Notes under the pieces: generated by a model | The model's database searches: none | What the model was told of the DNA's origin: nothing | What the model saw: only the letters and a program-made list of their open reading frames with translations | Origin: Symmachiella macrocystis | GTDB lineage: Bacteria; Planctomycetota; Planctomycetia; Planctomycetales; Planctomycetaceae | NCBI RefSeq assembly: GCF_007860075.1 | Contig: NZ_SJPP01000002.1 | Coordinates: 1,240,001 to 1,304,000 of the forward strand | Length of the DNA: 64,000 nt | Direction of reading: 5' to 3' | Made by a program: the position numbers and the translations under genes | Part shown: positions 1 to 64,000 of the stretch, piece by piece | Position numbering within the stretch: the first letter of the stretch is position 1 | Layout of the letters: each line of letters begins with the position of its first letter

Positions 1-72
1 GCATTGATCGCTGGCTGTCATCAGACTTGTCACCACATAGAGAAAACAGGGCGTAAAGAATAAACGTCGCAT
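1..72 (-). CDS. 5' end of an exported protein, cut by window edge
   Basis: Only the first 24 codons are inside the window. They begin MRRLFFTPCFLYVV and read as a signal peptide: two arginines, then a hydrophobic stretch. An AAGGAG Shine-Dalgarno lies 4 nt before the ATG (complement of 77-82), which is the main support for a real start. The gene is divergent from the glycosyltransferase at 278, so the 205 bp between them should hold both promoters. Function cannot be judged from this fragment. Confidence 0.6.
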   Translation of the reverse strand, partial: MRRLFFTPCFLYVVTSLMTASDQC

Positions 73-277
73 ATCACTCCTTCTCGCTTGAGCAGCAGCG
101 GAAATTGCTTTAGAAAACAACACGGCTTTCGGCCAAACGCCCCGCAGCAGCGTCCCAGTGCCGAAACGTCTGACCTTGACCTATCCGGCCGAGCGACATA
201 TCAAAAAGTCAGTCGTCACATACGGCGAATTATTACAACGCCCCCTATGATTACAAGAGATTCGGCCGAATTCCGCT

Positions 278-1381
278 TTGAAGACGAAAATCCTACTGCT
301 GATTCCCACCCTGGACCGCTCCGGAGCCGAGAAGCAACTCACGCTTTTGGCCTCGGGATTGTCGTCTGAGGAATTCGACGTCCGCGTCGTCGCCTTAACG
401 CGCGGCGGCCCCTATGCCGAAACGTTGGCCGAACAAGGCATCGATGTTCAGGTTTTAGGAAAACGCTTCAAATTCGATCCGCTGACCCTCTCGCGTTTGC
501 GTCGGATCATTCGAGAGTGGCAACCGGACATTTTGCATTCCTGGTTATTTGCCGCCAATACCTACGGGCGGCTCGTTGCTGGTAAGGGCAAGACTCCGAA
601 AATCATCGTCTCGGAACGCTGTGTCGATTCTTGGAAATCGCGGTGGCAACTGTGGTTTGACAAAAAACTAATTCCGCGGACCCACCTGCTCGTCGGCAAC
701 TCGCACAGTGTTGCTGATTTTTATCGCCAGCAAGAGGTTCCGGATCGCAAATTACGGGTGATCTATAATGGAATTGATCTTCCCATGCCTCCGACGGTGA
801 CCCGCGCAAATCTTTTTGAGGAACTTGGCCTGCCTGAAGAGGCGCGCGTCGTGGGATTCATCGGGCGACTCGCGCCGCAAAAACGTGTACGGGACCTCGC
901 CTGGACCGTAGAACTCATTAGCAATTTGCAGCCGCACATTCATTTTTTGATCATCGGCGATGGCCCCGATCGCCAACAGCTAGAGACATTCGCCCGCGAA
1001 ACACAAAATACCGACCGTATTCATTTCCTCGGGCATCACCCTGACCCCGCGCGGTTTTTTCCGGCGATCGAGGTGTTTTGGCTGGCCAGTGATTTTGAGG
1101 GACTTTCCAACAGCATCATGGAAGCGATGGCGGCCGGGGTGCCGGTCGTGGCCAGTGACATTCCGCCAAACCGAGAATTGGTCGTCCCCCAAAAAACCGG
1201 CTACTTAGTTCCGGTCGGCGACAACGTGGGGCGGGCGAAGTATACGAACATCCTCCTCGAAGACAAAGAACAGCGAGCGGCATTCGGGCAAGCTGCCATC
1301 GCACGGATTCGCGACCAATTCAGCATCCCCAGCATGGTTGCCGCCTATGCCAAATTGTATCGTGAAGTCTTGACCGACTAA
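278..1381 (+). CDS. GT4-family glycosyltransferase
   Basis: A 367-residue GT-B fold glycosyltransferase that would transfer a sugar from a nucleotide-sugar donor to a lipid-linked or growing glycan at the cytoplasmic face of the membrane. Seen: GAEKQ loop at residues 16-20 (N-terminal acceptor domain), VIYNGID at 161-167, donor-domain GRLAPQK at 196-202 and the EX7E-type stretch at 271-285 with Glu274 and Glu282, typical of GT4 (Glycos_transf_1). Length is normal for the family. The start is a TTG with no clear Shine-Dalgarno; an in-frame stop at 248-250 excludes a much longer protein. It is 102 bp upstream of an asparagine synthase on the same strand, a pairing common in planctomycete and exosortase-linked exopolysaccharide loci. 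The sugar and acceptor are unknown. Confidence 0.9.
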   Translation: MKTKILLLIPTLDRSGAEKQLTLLASGLSSEEFDVRVVALTRGGPYAETLAEQGIDVQVLGKRFKFDPLTLSRLRRIIREWQPDILHSWLFAANTYGRLVAGKGKTPKIIVSERCVDSWKSRWQLWFDKKLIPRTHLLVGNSHSVADFYRQQEVPDRKLRVIYNGIDLPMPPTVTRANLFEELGLPEEARVVGFIGRLAPQKRVRDLAWTVELISNLQPHIHFLIIGDGPDRQQLETFARETQNTDRIHFLGHHPDPARFFPAIEVFWLASDFEGLSNSIMEAMAAGVPVVASDIPPNRELVVPQKTGYLVPVGDNVGRAKYTNILLEDKEQRAAFGQAAIARIRDQFSIPSMVAAYAKLYREVLTD

Positions 1382-1390
1382 TCCCGTCGG

Positions 1391-1430
1391 TTTAGTCGTG
1401 ACGCACCTTTCTATGTCGGACGAGAGATTC
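1391..1430 (+). repeat. gene-trailing palindromic element, copy 1 (partial)
   Basis: Starts 9 bp after the glycosyltransferase stop. It carries the right arm GTGACGCACC plus the trailer TTTCTATGTCGGACGAGAG, which recurs at 29561 and 37423 in the same orientation relative to the gene before it. The left arm of the hairpin is degraded here. Confidence 0.6.
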
Positions 1431-1483
1431 TCCCCCACCTCACACGGCATCGTAAAACGTAAATCACAGAAACGACCTTCCCC

Positions 1484-3478
1484 ATGTGTGGAATCACTGG
1501 AGCTGCTTGGACCGCCGGACAACCGCCAATGGATATCGATATCCTGCGGCGGATGACGACTGCTCTTGCGCATCGCGGTCCGGATGATTGCGGCTACTAC
1601 CGTTCCACGGATCACTCCAATGCATCCAGCGAGATGTCCGCTGCTCAACCCCCCGGAGCGGCTTTGGGGCACCGTCGTTTGTCGATCATCGACCTGGGAG
1701 GCGGGCATCAACCGCTCTCGAACGAAGACGGCACTGTTTGGATTGCCTTCAACGGTGAAATCTACAACTACCGTGAACTGCAAACCGACCTGGAAAAACG
1801 GGGACATCAGTTTCGTACGTCCTGCGACACGGAAGCTATCGTTCACCTCTACGAAGAATACGGCCCGGACTGCGTCACGCATCTTCGCGGTATGTTCGCC
1901 TTTGCCATTTGGGATGATCGCAAAAAACAACTGTTGCTTGCTCGTGACCGGCTCGGCCAAAAACCGCTCGTTTATCGGCATGATCCACAGCGGTTGCTCT
2001 TTGGTAGCGAACTGAAAAGCCTGCTGCAGGTCCCCGGTCTGCCGCGCGACATTGATCCGGTTGCCTTGAATGAATATCTGACCTATCAGTACGTCCCCGC
2101 CCCGCGGTGCATGCTGGCCGGTTTTCAAAAACTTCCGCCCGGGTACTTGGCGATCTATCACAATGGCGAATTGAACGTACGTCGTTATTGGAAGCCGGGG
2201 TACGAACAAGGGGAGTTGCAACGCGCTGGACTCGATTTCAGCAATCCGGAGAATGCCCCCGCTCAGGAAATTCGTGAGCAACTTCGCACGGTGCTCACCG
2301 AAGCAGTCCGGTTGCGGATGCGGAGCGACGTGCCGCTTGGGGCGTTTCTTTCCGGCGGCGTGGATTCGACAATTATCGTCGGGCTGATGCAAAAACTCTC
2401 CGAGCGCCCCGTACAAACATTTTCGATCGGATTTCCCGTCAAAGCGTTCGATGAACGCGCCTATGCCCGCGAAGCAGCGGAGCATCTGGGAACCGAACAT
2501 CACGATGCGATGGTGACACCCGATGCGCTCAAGATCCTACCGCGATTGATTTGGCAATACGACGAACCATTCTCGGATAGTTCCGCGATCCCCACGATGT
2601 ATCTCTCGGAGATGACCCGCCAAAATGTCACTGTGTCGCTGTCAGGCGATGGGGGTGATGAGTTATTTGCCGGTTACGATCGTTACAAGGCGGTCCGCAT
2701 CGCCGAATGGTTTGACGGCTTGCCGCGGCCGTTGCAAAAAATGGCGACGTTGAAATTGTGGCAACATTTTCCGGCATCGGTCCGACAGAAATCGCGGCGA
2801 CGTCGGCTCAAACGTTTGTTGGCCGCCCTGGGCGAACCGCGGGAACGACGCTATTTGAAATGGGTCAGCATTTTTGACGACCAGCGCCTGGCGGGTTTGC
2901 TAACGGATGATTTTCGTGCGGCTGTAGGAGAGGCCGACGCAGCTGCACCGTTATTACGGTCGTACGAAGAATGTCCGAATCGCGACTTCGTCACCCGCAC
3001 CACCTGCGCCGATGTGCTGACTTATCTGCCGGGAGACATTCTCAACAAAGTCGACATCGCCAGTATGACTTATGGGTTGGAATGCCGTAGTCCGTTTTTG
3101 GATCACCATGTCACCGAGTTCGCCGCCAGCCTGCCTATACAGGCCAAACTTCGCGGGCGGCAAGGGAAACGAATTCTGCTGGAGACGTTCGGCGACCTGC
3201 TGCCGGAATCGATCCAGTCGCGGCCGAAGATGGGTTTCGGCGTGCCGTTGGACCATTGGTTTCGGCATGAATTGAAACCGATGCTGCAAGAAACACTGCT
3301 GGATGGGTCCGCACTGAACCGTGGCTATTTCCGCCCTGAAGCGGTCGAGCAATTGGTGAAAGAGCATCTCGATGGCCAATGGGATCACAGTTACCGTCTG
3401 TGGTCGCTGCTCTGCTTAGAGTTGTGGCAGCGGATGTTCGTCGATGCGTCGACGGTTCCCGACATGGCTCCCGCATAA
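1484..3478 (+). CDS. asnB: Asparagine synthase (glutamine-hydrolysing)
   Basis: A 664-residue class II glutamine amidotransferase/ATP-dependent amide synthase. It would make asparagine from aspartate, or, in exopolysaccharide clusters, amidate a sugar or peptide precursor. Seen: catalytic Cys2 directly after Met (MCGITG), the glutaminase motif FNGEIYNY near residue 90, and the PP-loop SGGVDS at 290-295 that binds ATP; SLSGDGGDELFAGYDRY follows near 385. Length fits the longer AsnB relatives found beside glycosyltransferases. The spacing to the GT4 gene suggests a shared transcript, but a repeat element lies between them. Family assignment is firm; whether free asparagine or a glycan precursor is the product is open. 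Confidence 0.93.
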   Translation: MCGITGAAWTAGQPPMDIDILRRMTTALAHRGPDDCGYYRSTDHSNASSEMSAAQPPGAALGHRRLSIIDLGGGHQPLSNEDGTVWIAFNGEIYNYRELQTDLEKRGHQFRTSCDTEAIVHLYEEYGPDCVTHLRGMFAFAIWDDRKKQLLLARDRLGQKPLVYRHDPQRLLFGSELKSLLQVPGLPRDIDPVALNEYLTYQYVPAPRCMLAGFQKLPPGYLAIYHNGELNVRRYWKPGYEQGELQRAGLDFSNPENAPAQEIREQLRTVLTEAVRLRMRSDVPLGAFLSGGVDSTIIVGLMQKLSERPVQTFSIGFPVKAFDERAYAREAAEHLGTEHHDAMVTPDALKILPRLIWQYDEPFSDSSAIPTMYLSEMTRQNVTVSLSGDGGDELFAGYDRYKAVRIAEWFDGLPRPLQKMATLKLWQHFPASVRQKSRRRRLKRLLAALGEPRERRYLKWVSIFDDQRLAGLLTDDFRAAVGEADAAAPLLRSYEECPNRDFVTRTTCADVLTYLPGDILNKVDIASMTYGLECRSPFLDHHVTEFAASLPIQAKLRGRQGKRILLETFGDLLPESIQSRPKMGFGVPLDHWFRHELKPMLQETLLDGSALNRGYFRPEAVEQLVKEHLDGQWDHSYRLWSLLCLELWQRMFVDASTVPDMAPA

Positions 3479-3970
3479 CGCCAGGTGAATTCGGCCGTTG
3501 CCGCGAAATTATGCTGCCACGCTGGTCCACACTTCATAGAATTCTCGAAGAAGTGCGAACCGTCAACGCCTATATCACCATCGATAGCCAAGGCCTTGAT
3601 AAACGCCCCATGCAGGTTACGTATCAAATTTGAGCCGGTCTTTCAAATCGTGGAGTTTTTAAGTAGCGCTACTACCTCTCAGTGCTCCGGTTAGGCAAAC
3701 CCTGCCTATTGGTTGGTAGAGATTGCCGGTTCTTGTGCACAGAGGGCCGGGCGAACTCAACCGGTTGAAAGCATTCTTCCGATTTAAGGGATGGAATTGT
3801 TGGACAATTCCACAGTCCTTATCCGGCGTTTTGAGTCAAGCACCGCACGGCCGCATCCTGCTTCGGTCCGTGATCTCAAAACTGTCCGACCAGCTGCATT
3901 TGGGGGATCAATTGGCCGCTCAGGCTGGCTGATTTCCCATCGCGTCGTGCGCGCAATCAAGGAAGATGGC
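3479..3970. other. intergenic, no gene seen
   Basis: About 490 bp between two rightward genes. Frames open here are short and lack Shine-Dalgarno sites or recognisable protein character. It presumably holds the promoter of the porin gene at 3971, but I cannot point to a convincing -35/-10 pair and no clear terminator for the asparagine synthase is visible. Confidence 0.4.
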
Positions 3971-5500
3971 ATGCCACACCGATTCATTGTAATCACCACG
4001 TTGACCGCGATCGGGTTGGGGATTTCTGCCGGAATCTCGAAGGCTGCGGAACCGCCTGTTGATCAAAATGCTTACGCAGCTGGCTATCAACAACAGCAGC
4101 AGAGGGTCTATGTGCCGCCGCCCAAGCCTGCGCCCCCTCAAGTAATCAATCCGTATAAGCCGCTGTTTTTTGACAACGACTTCACCTACGGAAGCAATCC
4201 CAACGACCCGCCGCTCTTGGGTGACAGCCTCAACCAGATTCATCTGGCGGACGATTTCCTCATTCTTTCCGCCGGTGGCGAACTGCGTTTTCGCCCGATG
4301 GACGAACGCAACCGTCTGCGGCCGGGTGGACCGGGGCGCAGTACTTACAACTTGTGGCGGTGGCGGCAATACTTCAATCTTGAAGTGGGCGATTGGGGCC
4401 GCGCCTATGTGGAATTTATTGACGCATCCGCCTGGGACCCTGATCTGCCGCTATTGCCCATCGACGTCGATCGTTGGGAGGTACTCAACGCCTTTGTCGA
4501 CGTGAACCTGGAAACCACGTTGGATGTTCCCGGTACGTTTCGAGTGGGACGGCAGGAAATGCTCTACGGCAAGCAGCGGTTGGTCTCGCCGTTGGATTGG
4601 AGCAATACGCGTCGGAACTTCCAGGGGCTTAAATACCTTTACAGCGAAGGGGATTGGGACCTGAACATCTTCGCCACCAACCCGGTCAACGCTGCGGCTC
4701 GCGGGATCGTACCGGTTGAAGATTTTGACAACAACTTTAATCAACCCGATTACGATCAGTTTTTCTCGGGTGTTTATTCCACCTACCGGGGATTCGAAAA
4801 TAGTTACGTCGATTTGTATTGGTTGTGGTTGCGGGATACTCAGCAAGTCGAGAACGTCGCCGATGGGTTTCGGCACACCGTGGGCTTGCATTGGAATATG
4901 ACAAGCCCAGTGACGGACGCATGTGGGAACGTCTCGCGAGTGTGGGACCTGGACTTTGAAGGCGCCTACCAATTCGGCAGCGACAACAGCGAGCGGATCA
5001 ACGCTGGATTCTTTACCGGAATCCTGGGCCATACCTGGAAGCAGGTCCCCTGGCAACCGCGTCTGTCCGGCCTGTTTTACTGGGGCTCAGGCGATCAGGA
5101 TCCCAACGATGACGAGACGAACACCTTCAGCGTACTCTATCCGCTGGGACATGCCTACTGGGGGATCTTGGATAACCTCGCCGGCCAAAACCTGCTCGAC
5201 TACAGCGCGCAACTTGATTTCAGCCCGGCAAAAAAATGGAAAGGGACAGCCGCTTGGCACTGGTTTGATTTGGCCAGCACCAACGACTTTCTCTACAACG
5301 TCGCCGGCGCGCCGCTGGGAACGCTTGACCAAGGCCAAAACATCGGCAACGAGTTGGACCTAATCGCCACGTATACGTACAACCCCAACTTCTCCGTCTC
5401 GGTCGGATACTCGTGGTTCTGGTACGGCGAATACGTGCACAATGCCCTGCCCCGGGATACTGCCACGCAATTCTATCTGCAAACGCATATCCGTTATTAG
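3971..5500 (+). CDS. Alginate-export (AlgE-like) outer-membrane protein
   Basis: A 509-residue protein with a signal peptide (MPHRFIVITTLTAIGLG, likely cut after ISKA). An N-terminal Gln/Pro-rich linker follows, then a long stretch rich in Trp, Tyr and alternating polar/hydrophobic residues typical of beta strands (e.g. YNLWRWRQYFNLEVGDW). The layout and FRVGRQEMLYGKQRLVSPLD match the alginate_exp family of outer-membrane beta-barrels that pass anionic polysaccharide or act as porins. An upstream in-frame start at 3791 would bury the signal peptide; the ATG at 3971 has GGAAG 8-9 nt before it. A strong terminator follows at 5580. Substrate unknown; alginate itself is not implied. Confidence 0.75.
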   Translation: MPHRFIVITTLTAIGLGISAGISKAAEPPVDQNAYAAGYQQQQQRVYVPPPKPAPPQVINPYKPLFFDNDFTYGSNPNDPPLLGDSLNQIHLADDFLILSAGGELRFRPMDERNRLRPGGPGRSTYNLWRWRQYFNLEVGDWGRAYVEFIDASAWDPDLPLLPIDVDRWEVLNAFVDVNLETTLDVPGTFRVGRQEMLYGKQRLVSPLDWSNTRRNFQGLKYLYSEGDWDLNIFATNPVNAAARGIVPVEDFDNNFNQPDYDQFFSGVYSTYRGFENSYVDLYWLWLRDTQQVENVADGFRHTVGLHWNMTSPVTDACGNVSRVWDLDFEGAYQFGSDNSERINAGFFTGILGHTWKQVPWQPRLSGLFYWGSGDQDPNDDETNTFSVLYPLGHAYWGILDNLAGQNLLDYSAQLDFSPAKKWKGTAAWHWFDLASTNDFLYNVAGAPLGTLDQGQNIGNELDLIATYTYNPNFSVSVGYSWFWYGEYVHNALPRDTATQFYLQTHIRY

Positions 5501-5579
5501 GCGGACGATCGAAAACGGGAGCGGCCGGCAAAGCACGGCTCAGCAAGCTGGAAGTGGCACGCGACTCTCAGAAAAAATC

Positions 5580-5615
5580 AAAGACCGGCAGGAAGCATTC
5601 CCGCCGGTCTTTTTT
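5580..5615 (+). terminator. Rho-independent terminator, probably bidirectional
   Basis: Ten-bp stem AAAGACCGGC (5580-5589) with GCCGGTCTTT (5603-5612), followed by a T run, 80 bp behind the porin gene. On the other strand the hairpin is followed by TTTGATTTTTT, so it may also stop the leftward acyltransferase gene ending at 5639. Confidence 0.85.
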
Positions 5616-5638
5616 CGAATCAAATTATCGAGCAACAC

Positions 5639-7378
5639 CTATAGTTTGATGTAGATGTTGTTCTTCTCCAGGACGCGCACAAACAGCCACGTGAATAACA
5701 TAAAGACGGTGAATCCCAACCACATGTACCATGTGGCCACATCGCGCGGCATGAAGGCTTTTACGGCACCACCGGTCAAGGGATGCAAGGCATACGCGAA
5801 CAAAGCGTTGGTGCCGAATGTGGTGAATAACCCCAATCGCAATCCCCAAATATCACAGGCGATATAGAAGATCGCATACAAGAAAATCGACATTCCCCCT
5901 GCAATGACGGTGTAGGACAACGTGCCTTGTCGCTGGCTGACCATCCAGTAATTCCACTCCCGCAACATCACCGATCTCTTGCCTACACCCGGTTTGGTGT
6001 GCGGGGGATAGACAAACGGAGGCTCGGCAACGATCGCGCGCCAGCCTTGTTCGTCAAAGCGTGCCTTGAGGGCATCGATGCGCGCCTGGGAAGGGAACAC
6101 GGGATCAATCGCGAGTTTGGAATCGCGGAAGACTCGCACCTGTGGCGCGTTGGGGTCCTGAGGGTTCGCCTTGAGTTCTTCAAGTCCAGCCGCAGCGGCC
6201 GCATCCTCTTGGATCAATGCTTCCTTTTGGGCGGTTAGTTTCGCTCGTTGCTTTTCATCAACGACCTTGTCGACGGTTTTCGAACCGTTCAGTTTTGCAT
6301 TGATCTCACCCAACTTGGCTTTGACTTCAAGTTGTTTGCTGATGAAGACCTCAGTGCCGTCGCGATAGGCCTGAAATTCCTGTTTAATTACGTCGATCTT
6401 GTTGCGTAATTCACTATCCTTCTCCAGCGCGGCTTCCAGCTCTTGATTCAGTTTCTCGCGTTCCTCGGGATCGGTGACTTGCTCCACGGCCAGCGACATG
6501 CCGTCCAGTTGCGCGCGGAGACCGGCGATCGCCTTGCCGACTTCACCCAATTCTTTATTCAGCGGCGCGATTCGCCCATTGATTTCGTCGGTGAGATACT
6601 TCTGCATCTTGGCGTCTTGTTCCCGCTCGGCGATTTGGCTTTCGGTCACGTCGTACAGACGCGTGCCACAGGTCATTAGCCAGCCGATGCCCATCACCAC
6701 GATCGACCAGGCAAACATTTTGACCAGATTGGGACGTCCCTCGGCGCCGGCGACCGCGTCGCAGGTCAGTGTTCCCAGCAGCGCGGGGATCGACCACGTT
6801 AAAACGCCGATGGGTCCGCCGTCGATGACGTTGGGAGACGTGCTGCACCATTCAAAGTTGAATGAGTGCGATAGTAAAACATGCAAGGCAGCCGATCCGA
6901 ACAGATAGGCAATCCGCACACCAGCCGAGGAACGGATGACCGGAGTGATCCAAATGGCTGTGAGTGCGATATGCATCAAGGTTTGAAACCATTCCCGTTT
7001 CATTGGGGAATAGAGCGCGCCCCACACGCCGATGTGTTGCAATTCTTCCCAAGATTCCGCTGCACGGCCCGAGCCGTAAACGGCAATGGCGACCAACATC
7101 AAACCCAGAAAACGCGTCACGACCTTTCGATAGGCAGCTCCCACACCGGCGGAGCTGATGCGGCGGCCGAACGTCAGGCGAAAGGCGAATCCGACCGCAA
7201 ACAAAAAGTGCGGCATGATCGTGTCGGCGTAACTCAGATAGTTGTGGCTATGCTTGAGCACTTGGGGGCAATTGGTGAATCCACCCAGGAAATTCACCAG
7301 AAACATGCCGGCCACGGTGTAGCCGCGGAATTGGTCCAGCGATGCAATCCGAGCCGGCTTGAGGGAAGACGATGACAT
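5639..7378 (-). CDS. DUF5009/HGSNAT-like membrane acyltransferase with coiled-coil insert
   Basis: A 579-residue polytopic membrane protein. The N-terminus RIASLDQFRGYTVAGMFLVN and the following YADTIMPHFLFAVGFAF match the DUF5009/NagX group, relatives of heparan-alpha-glucosaminide N-acetyltransferase that move acyl groups across a membrane to sugars. Hydrophobic segments lie at about 20-35, 52-70, 90-102, 132-172, 190-206, 220-236 and again at 486-570. Between them residues 245-460 are hydrophilic and rich in Glu, Lys, Gln and Ala with heptad-like spacing (254-405), predicted as a long coiled coil; ordinary relatives lack this. It is monocistronic and convergent with the porin. Acceptor sugar unknown. 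Confidence 0.75.
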   Translation of the reverse strand: MSSSSLKPARIASLDQFRGYTVAGMFLVNFLGGFTNCPQVLKHSHNYLSYADTIMPHFLFAVGFAFRLTFGRRISSAGVGAAYRKVVTRFLGLMLVAIAVYGSGRAAESWEELQHIGVWGALYSPMKREWFQTLMHIALTAIWITPVIRSSAGVRIAYLFGSAALHVLLSHSFNFEWCSTSPNVIDGGPIGVLTWSIPALLGTLTCDAVAGAEGRPNLVKMFAWSIVVMGIGWLMTCGTRLYDVTESQIAEREQDAKMQKYLTDEINGRIAPLNKELGEVGKAIAGLRAQLDGMSLAVEQVTDPEEREKLNQELEAALEKDSELRNKIDVIKQEFQAYRDGTEVFISKQLEVKAKLGEINAKLNGSKTVDKVVDEKQRAKLTAQKEALIQEDAAAAAGLEELKANPQDPNAPQVRVFRDSKLAIDPVFPSQARIDALKARFDEQGWRAIVAEPPFVYPPHTKPGVGKRSVMLREWNYWMVSQRQGTLSYTVIAGGMSIFLYAIFYIACDIWGLRLGLFTTFGTNALFAYALHPLTGGAVKAFMPRDVATWYMWLGFTVFMLFTWLFVRVLEKNNIYIKL

Positions 7379-7937
7379 CCGTTGGGTGACTCCCGACTAG
7401 CGGTGGAGGGGGCGAAATAAACGACGAAAAAAGCAGACTGGCTGAGGCATCCGCTCAGCCGGCATCAATACGTGCCACGAAAGCGTATCCCATGCGGCCC
7501 CCACACATCCGCCGGAAAATGTCCGCAGACGGCAACAGCAAAAAAACCCGCCAGGTCAGAGGACACAGAGACCCGCGCATCGACCAGCGTGAAGACCGAA
7601 AACATCTTCATGGATTTCACGACGGCTTGCAAGGGATTCCCGGAAAAACTGGGTGGTGTGATTGCGACAACGGTGAATTGGGTGGGGGCTTTGGTTTACT
7701 GGTCACGCGGGGTGCACGCGGTAAGCTGCATTGTCCATGCCTAGAAGAAGGGATCGGAGATCTGCTACGTGTAAAACAGTCGGATGATTTCCACGACGCA
7801 TTGCTAGATTGGGATCGAAATTTGCATTCGGGATGGGGTTTGCAGCATAATGAGCGAACCGTCCGCGGGAGGTGATCTGGCTTCGGCGGGGGTTTATTCG
7901 GATCTGGATCAACAGTTGTTCTATTGAAAGAGATTGA
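7379..7937. other. intergenic, no convincing gene
   Basis: About 560 bp between the leftward acyltransferase and a rightward orphan. A frame open at 7492-7875 gives a protein-like stretch (GIGDLLRVKQSDDFHDALLD) but has no Shine-Dalgarno or recognised family; it could be a decayed gene. Part of the interval must carry the acyltransferase promoter. Confidence 0.35.
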
Positions 7938-8189
7938 ATGCCATACGCGCGGTTAGAGCCTGTGTTCACAAACGCAATGGAAGTCCAAATGGGTTCCCCG
8001 TATCAGTGGGCTGATCTAACATTGAAAGGGAGTTGGGTACCTGAATTGCCTGACTTTACTTGGCAGGATATCCATTCTAAGAGTGATAACGGACGATATC
8101 TCGCTGTCGTGGCGTGGGATATTTCCGACAATAATCCGGGATTTCGAATCGTCGTGATCGACAAGAAAGACAAAACATTTCGGCAGTAG
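7938..8189 (+). CDS. small orphan protein
   Basis: Eighty-three residues, no signal peptide or membrane segment, no family recognised. AAAGAG sits about 6 nt before the ATG at 7938; a second in-frame ATG at 7977 is possible. The sequence is rich in Trp, Asp and Ile (LPDFTWQDIHSK, YLAVVAWDISDNNPGFRIVV) and reads as a compact alpha/beta protein. The DNA around it is clearly more AT-rich than its neighbours, and a second orphan of similar flavour follows at 8415. Soluble immunity-type proteins look like this, but nothing here proves it. Confidence 0.5.
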   Translation: MPYARLEPVFTNAMEVQMGSPYQWADLTLKGSWVPELPDFTWQDIHSKSDNGRYLAVVAWDISDNNPGFRIVVIDKKDKTFRQ

Positions 8190-8414
8190 AAGCGAATTAC
8201 TGGATGTTGTAAATTGATAGACATCGCGGATTCAAGAATAACCTTCGAAACATACAACGTGATTGCAATGTCAAAACTGGCCGACTACGAATCAACTGAA
8301 TAATGATCAACAGGCCGCGTAATAATTTTGTGAACTGGAGCCACAAATCCTGTGGATTTTACAATCAACGCGTAACCCCGCCGCCCGGTTATGCCAGACG
8401 CTATCTGGAAAAAC

Positions 8415-8864
8415 ATGTCGGACTCACTCATTAATCTGACAGAATTTTCGCTTGTTTGGGGGCCGATAGATCTTCCCGACCCTGCGTATAGTTTCGACGA
8501 CAATTGGAAGTCTGAAATCTACACCCCAAAAGAGATCGCAGACGCGATCCTTGCGGTTTCACAAGTGAGGCTAGTGCATGACGCGAAGCCAGACTGGACT
8601 GCTTGGGTTGCACGTTGGGAATCTGGACATCACTACATCGAGTTCGACATCCTCGATTGCCCGTTCGCCCCCGACAATGAAATACGGCCCGGAATTGCGT
8701 CATATTGGGGCGGTTCCAAATTTGAAACGCATTGCACAATGTCGGAACTTTTAAGAGTTTGGCATGGCATCCAAAAGCGTTGCCCCGGTGTGTGGCTACA
8801 CAATACTGATTGCCGAATGTATTCCCCCGATTCTTTTCAAAAGACTTTTGGGGTAGTCGAGTGA
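8415..8864 (+). CDS. orphan cytosolic protein
   Basis: About 149 residues from MSDSLINLTEF, the start preceded by GGAAAA; an upstream ATG at 8391 adds eight residues but has no Shine-Dalgarno. No signal peptide or membrane segment. It is Trp-rich (LVWGPIDLPDP, DWTAWVARWESGHHYIEFD, YWGGSKF, VWHGIQKRCPGVW), with four cysteines towards the C-terminus. I do not recognise the family. It lies 225 bp behind another orphan in AT-rich DNA, so both may have been acquired together. Confidence 0.5.
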   Translation: MSDSLINLTEFSLVWGPIDLPDPAYSFDDNWKSEIYTPKEIADAILAVSQVRLVHDAKPDWTAWVARWESGHHYIEFDILDCPFAPDNEIRPGIASYWGGSKFETHCTMSELLRVWHGIQKRCPGVWLHNTDCRMYSPDSFQKTFGVVE

Positions 8865-9215
8865 ACGGTTCGCGAAAAAATTGAGGAAAAACAGAGTGAA
8901 CTGAAGCGGAGAATCCAGCCAAATCTGAAATCAAAGCGAAACTTAATCGCCCGATGATTCGGATCGTTACCCAAACCCAAAAGACGCAATGCCCAGCATT
9001 TCTGATCGACCAACCCTGACCGCGAGCCTAAAACCGATGTAGGTGGACGGTGAGTTTGGATTCATGACTCGAGCGTCAGCAAACGACAGCGATGGGGCTA
9101 AACTCAATTCAGTTTCCACATTCCCAGAAGACGAGGGTTAGAGATAATTTTAAGTTTTATACTGAGTGCCGTGCGATGCCACCCTCATTTCAACCGCAAC
9201 CCGCAGGACCAATTG
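8865..9215. other. intergenic, possible promoter
   Basis: About 350 bp, AT-rich at first, without a credible reading frame. A TATACT box at 9158-9163 lies some 50 bp before the next start and may be the -10 of the propeller gene, but no good -35 partner is visible. Confidence 0.35.
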
Positions 9216-11405
9216 ATGATGCTAAAATTTCGAAGTCACCTTCATCGCTTGAGTCTTTGTGTCGTGCCTGCGGTGGTTCTCAGCACCATTTTCGTCGCGA
9301 CTGCGGGCGGGGCTGATGTGGCTGGTGAATTGCCGATTACGGTTTCGCGGTTCGATCAGCAGGTCCAGGTTCCCTATACCACTGCCAACGGACTGCCGTC
9401 GAATGATGTGTTGCAAATAGCGCGCGACGACGACGGGACCCTCTTTGCCAAGACGAGCAAGGGGATCGCATGTTTCGAGGATCCGAGCTGGGTTGCGGTC
9501 GACGATTCCGTTGCTGCAGGGCTTTTTCCGGTCGAGTCCCCTTGGTATGCGACGCTGGCAGAGCATGTCAGCCGCCGCGGGATGGTCCGTGCGGTCGCCG
9601 AGCATGAGGGTGAAATCGCTGTTGCTGCCGAGAACGGCCTGTTTCTCGGAGATGGAAAGAACTGGAGTTTGGCGCTTCCGGGCGATGAGCGGAGACGTTG
9701 GGCGCCGATCTATGTCCGTGCCGTTGTCTATGATCGTGACGGCCGATTGTGGTTTGCTTCCCCGCAAGGTGTGGGATTTCGCTCCGGTGACGATCAATGG
9801 ACGCTGCTGGATGGAACAGACGGCTTGCCTTACAACGACTTCACCTGCATGGCCGCAGGTCCCAAAGGAATCTGGTTTGGAACCAAAAACGGCGCCATTC
9901 GCTACTCCGATGGTGTCTGGGAATTTCGACAAGGACGACGATGGCTCCTCGACAACCATGTCCGCGACATTGTCATTACGGATGACGGCAACGCTTGGTT
10001 CGCCACAGCCGGCGGCATTTCTTGCATCCAGTTTCGTCCGACAACACTCGAAGAGAAAGCGAAATTCTACGAAGCTGAAATCGAGAAGTATCACCGCCGA
10101 ACGAGTTTCGGATACGTCAATCCAGCCGTGCTATCCGCACCAGGGGACAAAAGCACGGCGGTTCCCACGTATTCCGACAACGACGGATTCAACACGGGAC
10201 TTTATCTCGGCGCGATGAGCATGGCCTATACCGTGACGGGGGACGCCGCCTACCGACAACATGCTGAAAACTCCTTCCGGGCCCTGGCGTTTTTGAGCGA
10301 AGTCACCCAAGGCGGACCGCACCCGGCGCCGCGCGGGTTTATTGCTCGCAACGTGATCCCGACCACCGACCCCGATCCCAACCAGCGGTACGACTTGAAT
10401 TATGACATGGGTCGCACCAAACGGGACTCATTGTGGAAGATCATCCAGCCGCGACTACCGGTCGATGCGTCGGGAAAGTGGTACTGGAAGTGTGATTCCA
10501 GTTCCGATGAACTCGACGGCCATTTCTTCGGGTTGGCCACTTATTTCGACCATGTTTGCGAGACCAAGGCGCAAAAGGACGAGGTTCGAAAAGTTGTGCG
10601 GCGAATCATCGATCACCTTCTGGCGAACGATTTGAGTCTCGTCGATCACGACGGTCTGCCGACACGCTGGGCGCACTTTTCTCCGGACGACCTCAACCGA
10701 AACTTCGCTTGGGTTGCCGAGCGAGGACTGAATTCCTACAGCATCCTGACTTATCTCTTGATTGCGGAGCACATCACGGGCGACCCGAAGTACCGCGAAG
10801 CCTACTTGAAACTTGCACTCGATCACGGCTACGGCATGAACGGCATGACTCAGATGCGATTGTTGGAAGGCCCCAATTCACCCGGTCATCAACCGGATGA
10901 CAACATGGCCTTTATGAATTACTACCACCTGATTCGCTACGAGACGGATCCCAAACTGCTCAATATGTACCAGTACGCGATTCGCGTGAACTGGAAATAC
11001 GAAAAGCCGGAACGCAATTCCTTCACGAACTTTATCTACGGCGCCTGTTCACTCGGGAAGACACGTCGTGACCAATGGGGCGAAGTGGACCTGTCTCCTC
11101 CTGCGGAATGTTTCACAGGAGCCATCGATACGCTGCAGCGATATCCTTTGGATCTGATCGAATGGCCCATGTCCAACGCCCATCGTATCGACTTGGTCCA
11201 AATGGGTGACCACGATGGGCATGGGGCTCCCATCGGTCGTCGCGTCGATGGCTATGTCTTTCCGATCGACGAGCGTCAGGAAACCTACTGGGATTGGAAC
11301 CCCTGGAAACTCACCTCCGGTGGGGACGGAATGCGACTCCGTCCCGGCTTCCATTATCTACTTGCCTACTATATGGGGCGGGTGCATGGTTTCATTGCCG
11401 AATAG
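9216..11405 (+). CDS. exported sensor-propeller protein with C-terminal toroid-like domain
   Basis: About 729 residues from a double ATG at 9216/9219; AGGA lies 9 nt upstream. After a signal peptide (LCVVPAVVLSTIFVATAGGA) come blade-like repeats of the two-component regulator propeller type: TANGLPSNDVLQIARDDDG, DGRLWFASPQGVGF, GIWFGTKNGAIRYSDG and DGNAWFATAGGISCI, within roughly residues 40-280. The rest (about 300-729) is helix-rich with motifs such as GLATYFDHVCE and LLIAEHITGDPKYREAYLKL, resembling the alpha/alpha-toroid of six-hairpin glycosidases or lyases. Such propellers usually sit on hybrid histidine kinases; no kinase is fused or adjacent. Probably periplasmic carbohydrate binding or processing; this is inference. 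Confidence 0.7.
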   Translation: MMLKFRSHLHRLSLCVVPAVVLSTIFVATAGGADVAGELPITVSRFDQQVQVPYTTANGLPSNDVLQIARDDDGTLFAKTSKGIACFEDPSWVAVDDSVAAGLFPVESPWYATLAEHVSRRGMVRAVAEHEGEIAVAAENGLFLGDGKNWSLALPGDERRRWAPIYVRAVVYDRDGRLWFASPQGVGFRSGDDQWTLLDGTDGLPYNDFTCMAAGPKGIWFGTKNGAIRYSDGVWEFRQGRRWLLDNHVRDIVITDDGNAWFATAGGISCIQFRPTTLEEKAKFYEAEIEKYHRRTSFGYVNPAVLSAPGDKSTAVPTYSDNDGFNTGLYLGAMSMAYTVTGDAAYRQHAENSFRALAFLSEVTQGGPHPAPRGFIARNVIPTTDPDPNQRYDLNYDMGRTKRDSLWKIIQPRLPVDASGKWYWKCDSSSDELDGHFFGLATYFDHVCETKAQKDEVRKVVRRIIDHLLANDLSLVDHDGLPTRWAHFSPDDLNRNFAWVAERGLNSYSILTYLLIAEHITGDPKYREAYLKLALDHGYGMNGMTQMRLLEGPNSPGHQPDDNMAFMNYYHLIRYETDPKLLNMYQYAIRVNWKYEKPERNSFTNFIYGACSLGKTRRDQWGEVDLSPPAECFTGAIDTLQRYPLDLIEWPMSNAHRIDLVQMGDHDGHGAPIGRRVDGYVFPIDERQETYWDWNPWKLTSGGDGMRLRPGFHYLLAYYMGRVHGFIAE

Positions 11406-11502
11406 ACGACGCGGAAACCCTACGCGACTCAATCACCCAACGCCCAAGGTCACCCGTCGTCAGCCCCTCAGGAAGACGCTTGCTGCAATTCAGGCGGCGG
11501 TA

Positions 11503-12048
11503 TTACTGTTGGGTTTGGAGACGACCAATGCCGGCGGGTGGACCATCCTGTGCGGCTTTCTTCTTCAGATGGCGTCCGGTGAAAAATGCGACAGCACCAA
11601 ATACAATAAAATCGAACGCGCCAAGGCCGCTGGTTATCGCTGCCAATCCCCAAACGCTGAAAAACCGATTCTGGATTGAGTGCTGAGAATTCTTTGGATC
11701 GTAAAGCACTTCAATCTGGTCTCCCACCATACCTGGAGGTGGATAGCTTGCAGAGGAGGATATCACCTTAACAGACTGGCCGTCTTGATCGGTAAAGACA
11801 TATACCGGGGCATACAAAGTGTCCCCGTCCTTTCCTTCTCTCTCTATCAAATCCGTAATTGTGGCCTGCGTTGTAATCGCATCGCTCAGATAGTTCCATC
11901 GGTAAACTGCTGACACGGCCCCGATGAGCAGGAAAAGCACAGACATCCCGCAAAGAATCTTCGCCCACCGATTCCAAGCTTTAGCGCTGAAATCGAATAT
12001 GACTAAACGCTCGAACGGATTCAAACCTTTGGCGCTGAAGTCTGACAT
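11503..12048 (-). CDS. DUF3592 membrane protein
   Basis: About 181 residues from the ATG at 12048 (weak GAGAAA upstream); an in-frame ATG at 12135 would give 210 residues but has no Shine-Dalgarno. Two hydrophobic segments (ILCGMSVLFLLIGAVSAVY and GAFDFIVFGAVAFF) flank an extracytoplasmic domain containing ATITDLIEREG, YAPVYVFTDQDGQSV and VGDQIEVLYDPKNS, the signature of DUF3592. Function of the family is unknown. The gene is convergent with the propeller gene. The N-terminus contains an in-frame 16-residue tandem duplication. Confidence 0.75.
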   Translation of the reverse strand: MSDFSAKGLNPFERLVIFDFSAKAWNRWAKILCGMSVLFLLIGAVSAVYRWNYLSDAITTQATITDLIEREGKDGDTLYAPVYVFTDQDGQSVKVISSSASYPPPGMVGDQIEVLYDPKNSQHSIQNRFFSVWGLAAITSGLGAFDFIVFGAVAFFTGRHLKKKAAQDGPPAGIGRLQTQQ

Positions 12049-12066
12049 GGCTAATTTCTCGAATGG
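11971..12066 (-). repeat. two 48-bp tandem units inside the DUF3592 gene
   Basis: Encodes PFEKLAMSDFSAKGLN followed directly by PFERLVIFDFSAKAWN. The units (12019-12066 and 11971-12018) are in frame and diverged at several bases, so this is an older in-frame duplication. The upstream unit spans the candidate start codon at 12048. Confidence 0.75.
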
Positions 12067-12409
12067 TTGAGCTGACCAAGCTTCCGTAATCCGTGCCGCT
12101 GATAAATTCGCCTGATTGGGCAACACTGTTCCCATAGAAATGTGTTACCGCTTTGATGTTAACACATTAGAAACGGGAAAGCTTAGCGAATTCTTTTCTC
12201 ATGCGCAGGAGCCTAGGAGAGCGACACCGCTTTCCCTACCCCTAGTTCTCCCAAATTTTATCCCCCATTCCCCCCAACGATCGTTGCTGTCCGCGTCCAC
12301 AGCGGTAAAATACTAGGGGCCGCTTTGTGTTTGCAAAAAGACCTGCCCCCGCCGCGCCCGCTGCAAGGCGGGGCGTCTGAGAGAAAATCGACCCGTTAGG
12401 AACAGCACC

Positions 12410-12577
12410 GTGCGACAATCTATTGGCACTGCGTTACAATTTTGCTGCCTCGTGTTTTTACCCCTGATGGTGATTTTCTCGATCAACTTCTACAACTTTC
12501 CGCTGATCGTGATGCCTGTTTCGCTGCTCATTACGATCGTCATCTTCAGTTTGGGACAGGTGTTGAAAAGCGAGTAA
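12410..12577 (+). CDS. 55-residue membrane peptide
   Basis: GTG start at 12410 with AGGAAC about 6 nt upstream; stop TAA at 12575. The product is almost entirely hydrophobic: a first segment FCCLVFLPLMVIFSI, a short polar turn FYNF, a second segment LIVMPVSLLITIVIFSLG, and a charged tail VLKSE. It reads as a two-pass inner-membrane protein. It lies 94 bp before the 1436-residue PQQ/TPR gene on the same strand, so the two may be co-transcribed. No family recognised. The codon pattern and Shine-Dalgarno make it a good small-gene call despite its size. Confidence 0.6.
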   Translation: MRQSIGTALQFCCLVFLPLMVIFSINFYNFPLIVMPVSLLITIVIFSLGQVLKSE

Positions 12578-12671
12578 GCACAATGGCAACAACTTCGCCA
12601 TTGGAAACAACGGAATTGCTGTCCAACACGCTCGAAACATAGCCGGCCCCTGATCCAACCCTTTCTTATCG

Positions 12672-15600
12672 ATGGCCGCCCTCATGACGACCGCCCGCAC
12701 ATTGGCGATATTGACGATTTCCGCAATCAGCCTCACGGTCTGTGCGGCAGACGCCATCGCTCAGGCTCCGACCGGGCGACTACAGGAATCGGTGTTTCTG
12801 GATACCGATTCGTCCGCCACGAAAAAATTGAGCGCGCTCGAGGAATACCTGCTTGCCGAACAGTGGTCCGAAGCAGTGCAGCTTGCCAATCAGATCCTGG
12901 AACAACATGGCGAAAAACTGATCGCAGCGGGAACCGGGCGGTATATCGGTCTGCGAACGCGGTGCCATGCGTTGTTAGCGACGATGAATGCCGACGGCTT
13001 AAAAACCTTGCGGCAACGGCTTGATCCCCAAGCACGACAATGGCTGGAGGAAGGCCGCACCAATCATGAGGAAGCGCCGCTGCTGAAGATCGTCAAGCTG
13101 GCATTCTTAAGCAGTCATGGAGATGACGCTTTAGCGACGTTGGGAGAAATGGCATTCGAACGCGGGGCCTATGGGGATGCGCGCGGTTATTGGGAAATGA
13201 CTTTACCGATCGAACCGCCGCGGCCGGCGCGAGATCCGCTAACCGTCCTGACCTATCCCGATACGGACCTCGACCTTGCAGAAATGCGTGCCCGCCTGGT
13301 GATGTGCAGTCTGTTTCAACGGGACTTGCCCCGCTTCGAACAAGAACTAGCGGCGTTCACCTTGCGGCACAGCGACGCTGAAGGAACATTGGCGGGACGA
13401 ACGGGACAGCTGAGCGAAATATTGAAGACCTTGGCCGAGGAGGCACAGCATTGGACTGACTCCACGACCGATTCCGACGTCTCAACGTTTGCTGGAAACG
13501 CGAGTCGCAATGCAGTGCTTCCGCAAGCCATTGACGACATCGGCGCCGTGCAGTGGACGCACCCCTTGCCGCCGGCGGCCCATGCAGAAAAGTCGCGCCG
13601 CGGCGGCTTGGCGAAACCGGTTTATTTGAGTTATTTCCCGGTCATCGTCGGCGATACGCTGTTTGTCAACGACGCAACTACGGTTTCCGCCTATGACTTG
13701 CTCACCGGGAAACCGGCATGGTCAGGACCGAATAGTCACGATGCAGTTATCTATCGGGCCTTGCGGCCATTTGGCAATCAACGAGACAAGAAGAACGCGC
13801 GAATGGGAATTCCGCGATACACCATGACCGTCCATGATGGTCGGCTCTACGCACGGATGGGCTCCCCGGTCACAAGCCGATCCGACGAGAATCAACTCAT
13901 CCGTTCGGAAAGCCATCTTGTCTGTCTGAACATCGCCACGGGGCAAGGCAAAGCGATATGGACGATCGAGGCGGGCGAGATTTCTCCGGATCTTGGGAAC
14001 TGGGAATTCGAAGGCTCGCCGATTGTGACGGATGGAAAACTTTATGTCGCCTTAAGGAAAAGTTTACCGCAACCGCAAGCGAATGTCGCCTGCTTTGATG
14101 CGGAGAACGGAAGGCTGCTGTGGAATCGTAAGGTGTGCGCGTTTTTGGCGCCGGATGGGGATAACCTGGAGGAGGTTAGCCATCAACTCTTAACGTTGGG
14201 TGATGGAACACTGTTCTACTCCACGAATCAGGGCGCCATCGCCGCGATTGATGCACACGACGGCTCATTAAATTGGGTCGTCACTTACGAGCGAAACACG
14301 CAACAGCCCTGGATGTCAAAATTAAAAAACGGCCTGGTGCCCTGCCTCTACCATCAAGGAACCGTTGTGGCAGCACCGGCGGACTTGAAGAACATCGCCG
14401 CCCAAGGTGCCGGTCCCGGTCAATTTTGGAGGAAGCCCGCAACGGGGACGATCATGGGCATCGATGCTAAGACCGGTGTTCGCAAATGGACCAAAGAGCT
14501 AACCGGCGGCGTGCGACATCTGCTGGGTGTTCGTCAAAACCGGCTGATTGTTTCGGGCGACTTTCTTTGGGGCATTGACCTCGACACGGGACGAATGGTC
14601 TGGAAGAAAGGACAAAGAGATGCAGAGTCGTACGGCTACGGGAGGGGCTTGCTGGCCGGGGATTTTGTGATGTGGCCGAAGCGAGAATCGATCTGGGTTT
14701 TGAATGCTCTCACGGGAGCACCACATGCGGAAATCGCCATCGGACAATGGCGCACCGACTCCGGCCCAAAATTGACCGGGGGAAATCTGTTGATTGCCGA
14801 CAACATGTTGGTCATCGCCCAGGAGCAGGCGCTGGTCGCCTATGCACTCTGGGGACGCATGAAGAAAAAACTCCGCGAGGAAATCTCCGCGGCGCCCGAC
14901 GACCCGTTTCCCCATCTGCGCCTGGCGCGTGCCGAACATGCCTCGGGGGATTGGGACTCGGCCATCAAAGAGTACCGCCAAGCCGTTCGCCTGGCAGCGC
15001 CGCGGGACCAGTTTCAAAATCGTCCGCTCAACACGTTTGCCACCGAGAAACTGGCCGAATTGTTGATCCTGACAGCGCAGCGGGCGGCCAAGGAGGGCGA
15101 TGGCGAGACGACAACTCAAAATTATCACGATGCGCTGCAGTTGTCGACGGCTCCCGAAGTCCGATTGGAAATCGCACGCGGCCTAGCTGCCGCTTATGCC
15201 GAGTTGGAGAAGCCACGTGAGGCAGTCGCAGCGTGGCAGGAGATCTTAGATGCTTCCCAACTTTCAGAACTTTACATCGATGCGACACCGGGCCACCGGC
15301 GCCGCGCCGGCGATCTTGCCGATGCTGAAATCGATAACCTGCTCGCCCTGCACGGCGATGCCGTCTATGAATCCATCGAAGCTCGCGCCACGACTGACAC
15401 GGAAGCACTGCCTGTTGACAGCTCTTCGAATAGACTTCGCGCAGTCTTAATGCGCTATCCACATGCGCGCGTTGCGGCGCGTCGTTGGCTCGATATTGCA
15501 GAGGAACACAGCCAGCTGCATGCCTACGACCGCGCCATCGAGGCCTATGAACATTTGCTGGATCACCGCGACGATGAGATCCGTTTGTCGGCGCTGTGGG

Positions 15601-16982
15601 GCATGGCTCGTGCACTAGAACAATCCGAGAATTGGCGAGAAGCGCAGCAGTCTTGGTTGGAATTGGCGGCGCAATTCCCGGAATCAATGATTCCTGATAG
15701 TGAACCGCCGATGAGGTTTGCTGCGTATGTGCGGTCCCATTTAGAGCGGCCGGATTTTGCGCATCAGACGCAAATCGATGCCCCCCCCGAGGCCATTTTA
15801 CCCCTGCGACGCAGTTGGAGACGCTCACTGGGTAGTCACCGGCGACTGCTGATTCCGGTCGGCATGCCGCCGTCACTAGAAATGCAATCGGTGATCATCG
15901 CCGCTGACCGCCTCAACTGTTTCAACATGATCGACGGCAGCCTGCGTTGGCAGGCTGCGATAGCGGACGAAATCGAGTGGGCCGGATACGCGGGGACGCG
16001 GTTGCTGTTGTCCGGACCGCGCGGCTTAGAAGGGGTGTCACTGCGTACTGGCCAACGGTTGTGGCGGATGGAGAATGAATCGCTGGCAAATTCCTCCCAC
16101 CAACTCACCAACGACGTGGGTAGGAAACCCCGGCTGCTTTTTGACGGACATCGTCCGCTGGTCTGCTTGCTCGCGCATGACGAAATCGTCTGCGTACGGG
16201 CTAACGATGGGAAAGTCACGTGGCGGTTTCGCCCACCCCAAGGAACCATCAATCCCCATTGGTTTCTACACCGCGACCGTTGTGTCGTGCAGACAACAGA
16301 TCCACTGCGCGTCTTTGTTTTAAACGCCGCCGACGGTACGCCATTGGCTGATTCCGTTAGCCCCAACGAGCCATGGTCGGCCGATCCACGCAGTTTCGAG
16401 AATGATTATTTGGCTTTGGCGGTCAACTCCGCAGCAGAGACCACCTTCACGCGTTACGGGCTAAACGGCGCGATCCGCTGGCAATACCCGCAAGCCATTT
16501 CCCGCACCAACGCCGCTCCTGATTTTCTCACTAACGGTCGCGACGTCACCCTCGTCGTCGATGGCGACACATTGATCGGCGTTGGCGCGGACGACGGAAG
16601 TAAGCGATGGAGTGTTGGGCTGGGACTGAAGATCCTGCCCCACGCCCGCAACCGCATGGCCATCGACGGAGATTCGATCTATGTGGCGAGCGAGGGTATC
16701 CTGCGTAGTTTCCGGATCGATGACGGCGACCTTCGCTGGGAACAGTTTTTGGGGGGCGACAACGTGTCCTGGAAGATCGCATGTTGCGGACGTTATCTAC
16801 TAGCGTCGCCACGCTTCCACAATCAAGCTGGTGATTTTCCGGTGTTGTTTTGCGATCCGGCGACCGGTGCGTTGGTCCAGAAACTACATTTTAGCGGGCA
16901 GGGAAAAATCGACGTGCACATCGCTGCCGGTGTGACGCTGGTTAGCTCGGCCGATTACGTCTATGCCTTAACGCGGATGTGA
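12672..16982 (+). CDS. giant exported PQQ beta-propeller/TPR protein
   Basis: A 1436-residue protein with a signal peptide (ILTISAISLTVCAADAIAQA). Residues about 50-250 are helical. Two blocks of PQQ-type beta-propeller blades follow, about 285-735 and 1055-1430, recognisable by repeats such as GKPAWSG, NGRLLWNRKV, DGSLNWVVTYE, DTGRMVWKKGQ, DGSLRWQAAI, DGKVTWRF and DGDLRWEQF. Between them (about 745-1020) lie TPR-like helices (LARAEHASGDWDSAIKEYRQA). Similar large WD/PQQ proteins are typical of planctomycetes and are thought to be periplasmic scaffolds; enzymatic PQQ binding is not implied. The start is uncertain: MAALMTT at 12672 or MTTART at 12684, neither with a clear Shine-Dalgarno. Convergent with the DUF1501 gene, 9 bp apart. 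Confidence 0.82.
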   Translation: MAALMTTARTLAILTISAISLTVCAADAIAQAPTGRLQESVFLDTDSSATKKLSALEEYLLAEQWSEAVQLANQILEQHGEKLIAAGTGRYIGLRTRCHALLATMNADGLKTLRQRLDPQARQWLEEGRTNHEEAPLLKIVKLAFLSSHGDDALATLGEMAFERGAYGDARGYWEMTLPIEPPRPARDPLTVLTYPDTDLDLAEMRARLVMCSLFQRDLPRFEQELAAFTLRHSDAEGTLAGRTGQLSEILKTLAEEAQHWTDSTTDSDVSTFAGNASRNAVLPQAIDDIGAVQWTHPLPPAAHAEKSRRGGLAKPVYLSYFPVIVGDTLFVNDATTVSAYDLLTGKPAWSGPNSHDAVIYRALRPFGNQRDKKNARMGIPRYTMTVHDGRLYARMGSPVTSRSDENQLIRSESHLVCLNIATGQGKAIWTIEAGEISPDLGNWEFEGSPIVTDGKLYVALRKSLPQPQANVACFDAENGRLLWNRKVCAFLAPDGDNLEEVSHQLLTLGDGTLFYSTNQGAIAAIDAHDGSLNWVVTYERNTQQPWMSKLKNGLVPCLYHQGTVVAAPADLKNIAAQGAGPGQFWRKPATGTIMGIDAKTGVRKWTKELTGGVRHLLGVRQNRLIVSGDFLWGIDLDTGRMVWKKGQRDAESYGYGRGLLAGDFVMWPKRESIWVLNALTGAPHAEIAIGQWRTDSGPKLTGGNLLIADNMLVIAQEQALVAYALWGRMKKKLREEISAAPDDPFPHLRLARAEHASGDWDSAIKEYRQAVRLAAPRDQFQNRPLNTFATEKLAELLILTAQRAAKEGDGETTTQNYHDALQLSTAPEVRLEIARGLAAAYAELEKPREAVAAWQEILDASQLSELYIDATPGHRRRAGDLADAEIDNLLALHGDAVYESIEARATTDTEALPVDSSSNRLRAVLMRYPHARVAARRWLDIAEEHSQLHAYDRAIEAYEHLLDHRDDEIRLSALWGMARALEQSENWREAQQSWLELAAQFPESMIPDSEPPMRFAAYVRSHLERPDFAHQTQIDAPPEAILPLRRSWRRSLGSHRRLLIPVGMPPSLEMQSVIIAADRLNCFNMIDGSLRWQAAIADEIEWAGYAGTRLLLSGPRGLEGVSLRTGQRLWRMENESLANSSHQLTNDVGRKPRLLFDGHRPLVCLLAHDEIVCVRANDGKVTWRFRPPQGTINPHWFLHRDRCVVQTTDPLRVFVLNAADGTPLADSVSPNEPWSADPRSFENDYLALAVNSAAETTFTRYGLNGAIRWQYPQAISRTNAAPDFLTNGRDVTLVVDGDTLIGVGADDGSKRWSVGLGLKILPHARNRMAIDGDSIYVASEGILRSFRIDDGDLRWEQFLGGDNVSWKIACCGRYLLASPRFHNQAGDFPVLFCDPATGALVQKLHFSGQGKIDVHIAAGVTLVSSADYVYALTRM

Positions 16983-16991
16983 CTGTCGATT

Positions 16992-18161
16992 TCAAGCCAT
17001 CAATTCGGCAATCGGGTCCGCTTGGGCGATGGCGAGTGATTCGTGACGACCGCAGTTGAGTTTGGCGGCAGCATCGATTCCCAAATGCTGATAAATCGTC
17101 GCGGCCAATTCAGAGGCATGCACCGGGCGGTCTTTGGGTTCGGTCCCTTGCCGGTCGCTGGCTCCGATCACACGGCCACCCTGAACAGCGCCGCCGGCGG
17201 CAATCGCCGTCCAAACGCCGGGCCAGTGATCGCGTCCGCCTCGCGCGTTGATCTGCGGCGTCCGTCCAAATTCACCAACGGCCAAAACGAGTGTCGACTC
17301 CAACAAACCTCGTTCACTCAAATCGTCCAGCAGCGCCGTATAAGCGCGGTCGAACATCGGGCAAACCGTCCGGGAATAATCTTCAAGCGTTGTGGATAAG
17401 TCGCCGCCGTTGGCATGACAATCCCAACTCACTTGACCGAACACCGTATCGAACATATTGACCGTCACAAAATCAACCCCCACTTCGACCAACCGCGCCG
17501 CCGCTCGACAATTTTGTCCAAAGGACGTGTGACCGTAACAGTCCGCAGCGGGGGTCGGCTCAGCCGATAATACGGAGCTAGCGGTGAGGTAATCCGGATC
17601 ACGTTGCCGCCCCAATCCCCCCGCGTCCTGCCCATGAGAAACATTCACGCCGGTGTTTCCCAAGCGACCTCCCAAGACGACGTAGCCGCTGTCGTCACGG
17701 CTACCGCGCAGCTGCCGTACGACCGACCCGACGCTGGGCCGCTCGATACCGCCGCGAAACAGGAAGCCGGTATTGATCAATTGATGACCGGTTTCGTGGA
17801 TCGGCGATTCCTCGTGATAGACGCCGCGCAACAACGCATATTGATTGGCTCGCGCCGCCATCAATGGAAAATGTTCACTGAGTTGAATGCCGGGAACATT
17901 AGTCGAGATCGCTGAAAACGGTCCGCGAATCTCCGATCGTGCCTCCGGTTTGGGATCCCACGTATCCAGATGACTCGGTCCGCCGTTGAGGAACAACAGA
18001 ATCACGCGGCGCTCACTTTGTGCGGCGCGCGTGCTGTTCGTGTTGGCTAGGGAGGGTGTTGCGGCCAACCCCATGCCAGCTGCCCCCAGACCGGCGCTGC
18101 TGGTTCGCAAAAAATCCCGTCGGGAAACTCCACTGTCCTGCCCCATGTGGTTTTGCGTCAT
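16992..18161 (-). CDS. DUF1501 Tat-exported protein
   Basis: About 389 residues starting MTQNHMGQD, with a twin-arginine signal SRRDFLRTSSAGLGAAGM followed by LAATPSLA. The mature part starts RRVILLFLNGGPSHLDTWDP, typical of DUF1501, an alkaline-phosphatase-superfamily-like family abundant in planctomycetes and of unproven role. Also seen: VGEFGRTPQINARGGRDHWP, the conserved C-terminal metal-site-like motif. AAGG about 8 nt before the ATG at 18161 supports that start; upstream ATG 18194 and TTG 18212 are alternatives. DUF1501 genes usually follow a PSD1 gene; here the only PSD1 gene is about 13 kb away. Confidence 0.88.
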   Translation of the reverse strand: MTQNHMGQDSGVSRRDFLRTSSAGLGAAGMGLAATPSLANTNSTRAAQSERRVILLFLNGGPSHLDTWDPKPEARSEIRGPFSAISTNVPGIQLSEHFPLMAARANQYALLRGVYHEESPIHETGHQLINTGFLFRGGIERPSVGSVVRQLRGSRDDSGYVVLGGRLGNTGVNVSHGQDAGGLGRQRDPDYLTASSVLSAEPTPAADCYGHTSFGQNCRAAARLVEVGVDFVTVNMFDTVFGQVSWDCHANGGDLSTTLEDYSRTVCPMFDRAYTALLDDLSERGLLESTLVLAVGEFGRTPQINARGGRDHWPGVWTAIAAGGAVQGGRVIGASDRQGTEPKDRPVHASELAATIYQHLGIDAAAKLNCGRHESLAIAQADPIAELMA

Positions 18162-18286
18162 TGGTCTGCCTTGGATCTCGGAGGAGTAGGTCATTTCAAA
18201 CGAAACGTTCAACGGCCGATGCAGCGGCGCTGCCCTGATAGCGTATCAGTGCGGAAGGGCCTTCGCAAGATGCGCGCTGGCCCTAC

Positions 18287-18329
18287 AAAAAAAGCCGAGC
18301 AGCCGATTTCGAAAAATCAGCCACTCGGC
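18287..18329 (-). terminator. Rho-independent terminator of the EF-hand gene
   Basis: On the minus strand a 16-bp stem (18314-18329 with 18294-18309, three G-U pairs) with a tetranucleotide loop TTCG is followed by seven T (18287-18293). It lies 50 bp behind the EF-hand gene and before the DUF1501 gene, so the two are probably separate transcripts. Confidence 0.85.
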
Positions 18330-18379
18330 CAGAAACACTTCTTCCATCGTACCAGTCGACGGACTAGTCGCCGCTAATG

Positions 18380-19756
18380 CTAAGCGTCTTTGCCGTCCTT
18401 AGAATCGGCGGGTTTCTCTTCGGACTTTTCAGGAGATTTGTCTTTGTTTTTCCCCTTGCCCTTTTTGCCACCTTTTCCGCCCGGTCCCCCTTCGGGTCGT
18501 CCGAAACGAAGCTCTTGAGCTTCCAGAAAACCGTCGGAGTTTTTATCCATTCTTTCAAAATGCCGCTTCAAGCGTTCGTCCGCTTCTTCTTTGGAGACTT
18601 TGCCGTCTTTGTCTTCGTCGAGACGTTCCAAAAGCATGCGTCCCCTGCCGCGCCGCCCTGCTTCGCCACCTTGAGGACGACGTCCTCGTTCCGGCCGCTG
18701 ACCTCGTCGTCCGAATGCTGGTCGATCTCCGCCCGGGCCACGTCGTCCGGGGGCACCTAGCAATTCAGGCCCATCCAACATGCCGTCATTGTTTTTGTCT
18801 AGTTCATCAAACAATTCAAAGATTTTGGTCATCTCTTCCTTGCTCAATTTTTTGTCGTCGTTCGCGTCCAATTTCGTAAAGAATGCCGGAGGCCGCGGGG
18901 GACCGCCGAAACGTCCGCGTCGGGCGCCACGCCCAGCTCCACGTCGCGGTCCCGGTCCGTCTCCCTCGCCACGCCCCGGTCGGGCGACGCGGCGGAACTC
19001 ATTCAAGTTGATGCTGCCATCCTCGTCTTTGCCGGCACGCTTGAGCATGCCCGCGAATCGTTCCTTGAAACCTTCAGGCACTTCATCGACGGTCAGCTTG
19101 CCGTCTTCATCGCCATCGAACCGTTTGAACATACGTTCGGGGTCCGGTCGTCCCTCAGGCCGACCAGCACCGGGGCCGGGGCCTTTTTTAGCGGTTTTTT
19201 TGCCTTCAGCGTCGGGCTTTTTACCTTCGCCCTTGGCTTTTTTCTTGCCCGCTTTGCCTTTACCGGAAAAATTCTCAAAGTCCTCAAGCGTCAACTCGTC
19301 TTTATCCAACCGTGTAAAGATGCGGTCAAAGCGTTTTTTTTGCCTCTCGGGAATCTCGTCTTTGGTCACTATACCGTCACCGTTTTTATCGAGCCGCCCA
19401 AACAATTTTTTGGGATCTCGTCCCCCCTTTTTCTTGTTCTTACCTTTGCCTTTGCCGGGACCCTCAGCAGTGGCTGTTGGCTTGGGTTCGGGTTTGGTGG
19501 CCTTGACGAATTCGTCTTTCGACAATTTTCCGTCTTTGTCTTCGTCTCCCACACGGACCAAACGTGCAAAGAACTTGGCCCGCGCCTCTCCGACTTCATC
19601 CGCATCGATTTGGCCATCGCTGTTTTTGTCCAACTTCTCAAACAGATTGGCCGGTTTAGGACCGTCTGCTGCATCATCTGCCGTGGCGACTAACGGTGAA
19701 AGCCCCAGGCTGAGGCCAAGCACCGCGAACCACGAAAAAAGTGTCACTTTCATCAT
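18380..19756 (-). CDS. exported multi-EF-hand protein
   Basis: 459 residues from the ATG at 19756 (AGGAAA upstream), with signal peptide LFSWFAVLGLSLGLSPLVATA. At least nine EF-hand loops can be read: DKNSDGQIDADE, DEDKDGKLSKDE, DKNGDGIVTKDE, DGDEDGKLTVDE, DEDGSINLNE, DANDDKKLSKEE, DKNNDGMLDGPE, DEDKDGKVSKEE and DKNSDGFLEAQE; one more, around LDKDELTLEDFE, is degenerate. Linkers are low-complexity Gly/Arg/Lys/Pro tracts. It probably binds Ca2+ outside the cytoplasm; partners unknown. Monocistronic, with its own terminator. The strongly biased composition opens a long false frame on the opposite strand. Confidence 0.88.
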   Translation of the reverse strand: MMKVTLFSWFAVLGLSLGLSPLVATADDAADGPKPANLFEKLDKNSDGQIDADEVGEARAKFFARLVRVGDEDKDGKLSKDEFVKATKPEPKPTATAEGPGKGKGKNKKKGGRDPKKLFGRLDKNGDGIVTKDEIPERQKKRFDRIFTRLDKDELTLEDFENFSGKGKAGKKKAKGEGKKPDAEGKKTAKKGPGPGAGRPEGRPDPERMFKRFDGDEDGKLTVDEVPEGFKERFAGMLKRAGKDEDGSINLNEFRRVARPGRGEGDGPGPRRGAGRGARRGRFGGPPRPPAFFTKLDANDDKKLSKEEMTKIFELFDELDKNNDGMLDGPELLGAPGRRGPGGDRPAFGRRGQRPERGRRPQGGEAGRRGRGRMLLERLDEDKDGKVSKEEADERLKRHFERMDKNSDGFLEAQELRFGRPEGGPGGKGGKKGKGKNKDKSPEKSEEKPADSKDGKDA

Positions 19757-19936
19757 TGTGTTTCCTGAATTGGAGGGTCGAAAAGTGTTCGCGGCCGCGG
19801 GAAGCAAATGCCCCACGGCGGGGAGACAGGTATTGTTCGTTCACAACCTATTAAACACCGCTTTTCCCCCCAGGTATCGCCCGCCTTGGCAAAAATTGCG
19901 AAAATCTCCGTAGAATCCTATTCCGATCCAATGATT

Positions 19937-19977
19937 AAAAAACGGCCCGCGCTCCCTAGCAGGGATTGCGGACCGTT
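19937..19977 (-). terminator. Rho-independent terminator
   Basis: Minus-strand hairpin: AACGGTCCGC (complement of 19968-19977) pairs with GCGGGCCGTT (complement of 19941-19950) with one mismatch, followed by a T run. It lies 50 bp behind the secreted DUF3352-like gene at 20029. Confidence 0.8.
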
Positions 19978-20028
19978 GACATTTTGCAATTTCTGAACGG
20001 TGTCGACTTTCTCGGCACCGAAGTTCGA

Positions 20029-21810
20029 TTACGGCGCTTCGGACTTTTTGGGCGTAAAGCTTTGCAAAAAGTACCCTTGCTCATCGGGCACCATATAGCT
20101 GCCGCGCGGCGGGAGGAATTTTGCGATCGTCTCGAAGTCCGGCAATTGGGAGAAATCAATCTCATCAAATGCTTCGCCGAACATAAATCCACCGTTACCC
20201 GCTTTGATGAACTCGTATGCCGTTTTCACATCGGCATCGCTTTCGGTAAATGTCACGGCTGATGTTTCGGCTGGGAAATATGCAGCGATTTTCTTGTAGG
20301 CAGCGGAGTCGGACAATTTGCCCGCGTCGGCATCTCCCAAAATCACTTTCTCCAGCATGGTCACGTCCATGCCGATCATCAAATGATCTTTGACAATAGC
20401 GACCCCGATCAACTGCTCTTCACCACCACCGGCGGCTTGCCCTGGATTCAGCTGGGCTGCCATTCCCGCAGGCACCGTGATTTCATACAGGGTTTCACCG
20501 CGGTACTCACGTGTTTCGACCGGAAAGCCTTCCATGTTCGCAATCTTGGCCAAAACGGCTTTGGCATCCTCGCCATTCTTGACCTCCATGGCAAACAACG
20601 ATCGCGTATGTTCGGGATCGTCGACATCAGGCATGTCGCGGACGACTCGGATTTTCCCGGTCAGCAAATCGATCACATCGTCTTTCAGATGCACGTCGCC
20701 GTTGAATTGGCCTTCGGATAACTGGTCCAAAACCATAGCCAATGCGCCCGGTCCCCTGAAGGTGTCGACCAATGTCTCAATGGAACGATAGGCTTTATCG
20801 ATTCCCCAGTTGATGGCAAAATAGCTGGTCGCATTCTTCGGGACCCATGCCGGCGGCACTTGTGAGTCGGGAGGGAAATTGAAGACTTTCAGCAGTCCAG
20901 TTGTGGGTTGTTCCATGTAGAACAATGTCCGAGAAACGGAATCGAATTCCCCTTCTCCCATCGACACGGTTCCCCCAGCGGCCTTGAGATTGCTCAAACC
21001 GGTCAATGGCAAAAAGCCGACGACCATGCCCATCTGCGGGTTGGAAGCAGCGAGCACTTGAACCAACCCAATCGGGTCTAAGTACCAAGTGATCAACGAA
21101 GGGGAGGTTTCGCCTTCTCCGCTGCATTTTTTGACGAGATACCGGAACACGTCATTGCTCATCAGCGTGCTGTCATGTTCTCCGTCCCAGCGTGCCAAGA
21201 CCGTCTGAACGACGTCGACTCCTTTGCCGATGATCAGGTACGAATCCTTGAGGCAGTAGGCCAGATCAAAATCGGTAGGCTGGGCTTGACCCTCGGCCAC
21301 ATCCTCCTTCAGTGAGATGATCTCGCTGCCCTCATACTCCTCGGTCGAGCGTTCGATCCCTTTTTCCTGCATGCCTTCGGTGATTTTATCCAACACCGTA
21401 TTGACGAGATCGCCTTTGTCGCCGAAGTCGATCATGGCGACCGGTGCAATCGATTTTCCAGGAGGCTGAACGACGGCCACTGTGATTTCCCCTTGGGGAA
21501 TCGACAGGAATTCTTCCAAGCTCGCTCCGAGTTTCTCCTCGAATTCTTCGGATTTCCCTTGAATGACCTCGACGATGCTTTCGCGGACCGTTGCCAAATC
21601 AGGATGATTCAACATTTGCCCCGACAACGACGCATTGAATTTTTCCTTCAATTCAGCGGTATTGCGAACGCTCAAATACGCATAAACATTCGTAGGCAAG
21701 CGCCGCACGCTGGAAATTGCCTCGTCCTGGGCGCGGGCCGATTGTGCAGCGGCGAAGACTAAGGTCGAGCCGACCACTACACTCAGGCAGAATTGGACAA
21801 GTTGTTTCAT
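20029..21810 (-). CDS. secreted DUF3352-like protein
   Basis: 593 residues from the ATG at 21810, which has AAAGGA about 13 nt upstream and opens a clean signal peptide (LVQFCLSVVVGSTLVFAAAQSARAQ). An upstream in-frame ATG at 21840 would spoil it. The mature protein resembles DUF3352-type planctomycete proteins: VYAYLSVRNTAELKEKFN near the N-terminus, long alternating strands, and ATSYFAINWGIDKAYRSIETLVDTF in the middle; there are no catalytic motifs I recognise. The family link is tentative and function unknown. It is followed by its own terminator and is likely monocistronic. Confidence 0.65.
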   Translation of the reverse strand: MKQLVQFCLSVVVGSTLVFAAAQSARAQDEAISSVRRLPTNVYAYLSVRNTAELKEKFNASLSGQMLNHPDLATVRESIVEVIQGKSEEFEEKLGASLEEFLSIPQGEITVAVVQPPGKSIAPVAMIDFGDKGDLVNTVLDKITEGMQEKGIERSTEEYEGSEIISLKEDVAEGQAQPTDFDLAYCLKDSYLIIGKGVDVVQTVLARWDGEHDSTLMSNDVFRYLVKKCSGEGETSPSLITWYLDPIGLVQVLAASNPQMGMVVGFLPLTGLSNLKAAGGTVSMGEGEFDSVSRTLFYMEQPTTGLLKVFNFPPDSQVPPAWVPKNATSYFAINWGIDKAYRSIETLVDTFRGPGALAMVLDQLSEGQFNGDVHLKDDVIDLLTGKIRVVRDMPDVDDPEHTRSLFAMEVKNGEDAKAVLAKIANMEGFPVETREYRGETLYEITVPAGMAAQLNPGQAAGGGEEQLIGVAIVKDHLMIGMDVTMLEKVILGDADAGKLSDSAAYKKIAAYFPAETSAVTFTESDADVKTAYEFIKAGNGGFMFGEAFDEIDFSQLPDFETIAKFLPPRGSYMVPDEQGYFLQSFTPKKSEAP

Positions 21811-22234
21811 GGGTCTCGTTTGATCCTTTCTGGATTTCATCGGCCGCGGCGGCGGAACCGCCCACCGCACTTTCGCAGCCGTTTATAAGTCGTCGTGACG
21901 CAACGATCACTTGCCGTTCGGCTGGTAAACGGAGAAGTCCGCCACAGCCTGACGAAATTCTAGTGGCCACGCCCAGCAAGTCTAGTCGACAAGCGGGAAA
22001 TGTCGTAGCCCGAAATCGCTCTCGCCTGAAATCGCCGTTTGGCTTGCGCTTCTCAGCTGTCAGCGACCGCCCCGCAGACATGACCACATAACGTCTCAAC
22101 AAATTACCAACTGCAGCCTGTGAGCGGGTCACTAAAGTCCCCAACACTTGGCTACGATGGGAATCCGTCAGTCGTTGGAGAAAGTGTGTCGCAACACTCT
22201 CGGTAAAACGGAGCGAGATTGACTGGCACGTTGA
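21811..22234. other. intergenic, nothing recognised
   Basis: About 420 bp between two leftward genes. Short open frames exist on both strands but none has a start context or protein character. It should contain the promoter of the gene starting at 21810. Confidence 0.4.
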
Positions 22235-23224
22235 TTAGGGTTTCGGCGTCGTTGTTTTTTTCCGCTCCGGCCCCCCGGCGGTTTTGCGTCGCGGCGCATC
22301 GAGGTAGCGATAGCCGGTGTTGGGATTGTTCTTATTGAACGCAAAGGCTTCGCGGTTATTCAAAAACTGCTTCAAATAGGCGACCGGGATGGCAAATCCT
22401 AAACCCTCTCCGAACAAAAGCTTCATGTTCGTCACGCCGACCACTTCGCCACGCATATTGAACAACGGCCCGCCGCTGTTGCCGGGATTGATTTCCGTCG
22501 TGGTTTGGATAAACACCAAGCCTTGGAAGTTGCGATTGCGGTTGCTGACAATCCCTTGAGAAACCGAACGTTCCAAACCGAGAGGATTGCCGATGGCAAA
22601 GACCGGATCGCCGCCGCGCAGTTCGTCATCCTCGGCAATGAAGACGTGCTTGAATTTCAAGTCGGACTGCACGGGGATTTGCAACAATGCCAAATCCAAA
22701 AACGGATTCAGCGCCACAATCTTCACATCGTTGATTTGCCGCCGCACGAACTCCCCTTCGCCGCTGCGATGAAACACAGTCGCGGCGATGCGAGTTTCCT
22801 GCTCGACCACATGGTAATTCGTGACGCAATATCCGCGGTCGTTTAAGATAAATCCCGAGCCGAGTCCACCGGGCGTGGTGATCAGGACCACCGCTTCGCC
22901 AAATTGTTGCGTCAAATCCTTGACCGAACGAACCGGCAGTTTGGCGGAGCTGTAAAGGTCGTTCTTCTCGACCGCCTGCGGCGCGGCTTGTTTTGGTTTG
23001 TCATCGCTGGTGTGGGTCTTAATCCGCGACTTGGGTACCCGCACAATGTCGACTCCCAGATCAAGAATCAGTTGTTCGCCGGCATCCTTGAGGACTTCCC
23101 CCTGCAGTGTTTGCCCCGACTTCAACTCAATCACATCGCAGCGTGCCGCGCGGGCACCGGTTCCGACGATTGCCCCCACGACAACCGCCAGCATCATCAA
23201 ACGACTGTGGGAAATCCGCTGCAT
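22235..23224 (-). CDS. HtrA/DegP-type serine protease without PDZ domain
   Basis: 329 residues from the ATG at 23224, preceded by AGGAAAGGA. Signal peptide [15 protein letters not shown]; a short beta domain follows ([16 protein letters not shown], 32-47), then a trypsin-like domain. The triad is visible: His138 in VTNYHVVEQ, Asp177 in NPFLDLALL, Ser250 in NPGNSGGPL. The chain ends soon after the protease domain, so there is no PDZ domain, unlike canonical HtrA. Probably periplasmic protein quality control or regulated cleavage. A longer open frame to 23377 exists only because it reads through a dispersed repeat, so the later start is preferred. Confidence 0.88.
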
Positions 23225-23332
23225 CAGGCATCCTTTCCTATCATGGCTGTTTTCTTTCCGCTTGGGAAAGTTTCGAATTGCGAAGTGATTCAACACTGCG
23301 TTCGCCTTGTTCATATCCATAACAAACTCCCT

Positions 23333-23371
23333 CTCCCTCCGGGAGAAGGCCGGGGTGAGAATTTTCTCGCG
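23333..23371. repeat. dispersed repeat family C, copy 1
   Basis: Carries CTCCCTCTCCCTCCGGGAGA followed by GGCCGGGGTGAG. The core CCCTCCGGGAG is palindromic. A reverse-orientation copy lies at 37577. Elements of this type are widespread in bacterial intergenic DNA. Confidence 0.65.
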
Positions 23372-23422
23372 AAGCACCCGACGAGAATTTCTATTGCGAA
23401 CTCGTGTCTTCTTGAAAACAGT

Positions 23423-24607
23423 TTATTCTGCGTCGAAGCGAAAGTCGAGGTGACAGGCAGTACAGGCTTTGGTCATCCGCTCCCGTGCTGCTGAATGCGC
23501 GGCGAAATCGGTCTTCTCAGCGGCTTGCAATGCATCTTGGACCGCTTGAATCAAGGCTTGTGATTGCGTCACATATTCTGGCTCGTCGGCCATATCATAT
23601 TCCTTGCGTGCCGTCACCGTCGCCAACAATGCCAGCATCGACAACTCATGCCGTAGTTGATCTGGCTGCGACCGGAAGCTGTTTTCATCCCCGGTGTTCG
23701 CTTTCAACCACGCATCGCTAAGTTGCATGCGCTTCATCAAGTTGTTGCGCGGCGCAAATTCGTCGAGTTGCGCGTTGGTGTTGGGCGGCTCTAAATCGGC
23801 CGGCTGATTTCCTGAGAGCAGTTGTTCCAATTGTTCATAAATTCTCGATGCCGGGTCGTAGTGTTGGCGCCCCAAGCCGGTCGCCGTCTCCGCGAGCTTC
23901 GCGGAAAGATCCCGCACCTCGGGACCGTGAGCCTTCCAAGTGATCAAGTCGGGATGCGTTTCGGCAATCATTCCCAGCACGGCCATCACACTGCTTTGAA
24001 CCTGCAGGGCTTTGTAATTGCCGTTGTACCGTTGCACAGATTGAAATGCTTGCCTGAGCGCCAGCCGAATCGTCTTGGCTTCAAATTGAATGCCATCGCC
24101 GGATAACAGCGCCGCCCACACGGCCGCCTGGTCGGAGTTGTCCTTCGGGTTCGCTGGTTCTGCGGGCGAATTCGTCGCGTCGGATTCGGTGGAGTTTGCA
24201 GTCGTTGTGGTCTCTGCCGTTGTGCCAGTCGGCGCCGTTGTGCTTGAGGCTGCTCCTGAGTTGGCAACCGCCAACGGGTCATCGAACCAGACGTTTGGCC
24301 AAACATCGAGCGGAATTCCAGAGATAGTCGGCGGCGTCTTCGCCGGGTCGTCAGCCGGTGGAGCAGCCTGTGGCGCGGTATTGCTTGGTGTAGCGTTGCT
24401 CGGTGCGGACTGAGCATTCGCTGCGCTTGTCGGATCGTTGGTCGGCGTATCCGTGGTCGGCTCGTTGCCGGAGCATCCGCAGAACGTCCCAAGGACGACG
24501 AGCACAACCGCGTGGAGCGCGCGTTCGACAAACGATTGTTGGTCAAACTTCTTCAAAAACCTGTTCTCCCATCCGATTTGTGGCGACAGCCATCGTCGCC
24601 GAAACAT
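23423..24607 (-). CDS. lipoprotein-like c-type cytochrome domain protein
   Basis: 394 residues. A hydrophobic segment (HAVVLVVLGTFCGCSG, about 33-48) ends in Cys-Gly-Cys and may be a signal or weak lipobox. A long Thr/Ala/Pro-rich linker follows (about 50-155). The helical C-terminal domain ends with a haem-binding motif, CTACH at 382-386, in the sequence KACTACHLDFRF. A single CxxCH at the very C-terminus of a four-helix domain is the cytochrome c' (class II) arrangement. Probably an electron-transfer or gas-binding protein outside the cytoplasm. The start is not certain (weak AGGT upstream). Confidence 0.7.
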   Translation of the reverse strand: MFRRRWLSPQIGWENRFLKKFDQQSFVERALHAVVLVVLGTFCGCSGNEPTTDTPTNDPTSAANAQSAPSNATPSNTAPQAAPPADDPAKTPPTISGIPLDVWPNVWFDDPLAVANSGAASSTTAPTGTTAETTTTANSTESDATNSPAEPANPKDNSDQAAVWAALLSGDGIQFEAKTIRLALRQAFQSVQRYNGNYKALQVQSSVMAVLGMIAETHPDLITWKAHGPEVRDLSAKLAETATGLGRQHYDPASRIYEQLEQLLSGNQPADLEPPNTNAQLDEFAPRNNLMKRMQLSDAWLKANTGDENSFRSQPDQLRHELSMLALLATVTARKEYDMADEPEYVTQSQALIQAVQDALQAAEKTDFAAHSAARERMTKACTACHLDFRFDAE

Positions 24608-25197
24608 GTGTGGGCGACCTATGAAATTTCAGATGCACAAAGTGTCCAACTAGAAGACGGCATATCCCCCCGATGTTTTTTTAGCAGCGACGGCCATTAT
24701 GCGAGGTCGACAGTTCAGCCGCAAGACGAGGCCGACTGTTGGATGCCGTGAAGAGGCGTTTGTCCCCTTGTGCGGAATCCCGTTTGCGGCCTGATTTTGG
24801 TGACTGGTAGGAATTATTCCCAGTTTGCGGAAAAGGGGGCCGAAGCAGGCTGAGTGACTTGCACAAGCAAGATTTTCCTAGTATCCCTAACCGGAAGAAC
24901 TCACCCATATTGTACGGATTTGTAAGTGGAATTCCAGAAAACACGCTGAAAGGGTTTGGTTTCTGAGATATACTTCGCGTGTCTGAGCCAAAGTGATTAC
25001 GGCGGCTCGTGACGAGATCCCCAAAATGGACCCAGCGAATTTGGTTCGCCTCAACAATTAGAGCAGTTTGACGACAAAACGGAGTTCGTCACGTTGTGGG
25101 TAAGACAAACAACTCAGTGCCTGATCCAGTTACCCTTCGAACGTTTCGAAAGATTTGGCTTGAGCAAGGAAGGTTCATCTGAGAAGGAGCATTTTCG
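24608..25197. other. intergenic, divergent promoters expected
   Basis: About 590 bp between divergent genes. The open frames here (e.g. complement 24681-24944) have no Shine-Dalgarno or family. I see no strong hairpin or repeat. Promoters for both flanking genes must lie here but are not obvious. Confidence 0.4.
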
Positions 25198-25671
25198 ATG
25201 AAAAAACTCATGGTTACGACGGCATTTGCCTTACTATTCTGCGCCTCGACGGTCAGTTTTGGCCAAGAAGGTCCTGTGATTCTCGGTCCGGCCAGTGGTG
25301 GTGACACCCTTGCCGCCCCCACCGCCGAAGGTGAAGCGATTATCGAGCCGATTCCCGCCGGTCCGATGGAAGCCTATCCGGGCGGCGTGGTCGAGTCTTT
25401 CTCGCTGTTTCAATGCGTGAGAGTGAAAGATCCGCATCACATTCACCCGTGTGCAGTCCCGACGATTATCCAAATCGCCGATCCCTGCGGGCAGAAGCGT
25501 GGTAATTGCTGTGCCCCGCCCTGTGTGAACGTGCAAATCTGCGTTCCCCCTTGCGGTTGCCCGAAGATCAAGACGCGTCGCAACGGCCACTACGTCAAAT
25601 ACGACTATGGCAAGTACCGCATCGAAGTCACTTCGCGGAACGGCAAAGTGATCGTCGACTACGACGATTGA
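25198..25671 (+). CDS. small secreted cysteine-rich protein
   Basis: 157 residues with GAGAAGGAG about 8 nt before the ATG and a clear signal peptide (MKKLMVTTAFALLFCASTVS, cut near FGQ). Residues about 72-123 are cysteine-rich, with pairs such as NCCAPPC and PPCGC. The basic, Tyr-rich C-terminus contains YVKYDYGKYRIEV. No family recognised. The cysteines suggest a disulfide-stabilised or metal-binding extracytoplasmic protein. It is monocistronic with a very strong terminator. Confidence 0.72.
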   Translation: MKKLMVTTAFALLFCASTVSFGQEGPVILGPASGGDTLAAPTAEGEAIIEPIPAGPMEAYPGGVVESFSLFQCVRVKDPHHIHPCAVPTIIQIADPCGQKRGNCCAPPCVNVQICVPPCGCPKIKTRRNGHYVKYDYGKYRIEVTSRNGKVIVDYDD

Positions 25672-25729
25672 TCGAAACGACAGAACAACGGTTTCTCACC
25701 ATTGTAGAGAAGCTCACTGTTAAAAATTG

Positions 25730-25769
25730 AAACCGGCCGCGTGAAATTATTTCACGCGGCCGGTTTTTT
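25730..25769 (+). terminator. strong Rho-independent terminator, probably bidirectional
   Basis: A perfect 17-bp stem: 25730-25746 (AAACCGGCCGCGTGAAA) pairs with 25750-25766 around a three-base loop, then T to 25769. It lies between two convergent genes. The opposite strand also carries a T-rich tail, so it may serve the PfkB/DUF2062 transcript too. Confidence 0.92.
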
Positions 25770-25805
25770 AGTGTGCTGTCAAGCGGCTTGGTCGTGCAAC
25801 AGACA

Positions 25806-26762
25806 TCAATCGAGCGGCAAGTCGTGCTCGCGTAAAAACGCATCCAACTCCGGACGCGTGAAGACGCCCGCCGTGGCGCCGATTTGGCGGACGCAACTTG
25901 CTCCCAGTGCGCTACCCAGTCGCAAACACTCGGCATTGGAGCGTCCCTCGAGCATGCCCAACACGAACCCCGCGTCAAAGGCATCGCCGCTGCCGGTCCC
26001 GTCGACAAACGAGACCGGAAACACGCCCCCTTCGATTTGCTCGCCATCGCTGGCCAAAACCGTACCCGTTTCACCACGGGTGATCACGACCGTCCGTGCT
26101 CCCGCAGCACGAAATCGCTCGGCTTGATCCCGCACATTTTCCAAACCAGTCATCAACCGCGCTTCGTCTTCGTTGGGGAAAAACAGATCGGTGTACGGCA
26201 AGACGGCGGCAATCCGCTCCCAGAGTTCTGCCGTGGGAGCGATAGCCACGTCTAAGACTGTTTTCACCCCCGCCGCTTGCGCGCGACGAAACAAATCCGC
26301 CGCCGCCTCAGCGGTCAGGGCGGGCATCAGCAAATATCCACCGAGATACAAAATCGGCGCAGAGGCCAACATTTCGTCGCTCACCTCGGTTCCGTCGAAA
26401 ACCGCATTGGCGCCGAATGCATGCACGAAACGGCGGTCCTCTCCGGCGACGTTGACAATCAGCGTGCCACTGGTCTCCGTATCGGGCGTTTCCATCAGAT
26501 ACTGCGTCTCGACGCCGGCAGCAGTGAGTGACTCGGAAACAAAACCTCCGAAGACATCGTCGCCGACACGTCCCACAATGGCGACCCGCAGGCCCAGTTT
26601 GGCCAAATCGACCGCCACATTGGCGGCGCAGCCTCCGGTGGAAAGTTGCAGCCGATCGGCCATTTGCAGATGACCTGCCGCAGGCAACGACGTGATCGGC
26701 GTGCAGGCATGGTCAGCGACGACAATCCCGACGCAAAGACAGTCATATCGGTACTCAGCCAT
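25806..26762 (-). CDS. PfkB-family carbohydrate kinase
   Basis: 318 residues of the ribokinase/PfkB superfamily, which phosphorylate sugars or nucleosides with ATP. Seen: GGCAANVA at 43-50 (sugar-binding signature 1) and GTGSGD at 255-260 within VDGTGSGDAFDAGF (signature 2, Asp260 as catalytic base). Length is usual. Cytosolic. It lies 30 bp behind the DUF2062 gene on the same strand, probably as its operon partner. Substrate cannot be told; adenosine, ribose and fructose kinases share these motifs. Confidence 0.9.
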   Translation of the reverse strand: MAEYRYDCLCVGIVVADHACTPITSLPAAGHLQMADRLQLSTGGCAANVAVDLAKLGLRVAIVGRVGDDVFGGFVSESLTAAGVETQYLMETPDTETSGTLIVNVAGEDRRFVHAFGANAVFDGTEVSDEMLASAPILYLGGYLLMPALTAEAAADLFRRAQAAGVKTVLDVAIAPTAELWERIAAVLPYTDLFFPNEDEARLMTGLENVRDQAERFRAAGARTVVITRGETGTVLASDGEQIEGGVFPVSFVDGTGSGDAFDAGFVLGMLEGRSNAECLRLGSALGASCVRQIGATAGVFTRPELDAFLREHDLPLD

Positions 26763-26792
26763 ATCCCCGTTCTTCTCCCCGGCTCGACAGAA

Positions 26793-27401
26793 TTACCCAG
26801 CGGTCTCGGCCGGCTTGGTTATTGGGGGCACATTGACCGGACGTTCAACGACCTTCACCGCATTATTCGTGGTTGGTTCCACAGCCTCGACAGGATCGGC
26901 CGGCTTCTCAACGTCTTGCGGTTTGTCCTTGCCGACGGCACGCAACAACCATCGCATGATGGGATACGTGATGATTCCGCCCACGGTCGCCACAATCGCC
27001 GAGCCGAACAACAACGGCATACCGACGTCAATAAAGACCGCATGAATCGCATCCAGCCATTCGCTGAAACCATGATAGGTCAACAACCGCTCAAAGTCGT
27101 CGTGGCTGACTGTGTCCTTAAAGAACAGCGTCCCCACCTTATAATTCGCCCAATAGATGGGAATCATCGTCAGGGGATTGGAAATGTAGACCGTGATCAA
27201 AGCCGCTTTACGGTTGAACCGCACGAACAGGCTGACCAGCATCACCAACACCATTTGGATGCCGACCGTGGGGGTCAGCCCCAAAAACATGCCGATCGCA
27301 GTCCCTTTGGCGATTGAATGCGCACTGTCATCCAACGATAAAATTGCCCGCAGCAGCGTTCGCGGGCTACTCCACCAGGGGATTGACTTAGAAGAGGACA
27401 T
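26793..27401 (-). CDS. DUF2062 membrane protein
   Basis: About 202 residues from ATG 27401 (MSSSKSIPWW); a GTG at 27443 is the only upstream alternative and neither has a clear Shine-Dalgarno. The central region GTAIGMFLGLTPTVGIQMVL, followed by NPLTMIPIYWANYKVG, is the DUF2062 signature, a small inner-membrane family often near glycosyltransferases or lipid genes. Another hydrophobic segment lies at about 147-168, then a Pro/Val/Glu-rich tail. First gene of a two-gene unit with the PfkB kinase. Confidence 0.85.
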   Translation of the reverse strand: MSSSKSIPWWSSPRTLLRAILSLDDSAHSIAKGTAIGMFLGLTPTVGIQMVLVMLVSLFVRFNRKAALITVYISNPLTMIPIYWANYKVGTLFFKDTVSHDDFERLLTYHGFSEWLDAIHAVFIDVGMPLLFGSAIVATVGGIITYPIMRWLLRAVGKDKPQDVEKPADPVEAVEPTTNNAVKVVERPVNVPPITKPAETAG

Positions 27402-27629
27402 GCACGACCGATAATCAATATGCTGTTTTGACCAGACAAACACGGACGAGCCACATTAGCGGTCGGCCGTAACACTGCGTAATCAATTATAGGGGACAAG
27501 ATTCGCCGCGAAAACTGACACCGGTATAACCAGACAACTCAATTCCATCGGAAAAGTCGGAATCGACAACCAACAACGCACCGACACGCAACAAAACGGA
27601 CCAGAACCGGCAGCTTCGCTCTGCAGCAT

Positions 27630-27658
27630 GTGACTTTGGTTCGGTTGACTGGTATGAT
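27630..27658 (+). promoter_or_regulatory. sigma70-like promoter of gmd
   Basis: GTGACT (27630-27635), 17-bp spacer, TATGAT (27653-27658). Transcription would start near 27665, which agrees with the later ATG at 27758 and not the upstream in-frame start at 27662. Confidence 0.4.
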
Positions 27659-27757
27659 TCAGTGAGGAGTTGTGGCACCCATGCCCGCCCCCTCACCCAA
27701 TTATGGGACACAAACCACGTCCCGTATCAATTTCTTCGTCACGCCAAGGTTTCATCG

Positions 27758-28795
27758 ATGAGCGAAAATCGCTGTGCACTAATTACGGGGATCACCGGCC
27801 AGGACGGGTCCTATTTGGCCGAACTGCTGGTCTCCAAAGGATATGAGGTGCACGGGCTGATCCGCCGCTCCAGTACCACGACCACGGGCCGCATCGCCCA
27901 TCTGATGGATGCCGCTCCCGGACCGGGGAGCGTCGAATTGCACTACGGCGATCTCTCGGACAGCATCGGGTTGAACACTCTGATCCTCGATATCGAGCCG
28001 GACGAAATCTACAACTTGGCTGCGCAAAGCCACGTGCGCGTCTCTTTCGACAAACCGCTCTACACCATGGACATCACCGGCGTGGGAGCATTGCGCATCT
28101 TAGAAGTCGCCCGGCAACTCGCTCGCCGTAAGGAAGTCCGAGTCTACCAAGCTTCCTCCAGCGAAATGTTCGGGGCAGCTCCCGATGTTCCGCAAAACGA
28201 ATTCACCACATTCCGCCCACAAAGCCCCTACGCCTGCGCCAAGGTCTATGCGTATTATCAGACCATCAACTACCGCGAAGCGTATGATCTGTATGCCTGC
28301 AACGGAATTTTGTTCAACCACGAATCCCCCCGTCGGGGCGAACAGTTCGTCACCCGCAAAATCACCCGCGCCGTCGGCCGGATCATGCATGGATTTCAAG
28401 ACAAACTCTTCCTCGGCAACCTCGATGCCAAACGGGATTGGGGTTATGCGAAGGATTACGTGGAAGCCATGTGGCTGATGCTACAACAAGACGAGCCGGA
28501 TGATTTTGTGATCGCCACCGGCGAGTCGCACAGCATTCGCGACTGCCTGGAAATCGCCTTCGACCGTGTGAATTTGAACTGGGAAGATTACGTCGAAATT
28601 GATCCACGCTTTTTCCGCCCCACCGACGTCTCCTTCTTGCAAGGAGATTGCAGCAAAGCTCGCGAATCGTTGGGCTGGGAACCGAGTACGCCGTTCGAAG
28701 AATTGATCCGCATCATGGTCGACGCCGACTGCGACCTCGCCGCCCGCGAACGCGCCCTAGAAGACATGAACGCTAACACCGACCCCCGCAAATAG
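27758..28795 (+). CDS. gmd: GDP-mannose 4,6-dehydratase
   Basis: 345 residues of the extended SDR family; converts GDP-D-mannose to GDP-4-keto-6-deoxymannose, the precursor of GDP-fucose, rhamnose or perosamine. Seen: NAD(P)-binding GITGQDG at 11-17, [11 protein letters not shown] (36-46), SSSE at 133-136 and the catalytic YACAK at 158-162. NHESPRRGE in the C-terminal half is typical of Gmd. No GDP-fucose synthase or reductase gene is next to it, so the branch it feeds is not shown here. The start is set by [11 protein letters not shown]; the promoter at 27630 supports it. Confidence 0.93.
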
Positions 28796-28877
28796 CGGCG
28801 GGGCCGCTTGGTGCGAGCTGCCGCTCGAAATTGGATAGGCCGCTCCCGTTGGTCACTCTACTGAACCGAGACGGTCG

Positions 28878-28995
28878 CCGGGAGGGCGAAGCTCCTGCTG
28901 AGCTGTGGGCGGGACGCTGGACGTCATTTGCAAGTTCATCGAACACGATGACACGCATAGTAGCTCGCGGCTCGGACGGAGCCTCGCCCTCCCGG
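28878..28995. repeat. inverted-repeat element family B, copy 1
   Basis: Two 26-bp arms, 28878-28903 (starting CCGGGAGGGCGAAGCTCC) and 28970-28995 (ending CTCGCCCTCCCGG), pair with a few mismatches around a 66-bp centre. The element fills the gap between gmd and the zinc-ribbon gene (28796-29177); a second copy with the same arms and a different centre lies at 51492. Confidence 0.75.
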
Positions 28996-29177
28996 AACGT
29001 TGCCTACGAAAACGGCGCTTGCATCGCTCGGCGCTGCGTGTTCCAATGCTCTGCAACAGGCCCAACATTCCACCGGGCCGCTCGCACATCTCAATGTCGC
29101 TTACGAGGCAGCGGTGTTGCGCCGTGAGACTTGCGGCTTACGAAACACGACGTCTTAAATCGAAGGAGACACTGCTG

Positions 29178-29534
29178 ATGCTCTGGGAAATGTATCAATA
29201 CCGGGCGATTAACAATGCGAGTTCAAAGGCGTCAATTGCGGAAACGAAAGCGACGACGACAGGCAACAACCTGCGGCTTTTAGAAGACAAACTCGATTCC
29301 CTGGCGCTGACCTGCCAAGCGTTGTGGGAAATCCTCCGCGATCGCACAAAATTGACCGAAGAGGATTTGATCGCGAAAGTCACGGAGATCGACCTCCGCG
29401 ACGGCAAAGAAGATGGCCGCATGGGAAACGCCGGCATCCCCTGCCCCCGCTGCAACCGCACCCTCAGCCGCCGCCACGACAACTGCATGTACTGCGGCGA
29501 AGAGGTCGGCAAATCGCATCTGTTTCAACAGTAA
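29178..29534 (+). CDS. small zinc-ribbon protein
   Basis: 118 residues from the ATG at 29178, with AAGGAGA 9 nt upstream; an upstream frame to 28905 only reads through the repeat element. The N-terminal two thirds is helical, probably a coiled coil (NNLRLLEDKLDSLALTCQAL). The C-terminus has CPRC and CMYC separated by 13 residues, a treble-clef or zinc-ribbon site. Cytosolic; role unknown, perhaps protein or nucleic-acid contact. Confidence 0.72.
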   Translation: MLWEMYQYRAINNASSKASIAETKATTTGNNLRLLEDKLDSLALTCQALWEILRDRTKLTEEDLIAKVTEIDLRDGKEDGRMGNAGIPCPRCNRTLSRRHDNCMYCGEEVGKSHLFQQ

Positions 29535-29560
29535 CCCGAGCTGTTCGATGAGCAGCAAAA

Positions 29561-29604
29561 TGTAGGGTGCGTCACGACGCACCTTTCCATATAGGACGAC
29601 AGAT
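29561..29604 (+). repeat. gene-trailing palindromic element, copy 2
   Basis: GGTGCGTCACGACGCACC forms a 7-bp stem with a CACG loop, followed by TTTCCATATAGGACGAC. It starts 27 bp behind the zinc-ribbon gene, in the same orientation as copies 1 and 3. Confidence 0.75.
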
Positions 29605-29650
29605 CATCCCAACGAATCCATGCGTCGCACACGTATTGACGAAAGAATTT

Positions 29651-29681
29651 AGCCACAGAGCACACAGAGGTCACAGAGAAA
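29651..29681 (+). repeat. CACAGAG short-unit repeat
   Basis: Three closely spaced CACAGAG units in AGCCACAGAGCACACAGAGG and onward. This type of element is common in intergenic DNA of many planctomycetes; only one copy is in the window. Confidence 0.5.
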
Positions 29682-29772
29682 GTAATAAAGCCACCGCCAT
29701 TTTGAGCTGTGCAAAGCTCGGTATCACAGACGTTTTTACAGAGATTTTTCACAGTAAATCGATGACGATTGT

Positions 29773-30057
29773 ATGGACGTTCGCAACTATCTATCTCGGT
29801 ATTGGATCACCTTCCCTGATGATCCGTCGTTTCCAATTGGGCAGGGTGTTACCGCATACTCACCTGAAGATGCGATGCTTTTGCTGATTGCGCGCGGTTA
29901 TGACTTCCATGTGCGCGCAAAGCGAGTCGAGATTCGCGAAATTCAATCATTTGACGACATCAACCACGAATATGTCACCCGCGTTGCGGGGCCACTTCGA
30001 TTTCGGGGCATCTGGTATCCGTGCTTTAACCTTGGCATCGATGCCAATGGACGTTGA
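29773..30057 (+). CDS. small conserved-looking orphan protein
   Basis: 94 residues, no signal peptide or membrane segment. Begins MDVRNYLSRYWITFPDD; contains YSPEDAMLLLIARGYDFHV and ends RFRGIWYPCFNLGIDANGR. The composition and distinct N- and C-terminal motifs suggest a real gene, but I do not recognise the family with certainty. No clear Shine-Dalgarno. It lies in a run of small genes separated by repeats. Confidence 0.55.
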   Translation: MDVRNYLSRYWITFPDDPSFPIGQGVTAYSPEDAMLLLIARGYDFHVRAKRVEIREIQSFDDINHEYVTRVAGPLRFRGIWYPCFNLGIDANGR

Positions 30058-30089
30058 CAGCCTCTCATCGCCCCATTAAACCCCACAAA

Positions 30090-30121
30090 CTTGCCAACGC
30101 CCCACCGCCCCGGTTAGATAG
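30090..30121 (+). repeat. 32-bp direct repeat, copy 1
   Basis: CTTGCCAACGCCCCACCG... ending GGTTAGATAG. Matches 30596-30627 at all but two positions and ends about 35 bp before the start of the gene at 30156. Confidence 0.7.
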
Positions 30122-30155
30122 TAGGACAAGCGATTCATCCCAACGAAAGATCCTC

Positions 30156-30497
30156 ATGCAAAAACTAACCCCAAGATGGCGAGGCGCACTCCTATTGGTG
30201 GGGAAGATTGTGTTTTACGCGCTGAGCCCCGTCATTTGTGTGCTATTGGCAGCTGGCATCGCTGGCTTGCTTGGTTGTCAGTTGGCGGGAGGTGATCCCG
30301 CCCCCTGCAATTGCCTTGGGGTCGACGTAGGCAAGCCAATTTATGCGATGGCGATGATGGGCTGGTTTGCAATTGGCACATTACCGCTTGGCGCGATTGG
30401 GGTGATCGCGGTTCTGGCTATTACTACCGTGCAAGAAATCGCAGAACGGCTGAGAGACAGATCGGCTCGAGAACGTGCAGAATTTGAAGATTTTTAA
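30156..30497 (+). CDS. small two-pass membrane protein
   Basis: 113 residues from the ATG at 30156 (AAAGA upstream); an in-frame start at 30054 would run through the 32-bp repeat. Hydrophobic segments IVFYALSPVICVLLAAGIAG and MMGWFAIGTLPLGAIGVIAV flank a short loop with three cysteines (LGCQ..PCNCLG). The C-terminus is charged and helical. No family recognised. Confidence 0.55.
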   Translation: MQKLTPRWRGALLLVGKIVFYALSPVICVLLAAGIAGLLGCQLAGGDPAPCNCLGVDVGKPIYAMAMMGWFAIGTLPLGAIGVIAVLAITTVQEIAERLRDRSARERAEFEDF

Positions 30498-30595
30498 GAC
30501 GCCCCTGTCAGCCACATGGCGATCTGCTCGACGAGGCGGTTTTGGCCATAGACCTTAATCGCATTGAAACGTCCTCCCCACGTCCTCCCCACGTC

Positions 30596-30627
30596 CTTGC
30601 CAACGCCCCGCCGCCCCGGTTAAATAG
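30596..30627 (+). repeat. 32-bp direct repeat, copy 2
   Basis: Second copy of the element at 30090 (CTTGCCAACGCCCCGCCG... GGTTAAATAG), 49 bp before the PSD1 gene start. Directly upstream is a short tandem of the 11-mer CGTCCTCCCCA. Confidence 0.7.
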
Positions 30628-30675
30628 ATAGAGGCGCTCACAGTCTCCTTCGCAACGCACACCGGGACCGAAACC

Positions 30676-33600
30676 ATGCGACATTGTCCGCTGCGGAATT
30701 CGTTATTGTTGCTCGGGGTGGTCACTGCTCTGCATTTGTCGACCATTGCGTGCACAGCGGCGGAGGCGTTGCCGGAGCGGGTTGATTTTAATCGTGATAT
30801 TAGGCCGGTCTTGTCCGACATTTGTTTCCATTGCCACGGGCCGGATGAGGAGCAGCGGCAGGCGGATTTTCGGTTGGATCAACAGGAGTCGGCGTTTGCG
30901 GATCTGGGCGATCATCTGGCGATTGCTCCGGGAAAACCCGGCGCGAGCGAGCTTTATCTTCGCATCACAGCTCAAGATGCTGACGAGCGGATGCCGCCGG
31001 TTGATTCGGGGCGGCAATTGACCGCGCGGCAGATTGCGCTGATCAAAAAATGGATCGAACAGGGGGCGGAATGGCAGACGCACTGGTCGTTCGCACCGAT
31101 TCGCCGTCCGGCTTTACCAGCGATTCAACATGAAAAGTGGAGCCGCAATCCGATCGATGCGTTTGTGTTGGCGCAGCTGGAAGCGCAAGGCTTGCCCCCT
31201 TCGCCGCCGGCGGACAAGACGCGATTGATTCGCCGCGTAACTCTAGACCTGACCGGTCTGCCACCCACGATTGCCGAAGTCGATGCGTTTCTGGCCGATG
31301 ATTCGCCCGGTGCTTACGAGAAGGTGGTCGACCGGTTGTTGGCATCGCCGCGGTATGGCGAACGGATGGCGACGCACTGGTTGGATGCGGCGCGGTATGC
31401 CGACACCAATGGCTATCAGACCGACGGCGACCGCTCGATGTGGCGTTGGCGGGATTGGGTCATTGAGGCGTACAACAACAACATGCCGTTCGATCAATTC
31501 ACGATCGAACAATTGGCGGGCGACCTGCTCCCCGAGCCAACGTTGGAGCAACGGATCGCTACGGCGTTTAATCGCAATCATCGCGGCAACGGCGAAGGGG
31601 GCGTGATTGAAGAAGAATACGCCGTTGAATATGTCGTCGACCGCGTGGAAACCACCGGGACCGTTTGGCTGGGACTGACCATCGGTTGCGCGCGGTGTCA
31701 TGACCACAAGTACGATCCAATATCGCAGCAAGAGTTTTATCAACTCTTCTCTTTTTTTAATAATGTCCCCGAGCGCGGCAAAGCGGTCAAAAACGGAAAC
31801 TCACCGCCGATGATGAAAGCGCCGACACGCGCACAACGAAACCAATTGGACGAAGTCGAAGAGCGTCTCGCCGCAGCAGAGACAAATTTCGCGGAATTCC
31901 AACCGGCAATCGAACAAGCGGAGCGAGACTGGGAATCGACGTTTGATTGGATCCTGGCGAAAGACTGGGCCCTGGACCGCGCATTGACGGCGCATTTTCC
32001 ATTCGATGGGACGGCCGAAAACACCCTGGCTGAGCAACCGGTGAAAGAAAAAACCGGCGACGAAGAGGCACCGCAAGAACCTGAATATGGCACAGGGCAG
32101 CATGGCGAGGCGGCGGTTTTTGATGCTGCACAACCGCTGCCTGTCGGGGAGGTTGGCAATTTCAGCTACCTCGACAAGTTTTCGGTCGCGGCTTGGATCT
32201 CTCCGCGCGATGTCGAGCGGGGGGCGATTGCTTGCAAGATGCAAGCCGACGAGTATTCCGACGGTTACGAGTTTTGTCTGCATGACGGCAAACTGCAGGT
32301 CAATCTGGTCAAGCGTTGGTTGGATGATGCCATACGTGTCGAGACACGCGAATCGCTAGTGCCCGGGCAGTGGTATCACGTGGCGTTGACCTACGATGGT
32401 TCGCGGACCGCCGCCGGAGTCAAGATTTATATCAACGGCCGCGCTGCCGAGTTGAAGATCAATCTCGACGAGTTGAATCAAGACTTCAATAACGACCGTC
32501 CGCTCCTGATCGGTGGCGGCGGTGATCCGCAGCACTTTGAGGGGTTGATCGATGAGGTGCGGATTTACAAAACGCAATTGACCGCTGAGGAAATCGATCT
32601 ATTAGCGACGCCCGATACGCTCCAAGACATTGCGGCGATACAGCCCGCTGAACGGACACAGCGACAAGGGAACAAGCTCCGCGCCTACTTCATTCGCAAG
32701 CAAGCCCCCACACCGCAGCAGGATGCGTTTCAGGAATTGGCGGCGGTGCGTGAAGAACGAGACCGGCTGGTTGAAAGTTTTCCCACAGTGATGGTCATGC
32801 TGGAGATGCATCCGCCGCGGCAAGCACATGTGTTATTGCGGGGCGAATATGACAAGTTGGGCGATGCGGTCCAACCGGGCGTACCGGTCAGCCTGCCCCC
32901 CTTCCCTAGCGGAGAATCTAACAACCGTTTGGGACTGGCGCGGTGGTTGATCTCACCCGACAATCCACTCACAGCTCGCGTGACGGTCAATCGTTATTGG
33001 CAAAACTATTTCGGCGTCGGACTGGTCAAAACAGCAGAGGACTTCGGCTCGCAGGGAGAACAGCCCAGTCACCCGCAACTATTAGACTGGCTGGCGGCCG
33101 AGTTCATCGAATCGGGTTGGGATATCAAAGCCTTGCAAAAGACGATCGTGATGAGTGCTGCCTACCGACAATCGTCGAAGGTGACGCATAAACTTTGGGA
33201 GCGTGATCCGGAAAACCGTCAACTGGCTCGCGGACCGCGACAACGTTTGTCGGCAGAGACGATCCGCGACCAAGCGTTGGCCGCTGCGGGATTGCTGGTC
33301 GAACAAATCGGCGGGCCGTCAGTCAAACCGTATCAACCGGCCGGACTGTGGGAAGAAATCGCCAACACAACATACACCCCGGGAACGGACGGCGATCTAT
33401 TTCGCCGCAGCATGTACACCTTTTGGAAACGAACCGTCGCCCCACCCACCATGATGGCCTTCGACGCTTCCAGCCGCGAAACGTGCACCGTAAGGCAGTC
33501 CCGGACGAACACGCCGCTGCAAGCGCTCGCGCTCTTGAATGCGACGACGTTTGTAGAAGCGGCGCGCAATTTGGCGCAACGGGCGATGTTAGCAGGAGGC

Positions 33601-33858
33601 GATTCGAGCGAGTCGCGACTGACCTACGCCTTCCGCTTGGCCACCGCCCGCCGGCCCACTGAGGCGGAGCTGAAGATCCTCACCGCTGGTTTCGCCCGGC
33701 ACTTAGCTGGTTATCAAGCGAACCGCACCGCAGCAGAGGAACTGTTAAAAATCGGCGCCTCGCCGCGCGACACGCAACTCGACACAGCAGAGTTGGCCGC
33801 CTATTCGGCTATGGCGGGGCTGATTTTGAATTTGGACGAAGTCGTGACCAAAGAATAG
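30676..33858 (+). CDS. PSD1 protein: PSCyt1 + DUF1549 + LamG-like + DUF1553
   Basis: A 1060-residue exported protein. Signal peptide, then a planctomycete cytochrome C (PSCyt1) with haem motif CFHCH at 50-54. DUF1549 (about 155-365) includes LTGLPPT, RYGERMATHWLDAARYADTN and HDHKYDPISQ. A LamG/concanavalin-like domain sits near 460-650 (KFSVAAWISPRD, GQWYHVALTYDGSRTAAGVK, IYINGRAAEL). DUF1553 (about 745-1010) includes RVTVNRYWQNYFG and NRQLARGPRQRLSAETIRDQ. The family is thought to take part in extracellular polysaccharide breakdown. It is normally followed by a DUF1501 gene; here a sulfotransferase follows. Confidence 0.92.
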   Translation: MRHCPLRNSLLLLGVVTALHLSTIACTAAEALPERVDFNRDIRPVLSDICFHCHGPDEEQRQADFRLDQQESAFADLGDHLAIAPGKPGASELYLRITAQDADERMPPVDSGRQLTARQIALIKKWIEQGAEWQTHWSFAPIRRPALPAIQHEKWSRNPIDAFVLAQLEAQGLPPSPPADKTRLIRRVTLDLTGLPPTIAEVDAFLADDSPGAYEKVVDRLLASPRYGERMATHWLDAARYADTNGYQTDGDRSMWRWRDWVIEAYNNNMPFDQFTIEQLAGDLLPEPTLEQRIATAFNRNHRGNGEGGVIEEEYAVEYVVDRVETTGTVWLGLTIGCARCHDHKYDPISQQEFYQLFSFFNNVPERGKAVKNGNSPPMMKAPTRAQRNQLDEVEERLAAAETNFAEFQPAIEQAERDWESTFDWILAKDWALDRALTAHFPFDGTAENTLAEQPVKEKTGDEEAPQEPEYGTGQHGEAAVFDAAQPLPVGEVGNFSYLDKFSVAAWISPRDVERGAIACKMQADEYSDGYEFCLHDGKLQVNLVKRWLDDAIRVETRESLVPGQWYHVALTYDGSRTAAGVKIYINGRAAELKINLDELNQDFNNDRPLLIGGGGDPQHFEGLIDEVRIYKTQLTAEEIDLLATPDTLQDIAAIQPAERTQRQGNKLRAYFIRKQAPTPQQDAFQELAAVREERDRLVESFPTVMVMLEMHPPRQAHVLLRGEYDKLGDAVQPGVPVSLPPFPSGESNNRLGLARWLISPDNPLTARVTVNRYWQNYFGVGLVKTAEDFGSQGEQPSHPQLLDWLAAEFIESGWDIKALQKTIVMSAAYRQSSKVTHKLWERDPENRQLARGPRQRLSAETIRDQALAAAGLLVEQIGGPSVKPYQPAGLWEEIANTTYTPGTDGDLFRRSMYTFWKRTVAPPTMMAFDASSRETCTVRQSRTNTPLQALALLNATTFVEAARNLAQRAMLAGGDSSESRLTYAFRLATARRPTEAELKILTAGFARHLAGYQANRTAAEELLKIGASPRDTQLDTAELAAYSAMAGLILNLDEVVTKE

Positions 33859-33929
33859 CAGCGCCGCCGCGCAACTGTTTTGCCAAGGGTAGTCGTTGGT
33901 AAAATGCAGTGTGAGGCGAGTGGCTGGTT

Positions 33930-34460
33930 ATGCAAAAAACAATTGTCGTGCTGGGAATGCATCGTTCGGCAACGTCGCTGGTCGCCTGTGGACTTCATCG
34001 AGAAATCAGCATGGGAGACGACCTCCTGCCGGCCAGTGATTCGAATCCTCATGGGCATTTCGAGGATCGGCATTTTGTGCGGCTGAATGATCAGATCTTG
34101 TCCGCGGCTGGTGGCCGTTGGGACCGTCCGCCGTCGCGGCAAGCCATTCAGAACGTAGCTGCGGGCTTTTCAGATCAAATCCAATCGACGCTCGAGCTAG
34201 CGGGAAGCGGTAAGGAGATCTGGGGGTTCAAAGATCCGCGGACGACGTTGACGGTTCCCCTCTATTTACCATTTTTGCAAAACCCGCATTTCGTCTGCAG
34301 TTTCCGCGCACCGGATCAGTTGGCGCGATCGCTTAAACGCCGCAACGGATTTCCATTGGAGAAAGGGCTGCGGCTGGCGGCGATTTACAACCGCCGGTTG
34401 CTGGAGTTCCTGAGCGAATTTACAGGACTAACCGTGCATGAGTCGTACGATGGCCCGTAA
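33930..34460 (+). CDS. short sulfotransferase-family protein
   Basis: 176 residues. The N-terminal VVLGMHRSATSLVACGLH is the 5'-phosphosulfate-binding loop of PAPS-dependent sulfotransferases (usual form GMHRSGTS; here Ala replaces the Gly). IWGFKDPRTTLTVPLY supplies the 3'-phosphate/acceptor region, and FVCSFRAPDQLARSLKRRNG resembles the conserved FRxPxxvaxSL segment. It is shorter than typical sulfotransferases (about 250-300) but seems complete for the small bacterial group. It starts 71 bp behind the PSD1 gene and converges, 3 bp apart, on a glycosyltransferase. Probably sulfates a glycan. Confidence 0.78.
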   Translation: MQKTIVVLGMHRSATSLVACGLHREISMGDDLLPASDSNPHGHFEDRHFVRLNDQILSAAGGRWDRPPSRQAIQNVAAGFSDQIQSTLELAGSGKEIWGFKDPRTTLTVPLYLPFLQNPHFVCSFRAPDQLARSLKRRNGFPLEKGLRLAAIYNRRLLEFLSEFTGLTVHESYDGP

Positions 34461-34463
34461 CCG

Positions 34464-36392
34464 CTACGCCGCGCGGTTCAGCGTTTGCGTTTCCCGCAAT
34501 TGCCCCGCCTCGTGTGCCCGCAGGAGATCTTGAAAATCCTTGCCGGTCGGATCGATGAAGGGAAATTCGGAATCGATACTAAACGACATATCGCGATTGA
34601 GATTCAGATTGACGTAGGGGTCGTTCATCAATTGGTGCCCCCACTTGCTAATCATATAGTGCCGTTCAAACGTTTCGGTGACGCGTCCTCGTGATCGTGA
34701 TTCCTCGTGAATCAAGGTCGCGTAAGGTGTGTAAAGGTGCTCGTAGCCGCGTTGTGACAAGCGCAGACAGAAATCGACATCGCCATAACCATTGGGCAAG
34801 AAGACTTCATCTAAGCCGCCCACCTCATGATATTTCTCCTGAGCAATCATGAGGCACGCGCCGGTGATCGCGGAGACCTCATGAACCGTCTTGGTGATGT
34901 TGTTATAGGCGGTCGTATTTTCAGGAAGTTCTTTGAAAGAGTGATTGGCAACCCGGCGGTCTTGGAGTTCCAAGCCGGCATGCTGAATTTTACCGGTGGG
35001 ATACAACAACTTGCAGCCTACGGCCCCCACTTCGGGGAATTGCGCGAGTCGCAACATTTCCTCTATCCAATCGGGCGACTGAACGATGGTGTCGTTGTTC
35101 AGCAAGACCAGATATTCGCCCTGCGCGATGCTGGCGCCGCGATTATTCAAGCTTGCAAAATTAAACGGCCCCTCGACATGTTCGATGCGTAGCTGTTTTG
35201 GGTGTGACGATTGAAACTGCCGCATGACATCCAGCGCCGCCGTCTGAGTCGTAGCATTATCCAACAGCACGACTTCGAAGTTCGGATAAGTCGAGGAGGC
35301 AAAAATTGATTCCAAACATTTTCGCAGCGACTCGCCATGGTCTTTAGTCGGAATCAATATCGAGACGAGCGGTAACTCAGTAGGGAGTTCGAATCGCACA
35401 CGGTAATGAAACGATTCCGGTTCCCACTGCACATCAGCAGGTCGTCCCCGCCGCTGACAGGCTTCGGTTACGGCTTTGACTCCGGCGATCGCCGCATACG
35501 GCTTGCTGTCGGCCGATTTGGCGGTGCTGGTTTCAACCGCCCGCCATTGGTAGAGACAAAACGGGACGTGTATGATCGGCCGATCAGTCGCCTCGACACC
35601 CCGCATCATCAGGTCGTGATCCTGCGATCCCTCGAAACCGGTGCGAAATCCGCCGATCTCGCGAATGAGCGTTGTGCGATACAACGATAAGTGGGTTGTA
35701 TAGTTACAGGAGAGGTGAAGAAACGGCGACCAATCCGGCTTGCAATACACCAAAAATGTGGCTTTGCCGTCCGACTCAATCACACGCTCGTCGGAATAGA
35801 ATATGTCGGATTGAGCGTTGAGATTGATGTACCGCACCATCTCGGCCAAGGCATTGGGTGTTAAGCGATCATCGTGATCCAATAGCGCCAAATACTCCCC
35901 GGTGGCCATCTCAATACCCCGATTCGAGGTCGCGCTAATGTGCACGTTTGTCGAATTCGTCGCGAATTTTACCTTCCCGGGATATACGGCAGCGAAATCA
36001 TGCACCATCCGCTGCAATTCCGAAATCCCCGAGGCATCATCGACGATACACAGTTCCCAATTTGTGTAGCATTGCATGGCAACCGAGGCGAGCGTTTCGC
36101 GAAAGATAGCAGGGTCGACACGATAGACCGGCAAAATGATGCTGATCTTCGGCTGGTTGGGCATCCCCTGCACTCGGATGGTTACATCGCGATAATAGGC
36201 CTGCAATTCGTCATACGCCGTGGTCCTAAACAACTTCGTATCCGTACCATCGTGCAGGATCGTTAACACTTTTCCATAAAAGTGAAACGCTCGATTGGCG
36301 GTGCGCAGCAAGACCTCTAGCAATTGAATGCTTAGAAAGAGAACCTTGCGAATTGGACGCCCCACTATGTGATAAAACAGTTTTACAACCAT
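34464..36392 (-). CDS. two-domain GT2 glycosyltransferase
   Basis: 642 residues with two GT-A (GT2) domains. The first, from about 85, has ISIILPVYRVD, LCIVDDAS and LDHDDRL (metal-binding DxD equivalent). The second, from about 345, has VSILIPTKDHG, VVLLDNATT and LLNNDTIV, followed by VGAVGCKLLYPTGKIQHAG. A hydrophobic N-terminal segment (LFLSIQLLEVLL) may anchor it. This arrangement is typical of rhamnan or O-antigen glycosyltransferases that assemble a polysaccharide at the inner membrane. AGGGG precedes the ATG. Divergent from the DUF1080 gene. Sugar specificity unknown. Confidence 0.9.
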   Translation of the reverse strand: MVVKLFYHIVGRPIRKVLFLSIQLLEVLLRTANRAFHFYGKVLTILHDGTDTKLFRTTAYDELQAYYRDVTIRVQGMPNQPKISIILPVYRVDPAIFRETLASVAMQCYTNWELCIVDDASGISELQRMVHDFAAVYPGKVKFATNSTNVHISATSNRGIEMATGEYLALLDHDDRLTPNALAEMVRYINLNAQSDIFYSDERVIESDGKATFLVYCKPDWSPFLHLSCNYTTHLSLYRTTLIREIGGFRTGFEGSQDHDLMMRGVEATDRPIIHVPFCLYQWRAVETSTAKSADSKPYAAIAGVKAVTEACQRRGRPADVQWEPESFHYRVRFELPTELPLVSILIPTKDHGESLRKCLESIFASSTYPNFEVVLLDNATTQTAALDVMRQFQSSHPKQLRIEHVEGPFNFASLNNRGASIAQGEYLVLLNNDTIVQSPDWIEEMLRLAQFPEVGAVGCKLLYPTGKIQHAGLELQDRRVANHSFKELPENTTAYNNITKTVHEVSAITGACLMIAQEKYHEVGGLDEVFLPNGYGDVDFCLRLSQRGYEHLYTPYATLIHEESRSRGRVTETFERHYMISKWGHQLMNDPYVNLNLNRDMSFSIDSEFPFIDPTGKDFQDLLRAHEAGQLRETQTLNRAA

Positions 36393-36532
36393 TGCCCCTA
36401 GCTATCCTTAGCCTTGCACTTCGACGCAGAAATACAAATCCAATCCATGGATGTGGCGGGATGTTAGCGGATCTTTCGAGATAGCACTAGACAAATTTTG
36501 TGGCATAAAAACCGGGGCTTAGGGCCGCCAAA

Positions 36533-36561
36533 TTGTGAAATTTGCCACAGTGGAATAGAAT
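36533..36561 (+). promoter_or_regulatory. sigma70-like promoter of the DUF1080 gene
   Basis: TTGTGA (36533-36538), 17-bp spacer, TAGAAT (36556-36561), 73 bp before the ATG at 36635 in the divergent intergenic region. Confidence 0.45.
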
Positions 36562-36634
36562 GAGCAGCACACGACGCGGCTGACGATTGCCCCCGTTTAT
36601 TCCATCAAATCATGCTCTTGAGAGGAACCTACAC

Positions 36635-37405
36635 ATGAAATATTTGCATATCCAACGCCGCGCGGGCGTCTCAGCCCTTTTGTGTGCCTTGTTGCTGGGC
36701 GGAGGGGTTTGGGTGCAAAATCTAGCCGCTGAGGATGACAAACCGGAAACGGGTTGGATTGAGATTTTTTCCGGCAAGGATTTAAACGGGTGGACGAAAA
36801 AGACCGGGGATTGGGAAATTGTCGGTGATGTGCCGCTGAATCCTGACAACCCCAAAGCCTTTGCTCCAAAGCCCGGCACGGGGGTCATGGTCAACGGTAA
36901 GGGGGGCCGCGACACGAATATCTTCACCAAACAAAAACATGGCGACGTGCAAGCCCACATCGAATTCACCGTCCCAAAAGGCTCTAACTCGGGGGTCTAT
37001 TTTCAAGGGCGGTACGAAGTGCAGGTCTTTGACAGTTACGGCGTAAAAGAGGCCGAGTCGAGCGACTGTGGCGGGATCTATAAGCGGTACAATGAAAAGA
37101 AGAGCTACGGTTTCGAAGGGCACGCACCGCGATTGAACGCCAGTTTACCACCGGGGGAATGGCAAGTGTTCGATGTGACGTTTCGCGCGCCTCGATTTGA
37201 TAAAAATGGCAAAAAAATTGAGGACGCAAAATTCGTCAAAGTGGTCCATAACGGAAAGGTGATCCACGAAAACGTCTCGACCACCGGCCCGACCCGCGCA
37301 GCTGCCTTCTCGGACGAAAAACCACTCGGCCCGTTGATGATTCAGGGAGACCACGGCCCGGTCGCCTACCGCAACATCCGCATCAAACCCATCAAATTGG
37401 ATTAG
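36635..37405 (+). CDS. DUF1080 secreted protein (3-keto-disaccharide hydrolase-like)
   Basis: 256 residues from the ATG at 36635, AGAGGAAC 7 nt upstream; signal peptide SALLCALLLGGGVWVQNLAA. The mature protein starts WIEIFSGKDLNGWTKKTGDW, the DUF1080 signature; also seen are GDVQAHIEFTVPKGSNSGVYF and the C-terminal GPLMIQGDHGPVAYRNIRIK. The fold is a concanavalin-like lectin domain, and some members are 3-keto-disaccharide hydrolases; DUF1080 proteins are very abundant in planctomycetes. A sigma70-like promoter lies upstream and palindromic element copy 3 directly downstream. Confidence 0.9.
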   Translation: MKYLHIQRRAGVSALLCALLLGGGVWVQNLAAEDDKPETGWIEIFSGKDLNGWTKKTGDWEIVGDVPLNPDNPKAFAPKPGTGVMVNGKGGRDTNIFTKQKHGDVQAHIEFTVPKGSNSGVYFQGRYEVQVFDSYGVKEAESSDCGGIYKRYNEKKSYGFEGHAPRLNASLPPGEWQVFDVTFRAPRFDKNGKKIEDAKFVKVVHNGKVIHENVSTTGPTRAAAFSDEKPLGPLMIQGDHGPVAYRNIRIKPIKLD

Positions 37406-37422
37406 CATTGGCAGCCGTTTCT

Positions 37423-37468
37423 TTGTAGTGTGCGTCGCGACGCACCTTTCGATGTCGCACGAGAGTTT
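37423..37468 (+). repeat. gene-trailing palindromic element, copy 3
   Basis: TGCGTCGCGACGCACC is a palindromic core followed by TTTCGATGTCGCACGAGAG. Starts 18 bp behind the DUF1080 stop. Best-preserved copy of the family at 1391 and 29561. Confidence 0.75.
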
Positions 37469-37576
37469 CACAACACGGAGAAACGGATCAACAAAATCTA
37501 CGACCTTCCCGGGGAACTGCTGCTGTTAAAACATGTATGACTTGTTTTGACGGCATGGAATAACGCTCGTCGGATC

Positions 37577-37622
37577 GAAAATCCTGACCCCGGTCCTCTC
37601 CCAGAGGGAGAGGGCGAAGTTG
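37577..37622. repeat. dispersed repeat family C, copy 2 (reverse orientation)
   Basis: CCTCTCCCAGAGGGAGAGGG with TGACCCCGG on its left; the reverse complement of the element at 23333. The stretch 37406-37743 holds this and palindromic element copy 3, and no gene. Confidence 0.65.
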
Positions 37623-37743
37623 AGGTCGGGTGTGTTGCTGCGATGTTTGTCGAGATTTTCAGAGCGACTCGCCGACCGACTTGGCACACCCCTCTGACAA
37701 TTCACATCACACTCTAAAGACAAACTGCGAGACCAAATCTCCG

Positions 37744-38475
37744 ATGGAACCGGACATGGCCGCCAAGTGGACATTGGCCCTCTATATGGCGATCGCGATC
37801 GCGATGGCGCTCTGGCATGGTGCGCGGTGGCCGGATGGTTGGCATGCTTGGGCACTTGCGATTGTCAATCGGTTTTATATCCGCGCATTTTTTCACTTTC
37901 GCACGAATCGCCCTTGCCCGTTTCCCACGGACGGGCCGGCAATCATCATTGCCAACCATAGTTCCCCGATGGATCCCATGTTTGTCTGGGTGGGCCGCCG
38001 CGAAACGATCGGGTTTATGATGGCCCGCGAATACTACGAAGTGAAATTTCTGCATTGGATCGCAGTTGCTATGCAGTCCATTCCAGTCCAACGCAACGGC
38101 AAGGACCTCGCTCCCACGCGCGCTGCTTTGCGGCGGTTGAAGGACGGCAAGCTGCTCGGCGTTTTTCCCGAAGGGGGCATCAATCGCGAACGGGACCTGA
38201 AAGCGGGAAATCCCGGGATGGCTTGGTTGGCCGTGCGGTCTCAGGTGCCGGTCTATCCCGTCTACATTCACAATTCCCCCGGCGGCGAAACCATGATCGA
38301 GCCGTTTTACAACTTCTGTCCCGTCACCGTCTACTACGGCGATCCGATTGACCTCTCGGCATATTATGACAGCAAACCCACGCAAGAGGTGCTACAAGAA
38401 GTGACCGACATCATGATGGCCCACATCGCGGAGTTAGGCGGGGTGGGGTATACGTCCTGCATATCCACCACGTAA
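37744..38475 (+). CDS. 1-acylglycerol-phosphate acyltransferase-like (PlsC family)
   Basis: 243 residues. N-terminal membrane anchor (LALYMAIAIAMALWH, 11-25). PlsC motif I is NHSSPMD at 71-77 (His72, Asp77 charge relay), motif III is FPEGGIN at 141-147 and a proline-containing motif IV region follows (VPVYPVYIHNSP). The enzyme would acylate lysophosphatidate or a related lysolipid at the inner membrane. The start at 37744 (MEPDMAAK) is likely; MAAK at 37756 is possible and the frame to 37630 runs near a repeat. Convergent, 28 bp apart, with an M24-like gene. Confidence 0.9.
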   Translation: MEPDMAAKWTLALYMAIAIAMALWHGARWPDGWHAWALAIVNRFYIRAFFHFRTNRPCPFPTDGPAIIIANHSSPMDPMFVWVGRRETIGFMMAREYYEVKFLHWIAVAMQSIPVQRNGKDLAPTRAALRRLKDGKLLGVFPEGGINRERDLKAGNPGMAWLAVRSQVPVYPVYIHNSPGGETMIEPFYNFCPVTVYYGDPIDLSAYYDSKPTQEVLQEVTDIMMAHIAELGGVGYTSCISTT

Positions 38476-38503
38476 TTTCTCTGGGTATACGGCGAATGTA
38501 AAA

Positions 38504-39667
38504 TCAGGGTTCGCGGATCAGCATGTCGGGGCATTCGATCGAGACCCCTTTGACAGAGACCCCCAATTGGGGCCAGCCTTCCATCGGACGCAGCGGTTCA
38601 TATCCGTTTTCGGCGATCAAAATCGTATCGCCCAATTTGGCCGGACCAATGGTAGGATGCCAGTGCAGAGCCATGTTGGCAGTCAATGGGATGTGATTGG
38701 TGGGGGAAATTGGCAATTCGCAGGCTTGATACCCGATCATTTCCCCCTGATCGCACATGCGCCATTCCCGTTCGTAGCCGAATTTTTCGTAGATGCGGCT
38801 GACGCGGCCGAAGAGTTTGCTGGCCGGGGTCTCGGGACGTGAAAAGAAAATACCGGTCGCCTCGACCATGGCGGCGGCTTGGTAGGCTTGGGTGAGGGAT
38901 TTCGACGGTTGTCCGAAACAGACCGTGCGCGTCGCTGCCACGCAAACCCCCCAACGCGAGCCGACTGCGGAGAGCACACACGAATTGCGCAACGGATCGC
39001 CGCTGTAACTCCAGTGCCGATGACGTTCGCCGCGACCGTCGACCATGACTTGCATTTGGATGGGGGTGACCTGCCGGTGTACCAATCGGTGGGACAATTG
39101 ACCGGCAATTTCGGCCTCGGTTTGTCCCAATTCGAGTGTCCGCGCCGTTGCTTCGACGGCATGCGTCACATGTCGCCCCACGATCCGCATGCGTGCTCGT
39201 TCTAAACTGGTTAATTGTAATCGTAGATTGCGAATCTCGGTCGACGCATCAATCGTCTCGCGATCGCCCGTATCACTGGCGACGTTACGTCCACGGCAGA
39301 GGTCGTCGAGCAACACGTGCGGAGGTTCGGTCCAGGGACGCTCCTTGAGGCTGAATCCGAGTTGCGGAATCTCTTCTTCAAAAATTTGCGGGGAATTACA
39401 ATTGTTAGCGATAACCAAGCGGGAATCGGGTGTAATAAAGAGAGCGGCCAATGGTTGCCCCATACCACGCCCGGAGCTATCTCCACCAGATGTCAACCAA
39501 GAAAAATTGCAAGGTTTTTGGAGTAACAATGCGTCCCAGCCATTGGCTTCGAGCAGCCCCTTGACCAAGTCGTGCTTGTTTCGCACATCCTGTTCGCGGT
39601 CCAATTCCTGCAGAGGCATTTCATTCGCAGGTTTGTTTGGAGGCATTTCGTTTGCGATCTGGGTCAT
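38504..39667 (-). CDS. M24 (pita-bread) fold protein lacking metal ligands
   Basis: 387 residues from the ATG at 39667 (AAGTGAGG upstream). The N-terminal domain resembles creatinase/prolidase N-domains (DALLLQKPCNFSWLTSGGD, FITPDSRLVIANN). In the C-terminal domain the usual D-x-G...D-x-T-R-T metal motif reads SAVGSRWGVCVAATRT: both aspartates are Ala. The following His/Glu ligands are not evident either. It is therefore probably not a metallopeptidase; like some M24 homologues it may act in binding or as another type of hydrolase. Convergent with the PlsC gene. Confidence 0.75.
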   Translation of the reverse strand: MTQIANEMPPNKPANEMPLQELDREQDVRNKHDLVKGLLEANGWDALLLQKPCNFSWLTSGGDSSGRGMGQPLAALFITPDSRLVIANNCNSPQIFEEEIPQLGFSLKERPWTEPPHVLLDDLCRGRNVASDTGDRETIDASTEIRNLRLQLTSLERARMRIVGRHVTHAVEATARTLELGQTEAEIAGQLSHRLVHRQVTPIQMQVMVDGRGERHRHWSYSGDPLRNSCVLSAVGSRWGVCVAATRTVCFGQPSKSLTQAYQAAAMVEATGIFFSRPETPASKLFGRVSRIYEKFGYEREWRMCDQGEMIGYQACELPISPTNHIPLTANMALHWHPTIGPAKLGDTILIAENGYEPLRPMEGWPQLGVSVKGVSIECPDMLIREP

Positions 39668-39831
39668 GCAGGGCCTCACTTGGAGGAAATCTTCGTCGTA
39701 TTTGCATGGCGACTGTTGCACAACCGGGGTATGTGCTCCGCGATTCAATCCATCACCTCGCTGGGTCGACCTTGCCCGGAGATCCTTTGAGGGGAACTTC
39801 CAAAGACCGGCGCGGAGAGTTGTCATCGATG

Positions 39832-40212
39832 TCAGGAGGATTGTCGGCGACGGGGACGACGACGATATTGCATGGCCAGATGGTCGGCATTCGAGCTCAC
39901 GCGAGATCGATCGCGGCTGCGGCGGTATTTGTTACCCCAGATCGTCGTCAGCAAGCCAACCAAAGCACCGGTCAAAATGGCTGAGACACCGCCGATCATC
40001 TGTAGATGGGCCTTTTGTTTGCTGTGGACTACATCAGGGGATTCACGGCCGGTATCCGGATCGTATCCGAGAACTTGTGTTCCATCTGGCATGAAATGGA
40101 TTTGAGCGCGCAGGGCCTCGGTTTTAGAGAATGTGGCATAGGACATTCCCAGCAGAACAAATCCGGCCAACCAAAGGCTGATACACAGTATTTTAATAAA
40201 TTTGATGAACAT
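39832..40212 (-). CDS. small two-pass membrane protein
   Basis: 126 residues from ATG 40212 (MFIKFIKILC). Hydrophobic segments IKILCISLWLAGFVLLGMSY (about 6-25) and MIGGVSAILTGALVGLLTTI (about 71-90) flank a 45-residue polar loop with PDGTQVLGYDPDTGR. The C-terminus is very basic (YRRSRDRSR, YRRRPRRRQSS). No family recognised. It lies 164 bp upstream of the M24-like gene on the same strand. Confidence 0.6.
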   Translation of the reverse strand: MFIKFIKILCISLWLAGFVLLGMSYATFSKTEALRAQIHFMPDGTQVLGYDPDTGRESPDVVHSKQKAHLQMIGGVSAILTGALVGLLTTIWGNKYRRSRDRSRVSSNADHLAMQYRRRPRRRQSS

Positions 40213-40649
40213 AATCCGGGCCCGCTCAACTCCAACTATGCCACTGCGTATACACAATTCGACCGCGAATTGGTTCTGAATCTGTCCTCATGCAACAATC
40301 ATCTTGGACGTCTGTAAATCTTAAGACACCCCCAAATTTCTATCATGATGATAAATTGATGTTTGGGCAACAAAAAAACACCTCTTTGGCGGAAATTCTT
40401 TACGCGGCCGACAGTACTAAAACTGCCACAACTAAATACCCTACCAGCAGTTAAGTTACAAAACACAGCTGCAAACCACATAAATTGGCCTGTGGGAGAC
40501 TGACGAAAAAGATCGTTTCATGGACTGCTTGGTTTGATCGACCTTTTGATGGCTTGGCGGTTTCAGTCCTCACGCTACGATGGGACGACTGGTTGTGAGC
40601 GTTTTGGGCACGATGGTTGATGATTGCTTCGGACATGTGGAGGACGTTG
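40213..40649. other. AT-rich intergenic, nothing recognised
   Basis: About 440 bp, more AT-rich than its surroundings, between divergent genes. No frame with a credible start, hairpin or repeat was found. It should contain both promoters. Confidence 0.4.
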
Positions 40650-41135
40650 ATGGCGGTGCATGAATCGGACCGTGAAGATCTGATGAAGGAGGCGACCGCG
40701 CTGCGACGGCGGTGCGAACTATCGCTCCCTGATGATGACAACACGGTGATTGCCGGGTTTCATGAGGATGGGCGATTCTCCTTATTTTTTGGGGCGGACC
40801 CGGCCTTTCATTTCGATGACGTCGGCCGCCTGCGCCGCGGGTTTTGCTGCGGAGACCTTTATCGCACACAGGGTAAAACACTTGCACGACTGACACGGCA
40901 TCGCGAAGCGGGGAAATCGCACTTGTTGCGTCACGATTTGACTCCGGAAGAGTTGGCGACATTTCTGGGAACCATGGACCAACGCTTGATCCATCTCCAG
41001 GATTGCCTGCAAAGTGATAGCTTCATCATGGGTCAGCAAATCCCTGCGACGCCTTCTTTGATTCCTAACATCCTGAATTCGCTGACATTGATTGGCAGTC
41101 GTGCAGAGCGCTTAGCACCGGCGATTAAAGGTTAA
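40650..41135 (+). CDS. orphan cytosolic protein
   Basis: 161 residues from the ATG at 40650, which has an ideal Shine-Dalgarno GGAGGA 6 nt upstream; an earlier in-frame ATG at 40620 lacks one. No signal peptide or membrane segment. Features: MKEATALRRRCELSL, FHEDGRFSLFFGADP and, later, LTPEELATFLGTMDQRLIHL. The second half is helical. Family not recognised. It lies ahead of the HDOD gene with a 315-bp gap, so co-transcription is doubtful. Confidence 0.6.
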   Translation: MAVHESDREDLMKEATALRRRCELSLPDDDNTVIAGFHEDGRFSLFFGADPAFHFDDVGRLRRGFCCGDLYRTQGKTLARLTRHREAGKSHLLRHDLTPEELATFLGTMDQRLIHLQDCLQSDSFIMGQQIPATPSLIPNILNSLTLIGSRAERLAPAIKG

Positions 41136-41450
41136 TGACTGCCCAGTGCATTGAGTGGTCGTCGCGATGACGATGATTTTTATTGCTCTGCTGATTAGTA
41201 GCGGTTCGCGTGAGGTGCCTGTTGTCTCAGTTGCGTATTGCTGGCTCAGATGTCGGATGTTGACAAAACGCCACATGGTAAGAGCGATCACTTTTCTTGC
41301 CGCGCGGGTTTTTGTGATGTAGGGTTTTAATGGAGCGTTAGAAAAAGGAATTGCTACGTAGGATCAAACGCATTGGCCATTCGGCTTCACATCATGTGAT
41401 TCCTGCGATTTCGGGCCCCAAGGAAGCGCTCTTGGAAGGAGACTACGACT
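41136..41450. other. intergenic, HDOD gene leader
   Basis: 315 bp without a gene. TTGACA occurs at 41260-41265 but no matching -10 at proper spacing is visible. GAAGGAGA just before 41451 is the HDOD ribosome-binding site. Confidence 0.4.
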
Positions 41451-42782
41451 ATGTCTGACAATACCCATCATGACCGTCAAGCGATCGACTCGGTGCTGGA
41501 CCGCGTGAACGAATTGCATTCGTTACCGCAGGTCGCCATTTCGATTCTTAATCTGACTCGCGACATCGACTACGACGTACGCGAAGTCGTCGCCTGCTTG
41601 GAAAACGATCCAGGTTTGGCGGCTAAAATCTTACGGACGATCAACTCGTCACGCTACGGGTTGCGGCGTGAAGTCACGAATCTGCGACAGGCGGTTGCGC
41701 TGCTCGGCCAGCGTTCGTTGCGTCTGGTCGCAATGACATTTAGCCTCGTCGACGGTCTTTCGCGCGGCTCCGCTAGTCAGTTGTGCCAGGAATATTGGCG
41801 GCGATCGATCAGCATGGCGACGCTGAGTTCGCGACTGGCCAAACGGACCGAACTGTTGGATCACAACGACGCCTATTCCGGGGGATTGTTGGCCGATCTT
41901 GGCGTATTGGTGCTTGCACAAGTCAAGCAAGATGAATACGTCAACATGGCGTTAGAAATCCCTCACGGCCCGGAGTTGTTGCGTGCCGAACAAGACAAGT
42001 ACGGGTTTACACATGCCCAATTGGGGGCCCAGTTGTTGACGCGTTGGGGCTTTCCAGAATCGCTGGTTCAGTCGACACAGAATCATCACGATGACATTGA
42101 CAACGACAACAAACTACAGCTAGTGACCCATGCCGGCTGTCTGATGGCCGAAGTGCTTTGGACGCCTGATTCGCCGCAATTTCCGGCTGCACGCAAATTG
42201 CTGGAAGAACGATTTAATCTGACGACCGATGACATTATCGACCTGGTCGTTGGTACGAAGGCGGATGTGGAATTCAATGCCGGACTTTTTGGCGTGACCA
42301 TCGAGGGCGAGATCGACGTCGAAGCCATCCGGCAACGAGCGGCGACGAAACGCGCCGAAGTCTTCGCCGAGTCGGCTGCTGAACTCGCCAGACAGGCAAC
42401 TCAGGATGAACAAGAGATCATTGCTGTTGCCAGCGCAACCGAGAAACGGCATCTGGGGACGATGGTGATTAAGCTGTATCGTGACAGCGACCCGATGCGG
42501 ACGGGAATCATCTGTGAATTTGAGAATATTTCACCCAGTCACATCGAACTGCGATTACCGCTGCCGGTGAGTATGTTTGAACAGGTCAAAGTCCATCTGC
42601 ACAACGAAGTGCAGGCGTTCAATTCTGTGCTACGGGGCACAGTCCGAGAAACGTTTGACGACGACAACGTTTTTTCGCGACTGGATATTGAATTGCACAA
42701 TCGCATCAGCAGCTTTGACCTAACCGCATTGGAAAATGCCGGCTTGCGAGACAAACCGGTCAAAGGCCCGGTCTGGATCTAA
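41451..42782 (+). CDS. HDOD-domain protein with PilZ-like C-terminus
   Basis: 443 residues. The HDOD domain (about 20-225) starts VNELHSLPQVAISIL and includes LAAKILRTINSSRYG and YSGGLLADLGVLVLAQ; HDOD proteins are HD-fold-derived signalling modules that usually lack hydrolase activity. A helical linker (about 285-325) follows. Residues about 330-430 form a beta-rich domain (GTMVIKLYRDSDP, GIICEFENISPSHIELRLPL) resembling PilZ, with NIS at the DxSxxG position but no clear RxxxR. The gene faces a cheR-cheY pair, suggesting a role in signalling or chemotaxis. GAAGGAGA precedes the ATG. Confidence 0.85.
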   Translation: MSDNTHHDRQAIDSVLDRVNELHSLPQVAISILNLTRDIDYDVREVVACLENDPGLAAKILRTINSSRYGLRREVTNLRQAVALLGQRSLRLVAMTFSLVDGLSRGSASQLCQEYWRRSISMATLSSRLAKRTELLDHNDAYSGGLLADLGVLVLAQVKQDEYVNMALEIPHGPELLRAEQDKYGFTHAQLGAQLLTRWGFPESLVQSTQNHHDDIDNDNKLQLVTHAGCLMAEVLWTPDSPQFPAARKLLEERFNLTTDDIIDLVVGTKADVEFNAGLFGVTIEGEIDVEAIRQRAATKRAEVFAESAAELARQATQDEQEIIAVASATEKRHLGTMVIKLYRDSDPMRTGIICEFENISPSHIELRLPLPVSMFEQVKVHLHNEVQAFNSVLRGTVRETFDDDNVFSRLDIELHNRISSFDLTALENAGLRDKPVKGPVWI

Positions 42783-43243
42783 GAGCGTGTCTTCCATTCC
42801 GCTGGCAACTTCATTTCAGTGTCACGGGAGAACGAAGCTCCCGCTGCACCGGAATTGGATAGTCCCACGTGGGAAAAGATGGCAATCCTCGTAGCCACGG
42901 CAAGCGACAGGATTTCTCGCGGGTCGTCAGGAGGATTCTCGCGCGGGGGCATCGAGCGTCATGCCCGTCAGGACGTGCATGGGTCGACGTAGCCGGATAG
43001 GAAACTCAGCCTGATATGTCACTGGCGAGCATGCTGCCGGTGGCCCCCCCAAGAAGATGGGATAATCTAATACTGAACAATGCGCTGTTGTATTAGGACG
43101 TTTCCAGTTGGTTATTGGGCAGACGTCTCACGGATCAGCCCGTGAGCAATCCGGCTGCGCGTCGCGACACCGCACATTACAACAAGCCAACCGGCTCGAT
43201 TGGTATTCAACGGTGACGACTGACGAGGAGAAGGCCCCGTTTT
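42783..43243. other. intergenic between convergent genes
   Basis: About 460 bp. CGGGAGAACGAAGCTCCCGCTG at 42824-42845 resembles one arm of the family B inverted repeat, without its partner. A short GC hairpin at 43232-43252 overlaps the cheR stop codon but has no T tail. No gene seen. Confidence 0.45.
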
Positions 43244-44056
43244 TTAGCGGGGCACATAGACGGCTGAGCGGCATTCGCAGAAGCGTTCGAATTGATCGGT
43301 AATTCCCACGATGCTCTCAGCGGCTCCTAGAATCAGATTTCCGTCCTGAGCAAGTTGATTCCGCATGCGTTCCAGCACGTTACGCTTATGTGCGACTTCA
43401 AAGTAAATCAACACATTGCGGCACACGATCAGGTCGAACGGCCCCAGATGGCAGAAATCGTCCAAAAGGTTCTGTTGCTTCCATTGAACGCGATTTCTCA
43501 AGTTATCCTTGATCCGCCAACCTTGTGGGACCTGTTGAAAATTTTTGATCAGCAGTGGAGTTGTCAATCCGCGTTGCACTTCGAACTGGGAATAGATCGC
43601 TTCCTGTGACCGCTTGAGCATTTTTTCCGCGATATCGGTGCCGACGATTTCAACATTCCAGGACTGCAGTTCCGGAAACGATTCGTCGATGAGCATCAGT
43701 AGTGAATAGAGTTCTTGGCCGGTGGATGCTGCCGCACACCAGATTCGCAAACGTCGCAATTCCCGCCGTGCGTTGATCAAGGCGGGCAAAAGCTGTGTTT
43801 TCATTTCCTCAAAGGGAGTCACATCACGAAAGAACGACGTTTCGTTGGTCGTCATCGATTCCGTGACGGCCGTTGAGAGGCGTGGGTCGCGTCCGCGGCG
43901 CAGTTCGACAACCAACTCAGGAATATCGGACATCCCGAAACTCTGCGCCAACGGCATCAACCGCGCTTCCAATAAGTATTCTTTTCCGTTGCCCAATGCC
44001 AAACCTGAGGATTCGACTAAGAATTTCGTCAGGTAATCGTAATCGTTGGCGTTCAT
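43244..44056 (-). CDS. cheR: CheR-type chemotaxis protein methyltransferase
   Basis: 270 residues. The N-terminal helical domain is followed by the SAM-dependent methyltransferase domain: NETSFFRD at 71-78, the SAM-binding loop IWCAAASTGQELYSLLM at 105-121 (family form usually CSTGEEPYS) and CRNVLIYF in the C-terminal half. It would transfer methyl groups from S-adenosylmethionine to glutamates of chemoreceptors. Length is normal, with no TPR extension. It lies 90 bp downstream of a CheY-like gene, probably an operon. No receptor, CheA or CheW gene is nearby. Confidence 0.92.
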   Translation of the reverse strand: MNANDYDYLTKFLVESSGLALGNGKEYLLEARLMPLAQSFGMSDIPELVVELRRGRDPRLSTAVTESMTTNETSFFRDVTPFEEMKTQLLPALINARRELRRLRIWCAAASTGQELYSLLMLIDESFPELQSWNVEIVGTDIAEKMLKRSQEAIYSQFEVQRGLTTPLLIKNFQQVPQGWRIKDNLRNRVQWKQQNLLDDFCHLGPFDLIVCRNVLIYFEVAHKRNVLERMRNQLAQDGNLILGAAESIVGITDQFERFCECRSAVYVPR

Positions 44057-44146
44057 AAACCGCTCCGTGTTCCTAGCACTGCCGACTTGGGATGTTTTGG
44101 CAAGATCGAATGCGATCGCTTGCAGAGGGATTCTGTGGGTTGTCCG

Positions 44147-44521
44147 TCAAGCAATTTCTAGCACGCCGGTCTCTTGTAGTTTTCCACGCACGATATCTTC
44201 CGTGAATGGTTTCATAACGTATTCATTCGCGCCCGCTTGCATGGCTTCGATGATGCGTTCCATGTCGTTTTCAGTGGTACACATAATGACTGTCGGCTGT
44301 GGCAATTCGTTGTCGGCTCGCAGAGCTTTGAGGAACTCCAGCCCGTTCATAATGGGCATATTCCAATCCAACAGAACCACGTCCACCGCATGTTCATGAA
44401 CCATAGCCAGCGCTTCTTCGCCATGCTCAGCTTCAAGCACTTCCAGCCCGATGGCCGCCATAATGCGGCGCCCCGCCAAACGCACAGCGCGCGAGTCATC
44501 CACAAGAAGTATCGTTTTCAT
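44147..44521 (-). CDS. CheY-like single-domain response regulator
   Basis: 124 residues from the ATG at 44521 (AAAGGTG 7 nt upstream; an in-frame GTG at 44530 is less likely). A receiver domain only: acidic pair Asp8-Asp9, phosphoacceptor Asp52 in LLDWNMPIMNG, Thr82 and Lys104. No output domain, so it acts by protein contact, like CheY. First gene of a presumed unit with cheR. The cognate kinase is not in the window. Confidence 0.92.
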   Translation of the reverse strand: MKTILLVDDSRAVRLAGRRIMAAIGLEVLEAEHGEEALAMVHEHAVDVVLLDWNMPIMNGLEFLKALRADNELPQPTVIMCTTENDMERIIEAMQAGANEYVMKPFTEDIVRGKLQETGVLEIA

Positions 44522-45079
44522 CGTTTGCACCTTTCCCTGAGAAGGGATTTGTTATTCACACTCAGAACTTAGGTCGTGGTTAGACAACATGCAGGGTTTC
44601 CGGCAAGAATTGGCACATGTTTTTCAAATCCAACAACTGGTGGTTAAAACACAGCGGTACAAACCGCACAAACGGCGCAACCATTGGGTTCAATCGCGTA
44701 GAAAAGTTGTAAGATGCCGGACCCGTCAATCACCGACAAACTGAATCGACGAGTCGCATCTCACAGGGCGCTGCTAAAATTCCCCCTGGCAGTCCACGAG
44801 GTATTCCCCTGGTCCGAATCAATGTCTTGGCGGTCTCCAGGCAAACACATCCCATGCCTTGCCGCTAAAACCGGCGCAATTCCACCACAAGGCATATTGA
44901 CCTCGTGTCGCACTTTGTAGTATTACCCGCCGCGCTGCCGGGTCGGTGGCTACGGATTCCGCCTCTCACGGGATTTCACCGACTCTCAGTCAATCGTCTC
45001 TCAAATCCGTCTCTCAAATCTATTGCGACAATTCGTCCGACATCGGCCAGCCGATACAACGACGGATGGGGTTCTGTTC
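44522..45079. other. intergenic, divergent promoters expected
   Basis: About 560 bp between divergent genes. TTGGCACATGTTTTTCA at 44610 looks partly like a sigma54 site but lacks the -12 GC. Nothing else found. Confidence 0.4.
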
Positions 45080-46339
45080 ATGATGAATCCATTACGCGCA
45101 GGCGACCGCGCCCAATGCGTTGCGGCCCTGCTGCTGCCGACATTAGCTCTCCTAGCCTGCTCCGGGTGCCGGATGTTTGAAGCACCGGTTGCCGGCGCTG
45201 CGCAACCCGCGCTCAACTGGTTCGCCAATTTTGGGAACGACGACGCGCAAATGTCGCCGCCGCTGGACATCAATTCCATTCGCCCCACACCACAGACCGC
45301 CCAAGTCCAACCGGGGGATCTGTTGGAAATCACCGTCTCGAATCTGTTTCAGCCGGAGGAACCGCACACGTTCCCGGCCCGGATTCACACGGACGGCAGC
45401 CTCGAAATTCCGTTATTGGGCCAACCGGTCGTCACGGGTCTGACTCGCGCCGACATCGAAAAAGGCCTGAAAGATGAATATCAACGCCGCGAACTGCTGG
45501 TGAATCCGACCGTGATTGTTCGGGAATTGGAAGTACCGCGCGTCAAAGTCTATGTCGAAGGAGCGGTCGAACGCCCCGGCATCATCGCCCTGCCCCGCGA
45601 AGATGCCAGCGTCTATTCGGCATTGGTTTCGGCGGGACTGAAAACGAACGCCGGCGGTCAAATTTCCGTAGCGCGACCGCTCAACCTCCAGGCAGTGGCG
45701 CCGATTGCGGAAACGGCAGCCCTGTTTGCATTGGCCGATGAGACACTCGATCAAATACCAGGGGTAACCCCCAATGACACCGTCAATCCACTCCCCTTGG
45801 AATCAGAAACTGTAAGTGAAGAACTCTTGGAAATTGCTGCAGATCAGATTGCACCAGCGATTGCTGCGGCCCCAGCGGTCAACGCGGTTTCCGATGATCA
45901 GCCGCAATCTGGTTCACCGGGAACTGAATATGAAATCATCTGGTTCGACGCACAGCGCGAAGAGGACCGCCGGGCGTTGATCGAACTGCAACTTGGTGAA
46001 GGGGATATCGTTGGCATTAGCGAATTGGTGCCCCCCATCAAAGTTTTGGGCTCGGTACAAAACCCCGGATCATTCAATATTCCCAACAGCAATAACATCA
46101 CGCTGGTGGATGCCGTGCGATTGGCCGGTGGCGTCAAAAACGAAGATGATGCTCTGAAAATCACGCTGATGCGGCTGAATGAAACAGGTTGGCCCGGTCG
46201 CAATTGGTCGCGATCGTGGGAGGAATTGGAAGCGAATCCACAACAGTCTCCGGCTATTCAACCGGGCGACGTGATTCACGTCGAGCGTCCGGCCGGAAGT
46301 AAGCTTAAGCAAACAGTCGAGGGATGGTTGAGCAAATGA
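45080..46339 (+). CDS. Wza-like polysaccharide export lipoprotein
   Basis: 419 residues from the double ATG at 45080/45083. Lipoprotein signal: LLLPTLALLACSGC, with a LLAC lipobox. The Poly_export domain (about 70-150) has VQPGDLLEITVSNLFQPEE and RIHTDGSLEIPLLGQPVV; an SLBB-type segment follows (VYVEGAVERPGIIALPRE), and a second one lies after a Pro/Glu/Ala-rich spacer (IKVLGSVQNPGSFNIPNSN). The protein would form the periplasm/outer-membrane channel for exopolysaccharide. Its last codon overlaps the next start (ATGA), so the two are translationally coupled. Confidence 0.88.
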   Translation: MMNPLRAGDRAQCVAALLLPTLALLACSGCRMFEAPVAGAAQPALNWFANFGNDDAQMSPPLDINSIRPTPQTAQVQPGDLLEITVSNLFQPEEPHTFPARIHTDGSLEIPLLGQPVVTGLTRADIEKGLKDEYQRRELLVNPTVIVRELEVPRVKVYVEGAVERPGIIALPREDASVYSALVSAGLKTNAGGQISVARPLNLQAVAPIAETAALFALADETLDQIPGVTPNDTVNPLPLESETVSEELLEIAADQIAPAIAAAPAVNAVSDDQPQSGSPGTEYEIIWFDAQREEDRRALIELQLGEGDIVGISELVPPIKVLGSVQNPGSFNIPNSNNITLVDAVRLAGGVKNEDDALKITLMRLNETGWPGRNWSRSWEELEANPQQSPAIQPGDVIHVERPAGSKLKQTVEGWLSK

Positions 46340-47751
46340 AAATGAAAATCAAACTAAATCTGCATAAAATCATCCGCAAACCATGGGCGGCCGCCATCGC
46401 TGCATTGGGTGTTTGCCTGATCCATTATTTGACGGCAACGACCGTGCTGGAAACGACCGTCAACGTCAAACCGCATGATCAACCGGTCGACCCCAAGTCG
46501 ATGTCCGAGATTCCCGAAGCGGTTTTTGACCACGCCTTCGCCGCTCTCGATGCGCAGCGCACCCAAGCGGGCAAACCGCTGCTTGATCTCAACGCGGTCG
46601 CGCAACAGTTGTCAGTTTCCTTCAACGAAGACGATCAAACGTTGCAGCTGCGCTGCCTCAGCCAGGACGCCGGCGAAGCGGAGTCGATTCTGAATGCTCT
46701 CGCAGACGGCTATGTGGAGAACTCACGGCAACTCAAATCGAGCGTGGCCCTGCCCCGCATCGAAGAGTTAAAAGAAGATAATCAAGAAACACAGCAGCAA
46801 CTGCAAACCGGCAAGACAACCATTGCTGCTATCAAAAGCCAGCTGGATGAGGAATCACTCTCTGAAACGGCCCAATTGGCTTCACTGGAACGGATCAAGA
46901 GTTTCTCCGCCCAAATCGTTGAAGCCAAAGCGGATCGCCTTGATGCGGAAAACCGTTATCACGAAGCAACCCAAGAACTTGAAACCGGTTCAGCCGTGCA
47001 TCTTGTAGCAGCCCAACTCTCGACCGGCTCGGCTAAGGAGATCGTCCAAGCGGTGATGAGCCATGTGGACTTAGTCGACGAATTGCAACGATTGCGGCAA
47101 ACTGAGCGTGAGTACTCGCAATACTATGGAGTGCGTCACCCGCGAATGATTGAAATTCAGTCCAAACAAGCGGAGTTGCTGCGGCAAATCGATGACCTCT
47201 CTGAACCGGGTTCAGGAATCCAACAGATTGCCACGACCGACCAGCCGGACCAAAATGATCGCCGGGCGCTGTTACTGAGGACCTTGGCTATCGATTTGCG
47301 TCAAAAGCAAACACGGGAAGACGATCTGCAAGACCAATGGGACTTGGAGCAAGCCCGACTCACCCGGCATTCCGAACTGCAAGACCGTCTTCAGCAAGCG
47401 CAACTGGAAACGCAGGCAGCTGAAAAGGAACTCAAGTCGATCAAAGCAAAAATCGCCACCACCACAACAGGCCATAAAGCACACGCCACGATCCTCGCGC
47501 CGGCTGCTACAGCAACGGAACCGGTCTCTCCGTCGTTTTGGGGACACGTGTTGTGGGGTTGTCTTGCCGCTGTGGCCGTGGGATTGCTGAGCCGGTGGGC
47601 TTTCAAAGACTTGAAACAAGCGACAGCGGACTCTTCGACACCGTTGAGTTCCACCACGGAAACCGCAGAGACATCGGGGCAACCTCCTTTGTACGCGCGA
47701 CGGTTGATGCGTCTGGCCAAATTAAATCGCAATCAAGAAGCCACGTCGTAA
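46336..47751 (+). CDS. Wzz-like chain-length/co-polymerase protein
   Basis: 471 residues. First membrane segment AAAIAALGVCLIHYLTATTV (about 18-37), then a periplasmic region with long coiled coils (about 130-395, Gln/Glu/Ala/Leu-rich) and a second membrane segment (WGHVLWGCLAAVAVGLLSRW, about 397-416), followed by a cytoplasmic tail of about 55 residues. This is the polysaccharide co-polymerase arrangement without the BY-kinase domain; there is no Walker motif or Tyr cluster. Coupled to the Wza-like gene by an ATGA overlap. No kinase, transferase or polymerase gene is adjacent. Confidence 0.82.
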   Translation: MKMKIKLNLHKIIRKPWAAAIAALGVCLIHYLTATTVLETTVNVKPHDQPVDPKSMSEIPEAVFDHAFAALDAQRTQAGKPLLDLNAVAQQLSVSFNEDDQTLQLRCLSQDAGEAESILNALADGYVENSRQLKSSVALPRIEELKEDNQETQQQLQTGKTTIAAIKSQLDEESLSETAQLASLERIKSFSAQIVEAKADRLDAENRYHEATQELETGSAVHLVAAQLSTGSAKEIVQAVMSHVDLVDELQRLRQTEREYSQYYGVRHPRMIEIQSKQAELLRQIDDLSEPGSGIQQIATTDQPDQNDRRALLLRTLAIDLRQKQTREDDLQDQWDLEQARLTRHSELQDRLQQAQLETQAAEKELKSIKAKIATTTTGHKAHATILAPAATATEPVSPSFWGHVLWGCLAAVAVGLLSRWAFKDLKQATADSSTPLSSTTETAETSGQPPLYARRLMRLAKLNRNQEATS

Positions 47752-47898
47752 GTCGACAATTTGAGGTCGGAGGGGACCGATGCCGGCGTGCGAATTGGTT
47801 CGTGAAGCAGTCAAGGTGCTGGCATAGCGGGGCAAAGTGTGTAGAATCGGGACATTCATTTGCCACGATTCTTGTCACCCCGAACTGCGAGCCACCCG

Positions 47899-48777
47899 AT
47901 GCCCAGCCGCGCTGAAACCGAGTACCGCTACGAAAAATTGACCTGGCCCGAAATCAATGATGCGGTCGATCTCGGCAAGGTCTGTATCATTCCCGTAGGT
48001 GCGGTCGAACAGCATGGTCCGCATTTGCCGTTGGACGTTGATTTGGTCTGTCCCGGCGGCGTTGCTCAGGGTGCCGGGCAAGAAATGACGGATAAAATTC
48101 TGGTCCTGCCCACGATCCCCTATGGCTACACCGGGCATGTGATGGATTTTCCCGGAACGATCAACACGCACTACGAGACGTTCATCCGCCAAGTGCTCGA
48201 CGTTACGAAGTCGTTGGCGTACCACGGCTTTAAGAAGATCATTCTGCTCAACGGGCATGGTTCGAATATGCCCAACTTGGATCTCGCGGCGCGGCGCACC
48301 AATCTGGAAACCGATGCGGAATGCGTGTTGGCGGCTTGGTGGCAACTACTCACAGTCGATCCGGAGTTCATTCCCAGTTGGCGGGAAAGCAAATTCCCCG
48401 GAGGTTGTGCGCATGCGGGCGAACTTGAGACGTCGATGTATCTGTATCTGGACGGCGACAATGTTCGCAAGGATTTGATCAAAAGCGGCGTGATCTCTTT
48501 CAACGAAGAGGAGAGCCCTTTCAACTGGGTTGATGTCTTCTCCGCTGGCCCGGCGACGCTCGTTTCCTGGACGAGCAGTTACTCCGATACGGGCGTGTTG
48601 GGCGAAGCGGAATTGGCCACTGCGGAAAAAGGGGAGCGCGTGTATCGCGAAGCGGTCAAACAACTCTGCGCTTTCGTGAACTACTTCGGCCCGCGCCCCA
48701 AAGATCAACGCGGCCGCCACCAACGCCACGCTCCCTCGATGCCAATCCCGTGGGGACAACGTCCGATTGAGGATTGA
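47899..48777 (+). CDS. creatininase-family amidohydrolase
   Basis: 292 residues from ATG 47899 (MPSRAETE). Metal-site motifs of the creatininase family are present: GAVEQHGPHLPLDVD (34-48; Glu37, His39 and Asp residues), LNGHGSN (117-123) and CAHAGELETS (170-179). Members hydrolyse creatinine, formamide adducts (FAPy), or 2-amino groups in F420 or mycofactocin pathways; the substrate here is not shown by context. Cytosolic. A frame to 47860 adds 13 residues but lacks support. A perfect hairpin follows at 48826. Confidence 0.9.
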   Translation: MPSRAETEYRYEKLTWPEINDAVDLGKVCIIPVGAVEQHGPHLPLDVDLVCPGGVAQGAGQEMTDKILVLPTIPYGYTGHVMDFPGTINTHYETFIRQVLDVTKSLAYHGFKKIILLNGHGSNMPNLDLAARRTNLETDAECVLAAWWQLLTVDPEFIPSWRESKFPGGCAHAGELETSMYLYLDGDNVRKDLIKSGVISFNEEESPFNWVDVFSAGPATLVSWTSSYSDTGVLGEAELATAEKGERVYREAVKQLCAFVNYFGPRPKDQRGRHQRHAPSMPIPWGQRPIED

Positions 48778-48825
48778 AGTCGTTACGCGCCAACGAAATG
48801 GGCGTGAACGAGAATTTAGGCCACA

Positions 48826-48875
48826 GACTGTAGGAAGAGCATTAGGATTGGATTGCCAATGCTCTTCCTACAGTC
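48826..48875. repeat. perfect 18-bp inverted repeat
   Basis: GACTGTAGGAAGAGCATT (48826-48843) is exactly complementary to 48858-48875, with a 14-bp loop. There is no T run on either side, so it is not a typical intrinsic terminator. It lies between the creatininase and mutY genes. Confidence 0.85.
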
Positions 48876-48958
48876 TACGGTCTAAAGCCTACTGTCTATT
48901 CACCACTCAGAGGCGAATTTCGTTCTCCTCTCAAACTACAAAGCCTGATTCCTCACGG

Positions 48959-50113
48959 ATGAAATCATTCGACACGGACATCCTTGCAGAGTTCGACGCT
49001 GATTGGCGGCAGCGGTTTCGTGGTCAGTTGCGGCGGTGGTATGCGCGGTATGGTCGCGAATTGCCCTGGCGCAATAGCCACGATCCGTATCGTGTTTGGA
49101 TCAGCGAAATCATGCTGCAACAAACGACGGTCACAGCGGTCGTTCCCTATTTCAAGCGATTCCTCGCACGCTTCCCAGATGTACCGACGTTGGCTGCAGG
49201 AGAAGAAAACGACGTGCTGCGGATGTGGGAGGGGTTGGGGTATTACAGCCGGGCGCGGAATATTCACAAGGCGGCTCGCACCATCGTCGCCGATTTTGAC
49301 GGCGATTTTCCACAAGATGTCGCGGCACTGGAAGCGTTGCCCGGCATTGGACGTTATACGGCTGGGGCGATTGTCTCGTTTGCGTATGATCGTCCCGCAG
49401 CGATTGTCGAGGCCAACACCTTGAGGCTGTACAGCCGATTGTTGGGATACGAACAGGACCCGCGTTCGAGCGGCGGACAACGATTGCTGTGGCAGTTTGC
49501 GGAATCAATTCTACCGCGCAAACAGCCGGGGACGTTCAACCAAGCGTTGATGGATCTGGGGGCGACGGTCTGTACCCCGGCAGATCCGAAATGTCATACG
49601 TGTCCGGTCAAATCGGGTTGCCGCGCGTTTCAATCCGGAACACAGGACCGTATTCCGGTTGCACAAAAGCGACCGGAGCTCACCGACGTAACCGAAGCCG
49701 CTGTCGCTATTCAGCACAACGAAGAATACTTGCTGTGTCGACGCCCCCACGGCGAACGCTGGGCCGGGCTGTGGGACTTTCCTCGTTTTGCAACTTCGGA
49801 ATACCCCGCCCCCCACAATGGCCGCGATCTGCGGAAAATTCGTGGCGAACTGGAAGGCCATCTTAAAAAGCAACTTGGACTGGCAGTCAACGTCGAGGAC
49901 CTACTGAAACAGTTCCGCCACAGCGTCACACGGTACCGAATTCAACTGTTGTGCTTCGAGGGCACATTGTCCGACACATCCACGCAACCAAATGTCGAAG
50001 AATACGTCTGGGTCTGCTCGTCAGACTTCCACAATTATCCATTGTCGGTAACGGGACGGAAATTTGCTGATATTTTGGTGAACAAACGGTCTGAACTCCC
50101 GTTTATCGATTAG
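48959..50113 (+). CDS. mutY: A/G-specific adenine DNA glycosylase
   Basis: 384 residues. Excises adenine mispaired with 8-oxoguanine in base-excision repair. Seen: LPWRNSHDPYRVWISEIMLQQ with Glu50 (catalytic acid), helix-hairpin-helix LPGIGRYTAG (127-136) and the [4Fe-4S] cysteines 205, 212, 215 and 221 in C-x6-C-x2-C-x5-C. The C-terminal half is a MutT-like 8-oxoG-recognition domain. Oddity: the segment equivalent to E. coli ILDGNVKRV reads IVEANTLRL, placing Glu151 where the catalytic Asp normally is. The start at 48959 (MKSFDTD) fits family length; the frame open from 48767 runs through the hairpin. Confidence 0.92.
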   Translation: MKSFDTDILAEFDADWRQRFRGQLRRWYARYGRELPWRNSHDPYRVWISEIMLQQTTVTAVVPYFKRFLARFPDVPTLAAGEENDVLRMWEGLGYYSRARNIHKAARTIVADFDGDFPQDVAALEALPGIGRYTAGAIVSFAYDRPAAIVEANTLRLYSRLLGYEQDPRSSGGQRLLWQFAESILPRKQPGTFNQALMDLGATVCTPADPKCHTCPVKSGCRAFQSGTQDRIPVAQKRPELTDVTEAAVAIQHNEEYLLCRRPHGERWAGLWDFPRFATSEYPAPHNGRDLRKIRGELEGHLKKQLGLAVNVEDLLKQFRHSVTRYRIQLLCFEGTLSDTSTQPNVEEYVWVCSSDFHNYPLSVTGRKFADILVNKRSELPFID

Positions 50114-50240
50114 GCGAACATCTGCATCACAATCGTGCGGCTGTGTGGCGCAAGTTGTTTTGTCCGCCGTATTTGCCGGTAGGAACGTCCTCGCAGCCTG
50201 AAACTCGTGGAAATCCTCTACCCCCGTCCTAGTTCACAGC

Positions 50241-50246
50241 TATAAT
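50241..50246 (+). promoter_or_regulatory. possible -10 box
   Basis: Exact TATAAT, without a recognisable -35. If used, transcription starts near 50253, making the upstream in-frame ATG at 50248 unusable and favouring the start at 50332. Confidence 0.3.
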
Positions 50247-50331
50247 ATTGATGGAGGGGCGAGCACCGAGTCATCGCAGGACGATGGGCTTTGTGGTCGG
50301 TCCCAGGCAAGGTAATTCCGCACGGAGCGCA

Positions 50332-51312
50332 ATGACCACTCGTACACCTCAATCCCCTGAAGAGACGCAACGCCAGTCGACTTCGACCAGCACAGCGTCG
50401 GCACCGCAACGACCGGGTGACGGAAAAAATTCTGTCCGCGCGCGTCTGAGTAAGGAATCCGCAAAACGTCAGCGTGCGTTAGCACCCGTCGCGGCTGAGT
50501 CTCCGACCATCTGGGAGACGATTCAGACTTGGCGACGAGAATTGCGTCAATGGGCAACTGGTCCCGAGGGGATGTCGTTGGTTGTCTCAGCTGGGGTGCA
50601 TGTGCTGCTGTTTATGGGCATCGCCTTGGTGTTGTATCTGTGCGGAATGCGTCTTGAGGACCACCTCGGGGATCGGGGTCCGATCAACGCACTCTTTACG
50701 GAAACAAACGTTGATAATAAGCAGCCACTGGAAACGTTGGCTGACACGGAGTTTGAACTGACCGACACCCTTGCTGATGCCAGCGAACTGTCGGCGTTGA
50801 ATTCAGAATCGATCACAGACAATGTGCGATTCGTCCCGGATATGGTGCTGAGTGATTTCGGCGATACGGCCGCCACATTGCCCGCGCTGCCTCAGAATGC
50901 GTTGGACATGGTGAACGAAGGGGGCGGCAACGGCAAGTCCTGGAAGCGCGGCGGATTTGCAATGCCAAAGAACAAAGGCAAAGTGATCACCCGCGGAAGT
51001 TTTTCGGTCTGGACGGTTCCCGAAGATCCCGAACCGTTCAAATCCTACAAGATTGTGATTCAGTTGAATCGTCTTGTCCCCATTCGTGACTTACGCGCCG
51101 ATGTAACCGGCACCGTGACCGGCACCGACGGTTATCGTGCCAGCATTGGCCGTGTGCAGAAGGGAATTCACTTTCCACGCCAATTGGTGATTCCCAAAGC
51201 CCGGCAAATTGCCATCGAAATTCCACCGGCGAAATTTGAGCTGGTCCGGGACATCATCGAAGTCCACTCCAAAAAACTCGACGAAAAGCAACGGATCGAA
51301 ATCATATTTTAA
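50332..51312 (+). CDS. single-pass membrane protein, TonB-like layout
   Basis: 326 residues from ATG 50332, with GGAG 6 nt upstream. The cytoplasmic N-terminus is Ser/Thr/Gln-rich and then basic; a single membrane segment (LVVSAGVHVLLFMGIALVLY) is followed by an acidic, Leu/Ala/Asp-rich region with internal similarity (LADTEFELTDTLADASELS). A C-terminal beta-rich domain starts GSFSVWTVPEDPEPFKSYKI and ends EKQRIEIIF. The layout recalls TonB/GltJ-type periplasm-spanning proteins, but no family is certain. Monocistronic, convergent with the phosphodiesterase. Confidence 0.65.
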   Translation: MTTRTPQSPEETQRQSTSTSTASAPQRPGDGKNSVRARLSKESAKRQRALAPVAAESPTIWETIQTWRRELRQWATGPEGMSLVVSAGVHVLLFMGIALVLYLCGMRLEDHLGDRGPINALFTETNVDNKQPLETLADTEFELTDTLADASELSALNSESITDNVRFVPDMVLSDFGDTAATLPALPQNALDMVNEGGGNGKSWKRGGFAMPKNKGKVITRGSFSVWTVPEDPEPFKSYKIVIQLNRLVPIRDLRADVTGTVTGTDGYRASIGRVQKGIHFPRQLVIPKARQIAIEIPPAKFELVRDIIEVHSKKLDEKQRIEIIF

Positions 51313-51383
51313 CGATCCGGAGTGTCCGAGTCCCCCATGTTGCTTGCTAACATCGGTGGGTTGCGACGCTCGCGGTGTCTCTG

Positions 51384-51410
51384 AAAAAAGCCTCACGCAA
51401 AGCCGCAAAG
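51384..51410. repeat. outer inverted repeat, left arm
   Basis: AAAAAAGCCTCACGC followed by AAAGCCGCAAAG. Complementary, with a few gaps, to 51702-51737. Together the arms enclose a family B element and most of the gap 51313-51808, which holds no gene. Confidence 0.6.
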
Positions 51411-51491
51411 GGTTTATTGGCAAAGCGAATATTTTGTGGGACAAGTACGAGTCTGTTTTCGAAATACGACTTCGTAATTTCATTTAGCACA

Positions 51492-51604
51492 GCGGGAGGG
51501 CGAAGCTCCTGCTGAGCCGCTTTCTTCCCCTGGGCGTGCAGTGATCCGACGGGTTTGGTAAGCGTTTTGGTCCATCGCGGCTCGGCGGGAGCCTCGCCCT
51601 CCCC
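51492..51604. repeat. inverted-repeat element family B, copy 2
   Basis: Arms GCGGGAGGGCGAAGCTCC... and ...GGAGCCTCGCCCTCCC nearly identical to those at 28878 and 28995, with a different centre of about 60 bp. Confidence 0.75.
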
Positions 51605-51701
51605 ATTGATCACATACTCTAAGTGGTCGCTGGTCCGAATAGCCGCACGACGTTCCCAAGTCTTCACAAACGCCGAAAGGCAACTTACCGTCTTTTGTCT
51701 T

Positions 51702-51737
51702 CTTTGCGACTTTGCGCCTTGGCGTGAGGCCTTTTTT
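51702..51737. repeat. outer inverted repeat, right arm
   Basis: CTTTGCGACTTTGCGCC then GGCGTGAGGCCTTTTTTT. Partner of 51384-51410. The GGCGTGAGGC/TTTGCGCC words are typical of a dispersed element in many bacterial genomes. Confidence 0.6.
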
Positions 51738-51808
51738 TGGCGCAGCCCATAAGCCAATAGGGACATCGCAACGCACCCGATGCACGCGAGGCGTAGCCGT
51801 GCGGGGTG

Positions 51809-54800
51809 TTATTGCACGAGGATTTCCGGGGGTGTTTTTCGCGATGCGTTGATTGCGCGGTCGACGTTGTTCTCAAGGCCGTTGAGCACGGTTTCGTCCA
51901 AGACTTCGACCATCAACCGCTGAACGTACTTGTAGACATCCCAGTAGCCGTCTTGGACGCCGTCCACAGCGCGATTGACTTTCGGAGCGCCGAGCACGGT
52001 GTTGCGGCCAACTTTATCAGAGATTTTTTCATCAAGCCGTGTCCCTCGATTTTGCAACCAATCGACGACGCCATTCGCACGGTACATATTCCCCGACGAC
52101 GTCAAACTATAGTCTCCTAGCGAGACCTCTGAGACGTTCAGAGCATGGGTCCCTTCGGTGACCCACTTGTGACGGGATCGCCGACCGCGACGTTCGATGC
52201 TGTTCACCGCTTTTGTAACCGGCTTCTTTTTGTCTTTGCCGGGAGCGAAGGCATCGTCTACCAATCGAAAGACGCTCCAATCTCCGACGGTCAAAGCGTT
52301 GTAAGCGATGTTGTTGACGTCCCAGGGGCTGCCGGGGCGATTGACGGAGATTGGTTTTCGATCAAATTCGGGAACCGGCGCATAATCCAGTTTGTCCCAT
52401 GCCTGCAGGTCCACGTCGCGCCAATGCACCGGCGTATCGTCGGCTGACGGTTCCGCTGCAGCGGTCGTGAAGACGGTGCGACGGACTGTTCCTTCAAACC
52501 ATTCTGGACGTGTCTTGACCGAAGCCATCGTCAAGATCGTGGGTGTCAGGTCGGCCAAACGGGCTGGTTCGTGAATCCGCGCGCCGCGACGAATATTCGG
52601 TCCCGACACGTACCAAGTGGCCCGCACCGCATCGGCCAATGGGTAACCGTGCGTCGTTCCGGGTGTGTTCTGCGTTCCGAAAAACCAACCATGCCGGGCT
52701 GTCACGACAAGATCGGGGGCGTATTCTTGCTCACGGACTTTGAGGTGATCTTGCCACAACATATGCCGAGTGAGCGTCACCACGCCATCGGGATATTCGG
52801 TCGGCGCCGTCAGTTGCAGCCACTTTTCCTCATTGTGGTAGTAGGTAAAGTACTGCGGCCAGACTTCCTGCAGCAGTTTGAGCGGATCGGTTTTGGGATT
52901 CTCCACGACATCGAATTCGGCTGCGCCATTTGCGCCGGGACGGACATTGTTGACGACCGTATAGCGATACTCCCAGCCCCCTTTTTTGCGTTCCCGCCGG
53001 TCAATGATCGCCTGTCCGCGGTCCGCCGTGGTGATCAGGATCGAACGATCATCCAGTTTCATCAACGCTAAATCGACAGGGTTTTGTTCTTCCCCCGCAT
53101 GGTTGACCGCTCGCGAGCTGACGATGTATTGCGGTAAATCGACCGCCGGTAAATGCGGGGCGATTTGGTAGGCCAATAAATCGGCCGGACGGTTGGGGCC
53201 GCTCCAATCTCCCGACTGATAATTTCCTCTGGGCAAAAAGATGCGTGCGGCCCCGTCGGAATTTCCGTCGACATAAACCATCTTGTCTTTGGTATCGCCG
53301 GTGTGCCAGTTCTCTAATCGGTGTTGTCGCACCGAGAGACCTAACCCGCCGCCGAGCCAACGGCCGTCGGCTGTGACTTCCCGTTCGCGGAATAACAGTT
53401 CATGCACCAGATCGTACCGCGTCAAATGGGTCTTGCGGCCTCCCAGATGCCCATGGTCGCTGACCAACACGAGATACGTATTCTGCAACCGTCCCTGCGC
53501 CCGCAGTTCTTCGGTCACATCTCCCACGAGAACATCCGCCATGGCGATTGTTTTACGCGTCGTGCCAAATTGTCCGCGACAATACTTGTGGCTGACAGAG
53601 TCGGTCTCGGGCAGCCAGATCACCGTCAGCGGCTGTTCGCGATTGAGCAAATGCCGGACAGCGAAGTGCGCGTTGGCATCGTCGATATATCGCCAAGCCT
53701 GATGAGCCTGGAAATAGGGCAAATTCCGCGCGAGACTTCGTGTCCACATAGACGGAGGTGCATCAGTCATGATGGGCAAAACTCCGGTCGCCCAATCGTT
53801 CCCCTCGACGCGGAGGTAATCATAAACCGCTGGAATGCCGGTCCGTTTTGAGGACTTCCAACGAATCTCTGCTTCGTTGCCCTCGAAATAACCCACCGAC
53901 GCAGCCTGGGCATTGTGTATTAATTTGTCCGTCCCGTGCGGCCGCAGAAGCCTTGATGTCCGACTGGGGCCCATGGGATCCAAACCGGACTCCGATTCCA
54001 GCCGTTGCCTGCTGAAGCGAATTTGCCCCTTGATGCCATGCCGGTCGGAAAAACATCCGGTCCACATCGTTCCGTTGGAGGTGATTGTATCGGAGGGAAA
54101 CGCGGTAAAGGTGTTCCGCATGTGTGTTCCGCCGTCGATAAAATGTTCCGTCAGATGCGGTACATGGTGCATCGCCGACATTTCTTCCAACACGTCGGGC
54201 CGCAGTCCATCGACGTAAAACACAACCACGGAACATCCCGCCGCCGGTAGCCCTTCCGGTGCGTCGCGGCGAACATCCTGCCGGAACGACACGGGCTGCA
54301 CGGTGTCGGGTTTGGAGACCTCGACATAGAATTCACCGGAATTGTCGGTCAGATCGAAGTCGTTGACGCCCAAATACAAGCGGCCGGTCGACTCAGCCGC
54401 AATGCTCATTCCGTCGCCGACAAAAAACGGACGTCCCTCGCCGATACGGCCGATCAGGCAATAACAAGGCGCCGGTCCGCTGCCCGCTGCCGGCAAGGGG
54501 AATTCTTGATGCCCCTGAGAATCGTCGTAGAAAAAAGTCCCCGCCGGTCCCGCTTCGGATTGCTCGATTTCCTGCTCGGTTTGGGGAATGAGATGGCGAA
54601 TTTTCCCGTGTGCCACCAACGTCACCGATTCTCCCGACTGCACGTCCACACCGCTATCGACCCATTGGGCATTGGCAGGCACGACCAAGGCATCTCCCGA
54701 AACACCGCGCATATCACACGTCAATTCAGGCACGGCAACGTCGTGATGACAACCACTACTCAAAGCGCATAACCACAGACAGACCACAACTCCAAGAGCT

Positions 54801-54850
54801 GCTGTCGTCCTATGTACGAGAGCGCGTTCGGCGGCGGGGGTGAATAACAT
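51809..54850 (-). CDS. lipoprotein phosphodiesterase/alkaline-phosphatase-superfamily, LecA-like N-terminus
   Basis: 1013 residues. Lipoprotein signal with LSSGC lipobox (near 30-34). Residues about 40-190 resemble the PA-IL/LecA lectin domain (VPANAQWVDSGVDVQSGESV, MSIAAESTGRLYLGVNDFD). From about 210 a type I phosphodiesterase/nucleotide pyrophosphatase domain: VVFYVDGLRPDVLEEMS, FPSDTITSNG (Thr nucleophile), LPETDSVSHKY and VSDHGHLGG metal sites. A further catalytic segment near 735 (VTARHGWFFGTQN) ends in PTILTMASVKTRPEWFEG. The C-terminal 170 residues are unassigned. Probably cell-surface phosphodiesterase/phosphatase bound to a glycan. Confidence 0.82.
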   Translation of the reverse strand: MLFTPAAERALVHRTTAALGVVVCLWLCALSSGCHHDVAVPELTCDMRGVSGDALVVPANAQWVDSGVDVQSGESVTLVAHGKIRHLIPQTEQEIEQSEAGPAGTFFYDDSQGHQEFPLPAAGSGPAPCYCLIGRIGEGRPFFVGDGMSIAAESTGRLYLGVNDFDLTDNSGEFYVEVSKPDTVQPVSFRQDVRRDAPEGLPAAGCSVVVFYVDGLRPDVLEEMSAMHHVPHLTEHFIDGGTHMRNTFTAFPSDTITSNGTMWTGCFSDRHGIKGQIRFSRQRLESESGLDPMGPSRTSRLLRPHGTDKLIHNAQAASVGYFEGNEAEIRWKSSKRTGIPAVYDYLRVEGNDWATGVLPIMTDAPPSMWTRSLARNLPYFQAHQAWRYIDDANAHFAVRHLLNREQPLTVIWLPETDSVSHKYCRGQFGTTRKTIAMADVLVGDVTEELRAQGRLQNTYLVLVSDHGHLGGRKTHLTRYDLVHELLFREREVTADGRWLGGGLGLSVRQHRLENWHTGDTKDKMVYVDGNSDGAARIFLPRGNYQSGDWSGPNRPADLLAYQIAPHLPAVDLPQYIVSSRAVNHAGEEQNPVDLALMKLDDRSILITTADRGQAIIDRRERKKGGWEYRYTVVNNVRPGANGAAEFDVVENPKTDPLKLLQEVWPQYFTYYHNEEKWLQLTAPTEYPDGVVTLTRHMLWQDHLKVREQEYAPDLVVTARHGWFFGTQNTPGTTHGYPLADAVRATWYVSGPNIRRGARIHEPARLADLTPTILTMASVKTRPEWFEGTVRRTVFTTAAAEPSADDTPVHWRDVDLQAWDKLDYAPVPEFDRKPISVNRPGSPWDVNNIAYNALTVGDWSVFRLVDDAFAPGKDKKKPVTKAVNSIERRGRRSRHKWVTEGTHALNVSEVSLGDYSLTSSGNMYRANGVVDWLQNRGTRLDEKISDKVGRNTVLGAPKVNRAVDGVQDGYWDVYKYVQRLMVEVLDETVLNGLENNVDRAINASRKTPPEILVQ

Positions 54851-55166
54851 GCGGGCTGCTGGTTCAGGGGGAGGGATCGCTGGACCGCCATCTGGGTACG
54901 AATGGCGGAAGACTCTTAAAACGCAAATACCGCATGACTGACCGATGTCCTACGGCAGTCACGGGGATTAGGATCGTCATAGCCGGAATGACCGCATCAC
55001 CGATTTGCCCCCTAACTACCGTGCTATGCAGGGGGTAGGAGCAGGTCGTTCCAATTATGCCGTTTGTGCGCCCTGATGTTCTTTGTTGACCGGCTGCGCG
55101 CGGTTTTGGCTAAAGTCGCTCGACGGCTGTAGTGATCTCAAAACGCCGCGTCGCTACAATTTTGAG
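54851..55166. other. intergenic, divergent promoters expected
   Basis: 316 bp between divergent genes. TACAAT at 55155-55160 sits only 7 bp before the ATG at 55167; if it is a -10 box the mRNA would be leaderless. Nothing else recognised. Confidence 0.35.
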
Positions 55167-56333
55167 ATGCCCCGCCTCTTCTACGGTAATTTTGATTTTG
55201 AACACCATTTGACCGGCGCCGGCGCTCCGTCTGCAGACTCCAAACTCGGCCGGATCAATGCGGAACTGACGCCCGCGCTGCTCGCGCTCGCGGATGAAGA
55301 AGACTGCCTGTGGTGTCCGGCTTCATTTGATGAAACCTATCTCAATGACCTCACCGCAGCGGGGATGCCGCGACCACGACTCGTGACCGCTGGCAGTGCC
55401 CTGCCGCCGGACTTGAGTCTGGTGCCATGGGGTTGGTCGGATGTCGCTTTGAAATTGGCAACGCGAACCGGGGCATCGGCCGAGCATCCGCCGCTTGAAG
55501 TCGTGAAACAGGCGAACTGCCGCCGCGTCGCCCACGAATTAGAAACCCGCTGGCATTGCGGCCTGGATGGCGCTGTCGAAATTTGTCATCTCGATGAACT
55601 GGTAGCGGTAATCGGGCAATCAGCGAACTTCTCTCTCGGTTGGGTACTCAAAGCACGCTTTGGCATGTCGGGCCGTGAACGGCATCTCGGAAGTGGCGGG
55701 GATGTCGATATCCCGACAATTAACTGGGCCAAAAAACGTCTCGCGCGCGATGGGGCGGTATTGTTCGAACCGTGGGTGCAACGCATCGACGAAGCTGGAC
55801 TGCAATTTGAGATTCCCCGCGACGGCGAACCGCAGTTGTTGGGAATCACCCCGCAATTGTGCGACGCAACCGGTCACTACCGTGGAAGTCGGCTCACGAT
55901 TTCCACCGCAGCGGCCACCGCTTGGCAATCGGCGGTCGACGTGGGGCGGCGACTGGCAGTTCATTTGCAACAAACCGGATACTTCGGCCCGTTGGGCATC
56001 GATGCTATGCGGTATTGCGATCAGCAGGGAGAAATCCGCATCCGTCCACTGCAAGATATCAACGCCCGCTCGACAATGGGCCGGTTGGCCTTGGGGTTTC
56101 GGCGCTGCCTTTTGCCCGGTGAAGCGGGCGCCTGGCTGCATTTTCCTTTTCAACCGATGGAGGGATCCGAGGATTCCCCATGGGAGCACATTCGCCGGAA
56201 ACTCCCCGCCGACTGCCGCATCATACCGACTTCACCTACCACCATTGGCGGACAGCCGCCGCAGTTGCAGCACCTGATCGTAGCTGCGCCCGGGGAAAGC
56301 GTGCAGGCTGATGTGGAACAGCTGTTCGTTTAG
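55167..56333 (+). CDS. ATP-grasp-like protein
   Basis: 388 residues from ATG 55167 (MPRLFYGNFDFEHHL). The central LGWVLKARFGMSGRERHLGSG (near 165-185) resembles the ATP-grasp lysine/glycine-rich loop, and LFEPWVQRIDEAGLQFEI with later GPLGIDAMRY and RIRPLQDINARSTMG matches the metal-binding end of ATP-grasp ligases. Substrate unknown. No neighbouring biosynthetic genes on this strand. The start is inferred from the protein; the frame extends to 55083 without support. Confidence 0.65.
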   Translation: MPRLFYGNFDFEHHLTGAGAPSADSKLGRINAELTPALLALADEEDCLWCPASFDETYLNDLTAAGMPRPRLVTAGSALPPDLSLVPWGWSDVALKLATRTGASAEHPPLEVVKQANCRRVAHELETRWHCGLDGAVEICHLDELVAVIGQSANFSLGWVLKARFGMSGRERHLGSGGDVDIPTINWAKKRLARDGAVLFEPWVQRIDEAGLQFEIPRDGEPQLLGITPQLCDATGHYRGSRLTISTAAATAWQSAVDVGRRLAVHLQQTGYFGPLGIDAMRYCDQQGEIRIRPLQDINARSTMGRLALGFRRCLLPGEAGAWLHFPFQPMEGSEDSPWEHIRRKLPADCRIIPTSPTTIGGQPPQLQHLIVAAPGESVQADVEQLFV

Positions 56334-56357
56334 CAGCCTGTGAATTCAGCCGCGCAT

Positions 56358-56383
56358 AAAAAAACCCCGCTGGGTGAGCGGGG
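56358..56383 (-). terminator. Rho-independent terminator without an evident gene
   Basis: On the minus strand CCCCGCT-CACCC-AGCGGGG is followed by seven T (56358-56364). The nearest minus-strand gene, the sulfatase, ends 415 bp upstream. On the plus strand the hairpin has no T tail. Confidence 0.75.
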
Positions 56384-56798
56384 CGGGAGAGTTCACGCGG
56401 TTGGTGTATTTGCGTGAGGTGTTGTCTTGTGTTGTATGGCAGATTCATAATGCAATCGTGATGCCAATCAATTTGCCCGGGCATTATCCTGGATAAACTG
56501 CGATAGCGCACTACGGATAACTCTAATCGGGGGCAACACTTAACACGTTTGGTATTTTCCCCAACCCTTGGCGAGATCGACTTCCGTTACTGAGACCACC
56601 GTGTGGGCTTTCGGCATCATTGTCGCAAGGAATTTGCCATAAGCCAAATTCCCCCAACACGATGGAACGCGCGCTACCGGGTTGAGCTGTGGTGAATTCC
56701 GGCAACACCAATACTGTTGCCAAACTGCGTGTCGACCTGCGCGTCATTTATCTGAATCACAGACGGCGCCACACACAACCGCAAGCGGTTGGTGCCGT
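56384..56798. other. intergenic, possible minus-strand RNA or 3' leader
   Basis: About 415 bp between the sulfatase stop and a minus-strand terminator. The open frames are poor. It could be a long sulfatase 3' UTR or a small RNA gene; neither is shown. Confidence 0.35.
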
Positions 56799-58283
56799 TT
56801 ATCGTGGGCCGATTTGGGATCTCGGAACGCTGCGGCGTTTGCGGTTTTGGATTTGATTCACGCTGGGGGGTTTGCGCCGGGCGTCGGCGATCCGCTCGTT
56901 GAGTTGCTTGGACAGCTGTAGGGCCAACTCGGCGAACTCCGGCTTGTTGGCCAGATTGACCATCTCCTCTGGATCCGTTTCGTGGTCATACAGTTCGGCA
57001 CCGGCTTCTCCGTCGGGCCCCCAGTGCGTGTAGCGGTATCGTGGCGTGCGAATGCTGTATCCGGAGTCGTATTGTGTCAGTGCTGAATCGCGTGGAGATT
57101 GTGTCGGATCTTTCAGCACCGGCACGAGGCTGACGCCGGGCAAGTAGTCCGGCGGCGTTAGACCGGTCATTTCGGCCAACGTGGGGTAGAAGTCGATCAT
57201 TTCGGTGAGCGCACTGGTGCTGGCTCCTTTGGCCGTGACACCGGGGCCGGCGATGATCAACGGCACACGCGCCGCATTTTCAAAAAGCGTCGTCTTCTGA
57301 TAATGACCATGTTCTCCCATGTGATATCCGTGGTCCGACGTAAACAACACGATCGTATTGTCCGACAACCCGGCTTCATCCAGCGCATCGAGTATGCGGC
57401 CGACTTGGGCGTCGGCGAAGGTGATCGAGGCGTAATAGGCTTGAATTGCTTGGCGAGCGAGTTTGTCAGGCAGGTTTGAGTTTTGCTTTTTTCGCCGAAT
57501 CGCACGGACCGCTGGTTTGGGGAGTGTTTCCAGATAGCCGTCTGGGACAGTCGGCACGCGGATCTTGTCCAAGGGATACATGTCGAAGTATTTCTTAGGA
57601 GCCACGTAGGGCGTGTGCGGACGATAGAGTCCGACCGCTAAATAGAACTGCCGTTTGTCAGCCGAATACGTCTGCAACAATTCCGTGGCGTTCGTGGCAG
57701 CGATGCCGTCGGTCTGTTCTTCATCGGTCCCCTCAGCGGCCAACCAACTCATCGTTCCGCCGAACTGGCCCGGAATGAGACTGTAGATCATATCCTCTTC
57801 GTCTTTATCGCGACCGCGAGGATTGATGGTGTAATCCCAGGAGAACGGATCATCATGTCCGCTGGTGCCGATGTGCCGGGGGACGCCGTAATGATAGATC
57901 TTGCCGATTCGCGTGGCGAAATGTCCCTCATTGCGGAACATTTGTGACATCGTTTTTACATTCGGGACAGTTTCGCGAATGTAGACGCTGTTGCGATGAA
58001 TTAAGGTCTGATCGGGATACAACCCGGTCATGAACGACGCGCGGCTGGGTCCGCACAATGGGTATTGGCAGTAGGCGTTAGAAAAACGGACGCCTCGCTG
58101 CGCCAACCGATCGATGTTGGGTGATTTGACTTGCGGATGCCCATAACAACCGAGATCGCAATTGAGGTCATCGCAAATCAAAAACAATACATTCGGTTTG
58201 TCGGCATCGGCGGCTGCGAGAGATCTGGCGTCAGCCACAATCGCGAACAACACGCCGAACAGAAGAACCAGGGGAACGCGCAT
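56799..58283 (-). CDS. sulfatase
   Basis: 494 residues with a signal peptide (VLLFGVLFAIVADARSLAAA). Seen: NVLFLICDDLNCDLGCYG (metal-binding Asp pair), the formylglycine motif LCGPSR with Cys77 that must be oxidised for activity, TSDHGYHMGEHGHYQKTTLFE and YDHETDPEEMVNLAN. The pattern is closest to iduronate-2-sulfatase-like enzymes, which act on sulfated glycans. Planctomycetes carry many such genes. The C-terminus is basic. The sulfatase-modifying enzyme is not in the window. Confidence 0.93.
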   Translation of the reverse strand: MRVPLVLLFGVLFAIVADARSLAAADADKPNVLFLICDDLNCDLGCYGHPQVKSPNIDRLAQRGVRFSNAYCQYPLCGPSRASFMTGLYPDQTLIHRNSVYIRETVPNVKTMSQMFRNEGHFATRIGKIYHYGVPRHIGTSGHDDPFSWDYTINPRGRDKDEEDMIYSLIPGQFGGTMSWLAAEGTDEEQTDGIAATNATELLQTYSADKRQFYLAVGLYRPHTPYVAPKKYFDMYPLDKIRVPTVPDGYLETLPKPAVRAIRRKKQNSNLPDKLARQAIQAYYASITFADAQVGRILDALDEAGLSDNTIVLFTSDHGYHMGEHGHYQKTTLFENAARVPLIIAGPGVTAKGASTSALTEMIDFYPTLAEMTGLTPPDYLPGVSLVPVLKDPTQSPRDSALTQYDSGYSIRTPRYRYTHWGPDGEAGAELYDHETDPEEMVNLANKPEFAELALQLSKQLNERIADARRKPPSVNQIQNRKRRSVPRSQIGPR

Positions 58284-58455
58284 CGCGAGAACCTTTCGAC
58301 GGAGAATGACAAATAATCATTTGAAGACCTTCAACGGAATCGTTCCTCAGTCTGTGAAGTCGCCGCCAGTTTGTCAAATCTCCGCTGTCTGCGATAGAGC
58401 ATTCTTATCGCCAGCAGAGCGACACAGGGTGCGAATAATCTATCAGTCCCTAACG

Positions 58456-58493
58456 CAAAAACCCCCGTCGCGACAACGTCGCAGACGGGGGTT
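58456..58493 (-). terminator. Rho-independent terminator
   Basis: Minus-strand stem AACCCCCGTCTGCGAC with GTCGCGACGGGGGTT (complement of 58478-58493 and 58460-58474), one bulge, followed by T. It lies 35 bp behind the gene at 58528. Confidence 0.88.
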
Positions 58494-58527
58494 CGATTCG
58501 GGTTGGGGTTAAAAGGAATCAACGCAT

Positions 58528-59367
58528 TTATTTCAGAGCGGTGATTGCGCTGTTGCTATTCACTTGCACCTCCGTACTACGGGCTTCATTCAGTAACCGG
58601 TCGATGAATTTCTTGGCAGCGATGTAATCGGCGGCTGACATTTCAGCGACTTGAAACCGCAATTGCTCTCGCATGTAGGTGGCCAATTCGTTGACGTCGC
58701 GGTGCAGGTTGGTGCCGGCTCCCGATTCTTTTGTTGTGGGGTTAGCGAAGATTTGTTCAAAAGCGATGCGGTAGTCTTCGAACTGTGAGTCGAGCAGGAC
58801 TTCCGGCCACTCAATTTCGCCGGTCAGGCGATTGAACTCGTCATCATCCAAACGATTCTCCGTCTTTTCGCGTGAGCTTTCTCCGCGTGCTTGGGGACGG
58901 CCTGGGCGGCTCAGTCGGGCGTTTTGACGTTCCCGCCATTGCCGTTTTAACTCGTACCGCGTTTCGACGCTCAACCGATGATTTTCGATGGCCTTTTGGC
59001 GAGCCTCTTCGAGGTTGATCAAGGCTTCTGATGTATTACGGTTGAATTCGCCCAATGAACGAATCACTTCAGCTTCGCCGACCAGCGGATCGACAACGAA
59101 TCCTTCGTCGATCGGGGCGAATGGATCGCTCACAAATCCTACCCGCGGCCCGTAGCCATAATCATATCCGTAGTGACGGCCATAACGGTGCCCGCGGTGA
59201 TGTCCGTGATGTCCGTGATGTCGACCGTGGTGACGGCCATGATGACGGCGGCCTTGCTGACCACGACGGCCGCCACCGCGACGTCCACCCGTTTTGGAAT
59301 CGGCTTCGGCCACATTCAATAGTGTCAGGAGGCAAACAATAGCAGTCAGGTGAATGAGAGTTTTCAT
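58528..59367 (-). CDS. secreted His/Gly/Arg-rich protein
   Basis: 279 residues from ATG 59367 (AAAGGGATG upstream), signal peptide LIHLTAIVCLLTLLNVAEA. Residues 26-70 are low-complexity: GGRRGGGRRGQQGRRHHG then repeated HGRHHG/HGHHGHH units and YGYDYGYG. The remaining 200 residues are helical, with SLGEFNRNTSEALINLEEAR and TRYELKRQWRERQNARLS. His tracts suggest metal binding; no family recognised. Own terminator downstream. Two further leftward genes, also with a terminator each, lie upstream. Confidence 0.7.
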   Translation of the reverse strand: MKTLIHLTAIVCLLTLLNVAEADSKTGGRRGGGRRGQQGRRHHGRHHGRHHGHHGHHRGHRYGRHYGYDYGYGPRVGFVSDPFAPIDEGFVVDPLVGEAEVIRSLGEFNRNTSEALINLEEARQKAIENHRLSVETRYELKRQWRERQNARLSRPGRPQARGESSREKTENRLDDDEFNRLTGEIEWPEVLLDSQFEDYRIAFEQIFANPTTKESGAGTNLHRDVNELATYMREQLRFQVAEMSAADYIAAKKFIDRLLNEARSTEVQVNSNSAITALK

Positions 59368-59651
59368 GGCATCCCTTTGGGGTCGTGATCGAGTCTGATT
59401 GTGGGTGGGGGAGAAAATGTTTTGTGTTTGCTCTACTCGGTAATGCCCGTTTCCAGCAGCGACACGCCACGGTTTGGCAATTTTTGGCAGAGAATTTTGA
59501 TTTCGCCGGAGAAACCATTGTGTGGTCGTCAACCAGCTACGTCTCCAAGCGTAGTTCCGTCGCAAATGTTGCAGTGCGAATCCAAATAAATGCAGTGGCC
59601 AGCAGCCCCCCGAAGATGAAATCGCCGCAACCCCTTACCTTGATACGACAT

Positions 59652-59689
59652 AAAGAAAACCGCCCGAATCAGAATTGATCCGGGCGGTT
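59652..59689 (-). terminator. Rho-independent terminator
   Basis: Minus-strand 14-bp stem (59676-59689 with 59658-59671, one mismatch) followed by TTTCTTTA. It ends the gene at 59720. The rest of 59368-59719 holds the promoter region of the His-rich gene and no other gene. Confidence 0.85.
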
Positions 59690-59719
59690 GAAGTTTTCAC
59701 AAGTTTTGCGGTCGAAAGA

Positions 59720-60709
59720 TTACGCTTTGGCGAACAGCAGTCCCTGGGCACCCGGTTGAGCGTCTTTCATCAGGAATCGCCATGTGCCGTTGTTGTACCA
59801 AGTGAAATAAGCTTCCAACTTGTCCGTTTCGCTCATCAGCAACGTCAGATTGTTTCCAGCCAACGTGTAGCGGCCAACGGACTTGTCGGTCTTCGAATCA
59901 TGCACGTGGTAGAGCACAAAGCTCCCGTCGGCGTTTAGGGTCAGCTGAAACGTCGAATTATCCGGTGCGGTCGACCGCCATGTGCCAACGTGTGCCGGTG
60001 TCGATTGCGGTTGAACCGGGGCTTGCGGCGTTTGTTGTTGAACCTGCCGTTGTTGCGTCTGCGGCTGTTGGGCCGTTTGCCATTTCGTGTGGTTCCACAA
60101 GTCTTCGTTGTTGATCGCCAAGTCAGCCAAGGTTTCGATGACTTGCTTCACTTCCGCCGGATTCAGGCCGTCGTTTTCCAAGGCTCGGCAAACGTAAATC
60201 CGCCGGGTCTTTTCGCTGTAGGCAAAGTGAATCGGGCCGTATTGATGGTTAAAATTCAACATCTTCTGCATTTTTTCAGCAGGAATCGATACGCCTTCTT
60301 GCAGCGTGTTCAGCGACAGGGTGACCCAAAATTGGGCCTTGTTGGGGCTGATTACGAATGCGTAAGGCAGGTTCCATTCCCCTTTTTTCAAGGTGGTCTT
60401 GAAGACCCCGTCGCCCAGATCCTCGGATTGATACCCCATCAGCATCAGGAAATTCGGGATTTCCGCAGGTTCCAACGCCCGGCTTTGTGGTTGCGTTTGG
60501 GTGGGTGGTTGTTGCGGGGGTACGGGTTGCACCGGAGTTTGTTCCGGCGGACTTGGTGGTGTTGCGGTTTGTGGTGGCGCGGGATTGAAGACTTGTTTCA
60601 AGCTGTCGGAAGAAAACAGGTCGTCCGCTGCGGGAGTTGATGTCGCCGTGCACAACAGGGCTGTGGCAACGCAAACGGTGGTCGTCAGTCGAATGAAAAT
60701 TTGTCGCAT
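59720..60709 (-). CDS. secreted YbjN/CesT-fold-like protein with beta-barrel-like tail
   Basis: 329 residues from ATG 60709 (GAGGTGAA upstream), signal peptide LTTTVCVATALLCTATSTPA. A Pro/Gln/Thr-rich linker (about 40-78), then a domain (about 80-205) with EIPNFLMLMGYQSEDLGDG and LPYAFVISPNKAQFWVTLSL resembling the YbjN/type III chaperone fold. A second PQQ-rich linker, then a small beta domain (about 245-325) starting GTWRSTAPDNSTFQLTLNAD and including GRYTLAGNNLTLLM, like lipocalin-type META/DUF domains. Both assignments are by pattern only. Confidence 0.65.
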   Translation of the reverse strand: MRQIFIRLTTTVCVATALLCTATSTPAADDLFSSDSLKQVFNPAPPQTATPPSPPEQTPVQPVPPQQPPTQTQPQSRALEPAEIPNFLMLMGYQSEDLGDGVFKTTLKKGEWNLPYAFVISPNKAQFWVTLSLNTLQEGVSIPAEKMQKMLNFNHQYGPIHFAYSEKTRRIYVCRALENDGLNPAEVKQVIETLADLAINNEDLWNHTKWQTAQQPQTQQRQVQQQTPQAPVQPQSTPAHVGTWRSTAPDNSTFQLTLNADGSFVLYHVHDSKTDKSVGRYTLAGNNLTLLMSETDKLEAYFTWYNNGTWRFLMKDAQPGAQGLLFAKA

Positions 60710-61025
60710 GGGGTTCACCTCGTTGGGGGTTTGGGTCTGTCGGTTTTTGGTTTTGTTTGTGGTGAGGAGCAACTGTTTGCTCCCTCTACCCAGTGAAGCG
60801 GAGTGACCCCAAAAGCGTTACAAGACATCTTGAAACCGACTGATACCCGAGAGGTGAATTCGCCGTAAGCGACTATGCGACAATACATTACGAATCGCCA
60901 ACTAAATCAATGAGTGCGTGCGTTTGCTACACGATCGGGGCGGTGCAGCGCACAAGAAGCCGTCGTTGCGGGGTGAATTGCCGGCTACTGGCGTAGGAAC
61001 TCACTAAGCGCAGCCGCATGCGGCG
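60710..61025. other. intergenic, nothing recognised
   Basis: 316 bp between two leftward genes: promoter of the gene at 60709 and end of the LRR transcript. No clear terminator behind the last LRR gene. Confidence 0.4.
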
Positions 61026-61868
61026 TTATTCCGCTGGGGGCGTCCAACGGATGTTACAGACGGGTAGGACTTTTTGAAGTTCATTGATCCCGGCTTGCGT
61101 GACATGAGTTTTTTCAACGTGCAGGTCTACAAGGTTGGTCAACCTGCGAAGATGCTCAAGTCCGACATCACTAACTTGGGTGTTATTCAGTGTTAAGCGT
61201 TGCAAGTTGGTCAGCTTGCCGAGTTCCTTGAGACCGCCATCATCGACGCGAGTGTTGCTGAGGTACAAACCATCAAGGTTCGTCTGCCCGCGAAGATGCG
61301 CAAGCCCTGCATTGCTGATTTGAGTATCGCTAAGATTAAGGCTAAAAAAATTAGTCGTCCCGCAAAGTCGCTCAAGCCCCACATCGCTGACCCGAGTGTT
61401 TGTGAGATTGAGGACCTCAAGGTGAGGCAGTCCACTAAGATACTTAAGACCGGCATCGCTGATTTGAGTCTCTGCAAGTGAAAGTCCTTCAAGCTGGGGC
61501 AACCCCTGCAGACGATTGAGCCCCGCATCGCTGATATGTGTATTCTCAAGGGATAATGTCTCAAGGTGTGGCAGCTCTTGTAGATGCTCAAGACTCGCAT
61601 CACGAATAGGGAAATAGCTGAAATCCACGTCTCTGACTCGGTGGAAAATTTCCAAAGACCGATCAGGCACTACTCCCGGTATCCAGGCAGGTCGAACAAC
61701 CACCTCATAAGTGGTTCCGTGGAGTCGTTCAATCTCTGCGACCGCCGTTTGATTGCGGTGATACGGTAACCAAACCGTCAACGCTCCCCCACCGATTAGT
61801 AACACCACGGCCATGAACAAAAACGTGCCCGTGCGCGGCAGTCGGCTTTGGATGGCGGAGGCGGTCAT
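61026..61868 (-). CDS. membrane-anchored LRR protein 1 (7 repeats)
   Basis: 280 residues from ATG 61868, GGAGAGG upstream. A short basic N-terminus, one membrane segment (TGTFLFMAVVLLIGGGALTV), a 60-residue spacer, then seven 24-residue leucine-rich repeats of the form LxxLxxLxxLxxLxLxxTxVxDxG (e.g. LEHLQELPHLETLSLENTHI). A fixed tail, CNIRWTPPAE, ends the protein. LRRs of this kind bind proteins; the site would be periplasmic. Last gene of a four-gene head-to-tail array with gaps of about 31-32 bp. Confidence 0.88.
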   Translation of the reverse strand: MTASAIQSRLPRTGTFLFMAVVLLIGGGALTVWLPYHRNQTAVAEIERLHGTTYEVVVRPAWIPGVVPDRSLEIFHRVRDVDFSYFPIRDASLEHLQELPHLETLSLENTHISDAGLNRLQGLPQLEGLSLAETQISDAGLKYLSGLPHLEVLNLTNTRVSDVGLERLCGTTNFFSLNLSDTQISNAGLAHLRGQTNLDGLYLSNTRVDDGGLKELGKLTNLQRLTLNNTQVSDVGLEHLRRLTNLVDLHVEKTHVTQAGINELQKVLPVCNIRWTPPAE

Positions 61869-61899
61869 GGAAATCCTCTCCTGTGTCCGTAACTCGGCG

Positions 61900-62670
61900 T
61901 TATTCCGCTGGGGGCGTCCAACGAAGGTCACAACCGTGCAGGGATAACCGTAGTTTCCAGTATCCATCTTGCGTGACTTGAGTGTTGCTGACAGAGAGGT
62001 ATCTGAGGGTCGTCAGTTTACAGAGCGACTCGACCCCGATGTCGCCGACTTGTGTGTTTTTCAGCGAGACGGCCACAAGATTGTTCAATCCGCTGAGATG
62101 CGTAAGTCCTGTACCAGTGACCTGAGTATCATCCAGCGAGAGGAGTTGAAGTTTGGTGAGACCTTGCAGATGCTCAAGTCCGGCGTCAGACACTTGCGTG
62201 TTTTTCAGGCTCAGCCATTGCAGGTTGGTCAACTCCCGCAGGTGCTCAAGCCCGGCATCAGTGACTTGGGTCTGATCCAGTGAGAGGTCCCAAATCTTTT
62301 TCCGTTTTCGCAGTTGCTCAAGCCCCGCGTCGCCGACTTGTGTGTTGTTGAGAATCAGAATCTGCAGGTTGGTCAATCTGCTAAATTGCTCAAGCTCAGC
62401 ATCACCGACTAGGGGACCGGTCAAATTGATTGCGTCGATTCGCTCGAAGTGGAGCAAATATCCATCATCGACTGCCTCAGGAATCCAGCGGGGACGCACA
62501 ATAGCTGAGCGTGTGAATCCCCCCAGTTTATCAATTTCAGCGATTGCCACTTGTTCGCAATGATACGGCCACCAAACAGCCAGAGCGGCCCCCCCCACCG
62601 ACAACAGCACGACGATGAGCAGAATTACGCGTTTGCGCGGCAGTCGGCGTTTGGGGGTGGATTCGGTCAT
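61900..62670 (-). CDS. membrane-anchored LRR protein 2 (6 repeats)
   Basis: 256 residues, paralogue of LRR protein 1: basic start (MTESTPKRRLPRKRVIL), one membrane segment (LLIVVLLSVGGAALAVWWPY), spacer, six 24-residue repeats (e.g. LEHLRELTNLQWLSLKNTQV), conserved tail CDLRWTPPAE. Weak Shine-Dalgarno. Thirty-one bp separates its stop from the next start, so the array is probably one transcript. Confidence 0.88.
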   Translation of the reverse strand: MTESTPKRRLPRKRVILLIVVLLSVGGAALAVWWPYHCEQVAIAEIDKLGGFTRSAIVRPRWIPEAVDDGYLLHFERIDAINLTGPLVGDAELEQFSRLTNLQILILNNTQVGDAGLEQLRKRKKIWDLSLDQTQVTDAGLEHLRELTNLQWLSLKNTQVSDAGLEHLQGLTKLQLLSLDDTQVTGTGLTHLSGLNNLVAVSLKNTQVGDIGVESLCKLTTLRYLSVSNTQVTQDGYWKLRLSLHGCDLRWTPPAE

Positions 62671-62702
62671 GGGAAACGCTCAAGAGTACTAGTGGTTCGG
62701 CG

Positions 62703-63401
62703 TTATTCTATTGGAGGTGTCCAATTGATGTAACAATCTGGTAAGGCTTTTTGGAGTTTCTCGATTCCGGATTTTGTCACTTGGGTATTTTGGACAGATA
62801 GAGCTTTAAGACTAGTGAGTCGGTGGAGATGAACTAGTCCGGCATCACTAACTTGGGTAATTTTGAGCACCAGCTCTCTAAGTTGGGTCAGGTCGCGAAG
62901 TTGTTCAAGCCCGACATCGCTCACTAGTGTATTGCCGAGATGCAGTGACTTGAGGTTTGTCAGGCTGCCCAGATGCTCAAGTCCCGCATCGCCGATTTGG
63001 GTGTTATTGACGTACAGCCATCCCAGGTTGGTCAAGCCGCTGAGATGCTCAAGCCCAGCGTCGGTGATATTAGAGTCTGTCAGACGCAGTTGTTTCAGTT
63101 GGGTCAGTCCGTCGAGATGCTTCAGAACGACATCACTAAGGTGGGTCTCAGATAAGTTAACTCTCTCGACTCTCTTAAACACTACCAAGTACTCATCATC
63201 CACGGTATTTGGAATCCAGAAGGGACGAATGATCCTTGAATCCGTTGACCTTCCGATACGTTTCACCTCAGCCATCGCCGTTTGATTGCGATAATACGGC
63301 AACCACACCATGAACGCCCCACCTCCAACCAACAAAACCACAGCAATGAGCACCAGTGTACCCGTGCGAGGCAGACGGCTTTTGTTGGTGGTTTTGGTCA
63401 T
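62703..63401 (-). CDS. membrane-anchored LRR protein 3 (5 repeats)
   Basis: 232 residues, third paralogue: MTKTTNKSRLPRTGTLVLIA, membrane segment to about residue 31, spacer with the family motif PFWIPNTVDDEYLVVFKRVE, five 24-residue repeats (e.g. LEHLSGLTNLGWLYVNNTQI) and tail CYINWTPPIE. It is the shortest member. Thirty-two bp separate it from LRR 2. Confidence 0.88.
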   Translation of the reverse strand: MTKTTNKSRLPRTGTLVLIAVVLLVGGGAFMVWLPYYRNQTAMAEVKRIGRSTDSRIIRPFWIPNTVDDEYLVVFKRVERVNLSETHLSDVVLKHLDGLTQLKQLRLTDSNITDAGLEHLSGLTNLGWLYVNNTQIGDAGLEHLGSLTNLKSLHLGNTLVSDVGLEQLRDLTQLRELVLKITQVSDAGLVHLHRLTSLKALSVQNTQVTKSGIEKLQKALPDCYINWTPPIE

Positions 63402-63451
63402 GGGAAACGCTCAAGCGTGTTCTTGGTTCGGCGTTATTCTGCTGGTGGTGT

Positions 63452-64000
63452 CTATCGAATGTAGCAAGGACAGGCTTGTTTGAGTTTATCGATCCCGGCT
63501 TGCGTCACGTGAGTGTTTTCGAGTGAAATCTGAATGAAGTGGGTCAGCCCGTGAAGATGCTCAAGCCCCGCATCACTGATTTGTGTGTTGTTGAGCGATA
63601 GCTGATCAAGTTTGGGAAACCCATGAACATGCTCAAGCCCTGCATCACTTATTTGTGTGTTATCGAGCGATAGCTGTACTAGTTGGGGCAATTTTTGAAG
63701 ATGCTCAAGTCCAACGTCGCTGACTCGGGTATCGTTGAGATTTAGACTGTTTAGATTTGACAATCCTCGAAGATGCTCAAGCCCAGCGTCGCCGACGTGG
63801 GTATCATCGAGATCTAGATAAACCAAGTTGGTCAACCCCCGGAGAGACACCAGCCCCGAACCGCTGATCTGAGTGCCACCCAGCCGAAGTTTCGAAAGGT
63901 GATTCAGCCCTCGAAGCGACTCAAGCCCTGCATCACTGACTTGGGTATTGTTGAGATCTAGATCTTCGAGGTTGGTTAACCCTTGGAGATGCTCAAGCCC
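63452..64000 (-). CDS. LRR protein 4, 5' part outside the window, 3' tail truncated by TAG
   Basis: Open from the window edge; 182 codons visible, holding at least seven 24-residue LRR units (e.g. LEHLQGLTNLEDLDLNNTQV). Its tail reads CYIR then TAG (63452-63454), then TPPAE and TAA (63434-63436). In its three sisters the codon at the TAG position is TGG (Trp), so the gene has a nonsense codon six codons before its ancestral stop. The N-terminal anchor and start are beyond the window. Otherwise intact. Confidence 0.85.
   Translation of the reverse strand, partial: GLEHLQGLTNLEDLDLNNTQVSDAGLESLRGLNHLSKLRLGGTQISGSGLVSLRGLTNLVYLDLDDTHVGDAGLEHLRGLSNLNSLNLNDTRVSDVGLEHLQKLPQLVQLSLDNTQISDAGLEHVHGFPKLDQLSLNNTQISDAGLEHLHGLTHFIQISLENTHVTQAGIDKLKQACPCYIR

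Follow-up and report, generated by a model that had tools for sequence, protein, structure and literature searches.

Tandem array of membrane-anchored LRR genes in Symmachiella macrocystis CA54, with gene content different from that of S. dynata Mal52

Six neighbouring genes for membrane-anchored LRR proteins were found on the minus strand of the marine planctomycete Symmachiella macrocystis CA54; four of them touch the window (the whole 64,000-nucleotide stretch that was analysed, positions 1240001-1304000 of contig 2 in the 7,574,949-bp genome). With a probability of roughly 60%, we regard them as lineage-expanded binding proteins in a tandem array whose mode of evolution is gene birth and death and whose members hold stable specificities. 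Planctomycete LRR proteins are abundant and functionally unexplained. Here, two related genomes that carry the array between the same flanks reveal its breakpoints, the part that is reshuffled (genes more than units) and the part that is conserved (the binding face of orthologues).

Layout of the array and architecture of its proteins

The ORF list contained three complete LRR genes at positions 61026-64000 on the minus strand; of a fourth, only the 3' part lies within the window (Table 1). The original prediction of four head-to-tail LRR paralogues was confirmed by ORFs, Pfam and the unit scan, and so was its suggestion that the array may run past the window: extension of the contig gave six genes over 4.7 kb, with g5 (8 units) and g6 (4 units) outside. 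In the direction of transcription, the order is rhaB, g6, g5, g4, g3, g2, g1 and a TIGR03066-like gene. The outermost gene, g6, starts 39 bp after rhaB; g1 is the last gene of the array, and the TIGR03066-like gene borders the array in both CA54 and Mal52.

Table 1. Coordinates of array genes, g1 sub-features and the downstream flank (window positions)
Feature	Positions	Strand	Basis
g1, LRR gene, 280 aa: 77-aa anchor/spacer, 8 units, WTPPAE tail	61026..61868	-	ORF, Pfam, unit scan, AlphaFold
g1 N-terminal 77 residues: basic N-terminus, one TM helix, LRR N-cap spacer with RP.WIP motif	61638..61868	-	alignment, unit scan, model
g1 conserved 5' coding end (MT..I.SRLPRT), example of the RLPR-coding end common to array genes	61834..61868	-	gene-start alignments
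g2, LRR gene, 256 aa, 7 units	61900..62670	-	ORF, Pfam, unit scan
g3, LRR gene, 232 aa, 6 units	62703..63401	-	ORF, Pfam, unit scan
g4, 297 aa, 9 units	63452..64345 (window ends at 64000)	-	ORF, unit scan, Mal52 alignment
Downstream flank, weak TIGR03066 match, outside the array	59720..60772	-	ORF, family-model match

Pfam LRR_4/LRR_8 models were matched by all three complete genes. The LRR_4 scores (73.1, 46.6 and 54.0 bits, against a curated cut-off of 27) place them in the LRR family, and E-values from 1.5e-20 (g1) to 3.5e-12 show that the array is not a product of chance. The start of g1 is likely to be 61868, behind a AGGAGAGG motif; a start at 61967 was rejected, because the longer ORF call overruns into the preceding gene.

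Each gene is a cassette that opens with a near-invariant 5' end (MT.TTPKSRLPRT) and a hydrophobic segment; an LRR N-cap spacer then leads into 3-16 exact 24-aa units, and a C-cap closes it. Gene-start alignments showed invariant or near-invariant residues that include the RLPR motif and, within the spacer, P.WIP. The 24-residue unit scan found all units to be 24 residues long, contiguous and without irregular spacing in g1-g4, and the distance from the anchor methionine to unit 1 is exactly 77 residues in every array gene; unit number is therefore the chief length variable. The predicted series of 5, 6, 7 and at least 7 units had the right progression, but each count was one short, the degenerate first unit having been left out. 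Counted with that unit, as everywhere here, g1-g6 have 8, 7, 6, 9, 8 and 4 units, and the predicted difference between genes in the number of 24-residue units is borne out. The range in close family members of CA54 and Mal52 is 3 to 16.

The 77-residue anchor/spacer is kept in all the genes, as had been predicted, but the WTPPAE tail is missing from the g4 protein: its frame stops at a TAG (63452-63454) inside the C-terminal tail (...CYIR-TAG, versus ...CYIRWTPPSE in Mal52). This TAG stands where Mal52 has a tryptophan codon, and the C-cap is shortened in CA54.

The N-terminal region has the features of a signal anchor, with a basic N-terminus, one hydrophobic helix and a soluble domain behind it. 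Invariant R9 and R12 are followed by about 20 apolar residues, modelled as a single helix (13-48). In the AlphaFold model of g1 (pLDDT 89.3, pTM 0.81), this N-terminal helix precedes an LRR solenoid to which each unit contributes a strand and a convex helix; the model and the structure comparison agree on a solenoid whose concave side is lined by LxxLxL strands. The best matches among solved structures were LegL1, FBXL2, InlC2 and the Chlorobium Roco LRR (Z 21-23 over 210-214 residues); as modelled, the fold is an ordinary LRR fold that hints at no particular ligand. The proteins end 10-11 residues after the last unit, with no further domain according to Pfam and the model. Judged solely by the positive N-terminus, the topology would be N-in/C-out, which would place the solenoid in the periplasm or at the envelope. 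In other genera, frames of 700-930 residues likewise match the spacer half of the anchor (model positions ~38-81); from these alignments, that half seems to be a general LRR N-cap that is separable from the membrane anchor.

LRR genes were observed 21-39 bp behind unrelated same-strand genes (aconitase, a 216-aa ORF and rhaB), with no visible terminator, and may be expressed as tails of these upstream operons. Operon membership is read from the 20-40 bp spacing only, since a promoter/terminator scan gave no sites above the level of shuffled sequence. An Rfam scan of the window from 56 to 64 kb gave no matches, and the plus-strand ORFs that overlie the array were interpreted as antisense to its repeats.

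Gene turnover between the CA54 and Mal52 arrays

The closest relative compared is S. dynata Mal52 (one contig, 7,767,809 bp), on strong though indirect grounds. The array comparison covers one genome per species, namely these two close species and a third congener, MAG IP29b_bin.173. In Mal52, the same flanks (rhaB and the TIGR03066-like gene) enclose six genes with 6, 12, 8, 4, 10 and 7 units, four of which are orthologous to CA54 genes (g2, g4, g5 and g6). Two genes in each array are without a partner (g1 and g3 in CA54, A and B in Mal52), and two orthologues stand in swapped order, g6 before g5 in CA54 and g5' before g6' in Mal52. In a tree built from the anchor, the spacer and unit 1, whose bootstrap had not settled, six CA54/Mal52 pairs (g2, g4, g5, g6 and two single genes elsewhere) were supported and the rest unresolved.

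Three CA54 genes are mosaics, with upstream sequence and body from different genes: the upstream sequence of g6 corresponds to Mal52 A (95%) and its body to g6' (97%), that of g5 to g4' (97%) and its body to g5' (92%), and that of g4 is nearest g6' (85%) with the body corresponding to g4' (96%). One 922-bp match at 94% spans g5 and stops at nt 42 of the following gene. Affinities are also mixed in g3, whose first 45 nt are nearest Mal52 A (96%) and whose last unit and tail are nearest Mal52 B (79-81%), and no unit of the Mal52 array has more than 75% identity to g1. The mismatch of upstream sequence and body in three genes implies that crossovers fall in the conserved anchor-coding 5' end. The simplest reading of these alignments is that neighbouring genes crossed over there, where all are alike (MT.TT.KSRLPRT). 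Chimeric junctions and copy-number differences at a syntenic site are what defines arrays evolving by unequal crossing-over, and both were found. The predicted recombination between genes is thereby upheld, by different gene content between the same flanks, by swapped order and by chimeric 5' ends. The rearrangements between the two species could be old.

Unequal homologous crossing-over would be the mechanism. Cassettes that each reach from about nt +30/+45 of one gene as far as the corresponding position in the next have been duplicated, lost and reordered as wholes, and the CA54 order may have arisen by a g5-g6 duplication with subsequent deletions on both sides. An occasional crossover between 72-bp units within a gene adds or removes units.

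The units themselves are more stable. In five of the six orthologous pairs, unit number and order are unchanged, and the sixth (g4) differs by one exact 72-bp unit. By unit-by-unit comparison, unit k matches unit k across species, g4 being the exception; g2 and its orthologue g2' (7 units, 82% amino-acid identity, Ks 0.39) are colinear one by one. The orthologue of g4, g4', has 10 units: the extra 72-bp unit is in Mal52, and unit 5 of CA54 resembles a fusion of Mal52 units 5 and 6. In Mal52 gene B, units 2-3 and 4-5 are identical in DNA (144-bp tandem copies, 100%), and units 7 and 11 of a 12-unit gene are 98.6% identical; similarity between paralogous 72-bp units of CA54 does not exceed 81%. 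Recombination between repeats, also predicted, therefore occurs, as the 72-bp change in g4 and the 144-bp copies in B attest, but infrequently: units recombine less often than whole genes, and unit shuffling is the lesser process. The outcome that had been named beforehand as counting against ongoing recombination, the same unit number and order in relatives, is absent at the level of genes and nearly holds at the level of units. Free movement of units between genes was ruled out, the orthologues being strictly colinear by unit.

Selection on the binding face and alternative explanations

Ka/Ks was 0.20-0.31 in the six LRR orthologue pairs, against 0.02-0.10 in seven neighbouring genes. No class tested had a Ka/Ks above 1, with paralogues near saturation. 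Pooled Ka over five pairs was 0.073 for the TM part, 0.054 for the spacer, 0.024 for the unit core, 0.030 for the exposed strand and 0.053 for the rest of the unit. For orthologues, the predicted pattern of conserved anchors and tails with varying repeats is contradicted by these values: the anchor evolves no more slowly than the units.

Among paralogous units, the exposed strand positions 2, 3, 5 and 7 had an entropy of 3.1-3.8 bits and position 8 of 2.3, with convex positions at 2.2 or less; this concave hypervariability may be partly saturation. The ratio of concave to convex amino-acid differences was 0.70 in orthologues (bootstrap 0.39-1.09), and 1.63 and 2.08 in nearest paralogues of the two species. 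Concave residues thus differ among paralogues but are retained thereafter; this speaks for a set of stable specificities more than for a face in constant change. The changeable binding face of the original prediction survives as variation among paralogues, in which the concave residues are the most variable, but not between orthologues, in which they are conserved; with Ka/Ks at 0.20-0.31 in all six pairs, the predicted selection for changeability has to be scaled back. The concave beta face, at residues that differ between paralogues, would bind different partners, and each established paralogue would then hold its face under purifying selection. As to ligand and function, which we infer, our guess is that the partners are algal or neighbour surface polymers or proteins, CA54 being a kelp isolate.

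The array might instead be a neutral repeat family that undergoes unequal crossing-over through its repetitiveness alone and rides upstream operons cheaply, with no selection for diversity. We hold this to be possible though on the unlikely side. Unequal crossing-over alone does explain the gene changes, the Ka/Ks of 0.2-0.3 exceeds that of the neighbours as it would under weak constraint, and the site is empty in a congener, so that the array is dispensable. However, open frames, exact 24-residue periodicity and the same low Ka/Ks speak for a maintained function, and drift alone would predict something other than concave residues that are conserved in orthologues and divergent in paralogues when convex ones are not. 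A bolder reading, which seems to us unlikely, is that of a bacterial repertoire system: the anchor-coding 5' end would double as a recombination handle through which in-frame LRR cassettes could be swapped, lost or duplicated and could also pass between species. Each strain would thus have its own set of envelope receptors with different concave faces, much as the LRR receptor clusters of plants and jawless fish function.

Both arrays could also have been mainly acquired or replaced from other Symmachiella-like strains and not rearranged in place, which we consider quite improbable as the main process. It would account for the Ks to Mal52 of g4, g5 and g6 (0.10-0.14, against 0.22-0.33 in flanking genes and 0.39 in g2), a comparison that comprises three genes only, with lower third-position GC; from these values it is possible that the g5-g6-g4 block was exchanged between the lineages after their split. 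The absence of the array from the third congener and the occurrence of other LRR loci in one species only point the same way. Yet both genomes have the same insertion point and the same junction after rhaB (95% identity upstream), g2 at the far end has a genome-like Ks, so that part of the array is old, and the swapped combinations of upstream sequence and body all use sequences that the other array contains as well. Import is compatible with local crossover. Frequent, somatic-like rearrangement that generates variants within one population is hardly credible, even though the identical 144-bp copies in Mal52 B and the common 5' ends offer homology for recombination: the five colinear pairs have held unit number and order over Ks 0.1-0.5, the limited similarity of paralogous CA54 units makes them poor recombination substrates, and an incidental reading of the genes around the array noticed no dedicated recombinase, inverted repeats or template-variable pairs.

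The reading as binding proteins with stable specificities leaves named stable orthologues (g2, g4, g5 and g6), for which it can be asked what the proteins bind. The comparison also opens the question of whether gene sets differ among strains from different surfaces.

Known systems and other loci of the family

Listeria internalin clusters (the inlGHE / inlC2DE / inlGC2DE island and the inlAB region) vary in content by strain or species at a fixed site (PMC2867954, PMC3019230). The array resembles them as a tandem cluster of bacterial surface LRR proteins with varying gene content at a fixed site, and also in fold, with InlC2, InlF, InlH and InlA among the best structural matches. Internalins belong to Gram-positive bacteria and have secretion signals, mostly wall anchors and typically 22-residue units; the array proteins, in contrast, have units of 24 residues with a convex helix, and their membrane anchor is N-terminal. 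Against a cut-off of 1600, NCBIfam internalin models reached at best 44.9 bits, by the repeats alone, and the marks of class 1 internalins (N-terminal cap, Ig-like inter-repeat region and LPXTG wall anchor) were not found by Pfam, unit scan or model. The array is a well-resolved planctomycete case of the kind known from internalins, and its particular feature is the anchor-coding end as crossover zone.

The Leptospira LRR proteins LIC10831, LIC11098 and LIC12759, members of an exported LRR-only family in a diderm, are further structural matches. They gave no sequence family match above cut-off and, as far as tested, do not have anchor, unit length or array dynamics in common with the array proteins. 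In plant NLR/LRR receptor clusters and lamprey variable lymphocyte receptors, the concave face varies between paralogues and clusters turn over by recombination. The array would work in a like manner, as read here from sequence alone, except that the CA54/Mal52 orthologues are stable.

DAGL-type repeats are common to the array and other planctomycete LRR proteins, and DAGL-type LRR matches were present in all 30 relatives searched; what differs is the expansion of anchor-plus-cassette arrays in Symmachiella. The anchor was matched in 43 of 170 genomes of the family, with 21, 26 and 19 members in CA54, Mal52 and the MAG, against 0-12 elsewhere. The literature searched, which leaves out most subscription journals, held no paper on planctomycete LRR arrays.

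In MAG IP29b_bin.173, the array site is empty: the TIGR03066-like gene comes directly after rhaB, without an intervening LRR gene. At the aconitase site, two genes in CA54 (6 and 5 units) correspond to three in Mal52 (9, 9 and 6), and at C2:1179k a 7-unit gene of CA54 stands opposite a 16-unit gene; the flanks of both sites align at about 86-95%. The upstream flank of a Mal52 pair with 4 and 5 units had no real match in CA54. At the locus of a Mal52 12-unit LRR gene, CA54 has unrelated sequence of about 670 bp with a 160-codon ORF that has no Pfam match; this marks a variable site.

Sulfatase-type genes are usual for planctomycetes, and two lie downstream of the array: one for a 1013-aa phosphodiesterase/sulfatase-like protein (window 51809-54850) and one for a 494-aa sulfatase with an SGSH_C domain (window 56799-58283). 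Between the latter and the TIGR03066-like gene, window positions 58528-59565 encode a protein without Pfam match that has a His/Gly/Arg-rich stretch, GRRHHGRHHGRHHGHHGHHRGHRYGRHYGYDYGYG, and is conserved in Mal52 and MAG IP29b_bin.173.
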